DNA from: Candidatus Kaiserbacteria bacterium
GTDB taxonomy: Bacteria > Patescibacteriota > Minisyncoccia > Phycocordibacterales > UBA918
Assembly (NCBI GenBank): GCA_020428895.1
Contig: JAGQLZ010000010.1
Span: 1-10,539, forward strand
Length of the DNA: 10,539 bases
Reading direction: 5' to 3'
In this document: positions 1 to 10,539 of the stretch, in pieces
How the letters are laid out: every line of letters starts with the position of its first letter
Numbering within the stretch: position 1 is the stretch's first letter
Translations under genes and position numbers: made by a program
Notes under the pieces: model-generated
What the model was told of the DNA's origin: nothing
Databases searched by the model: none
Seen by the model: only the letters and a program-made list of their open reading frames with translations

Positions 1-363
1 GGAGCAATTATCTTTGTTATTGGTTTGCTTTATGAAACTATTGCTGATTTACAAATTGATATGTTTATCTATAGAAAAATGGACGGTCTAGAAAATTCAG
101 TCATTATGACTAAAGGATTATTCAAATATAGTCGCCGACCCAATTATTTTGGTGAAACTCTAGTCTGGTGGGGTATGGCAATTATGACCCTATCACTACC
201 GGTTGGTTACATCGCTTTTGTTAGCCCTCTACTAATTACGTATATAGTAACTAAAGTAACTGGACCAATGCTTGAAGAAATCTTCTTAGAGAAGTATCCT
301 ATTGAATATAGAGAATACATGCGTAAAACCAATTACTTTATTCCTTTCTTCCCAAAAGCATGA
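1..363 (+). CDS. DUF1295 / steroid 5-alpha-reductase-like membrane protein, 3' end only
   Basis: The reading frame is open from base 1, so this is the C-terminal 120 residues of a longer protein whose start lies outside the window; a TTG at 25 is in frame but is not a convincing start. The visible part has the DUF1295 signature: an E-T-I-A-D-L-Q segment after a membrane helix, then F-K-Y-S-R-R-P-N-Y-F-G-E followed by W-W-G and another hydrophobic stretch. In the wider family (3-oxo-5-alpha-steroid 4-dehydrogenase C-terminal domain, isoprenylcysteine methyltransferase-like fold) the R-x-P-N-Y-x-G-E motif lies by the cofactor pocket. The substrate cannot be told from sequence. It is an integral membrane protein. 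The stop overlaps the start of the next gene (ATGA), so the two are probably translationally coupled. Confidence 0.85.
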   Translation, partial: GAIIFVIGLLYETIADLQIDMFIYRKMDGLENSVIMTKGLFKYSRRPNYFGETLVWWGMAIMTLSLPVGYIAFVSPLLITYIVTKVTGPMLEEIFLEKYPIEYREYMRKTNYFIPFFPKA

Positions 364-740
364 ACAAAACTATTATTATAGCCTTTCTGGCCGGATTATT
401 TGCGAGTACCATTGGTGGTGGTATGGGTTTGATGGCCGCTAATGCCTACGCCATTGATAGAACTGAAATAGTCTTTATTCACAATGATCTGCAAAATCCA
501 ATCACTAGAACCTTTGCTTGTCACTGTATCACTAAGCGATATCCAGCTCGATTAGACCACTACATCAGAGGAATTCGTACTTTTATTCGTAAAAATGATG
601 ACTATATTTCAGGTGAAATGATTTATGTTTCAGAAATAGAACTAAAACACCTAGATAAATACTACGACGTACCTGAAAGCTATACTAGAAAACCTGGTCG
701 AGTGGGTGGTAAAACGGTTTGGATTTACATAAAAAATTAA
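360..740 (+). CDS. Small membrane-anchored hypothetical protein
   Basis: The product has 126 residues and I do not recognise a family. Residues about 4-28 form one hydrophobic, Gly/Ala-rich segment, either an uncleaved anchor or a signal peptide (an A-N-A-Y-A stretch near residues 27-31 could be cut). The remainder is mixed and basic, likely extracytoplasmic, with a C-H-C motif at residues 54-56 and many Tyr, Arg and Lys. The ATG overlaps the stop of the DUF1295 gene by 4 nt, which fixes the start and suggests co-expression. The frame is intact and no other ORF competes, so the gene is probably real. The two cysteines could make a disulfide or bind metal, but that is only a guess. Confidence 0.7.
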   Translation: MNKTIIIAFLAGLFASTIGGGMGLMAANAYAIDRTEIVFIHNDLQNPITRTFACHCITKRYPARLDHYIRGIRTFIRKNDDYISGEMIYVSEIELKHLDKYYDVPESYTRKPGRVGGKTVWIYIKN

Positions 741-771
741 GTAAAAACTTAATAAAAAACAAGTAAATATA

Positions 772-800
772 TTGATATATTACACAATGCATGGTATATT
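772..800 (+). promoter_or_regulatory. Promoter of infC operon
   Basis: TTGATA (772-777) and TATATT (795-800) are separated by 17 nt, close to the sigma-70 consensus. A start near 807 would give a roughly 95-nt untranslated leader before infC. It sits just after the stop of the preceding gene, so infC is not dependent on that upstream pair. Confidence 0.65.
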
Positions 801-804
801 CACG

Positions 805-902
805 GCTACCAAAGTTAGTGCTGCGGTAGCGATTATTTATAGGGAATATTCGCTTCTTGGTATGTCCCCCGACATACATAATTACAAAATAAGCCTCTTT
901 TC
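805..902 (+). promoter_or_regulatory. Structured leader of infC-rpmI-rplT
   Basis: The leader contains a stem GCTACC (805-810) with GGTAGC (825-830), and a perfect 7-bp hairpin GTATGTC (860-866), loop CCCC, GACATAC (871-877). A third pairing, GGGAATA (842-848) with TATGTCCC (861-868, one bulge), uses the same bases as the 7-bp hairpin, so the two are mutually exclusive. Neither is followed by a run of T, so translational control is more likely than attenuation. In Firmicutes and gammaproteobacteria, L20 represses this operon through leader RNA; whether this leader does the same is inference. Confidence 0.45.
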
Positions 903-1568
903 TTGAGAAAAAACAATAATTTCAGTTATAAAAACCGTATCAGAATAAACGATGCTATTAGAGCAAGTGAGTTGCGTGTGGTTGGACCAGAAGGTGAAAA
1001 TCTCGGTCTATTATCACTAGGTGAAGCTAAAAAAACCGCTGATAAGGCCAAACTGGATTTAATTGAAATTTCTCCTAACGCCAAACCTCCCGTAGCTAAG
1101 ATCATGGATTATGGTCAATATCGTTACGAAACTAAGCGAAAAGCTAGCGAAGTGAAATCAAAATCACACGTAACTGAGACTAAAAGTATTCAAGTAAAGA
1201 TTGGTACTGGAGAACATGACCAGCAACTTAAAGCTAAGAGAATTGCTGAGTGGCTACAGGAAGGGCATCGTGTAAAAGTTGATCTCTTCTTATGGGGTCG
1301 CTACAAATACATGGAGCCAGCTTTCCTTAAAGAAAGATTAGATCGTTTTCTAAAAATTGTACCAGCTGACTACAAACTAGCTGATGAAGTAAAGAAAAGC
1401 CCTAAAGGTTTCACTGCTACCTTAGAGCGAGTCGGTAAGGCAGTAAAAGAAGCTAAAGTACTTGAAGACCCTAAAAAAGCAGCAACGAAGGAAAAAAAAG
1501 ATGTTAAAGAAGTAGCTAAATCTAAGAAAAAATCACTAGATGAACTCTTAGAGTCTGGCATGCTTTAG
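903..1568 (+). CDS. infC: Translation initiation factor IF-3
   Basis: IF-3 binds the 30S subunit, keeps 50S away and checks the start codon and initiator tRNA. The N-domain includes R-I-N-D-A-I-R (residues 14-20), G-E-N-L-G (31-35), and the hallmark D-L-I-E-I-S-P-N-A-K-P-P-V-A-K-I-M-D-Y-G (52-71). The linker and C-domain follow to about residue 177. The product has 221 residues against about 180 normally; the extra 40 or so are a Lys/Glu-rich tail ending in a short helix-like L-D-E-L-L segment. The only plausible start in the open frame (which opens after a stop at 879-881) is TTG at 903, with no Shine-Dalgarno. Non-AUG starts are a known feature of infC that allows IF-3 to repress itself. 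It is first in infC-rpmI-rplT, the usual order. Confidence 0.95.
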   Translation: MRKNNNFSYKNRIRINDAIRASELRVVGPEGENLGLLSLGEAKKTADKAKLDLIEISPNAKPPVAKIMDYGQYRYETKRKASEVKSKSHVTETKSIQVKIGTGEHDQQLKAKRIAEWLQEGHRVKVDLFLWGRYKYMEPAFLKERLDRFLKIVPADYKLADEVKKSPKGFTATLERVGKAVKEAKVLEDPKKAATKEKKDVKEVAKSKKKSLDELLESGML

Positions 1569-1570
1569 GA

Positions 1571-1757
1571 GAGAGTCTATCTAAAGTTTCACCACAATGA
1601 GTAATATATAAGACTTTATTTCGGGCCGTCGTGTCCAAAAATCTGGCTGCAAGTCTGCACTTTGCCACAAATGAACGATAGTTAATTTGTGGCTCCAGTT
1701 TGCCTTTCGCACAGATTTTTGGACACTTTGGACTCCGATGAAACTTTAGATAATCTC
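1571..1757 (+). other. Triple nested inverted-repeat element (structured RNA candidate)
   Basis: Three perfect inverted repeats are nested in the infC-rpmI gap. The outer arms are 13 bp, 1579-1591 with 1739-1751, and extend to 1571/1757 with small bulges. The middle arms are 15 bp, 1631-1645 with 1712-1726. The inner arms are 9 bp, 1664-1672 with 1685-1693, capped by AAC-GATA-GTT. No run of T follows, so it is not a simple terminator. It lies upstream of the separate rpmI promoter, so only read-through from infC (or an unseen promoter) would transcribe it. It could be a regulatory or RNase III-type processing structure, an independent small RNA, or a MITE-like insertion; no flanking target duplication is visible. 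The strand is assumed from the neighbours. Confidence 0.7.
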
Positions 1758-1769
1758 GTGTAAAAACCT

Positions 1770-1798
1770 TTGACAGTAAGACTTGATTACGCTATAGT
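1770..1798 (+). promoter_or_regulatory. Promoter of rpmI-rplT
   Basis: TTGACA (1770-1775), a perfect -35 hexamer, is followed after 17 nt by TATAGT (1793-1798). Transcription would begin near 1805 and give a leader of about 16 nt before rpmI. This is the best promoter match in the window. It would let L35 and L20 be made at higher levels than IF-3 and free of the structured element upstream. Confidence 0.75.
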
Positions 1799-1820
1799 TG
1801 CGTGACTTTAAACAAGGAAT

Positions 1821-2012
1821 ATGAAGACAAACAAATCATTTACAAAGAGAATTAAAGTGACTAAAAACGGTAAGTTGGTTGCCCGTAAACAAGGTCAAAA
1901 CCACTTTAATGCTCGTCAAACTGGTCAGCAACGACTACGTCGCAAGCGAACCCAGCTATTGACTCTATCTAAGCGAGTTACCCGTCGCTTCCTTCCTAAA
2001 TCGGGTGCTTAA
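1821..2012 (+). CDS. rpmI: 50S ribosomal protein bL35
   Basis: This is a 63-residue, very basic protein of normal L35 length that packs into the large subunit rRNA. It begins M-K-T-N-K-S-F-T-K-R-I-K-V-T-K-N-G-K and keeps the family's H-F-N-A-R-Q-T (residues 28-34) and K-R-x-L-like C-terminal basic part. The start at 1821 has AAGGA only 2 nt upstream, one of the few purine-rich sites in the window though closer than ideal. It sits between infC and rplT as in most bacteria, 27 nt before rplT, and shares the promoter at 1770-1798. Confidence 0.93.
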   Translation: MKTNKSFTKRIKVTKNGKLVARKQGQNHFNARQTGQQRLRRKRTQLLTLSKRVTRRFLPKSGA

Positions 2013-2039
2013 TTACTAACTAATAATAACTACTGAAAT

Positions 2040-2384
2040 ATGGCACGAGTAAAAGGTGGTTTGATGGCCCAAAAAAGACGACGTAATATCCTATCCCAAG
2101 TAAAAGGATATCGTTTTGGCCGATCTAAGAAAAAGCGTGAAGCTCGCGAAGCAATCTTCCATGCCCAACTGCATGCCTTTGCGCACCGAAAAGACCGAAA
2201 AAATGATTTTCGACAATTATGGATCACTCGCATCAACGCAGCTCTACAAACCCATGACCTTAAGTACAGTCGATTTATCAAGGCTTTAAAAGATAAGAAC
2301 ATTACCCTAGATCGTAAAGTTCTAGCTACTCTAGCTAAAGATCGACCTGAAGCTTTTACTAAAGTTGTTGAGGCAATTAAGTAA
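2040..2384 (+). CDS. rplT: 50S ribosomal protein bL20
   Basis: L20 has 114 residues here, near the usual 115-120, and is an early 23S rRNA assembly protein. The N-terminal basic extension M-A-R-V-K-G-G is followed by K-G-Y-R-F-G-R-S-K-K (residues 22-31). The conserved core R-L-W-I-T-R-I-N-A-A and Y-S-R-F-I-K-A-L, then L-D-R-K-V-L-A, are all present. Start: ATG at 2040 matches the family N-terminus; there is no Shine-Dalgarno upstream, so translation probably follows L35 or uses an SD-independent route. In other bacteria L20 is also the repressor of this operon. A strong terminator follows 13 nt after the stop. Confidence 0.95.
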   Translation: MARVKGGLMAQKRRRNILSQVKGYRFGRSKKKREAREAIFHAQLHAFAHRKDRKNDFRQLWITRINAALQTHDLKYSRFIKALKDKNITLDRKVLATLAKDRPEAFTKVVEAIK

Positions 2385-2396
2385 AATAACTAGGTT

Positions 2397-2437
2397 AAAA
2401 GAAGAGGCGACTCCCATAGGGAATCGCCTCTTCTTTT
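2397..2437. terminator. Bidirectional terminator between rplT and the beta-CASP gene
   Basis: Arms AAAAGAAGAGGCGA (2397-2410) and TCGCCTCTTCTTTT (2424-2437) enclose a further 4-bp stem TCCC-ATA-GGGA with one mismatch between them. A run of T follows on the plus strand and the matching A run gives T on the minus strand, so it can end both convergent units (rplT and the nuclease gene that stops at 2452). Confidence 0.9.
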
Positions 2438-2451
2438 TTATTTATCAAAAC

Positions 2452-3816
2452 CTAAAATTCAATTTCCATTTCTTCGTTAAGTCCGGGTGCCATAGCATTA
2501 ACACCAAGATAGTCTCGTAGACGTTGCGTTAGAAAAAGTGAAGATCGTTCTTCTCCCATAGTGACAAACACTTGTTCGGCATGTTCACCACCTTGCGCTA
2601 CTAAGTTTAATAATTGGTCACGATCTGCGTGCCCAGAAAAACCACGAATTCTTGCTATCTGAGCCTTAACTCTAACTTTTTCTTTATCAATAGTAACTAC
2701 CTCTGCCCCATCATGTAGGATTCTTCCTAAACTTCCGACTGACTGATAACCAACCAACAACAAGGTGTTATTGGAATCGCTTAGATAATTCTTTTCATGT
2801 CGGCGGATTCTTCCACCATGACTCATGCCACTGCCGGCGATAATTATTTTTGGTCCTTTTTCTTTATTGATTTCGTGAGATTCCTTTACTGTTCTTGTGA
2901 ATGATAAACCTGAAAATTCAAAAATATCATCGCCGGCTTTAATTTGTTCCTGTACTGAATCTTTTAAATACTCAGGATAACGACGATAAATATCAGTCAC
3001 CGAAATGGCTAGCGGGGAATCTAAGAAAACCGGAATTGGTTCAATCGTTCCAGCTTCAACCATATTATTAATCTCTAATAACATACCTTGAGTCCGTTCC
3101 ATTGAGAAAGCTGGGATTATCAAAGTCCCACCCTTAGCTCGAGTATCCTCTATGTAATGTTGAAGTAAAGCTGATCGCTCTTCTACTTCTTCATGTAAAC
3201 GGTCGCCGTAAACACTCTCCATAACTAAATACTGATACTCAACTGGAATGACTGGTGGATTTAGAAGCGGTTGTGGGTCATTTCCGATATCACCGGTAAA
3301 CACAATACTTCTTTCGCCTCTTTCCAACCTAATCATTGCCGAACCAAGAATATGTCCAGCATCAGTAAAGGTGGCTGTAACAGCGTCAGGTAAACTTAAC
3401 GGTTCATCATAATCTAAGGCCTGCCATAATCGCATAGCCAACTCCACATCTTCATCTTCATATAAAACTTCATTGCCATATCGTTCATATTCGTAACGCA
3501 TTACTTTCAGTGCATCCTGCAACATCACGTGAGCCAAATCTTTAGTCGGTCGAGTGGAATATATCTTTCCTTTAAAGCCATCTTTAACTAACTTAGGAAT
3601 ACGACCAATATGATCAGCGTGAGCGTGGGTTACCAGCAATATATCCGCGTCTTTTGGACTATATGGAAAAGGCTCAGCGTTAGCTTCTTGGGTAAATCTA
3701 TCACCTTGAATCAATCCACAATCTACTAAAATTGCTGTTGAACCAGTATCTAACATAAAATTGGCTCCAGTTACCGAACCGACTCCTCCAAAAAACCCTA
3801 ACGTTGATGACTTCAT
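2452..3816 (-). CDS. Metallo-beta-lactamase / beta-CASP RNase (CPSF73-like)
   Basis: This is a 454-residue zinc-dependent RNA nuclease of the bacterial/archaeal CPSF73-like branch (same family as Thermus TTHA0252), distinct from RNase J in its short, single-unit length. The metallo-beta-lactamase motifs are H-A-H-A-D-H (residues 64-69), G-H-I-L-G-S with H155, and F-T-G-D with D176. The beta-CASP insert follows, with E200 in M-E-S-V-Y-G-D, the I-P-A-F-S-M-E-R-T-Q block (234-243), S-G-M-S-H-G-G with H333, and G-F-S-G-H-A-D with H396. All metal ligands appear intact, so it should be active in the cytoplasm in RNA processing or decay. No KH or other RNA-binding domain is visible. Its ATG overlaps the stop of the upstream membrane protein gene by 4 nt, so they are probably co-translated. 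Confidence 0.92.
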   Translation of the reverse strand: MKSSTLGFFGGVGSVTGANFMLDTGSTAILVDCGLIQGDRFTQEANAEPFPYSPKDADILLVTHAHADHIGRIPKLVKDGFKGKIYSTRPTKDLAHVMLQDALKVMRYEYERYGNEVLYEDEDVELAMRLWQALDYDEPLSLPDAVTATFTDAGHILGSAMIRLERGERSIVFTGDIGNDPQPLLNPPVIPVEYQYLVMESVYGDRLHEEVEERSALLQHYIEDTRAKGGTLIIPAFSMERTQGMLLEINNMVEAGTIEPIPVFLDSPLAISVTDIYRRYPEYLKDSVQEQIKAGDDIFEFSGLSFTRTVKESHEINKEKGPKIIIAGSGMSHGGRIRRHEKNYLSDSNNTLLLVGYQSVGSLGRILHDGAEVVTIDKEKVRVKAQIARIRGFSGHADRDQLLNLVAQGGEHAEQVFVTMGEERSSLFLTQRLRDYLGVNAMAPGLNEEMEIEF

Positions 3817-4199
3817 ATCATTTGTATACGTGACGCTACTAAATAACCAACCATCCCACCTAAAAATCCCATAACCAAATCAATGACTGTATCTGTAAGA
3901 TAGTTACCTTCAACCATAATATCAAAAACTACTTCGAAACCTTCCCAACTTAACATTACTAGAATTACAAAAATCATTGTTCTAGTTAGTGATGAAGCTA
4001 CATAAGAAGCCCCTGGTATACCAAGATCCCTAAGCGTAAACACTAATAAAGCAGATACCGCTCCGCCTAAAAAATGCATTGGTATATCTAGCGGTTGATA
4101 AACCCAATATAGCGATAACTCCAGAGCAATACCATGAATAATAGCCATTGTGATACCGCTGATTAAGAATAATAAAGTGGTTAGTTTCATACGTTGCAT
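3813..4199 (-). CDS. Small polytopic membrane protein, unknown function
   Basis: I give the start as ATG at 4199 (128 residues). A GTG at 4211 is in frame but falls inside the terminator of the upstream RNA gene, and another ATG at 4190 is possible. About four membrane helices can be seen (numbered from the GTG): 10-31, 43-60, 72-90 and 108-127. Notable features are D-I-P-M-H-F-L-G-G entering helix 2, W-E-G-F-E after helix 3, and T-D-T-V-I-D-L-V-M-G-F-L-G-G around helix 4. This acidic-residue and Gly-Gly pattern is reminiscent of DUF2238/VanZ-like small membrane proteins, but I cannot assign it firmly. It overlaps the beta-CASP nuclease gene by 4 nt. No Shine-Dalgarno or clear own promoter is visible. 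Confidence 0.7.
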   Translation of the reverse strand: MQRMKLTTLLFLISGITMAIIHGIALELSLYWVYQPLDIPMHFLGGAVSALLVFTLRDLGIPGASYVASSLTRTMIFVILVMLSWEGFEVVFDIMVEGNYLTDTVIDLVMGFLGGMVGYLVASRIQMI

Positions 4200-4212
4200 A
4201 AATTTTAGCACG

Positions 4213-4246
4213 AAAAAACGCGTAGCGTTTTTTCGTGCACTACGCG
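4213..4246 (-). terminator. Rho-independent terminator of the 6S-like RNA
   Basis: Read on the minus strand, CGCGTAG (4246-4240) pairs with CTACGCG (4225-4219) across a 14-nt loop and is followed by six T (4218-4213). The same bases can form a longer 14-bp alternative hairpin, 4208-4221 with 4225-4238 and a 3-nt loop, which reaches into the start region of the membrane protein gene. Confidence 0.8.
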
Positions 4247-4404
4247 GCCTTTCGTGGGAACTACAGTAGTATGCTCCTGATGCTTTATATCAGGTGGGCG
4301 CCCTTACTGAGTTGTGTCTGAAATTCCTTACGGATTCTCATTACTTCTCACGTCTACAGGCTGCCCTGCAAAAATGTAATCCGGAACATACGTTGTGTAG
4401 TCCC
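4213..4404 (-). ncRNA. ssrS: 6S RNA-like non-coding RNA (candidate)
   Basis: On the minus strand the predicted transcript begins with GGG at 4404, six bases after a TATAAT, and ends at a Rho-independent terminator, about 192 nt long. The closing stem is GGGACTACA (4404-4396) with its complement at 4265-4256 (one bulged base). A second stem pairs 4390-4382 with 4277-4269 (GTATG/CATAC and TCC/GGA, one mismatch). Then comes a large bubble whose 3' strand holds a hairpin CCTGAT/ATCAGG (4294-4289 with 4281-4276), and a long terminal arm: GGGC-A-GCCU (4366-4358) with GGGCGCCC (4303-4296), tipped by a stem with a GUAA tetraloop (4331-4328). Long rod, central bubble and 3'-side hairpin match the known 6S RNA plan, in which the RNA mimics an open promoter and holds RNA polymerase. 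The transcript itself is well supported; the 6S identity is inference. Confidence 0.6.
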
Positions 4405-4410
4405 AAACTT

Positions 4411-4419
4411 ATTATAACA
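4411..4419 (-). promoter_or_regulatory. Extended -10 promoter of the 6S-like RNA
   Basis: On the minus strand TGT-TATAAT (4419-4411) is a perfect -10 hexamer with the TGn extension. The spacing to the GGG at 4404 is 6 nt, right for a transcription start. No good -35 hexamer is present; that region is occupied by the arm of the hairpin at 4416-4446, which fits dependence on the extended -10. Confidence 0.7.
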
Positions 4420-4446
4420 AAAACTGTCCAGTGGACAGTTTTTGTT
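4416..4446. terminator. Palindromic bidirectional terminator downstream of ndk
   Basis: Perfect arms at 4416-4430 and 4432-4446 (ACTGTCC/GGACAGT core, A-rich outer part, tight loop of about 3 nt). Runs of T follow on both strands. On the minus strand it should end ndk transcripts, and its T run merges into the -10 box of the 6S-like RNA promoter. Confidence 0.8.
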
Positions 4447-4448
4447 TT

Positions 4449-4547
4449 GTACATGTGTACTACTAATGTTGATTTTTCATTTCGTAACAAAGTAGGTACT
4501 TTGTTATAACTTTGGTCCATCAATTTGCCCTAGGGCAGAACAAATTG
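4449..4547. repeat. Cluster of short palindromes between ndk and its terminator
   Basis: Three separate inverted repeats lie in about 100 nt: GTACA/TGTAC (4449-4453 with 4456-4460), a perfect 10-bp repeat TAACAAAGTA/TACTTTGTTA with a 2-nt loop (4485-4494 with 4497-4506), and CAATTTG/CAAATTG (4521-4527 with 4541-4547) enclosing the palindrome GCCCTAGGGC (4527-4536). No reading frame here looks coding. They would lie in the 3' untranslated region of ndk and may protect the mRNA or bind a protein; function unknown. Confidence 0.6.
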
Positions 4548-4569
4548 GGACATGAGCAAACAATAGTCG

Positions 4570-5178
4570 TTAAACTCCTTTGTTCTGCTTAATAGCTTCG
4601 TACATGATTCTTTCCTGCGCAGTCACATAATCATGAATCTCATTTTCATCAAACCACAATTTAATCTCTCGCTCCGCCTCTTCAACAGATTCTGATTGGT
4701 GAATTAAATTTTTCACGGCCCGATCTTCATAAGTAGCATGTGAAAATGAATCAATAGTGTAGTCGCCACGAATAGTTCCCACATCAGCTGTAGCTGGTTC
4801 AGTGGAACCAACAGTCCTAGTAACGGTAGCTACGGCACCAACTCCTTCAAAAACAATTGCTACTACTGGTGACTCGGTCATATAACGAACCACAGTCCTG
4901 ATAATATCTTTTCCGTATTCGATTGGTTCTTTTTTTATGTCTCGACCCTGAGCTTTTAAATCTTCTACAATTCCTTCACCTTTGCGGGTGTACCATTCAT
5001 CATCTTTGTTGTAGTGGTCTAGCAATTGTTGTTCAGTTGGCATAACCATCTTTAAGGCAGCAATTTTAAGGCCTTTTAGTTCAAAGCGTTTGATGATTTC
5101 ACCAACCAGACTGCGCTGTACAGCATCGGTTTTAAGTAGTACCAAGCTTCGTTCTTGGTGTGGTTGTCGTTGTGTCAT
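4570..5178 (-). CDS. ndk: Nucleoside diphosphate kinase, enlarged form
   Basis: It transfers the gamma phosphate from ATP to other NDPs through a phosphohistidine. Visible family marks are L-V-L-L-K-T-D-A-V (K16), P-V-V-A-I-V-F-E-G (104-112), G-S-T-E-P-A-T-A-D-V-G-T-I-R-G-D (124-139), and N-L-I-H-Q-S-E-S with catalytic H160, then A-E-R-E-I-K-L-W-F. It is 202 residues long against about 140-150. Roughly 20 extra residues lie between D-H-Y (54-56) and the R-Y-M (98-100) segment, about 10 lie between R-G-D (137-139) and the catalytic His, and there is a C-terminal extension after residue 176. All catalytic residues remain, so activity is likely; the inserts may change oligomer packing. It has its own promoter, a leader of about 21 nt and no Shine-Dalgarno. 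Confidence 0.93.
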   Translation of the reverse strand: MTQRQPHQERSLVLLKTDAVQRSLVGEIIKRFELKGLKIAALKMVMPTEQQLLDHYNKDDEWYTRKGEGIVEDLKAQGRDIKKEPIEYGKDIIRTVVRYMTESPVVAIVFEGVGAVATVTRTVGSTEPATADVGTIRGDYTIDSFSHATYEDRAVKNLIHQSESVEEAEREIKLWFDENEIHDYVTAQERIMYEAIKQNKGV

Positions 5179-5205
5179 ATATAAAAAGTTTAATTTTACT
5201 CCGGC

Positions 5206-5234
5206 AGTATACCCTGACCGTTACATTCAAGCAA
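5206..5234 (-). promoter_or_regulatory. Promoter of ndk
   Basis: Minus-strand TTGCTT (5234-5229), a 17-nt spacer and TATACT (5211-5206) place the start near 5199, about 21 nt before the ndk ATG. The leader is A/T-rich with no ribosome binding site. The rest of the 5179-5367 gap before map is A/T-rich and I see no clear gene in it. Confidence 0.65.
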
Positions 5235-5367
5235 TAAAAAAACAAGTTTATTATCCTTGATTAAAAACAATATTTTAAATTAATTAAAACTAATTCTTTA
5301 TGTCGAGACAAGCACGACAGATTAAATGTATTAACGAGATATGCCTTACTAACTTGTAACTTTAAGA

Positions 5368-6138
5368 TTACTTAGTTAATATTTCTGCACCATTTTCGGT
5401 GATAGCGACGGTGTGTTCAAAGTGCGCACAATTTGAACCATCTTCACTATAAACACTATAACCATCACCTTCATCATCGAATATTACGTCTGGTTTACCA
5501 GCATTCACAATTGGTTCGATAGCGTACACATGACCAACCTCGATTAGTGGACCAGTGCCAGCCTTTCCAAAGTTTGGGATATTTGGCTCTTCATGAACAG
5601 AATAACCAACTCCATGACCACATAATTCTCGTACCACTGAGAAACCTCGTGATTCAACAAATTCCTGAATAGCGGCACTAATGTCACCAATATGATTGCC
5701 TGGCTTAGCTTGTTTGATGCCGTGTGCTAGTGCTTCCTGAGTTGCTGCCATAAGTTTTCTATCTTGATCACTCACTTCGCCAACTCCAACTGTAAGGGCT
5801 GAGTCAACAACCATTTCTTTATAAATAATTGTTAAATCAATATTAACTATATCTCCATTTCTTAAAACTGTTTCTTCTGATGGAATACCATGTTGCACAA
5901 CATCATTGACAGAAATGCATGTAGCGGCTGGATACGGGAAAGGTGCAAAACTTGGATGATATCCAAGCAATGCTGGTTCAGCACCAACCTCTTCCAATAG
6001 CTCCATGGCACGATCATCAATATCCAAAGTGGTCATACCAGACTTCACTTCGCCAGCTAGAGTCTTTAAAATCTTTGCCAAAATATGTCCGGCTTCTTTT
6101 AGCACTTCAATTTCTTCTGGTGTTTTTTTAGCAATCAT
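5368..6138 (-). CDS. map: Methionine aminopeptidase, type I
   Basis: It removes the initiator Met from new proteins in the cytoplasm, a two-metal enzyme. The 256 residues match the usual bacterial length and there is no N-terminal zinc-binding extension. Metal ligands line up as D101 (V-N-I-D-L-T), D112 (V-V-D-S-A), H175 (C-G-H-G-V-G), E208 (A-I-E-P-I-V-N-A-G) and E241 (H-F-E-H-T-V). Substrate-binding His residues are H83 (V-Q-H-G-I-P) and H182 (V-H-E-E-P-N-I). The start ATG shares one base with the stop of adk (TAATG), so translation is coupled. An adk-map pair is the classic arrangement at the end of the spc operon, although here it is detached from secY. Confidence 0.96.
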   Translation of the reverse strand: MIAKKTPEEIEVLKEAGHILAKILKTLAGEVKSGMTTLDIDDRAMELLEEVGAEPALLGYHPSFAPFPYPAATCISVNDVVQHGIPSEETVLRNGDIVNIDLTIIYKEMVVDSALTVGVGEVSDQDRKLMAATQEALAHGIKQAKPGNHIGDISAAIQEFVESRGFSVVRELCGHGVGYSVHEEPNIPNFGKAGTGPLIEVGHVYAIEPIVNAGKPDVIFDDEGDGYSVYSEDGSNCAHFEHTVAITENGAEILTK

Positions 6139-6734
6139 TATTTTAAATCTAAAGCATTGAGAATTTCTTCATGCACTTCTTCAATAGACAATTGACCATT
6201 GATATCATGGACCGTCGTGTCATCTCTTCCACGATAATACTCAATCACCGGTAAAGTTTCAGTACGGTACCACTCTAACCTAGCTTTAATAGACTCTGGA
6301 GTATCATCAGCTCGAGCTCTTGATTCCATGCGTTTCTTAACTACCTCCTCCGGAGTATCCAGATTTATAATATCAACTTGCTCTCGACTATAAAAAGATA
6401 AGGCGGTTTCTAAAACTCTAGCTTCTCTTACTGTTCGAGGAAAACCATCAATTAGTAAGTGGCAATCAGGATCTACGTGATTTTGCATAGCTTCACCCCA
6501 CAACATCACTGATAAAAATAATGGTTGTAGAACTCCACTATCGAGTGTTTTGCCTACATGTTCTTCAGTAAAACCTTCTTCTCGAGCAGCTAAAGCTCGA
6601 AAGCGTCTACCAGTCTGAATATCTACAATTGGTCGAGCTGGGTCTTTTTCTTTTAAAACTTGGTCAAGTTGCTGAATCTGGGTACCCTTACCACTTCCTT
6701 GAGGTCCGATAAATATAACAGTTTTTGGTTTCAT
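6138..6734 (-). CDS. adk: Adenylate kinase (short LID form)
   Basis: It interconverts ATP + AMP and 2 ADP. The 198-residue product has the P-loop G-P-Q-G-S-G-K-G-T (residues 10-18), D-G-F-P-R-T (96-101), and the arginine region E-S-R-A-R-A-D-D-T (137-145) followed by I-K-A-R-L-E-W-Y. There is no long LID insert and no Cys zinc site, so it is the short type. The usual S-T-G-D of the NMP site is replaced by Q-T-G-R-R, so acceptor preference (AMP or another NMP) is less certain. Its start directly abuts the stop of the upstream paralogue (TAA then ATG) and its stop overlaps map, so the three form one operon. Confidence 0.88.
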   Translation of the reverse strand: MKPKTVIFIGPQGSGKGTQIQQLDQVLKEKDPARPIVDIQTGRRFRALAAREEGFTEEHVGKTLDSGVLQPLFLSVMLWGEAMQNHVDPDCHLLIDGFPRTVREARVLETALSFYSREQVDIINLDTPEEVVKKRMESRARADDTPESIKARLEWYRTETLPVIEYYRGRDDTTVHDINGQLSIEEVHEEILNALDLK

Positions 6735-7310
6735 TTAATTTTTTGTTAAGTGTTCAAAAATCTTTTTAGTTACTTCCTCAATTGGCATAGTTCCATCAAT
6801 ATCTACTACGTTCCCGTGTGACCTGAATATATCTAAGGATTTAGTGGTAAATTCATTAAATTCTTCTAATCTTTTTTCCACCCCTTTAGTGCTATCCACC
6901 ACATCACGTGAACGTCCTTCGCTCCTTCGGTGAACTACTGTATCCGGCACATCAAGATTAAAAACTATATAGGGTCGATTTGTCCATTCATGTATCTCAT
7001 GAAAAATTTCTGCCTCATCAGGCTTTCGTGCTACCGCTTCAAAAATAAGCCTATCATCTCCATGACGATGTAACAACGCATGCATCATCCAATATGAAGC
7101 CAACCAATTGGGAGCTAACAATCCTGATTCATAGGATTCTTTCATTTTATGTCCCAAAGGAGTATCCATGGCTGAAAGTTCACGAACTTTATTACCAATA
7201 GAAAACATTGTACCGCCAAAATTATCAATAATGGCTTTAGCTTGAGTGCCCTTACCACAAGTTATTTTTCCTATCAAAACAATACTTTCGTAATTTGTTT
7301 TATTTTGCAT
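6735..7310 (-). CDS. Divergent adenylate kinase-family protein
   Basis: A paralogue of the downstream adk. The P-loop is present as G-K-I-T-C-G-K-G-T (residues 14-22 from the ATG), and the C-terminal pattern R-R-S-E-G-R-S-R-D, then R-L-E-E-F, T-K-S and V-D-I-D-G is family-like. Two key elements have changed: the NMP-site S-T-G-D reads S-I-G-N, and the near-invariant D-G-F-P-R reads E-A-V-A-R-K. It may phosphorylate a different nucleotide or may have lost activity. I chose ATG at 7310 (191 residues) over an in-frame GTG at 7316, which lies upstream of the predicted transcription start. It is the first gene of the adk-like/adk/map unit. Confidence 0.75.
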   Translation of the reverse strand: MQNKTNYESIVLIGKITCGKGTQAKAIIDNFGGTMFSIGNKVRELSAMDTPLGHKMKESYESGLLAPNWLASYWMMHALLHRHGDDRLIFEAVARKPDEAEIFHEIHEWTNRPYIVFNLDVPDTVVHRRSEGRSRDVVDSTKGVEKRLEEFNEFTTKSLDIFRSHGNVVDIDGTMPIEEVTKKIFEHLTKN

Positions 7311-7319
7311 AACCACAAT

Positions 7320-7347
7320 AGATTACCAGTTTACACTACTTCTGCAA
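7320..7347 (-). promoter_or_regulatory. Promoter of the adk-like/adk/map operon
   Basis: Minus-strand TTGCAG (7347-7342), 16-nt spacer, TAATCT (7325-7320). The start would fall near 7313, only about 3 nt before the ATG at 7310, so the mRNA would be leaderless or nearly so. Confidence 0.45.
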
Positions 7348-7359
7348 GAATTTATGCCG

Positions 7360-7368
7360 TGGTATTCT
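7360..7368 (+). promoter_or_regulatory. Extended -10 promoter of cmk-like gene
   Basis: TGG-TATTCT at 7360-7368 has the TGn extension but only four of six -10 matches and no good -35. A start near 7375 would put the ATG at 7378 at the very 5' end of the mRNA. It is divergent from the adk-like operon promoter about 40 nt away. Confidence 0.35.
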
Positions 7369-7377
7369 AATGTAATT

Positions 7378-8010
7378 ATGGATAAAAAGCACATTATTAC
7401 AATCTCCGGAAAGCCTGGTAGCGGTAAATCATCGACAGCTGACAAAGTGGCCGAACTACTTGGTTACACCAGACACTCTTCAGGAGATATAGTGAGAAAT
7501 ATCTTACATGATAAAGGTATGACACTTAGTGAGTACAACAAAAAAGCTGTTGAGGACCATTCTTTAGATGATGAAGTTGATGAAAGACTCCGAAGCCTTC
7601 GTAACAAAAATGATATTGTGGTTGATTCACGGTTAGGTTTTTACTGGATTCCGGAGTCTTTCAAAGTATACCTAGACTTAAATATTGAAGTGGCTACAGC
7701 TCGTATCTACAAAGATGCTGTGACGAATAAAATGCGTACCAAAAGTGGTGAAGTGGCTTCTTCACTTGGTGATATAACAGAAATTGTTAGCGACCGCATG
7801 AATAATGAGCGAAATCGTTTTAAAGCTATGTACAATGTTGATCCCTATAATAAGGCTAACTTTGATTTAGTAATTGACACCTCAAGACATAGTCCCCAAA
7901 CAGTCGCTTTAGTAGTATTTGATAACTACCGTAAGTGGCTCAAAACCGAAACTTGGCATAAAGTCCAAAGTTCCGTACCACTTGGTTATTCATTTAAGAA
8001 TGAGTACTAG
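7378..8010 (+). CDS. cmk: Cytidylate kinase-like protein (archaeal-type)
   Basis: A nucleoside monophosphate kinase that most resembles the compact archaeal (d)CMP kinase family: I-T-I-S-G-K-P-G-S-G-K-S-S with the P-loop at about residues 11-18, then S-S-G-D-I-V-R (34-40), a G-M-T-L-S-E-Y-N segment, V-V-D-S-R-L-G (81-87), and K-V-Y-L-D-L-N-I-E-V-A-T-A-R-I (96-110). D-L-V-I-D-T-S and S-P-Q-T-V near the C-terminus also fit. The usual E-G-R-L is D-S-R-L here. A C-terminal extension of about 30 residues is unassigned. I chose the ATG at 7378 (210 residues), which leaves a normal N-terminus; an ATG at 7354 would add 8 residues and lies upstream of the likely promoter. It is a lone plus-strand gene sitting between secY and adk. 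Confidence 0.75.
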   Translation: MDKKHIITISGKPGSGKSSTADKVAELLGYTRHSSGDIVRNILHDKGMTLSEYNKKAVEDHSLDDEVDERLRSLRNKNDIVVDSRLGFYWIPESFKVYLDLNIEVATARIYKDAVTNKMRTKSGEVASSLGDITEIVSDRMNNERNRFKAMYNVDPYNKANFDLVIDTSRHSPQTVALVVFDNYRKWLKTETWHKVQSSVPLGYSFKNEY

Positions 8011-8013
8011 ACG

Positions 8014-8057
8014 CAAAACAGCTGGGTGCGCTTCGCGCGGCCGGCTGTTTTGTTTTT
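8014..8057 (+). terminator. Terminator of cmk
   Basis: CAAAACAGC (8014-8022) pairs with GCTGTTTTG (8044-8052); inner pairs TGG/CCG continue it and a GC-rich tip GCGC-TTC-GCGC closes it. TTTTT at 8053-8057 follows. It lies 3 nt after the cmk stop. Confidence 0.85.
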
Positions 8058-8072
8058 CTGAACTCCCACTTT

Positions 8073-8199
8073 ATGAGGGAGTGGTTAAATCGTTTTAGAC
8101 GAGGCACGTGAAGAAATTTGCACGAGCCTTACTGGACGTAAGGTGAGTGTAAATTTACTGAAACGCAACGAAGTATTAAACGATTTAAACCTCCCTCAT
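8073..8199. other. Nested inverted-repeat element overlapping the end of secY
   Basis: Outer arms ATGAGGGAG (8073-8081) and CTCCCTCAT (8191-8199) continue, after a 2-3 nt mismatch, into TTAAATCGTTT (8085-8095) with AAACGATTTAA (8178-8188). Inside are AAATTTGCAC (8114-8123) with GTGTAAATTT (8147-8156, one G-U pair if read on the plus strand) and a perfect hairpin CCTTAC-TGGAC-GTAAGG (8127-8143). The right outer arm contains the last secY codons and its TAA. It could be a 3'-end protecting structure of secY mRNA or an inserted/duplicated element. No run of T follows on either side, so it is not an ordinary terminator. Confidence 0.65.
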
Positions 8200-9456
8200 G
8201 GCGACTTGAGCATCAATACGACGTACCAAGTCTAGTACCACAGACACAACAATCAAAAGGGCTGTCCCACCAATCGCTAGAGTTGAAACTCCAGTGGCTA
8301 CCTGCATACCAATTGGTAATACAGCGATTACCGCTAGGAAAGTCGCTCCAACTAGGGTTAGTCGAGTTACCAAGTTACCTAAGTATTCAGCTGTATGTGA
8401 GCCTGGACGAAGTCCTGGTACAAACGCACCAGTTCTTTGTAAATTCTTAGATACAGAATCTGGATCAAAAGTAACTGCAGTATAGAAGAAGGTAAATAGG
8501 AATACTAAGATAAAGTATGCCAAACCATACCACAACATATTGCTGAAGAAGGCGTTAACTTTATCTAAAGCACCTGGTACCCATGGTAAATCAAAAGCTG
8601 ACAGGATGTTAAGAATCATTTGCGGGAATAACATGATAGACAACGCAAAAATAATTGGAATAACGCCAGCTTGGTTAAGACGAAGTGGAATGTATGATGA
8701 ACTTCCTCCGTAAGTCTTACCTCCTCGACTCTGTCTAGCGTAAGTAATTGGTACTGGGCGTTCAGCTTCAGTCATTACTACCACTAAAGCAATAATTGCT
8801 ACCGTTGCTACCGCAAAACCAAAGTACAGTGGTATCTGTGCAGTGGTAAATGTTTCATAAAGTAGACCAAAGGTTTGTGGCAAACTAGCTACGATACCGG
8901 CAAAGATGATAATAGACACACCATTACCAATACCATATTCAGTTACCAACTCACCGATCCACATTAGAAGCATTGAACCAGCAACAACTAACACAACGTT
9001 AACTGCAAACTCAAAAGTAGAAAGTCCGAAAATGATACCTTGACTCTTAAGTAGAGTTAGAAAACCAAATCCCTGCAAAATGGCTAACGGTAGTGTCAAC
9101 ATACGACTATATTGCGTAAACTTAGCGCGACCAGCCTCTCCTTCCTGAGTGTGCATACTCTTTAGTTTTGGTGACATTACTGTCATCAACTGCATGATGA
9201 TGGAAGCAGTAATAAACGGACCGACTCCTAACATCACAATTGACAGGTTTGCTAACCCACCACCTGAGAAGATATTAAGAAAACTAAAGAATTCGTTATT
9301 GCTAAAGAATTGTTCCAAAACACCACGGTCAACTCCTGGAATAGGAATAGCCGCTAATGCTCTAAATACAATCAATGCTCCGAGTACAAATAGTATACGG
9401 TTTCGAATCGCAGACTCGGTAAATGCGATTTTGGTTTTTCTTAGGAATGCATTCAT
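8185..9456 (-). CDS. secY: Protein translocase subunit SecY
   Basis: The central channel of the SecYEG export machine in the cytoplasmic membrane. At 423 residues it has the usual length and about ten membrane helices. Family blocks are clear: I-P-I-P-G-V (37-42), L-G-V-G-P-F-I-T-A-S-I-I-M-Q-L (76-90), G-I-G-N-G-V-S-I-I-I-F-A-G-I (175-188), R-P-V-P-I-T-Y-A-R-Q (233-242), Y-I-P-L-R-L-N-Q-A-G-V-I-P-I-I-F-A (255-271), a cytoplasmic loop F-V-P-G-L-R-P-G (345-352) and I-G-G-T-A-L-L-I-V-V (395-404). It begins 5 nt after rplO. The usual downstream partner adk does not follow; a convergent cmk gene does. Confidence 0.97.
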   Translation of the reverse strand: MNAFLRKTKIAFTESAIRNRILFVLGALIVFRALAAIPIPGVDRGVLEQFFSNNEFFSFLNIFSGGGLANLSIVMLGVGPFITASIIMQLMTVMSPKLKSMHTQEGEAGRAKFTQYSRMLTLPLAILQGFGFLTLLKSQGIIFGLSTFEFAVNVVLVVAGSMLLMWIGELVTEYGIGNGVSIIIFAGIVASLPQTFGLLYETFTTAQIPLYFGFAVATVAIIALVVVMTEAERPVPITYARQSRGGKTYGGSSSYIPLRLNQAGVIPIIFALSIMLFPQMILNILSAFDLPWVPGALDKVNAFFSNMLWYGLAYFILVFLFTFFYTAVTFDPDSVSKNLQRTGAFVPGLRPGSHTAEYLGNLVTRLTLVGATFLAVIAVLPIGMQVATGVSTLAIGGTALLIVVSVVLDLVRRIDAQVAMREV

Positions 9457-9461
9457 GGTGA

Positions 9462-9911
9462 TTATACGATTTTACCACCTGCCTTTTCAATTTTCTCCTT
9501 AGCTGAAGTAGATAGTGTACAGTTTTCAACTGTAAGTTTCTTAGTAAGTTCTCCGTTTCCTAGAATTTTAACCAAAGGTGCTCGCTTACGTGTTGCTCGA
9601 ATTACACCAGCGGTTACCAGAGTCTTTGGTGATACTGTATCACCCGCTTTGAAGTTAACTTCAAGGGAAGCGATGTTAACTGCTACTGGAAGATTTCGTT
9701 CTGAATTAACAGTTCTAGCTCGGTTAACACCATGACCTCGAAGTTTAGGTAGTTTCTTGATCATTTCTCGGATTTCTGGACGTGAACTGTTACCAGCTCG
9801 AGCTTTTTGTCCTTTATGACCCTTTCCAGAAGTTTTACCACGCTTACCACCACGACCTACTCGCTTGGCTGATGTACGAGAACTATGTTTTTTTAGTTCA
9901 TGTAACTGCAT
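9462..9911 (-). CDS. rplO: 50S ribosomal protein uL15
   Basis: A 149-residue large-subunit protein of normal length. The Gly/Arg/Lys-rich N-terminal tail, G-R-G-G-K-R-G-K-T-S-G-K-G-H-K-G-Q-K-A-R (residues about 19-38), is diagnostic and threads into 23S rRNA. The globular C-terminal part includes N-I-A-S-L-E, the G-D-T-V-S-P-K-T-L segment and V-K-I-L-G-N-G-E-L (113-121). It starts 4 nt after the rpsE stop, so there is no room for rpmD (L30), which normally lies between them. Co-transcribed with rpsE and secY. Confidence 0.96.
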   Translation of the reverse strand: MQLHELKKHSSRTSAKRVGRGGKRGKTSGKGHKGQKARAGNSSRPEIREMIKKLPKLRGHGVNRARTVNSERNLPVAVNIASLEVNFKAGDTVSPKTLVTAGVIRATRKRAPLVKILGNGELTKKLTVENCTLSTSAKEKIEKAGGKIV

Positions 9912-9915
9912 ACGC

Positions 9916-10539
9916 TTATGATTTCTTTAGTTGCTTAAGCGCTTCGACAGCAGCGCGAGCGTTATTAAGTTTGTTTTTACTACGAGAGAAAATCTTCGCA
10001 GTAACATCTTTTACACCGGCTAATTCTAATACGGTACGAACTGATGAACCAGCCACCAATCCACGTCCCGGTGCTGGAATAATCATGACTTCACTTGATG
10101 CATACTTAGTGTGTACATCATGAGGAATATGACCATCTTTATTCATGACTACAGTAATCATGTTCTTCTTAGCGTTACGAACGGCTTTTTCAATTGCTAG
10201 CTGTGTATCGCCGGCTTTTCCAATTCCTACACCAACTCGGCCTTTCTTATCTCCAATCACCATTGATACAGAGAATGAAAATCGTCGTCCACCAGCCATC
10301 ACACGAGTTACTCGGCGAATACTGACAATCTTTTGGTCAAATTCTGGACGAACACGTTCTTGACGACCACCGCGTCGGCCTCTTCGACCACCGCGTCGAT
10401 CGTTATTATTACCACCGCGTCGGCCTCGTTGACCCCGAGCTGGAGCCTTTGAAGCTGAAGCAGCTGGTGCATCGGTTGCAACATCCTTTTTAGGTGTTGC
10501 TGTTTCTGACGTTTTGTCAGTTGTAGCTTCCTGCTGTTT
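9916..10539 (-). CDS. rpsE: 30S ribosomal protein uS5 with N-terminal extension, 5' end outside window
   Basis: S5 helps form the mRNA entry channel and affects decoding accuracy. The frame is open to the window edge (207 codons visible), so the true start is not seen; GTG/ATG codons at 10302/10299 fall inside the conserved core and are not starts. The core runs from K-I-V-S-I-R-R-V-T-R-V-M-A-G-G-R-R-F-S-F (from visible residue 70), through G-R-V-G-V-G-I-G-K-A and I-P-A-P-G-R-G-L-V-A-G to L-E-L-A-G-V-K-D-V. The upstream ~60 residues are an Ala/Thr/Ser/Lys/Asp-rich stretch followed by an Arg/Gly-rich stretch with three R-R-G-G units, likely disordered. rplO follows after 4 nt. Confidence 0.95.
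   Translation of the reverse strand, partial: KQQEATTDKTSETATPKKDVATDAPAASASKAPARGQRGRRGGNNNDRRGGRRGRRGGRQERVRPEFDQKIVSIRRVTRVMAGGRRFSFSVSMVIGDKKGRVGVGIGKAGDTQLAIEKAVRNAKKNMITVVMNKDGHIPHDVHTKYASSEVMIIPAPGRGLVAGSSVRTVLELAGVKDVTAKIFSRSKNKLNNARAAVEALKQLKKS
10367..10422 (-). repeat. Three in-frame copies of an 11-nt repeat coding R-R-G-G in S5
   Basis: CCACCGCGTCG (plus-strand reading) occurs exactly at 10367-10377, 10388-10398 and 10412-10422. The offsets are 21 and 24 nt, multiples of three, so the repeats stay in frame and encode the Arg/Gly units of the rpsE N-terminal extension. Repeat-unit slippage or duplication is the likely origin. Confidence 0.8.

Follow-up and report, generated by a model that had tools for sequence, protein, structure and literature searches.

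The minus strand of the 10,539-nt stretch of contig JAGQLZ010000010.1 analyzed here (the window, in whose numbering all coordinates are given) very probably encodes the 6S RNA, a homologue of ssrS, of a patescibacterium, with a function that would follow from this homology. The comparisons made below place it, in compact form, within the 6S family, on a divergent branch that Rfam mostly misses. 6S RNA is a global regulator of transcription that grips RNA polymerase in other bacteria, and Patescibacteria are a very large group of organisms with reduced genomes, for which, to our knowledge, the tuning of transcription is little known. As a naturally compact variant that shows strong covariation, the RNA family represented in the window is useful for probing the minimal requirements of 6S RNA, and the 6S candidates found in Patescibacteria are ready for annotation.

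An independent RNA gene on the minus strand

The RNA gene runs from 4404 to about 4213 and occupies the gap between a small-protein gene and the gene for nucleoside diphosphate kinase (NDK) (Table 1). The initial annotation had proposed a minus-strand RNA gene at this place from an extended −10 box followed by a GGG start and from a GC hairpin followed by six T, and these parts were all found where expected. The −10 sequence TGTTATAAT (4419-4411) is an exact match and stands six bases ahead of GGG at 4404, while the terminator stem is formed by CGCGTAG (4246-4240) and CTACGCG (4225-4219), after which the T run ends at 4213. Judged from sequence alone, this is an independent gene with a promoter and a terminator of its own.

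The promoter motif is shared with the relatives described below. TGNTANNNT occurs at most 22 nt upstream of the RNA in 36 of 44 loci, compared with 218 of 8,391 control stretches (2.6%) taken from the same flanks; L043, where the upstream DNA is cut, was omitted from this count. By eye, a near variant is seen in several of the eight loci that lack the motif. In the loci inspected by eye, many copies are likewise followed by a hairpin with a run of T.

The core common to the relatives spans 4404-4256, and the remainder of the 192 nt is the terminator. The size of 192 nt had been taken as a resemblance to 6S RNA. That length is correct with the terminator included, but the homologous part measures 149 nt, so that the likeness to the usual length of 6S RNA is partly coincidental.

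The RNA was assigned to the minus strand because homology decides it: R2, a covariance model described below, scores 133.8 bits on this strand versus 24.5 bits on the other. A plus-strand RNA was rejected, given its poorer fold (z of −4.12, with 1 of 200 shuffles as good) and its far lower R2 score. Matches of R1 and R2 on the reverse strand (17 of 64 and 2 of 44, respectively) merely mirror the rod and were disregarded; they also account for the second R1 matches in three genomes (G022, G030, and G042).

The sequence around both ends of the gene holds further repeats. A second, perfect 14-bp hairpin (4208-4221/4225-4238) is mutually exclusive with the terminator stem at 4219-4246. Ahead of the downstream gene and immediately beyond this hairpin on the minus strand, a TGCTAAAAT box was noticed by eye, so that a single stretch may serve both to terminate the RNA and to begin the following gene. 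A perfect 15-bp inverted repeat (4416-4446) directly precedes the RNA; it probably terminates the kinase gene, and its T run passes straight into the −10 box of the RNA gene.

TABLE 1 Features of the RNA gene and of its surroundings
Feature	Position	Strand	Remarks
Upstream neighbor, NDK	4570..5178	-	PF00334; co-oriented upstream in 43/45 loci
Extended −10 promoter element TGTTATAAT	4411..4419	-	Exact match; no −35 assigned; putative activity
Probable 6S RNA core, closing stem to closing stem, 149 nt	4256..4404	-	R1 and R3 matches
Closing stem, 5' strand (partner ~4264-4257)	4397..4404	-	Helix 1; double changes in all 8 pairs, pairing in 98.0% of cells
Second helix beside central bubble (P2-like), 5' strand CGUAUGUUCC (partner ~4277-4268)	4383..4392	-	Helix 2
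Central bubble, 5' strand	4368..4382	-	In register with RF00013 CCgAaaauuuuuauaauaGGG in L024 alignment
AGGGCAGCC, terminal-arm helix, 5' strand	4359..4367	-	Two G-C pairs invariant in 45/45; helix 3, 93.9% of cells paired
Apical hairpin GAGAAUCC-GUAA-GGAAUUUC, terminal arm	4320..4339	-	Folds; outside the wider A3 consensus
GGGCGCCCACC, terminal-arm helix 3' strand and start of 3' bubble strand	4293..4303	-	Conserved segment, also in RF00013
3' bubble hairpin CCUGAU..AUCAGG	4276..4294	-	Proposed release switch; final GG shared with the P2-like helix
Intrinsic terminator CGCGTAG/CTACGCG + T6	4213..4246	-	From sequence; overlaps alternative 14-bp hairpin 4208-4238
Downstream small hydrophobic protein	3813..4211	-	VanZ-like by eye, no Pfam match; downstream in 36/45 loci
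Downstream beta-CASP metallo-beta-lactamase with RMMBL domain	2452..3816	-	PF10996, PF16661, PF07521; 43/45 loci

Fold and covariation

The fold of the 192-nt minus strand reaches −68.3 kcal/mol (z of −5.92), and that of the 149-nt core has a z of −4.94; in each case, none of 200 shuffles was as good. Of the rod-and-bubble fold first described for this stretch, the rod is thus borne out, but in the single-sequence fold of the window weak pairs partly close the bubble. The hairpin on the 3' side of the bubble fared similarly, being absent from the single-sequence fold and present in the alignment consensus. The open bubble and the 3' hairpin are therefore features of the consensus, and the single-sequence result slightly lowers the confidence in a 6S identity.

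Searches with blastn revealed matches in 21 of the 49 genomes of the window's taxonomic family, its own included. The alignment built from 20 of the 21 (A1) has 45 consensus pairs, 26 of which show compensatory changes, and the covariance model derived from it (R1) detects the RNA in 45 of the 49 genomes. R1 gives 139.1 bits for the window (E of 4.8e-32 in its genome), the window being part of the training set. A second model, R2, was derived from A3, a MAFFT alignment that comprises 44 members of the family together with one sequence belonging to a different family of the same order. A member with a long apical insertion (L020/L047 in genome G028, 184 nt) was omitted from both alignments. The core length in the 45 rows of A3 ranges from 141 to 167 nt with a median of 149, and pairwise identity averages 61%, with a lowest value of 41%.

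In A3, 94.3% of the cells are paired, and 27 of the 34 consensus pairs show double changes, in 176 cells. The means for 500 shuffles of the alignment were 83.2% paired, 17.7 pairs, and 47.4 cells, and none of the 500 was as good. When the partner was slid by 1 to 3 columns, pairing fell to 38 to 44%, a control that favors the structure since this was derived from A3 itself. Helix 2 carries double changes in 8 of 10 pairs, with 96.9% of cells paired, and helix 5, the 3' bubble hairpin, has 85.1% of cells paired. Covariation thus supports the closing stem, the central bubble, and the terminal arm, with a closing arm that is shorter than that of RF00013. The initial annotation had made its proposal depend on compensatory changes among relatives and on a model built from homologous intergenic regions, and both the changes and the model speak for a structured RNA.

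Relation to 6S RNA

A search of the window with the Rfam model of 6S RNA (RF00013), which the initial annotation had named as a check, retrieved nothing even at an E of 10, so that the gathering score used for membership was not reached; taken by itself, this result would argue against 6S RNA. The direct Rfam search of the window returned weak microRNA and small RNA matches, all below their gathering scores, and searches for a tRNA or tmRNA identity in the window were negative. The RF00013 gathering score is a detection threshold, and 24 of the 28 genomes of the phylum with RF00013 hits (see below) also fall under it. Over 48 genomes of the family, RF00013 produced one match (G011; 21.4 bits, per-genome E of 0.0115), located on the family RNA, and reached its gathering score in none of the 48. 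At the same loose threshold, the model also matches weakly in the archaeal control Haloferax. As a score of this size could arise by chance over 48 genomes, only its position makes the G011 match telling.

In the alignment of this match, the consensus segments CCgAaaauuuuuauaauaGGG.agcc and gGGCaCCCACCUgga..CaGG face their counterparts in the family RNA in exact register. In the family member L024 and in L117, the bubble segments, GGG on the 5' side and CCCACCU on the 3' side, likewise line up with the RF00013 consensus. These segments are conserved within the family, where CCCAC is found, together with the two G-C pairs, in all 45 sequences of A3 and CCCACCT in 41 of them. Both 6S RNA (RF00013) and the family of the window RNA show a rod with a central bubble encoded by a separate gene, a hairpin in the 3' bubble strand, and GGG..CC opposite GG..CCCACCU. 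The family differs from RF00013 in its shorter closing arm, its own gene neighborhood, and its core of 149 nt compared with 187 RF00013 positions.

This divergence beyond RF00013 and the shortened closing arm would also suit a 6S descendant that has become similar to Ms1 of Actinobacteria, acting on core RNA polymerase without sigma, or one that has lost pRNA synthesis. Ms1 is presented as a structural relative of 6S RNA (PMC9130861), and it is likewise a small RNA with a central bubble that binds RNA polymerase, a binding that in the window RNA is predicted from homology; the sequence does not settle between holoenzyme and core binding. We nevertheless regard such a change as improbable. According to the same source, Ms1 is about 300 nt long, carries extra 5' and 3' hairpins, and binds the core enzyme (PMC9130861), whereas the RNA described here has a core of 149 nt and about 192 nt with its terminator, so that the two do not correspond in size. 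Moreover, the 5' bubble strand and the CCCACC segment of L024 keep the RF00013 register, and proteins with sigma-70 region 2 are present in all 48 family genomes, at 2 to 8 each. Among the sigma-70 frames listed, many genomes have one of approximately 400 to 500 amino acids and others of approximately 200. The short frames beside a long one indicate that alternative sigma factors exist that could benefit from a 6S RNA. In the assembly that contains the window (79.9% complete), the search revealed no long sigma-70 frame but two of 192 and 197 amino acids, a point against the 6S reading.

The identification as 6S RNA is carried by models that meet from both ends through intermediate sequences. 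R2, which holds none of the 28 RF00013 loci of the phylum and has the G011 member as its sole row touched by RF00013, matches 96 of 297 genomes of the order at one place each, and 7 of these 96 belong to the window's own family. Of 20 order-level relatives, RF00013 at an E of 10 matches six, all at the place and on the strand given by R2; one of the six, searched alone, yields an alignment over the full model with an E of 0.0019. Over 332 Patescibacteria genomes, RF00013 matched 28, four of them above its gathering score. Of these 28, R1 recovers 4 and R2 recovers 12; each match falls where RF00013 had put the RNA and on its strand, and the RF00013 locus with the highest score (60.2 bits) is among them.

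A third model, R3, was built from an alignment (A6) of 20 rows of typical length. It draws on 9 order-level sequences and 11 RF00013 loci and leaves the window's own family out. All rows of A6 were selected and cut with R2, so that R3, although it contains no family sequence, still depends on the choice made by R2. R3 matches 25 of the 45 family loci, that is, the window and 24 of the 44 others; the remaining 20 gave no R3 match. Its match to the window is weak (17.1 bits, E of 0.23), at the same place and strand. At an E of 1, all 26 matches obtained in the 158 kb searched (the 25 family loci and L055) fall at the right place and strand. As a minor observation, one RF00013 match of 12.6 bits (L083, 1501-1684, minus strand) lies on a stretch that looks by eye like a tRNA, and it is probably false.

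An unrelated structured RNA that had converged on the rod shape and the CCCACCU segment would account for the lack of a direct RF00013 match in the window, for a rod-with-bubble shape that is in itself generic, and for the failure of R2 and R3 to match the ssrS locus of E. coli, which served as a positive control. This explanation is highly improbable, given that the models match in both directions via intermediates with no match out of place and that the same segments are kept along the series from family to order to phylum. With matches in place from both ends, homology to 6S RNA is taken as shown, and the 6S identity that had been guessed from shape has gained the support of RF00013, R1, R2, and R3 together.

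Gene neighborhood

The genes around the RNA are largely conserved (Table 1). The cases in which NDK or the beta-CASP gene is missing are loci cut by contig ends, and one NDK match (L096) is a short, distant piece. Among the 21 order-level loci with valid coordinates, assessed by eye and with L108 not counted, the beta-CASP gene is kept in 20 and NDK in 17. This gene context, which does not enter into the models, lends support to those of their matches that are weak.

The closeness of the co-oriented downstream genes (45 nt in the window) and the persistence of the beta-CASP gene in 43 of 45 loci might suggest a cis-acting leader or attenuator of the small-protein or beta-CASP gene, a reading that is scarcely credible because a terminator stands between the RNA and the downstream gene, because the RNA is retained in the 9 of 45 loci where the small-protein gene was not found (L054 being cut by a contig end), and because RF00013 loci of other classes have different surroundings. 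At those 28 loci, NDK was found within 1.5 kb in one case and beta-CASP in none; the gene order is not common to them, and synteny failed as a bridge to the RF00013 loci of other classes. The ssrS gene of E. coli differs as well, having zapA and fau as neighbors and no match to R2 or R3.

Distribution in Patescibacteria

Candidates for the 6S RNA were identified by R3 in 111 of the 332 sampled Patescibacteria genomes at an E of 0.01, at one place each except in G102. At this threshold, about 3 of the 332 could be due to chance, the E-values being rough and the genomes all from within the phylum. The R3 matches include 25 of the 28 genomes with RF00013 matches, at overlapping positions according to a comparison of the lists; 11 of these 25 had served to train R3 and match by construction. 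The strict filters of the phylum search missed the window's own genome, which indicates that the true number is probably above 111 of 332. R1 at the phylum level matched 3 of the 332 genomes, two of them from the window's family. Given that RF00013 reaches its gathering score in 4 of 332 genomes versus 111 for R3, the apparent absence of 6S RNA is partly a problem of detection.

In G102, two R3 matches were observed (C16:2414-2532 and C1:6233-6344), possibly reflecting a second 6S copy.

The function class of 6S RNA is known already. In the literature searched, which leaves most subscription papers outside, we found no paper linking 6S RNA with Patescibacteria, CPR, or candidate phyla; a broader query gave, among the matches listed, none joining 6S RNA or ssrS with these groups. 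As far as this literature shows, the description of 6S RNA in Patescibacteria is new, and so is the branch missed by the standard model. On balance, we favor the view that 6S RNA is ancestral in Patescibacteria and that one order carries a compact form that is invisible to Rfam, with a short closing arm and a switch made by the 3' bubble hairpin; it may represent an unrecorded brake on RNA polymerase that was retained in the reduced genomes of episymbionts.

Proposed working of the RNA

By homology, the rod with its central bubble would imitate an open promoter and would be bound by RNA polymerase carrying the primary sigma factor, which would lower transcription from ordinary promoters when growth stops. 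Once nucleotides return, the polymerase would copy the 5' bubble strand from about RNA position 26 into a short pRNA. This start, opposite approximately 4379 give or take a few bases, is uncertain and was placed from the register with RF00013. Of the CCG(A) that 6S RNA has beside the 5' bubble strand, part is conserved, with the G at alignment column 27 in 33 of 45 sequences and the A at column 28 in 23; the U at column 31 is present in 44. For E. coli, U44 is reported as the pRNA start (PMC8876501).

Synthesis of the pRNA would open the helix beside the bubble and free its 3' strand. With the GG thus released, the 3' bubble hairpin could grow from about 4 to 6 bp, which would help to free the enzyme. 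The 3' bubble hairpin is seen in the consensus. A hairpin of at least 5 bp, formed between the conserved CC that follows CCCA and the GG of the P2-like helix, is possible in 39 of 45 sequences when G-U pairs and a shift of one are allowed. 6S-1 of B. subtilis is described as having a small 3' bubble hairpin already in the free RNA (PMC8876501), a likeness to the family consensus, which also has this hairpin. In E. coli, according to the same source, an extended 3' bubble hairpin forms at the expense of the helix beside the bubble (PMC8876501), and the same alternative pairing is possible in the family sequences. The alternative pairing is thus present in the sequences, and its use as a switch is suggested by analogy with E. 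coli (PMC8876501). Because the GG and CC are nearly invariant, covariation cannot test this switch.

Other structured stretches

Two further regions of the window have rod-like folds. The stretch at 1573-1757, between the genes for IF-3 and L35, folds very strongly (z of −9.41, with none of 200 shuffles as good) and contains nested inverted repeats. Its DNA is hardly conserved, with one weak match in 30 other genomes, and it could be a leader of the L35/L20 operon or the remnant of a mobile element. The second, at 8060-8200, has a z of −5.63 on the minus strand, occurs as a single copy in the genome, and lies between a cytidylate-kinase-like gene and the next gene, which is SecY-like by eye. 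Two adjacent genes of the adenylate kinase family (PF00406; 6138-6734 and 6735-7316) adjoin the cytidylate-kinase-like gene, which is on the opposite strand.

Outside the window, a SorX-like small RNA match containing CCUCCCUGUUGGACUUGGCCGG was observed in genome G045 (L004, 2500-2567, minus strand), with 37.5 bits and an E of 1.8e-5, under the gathering score of 46.6.
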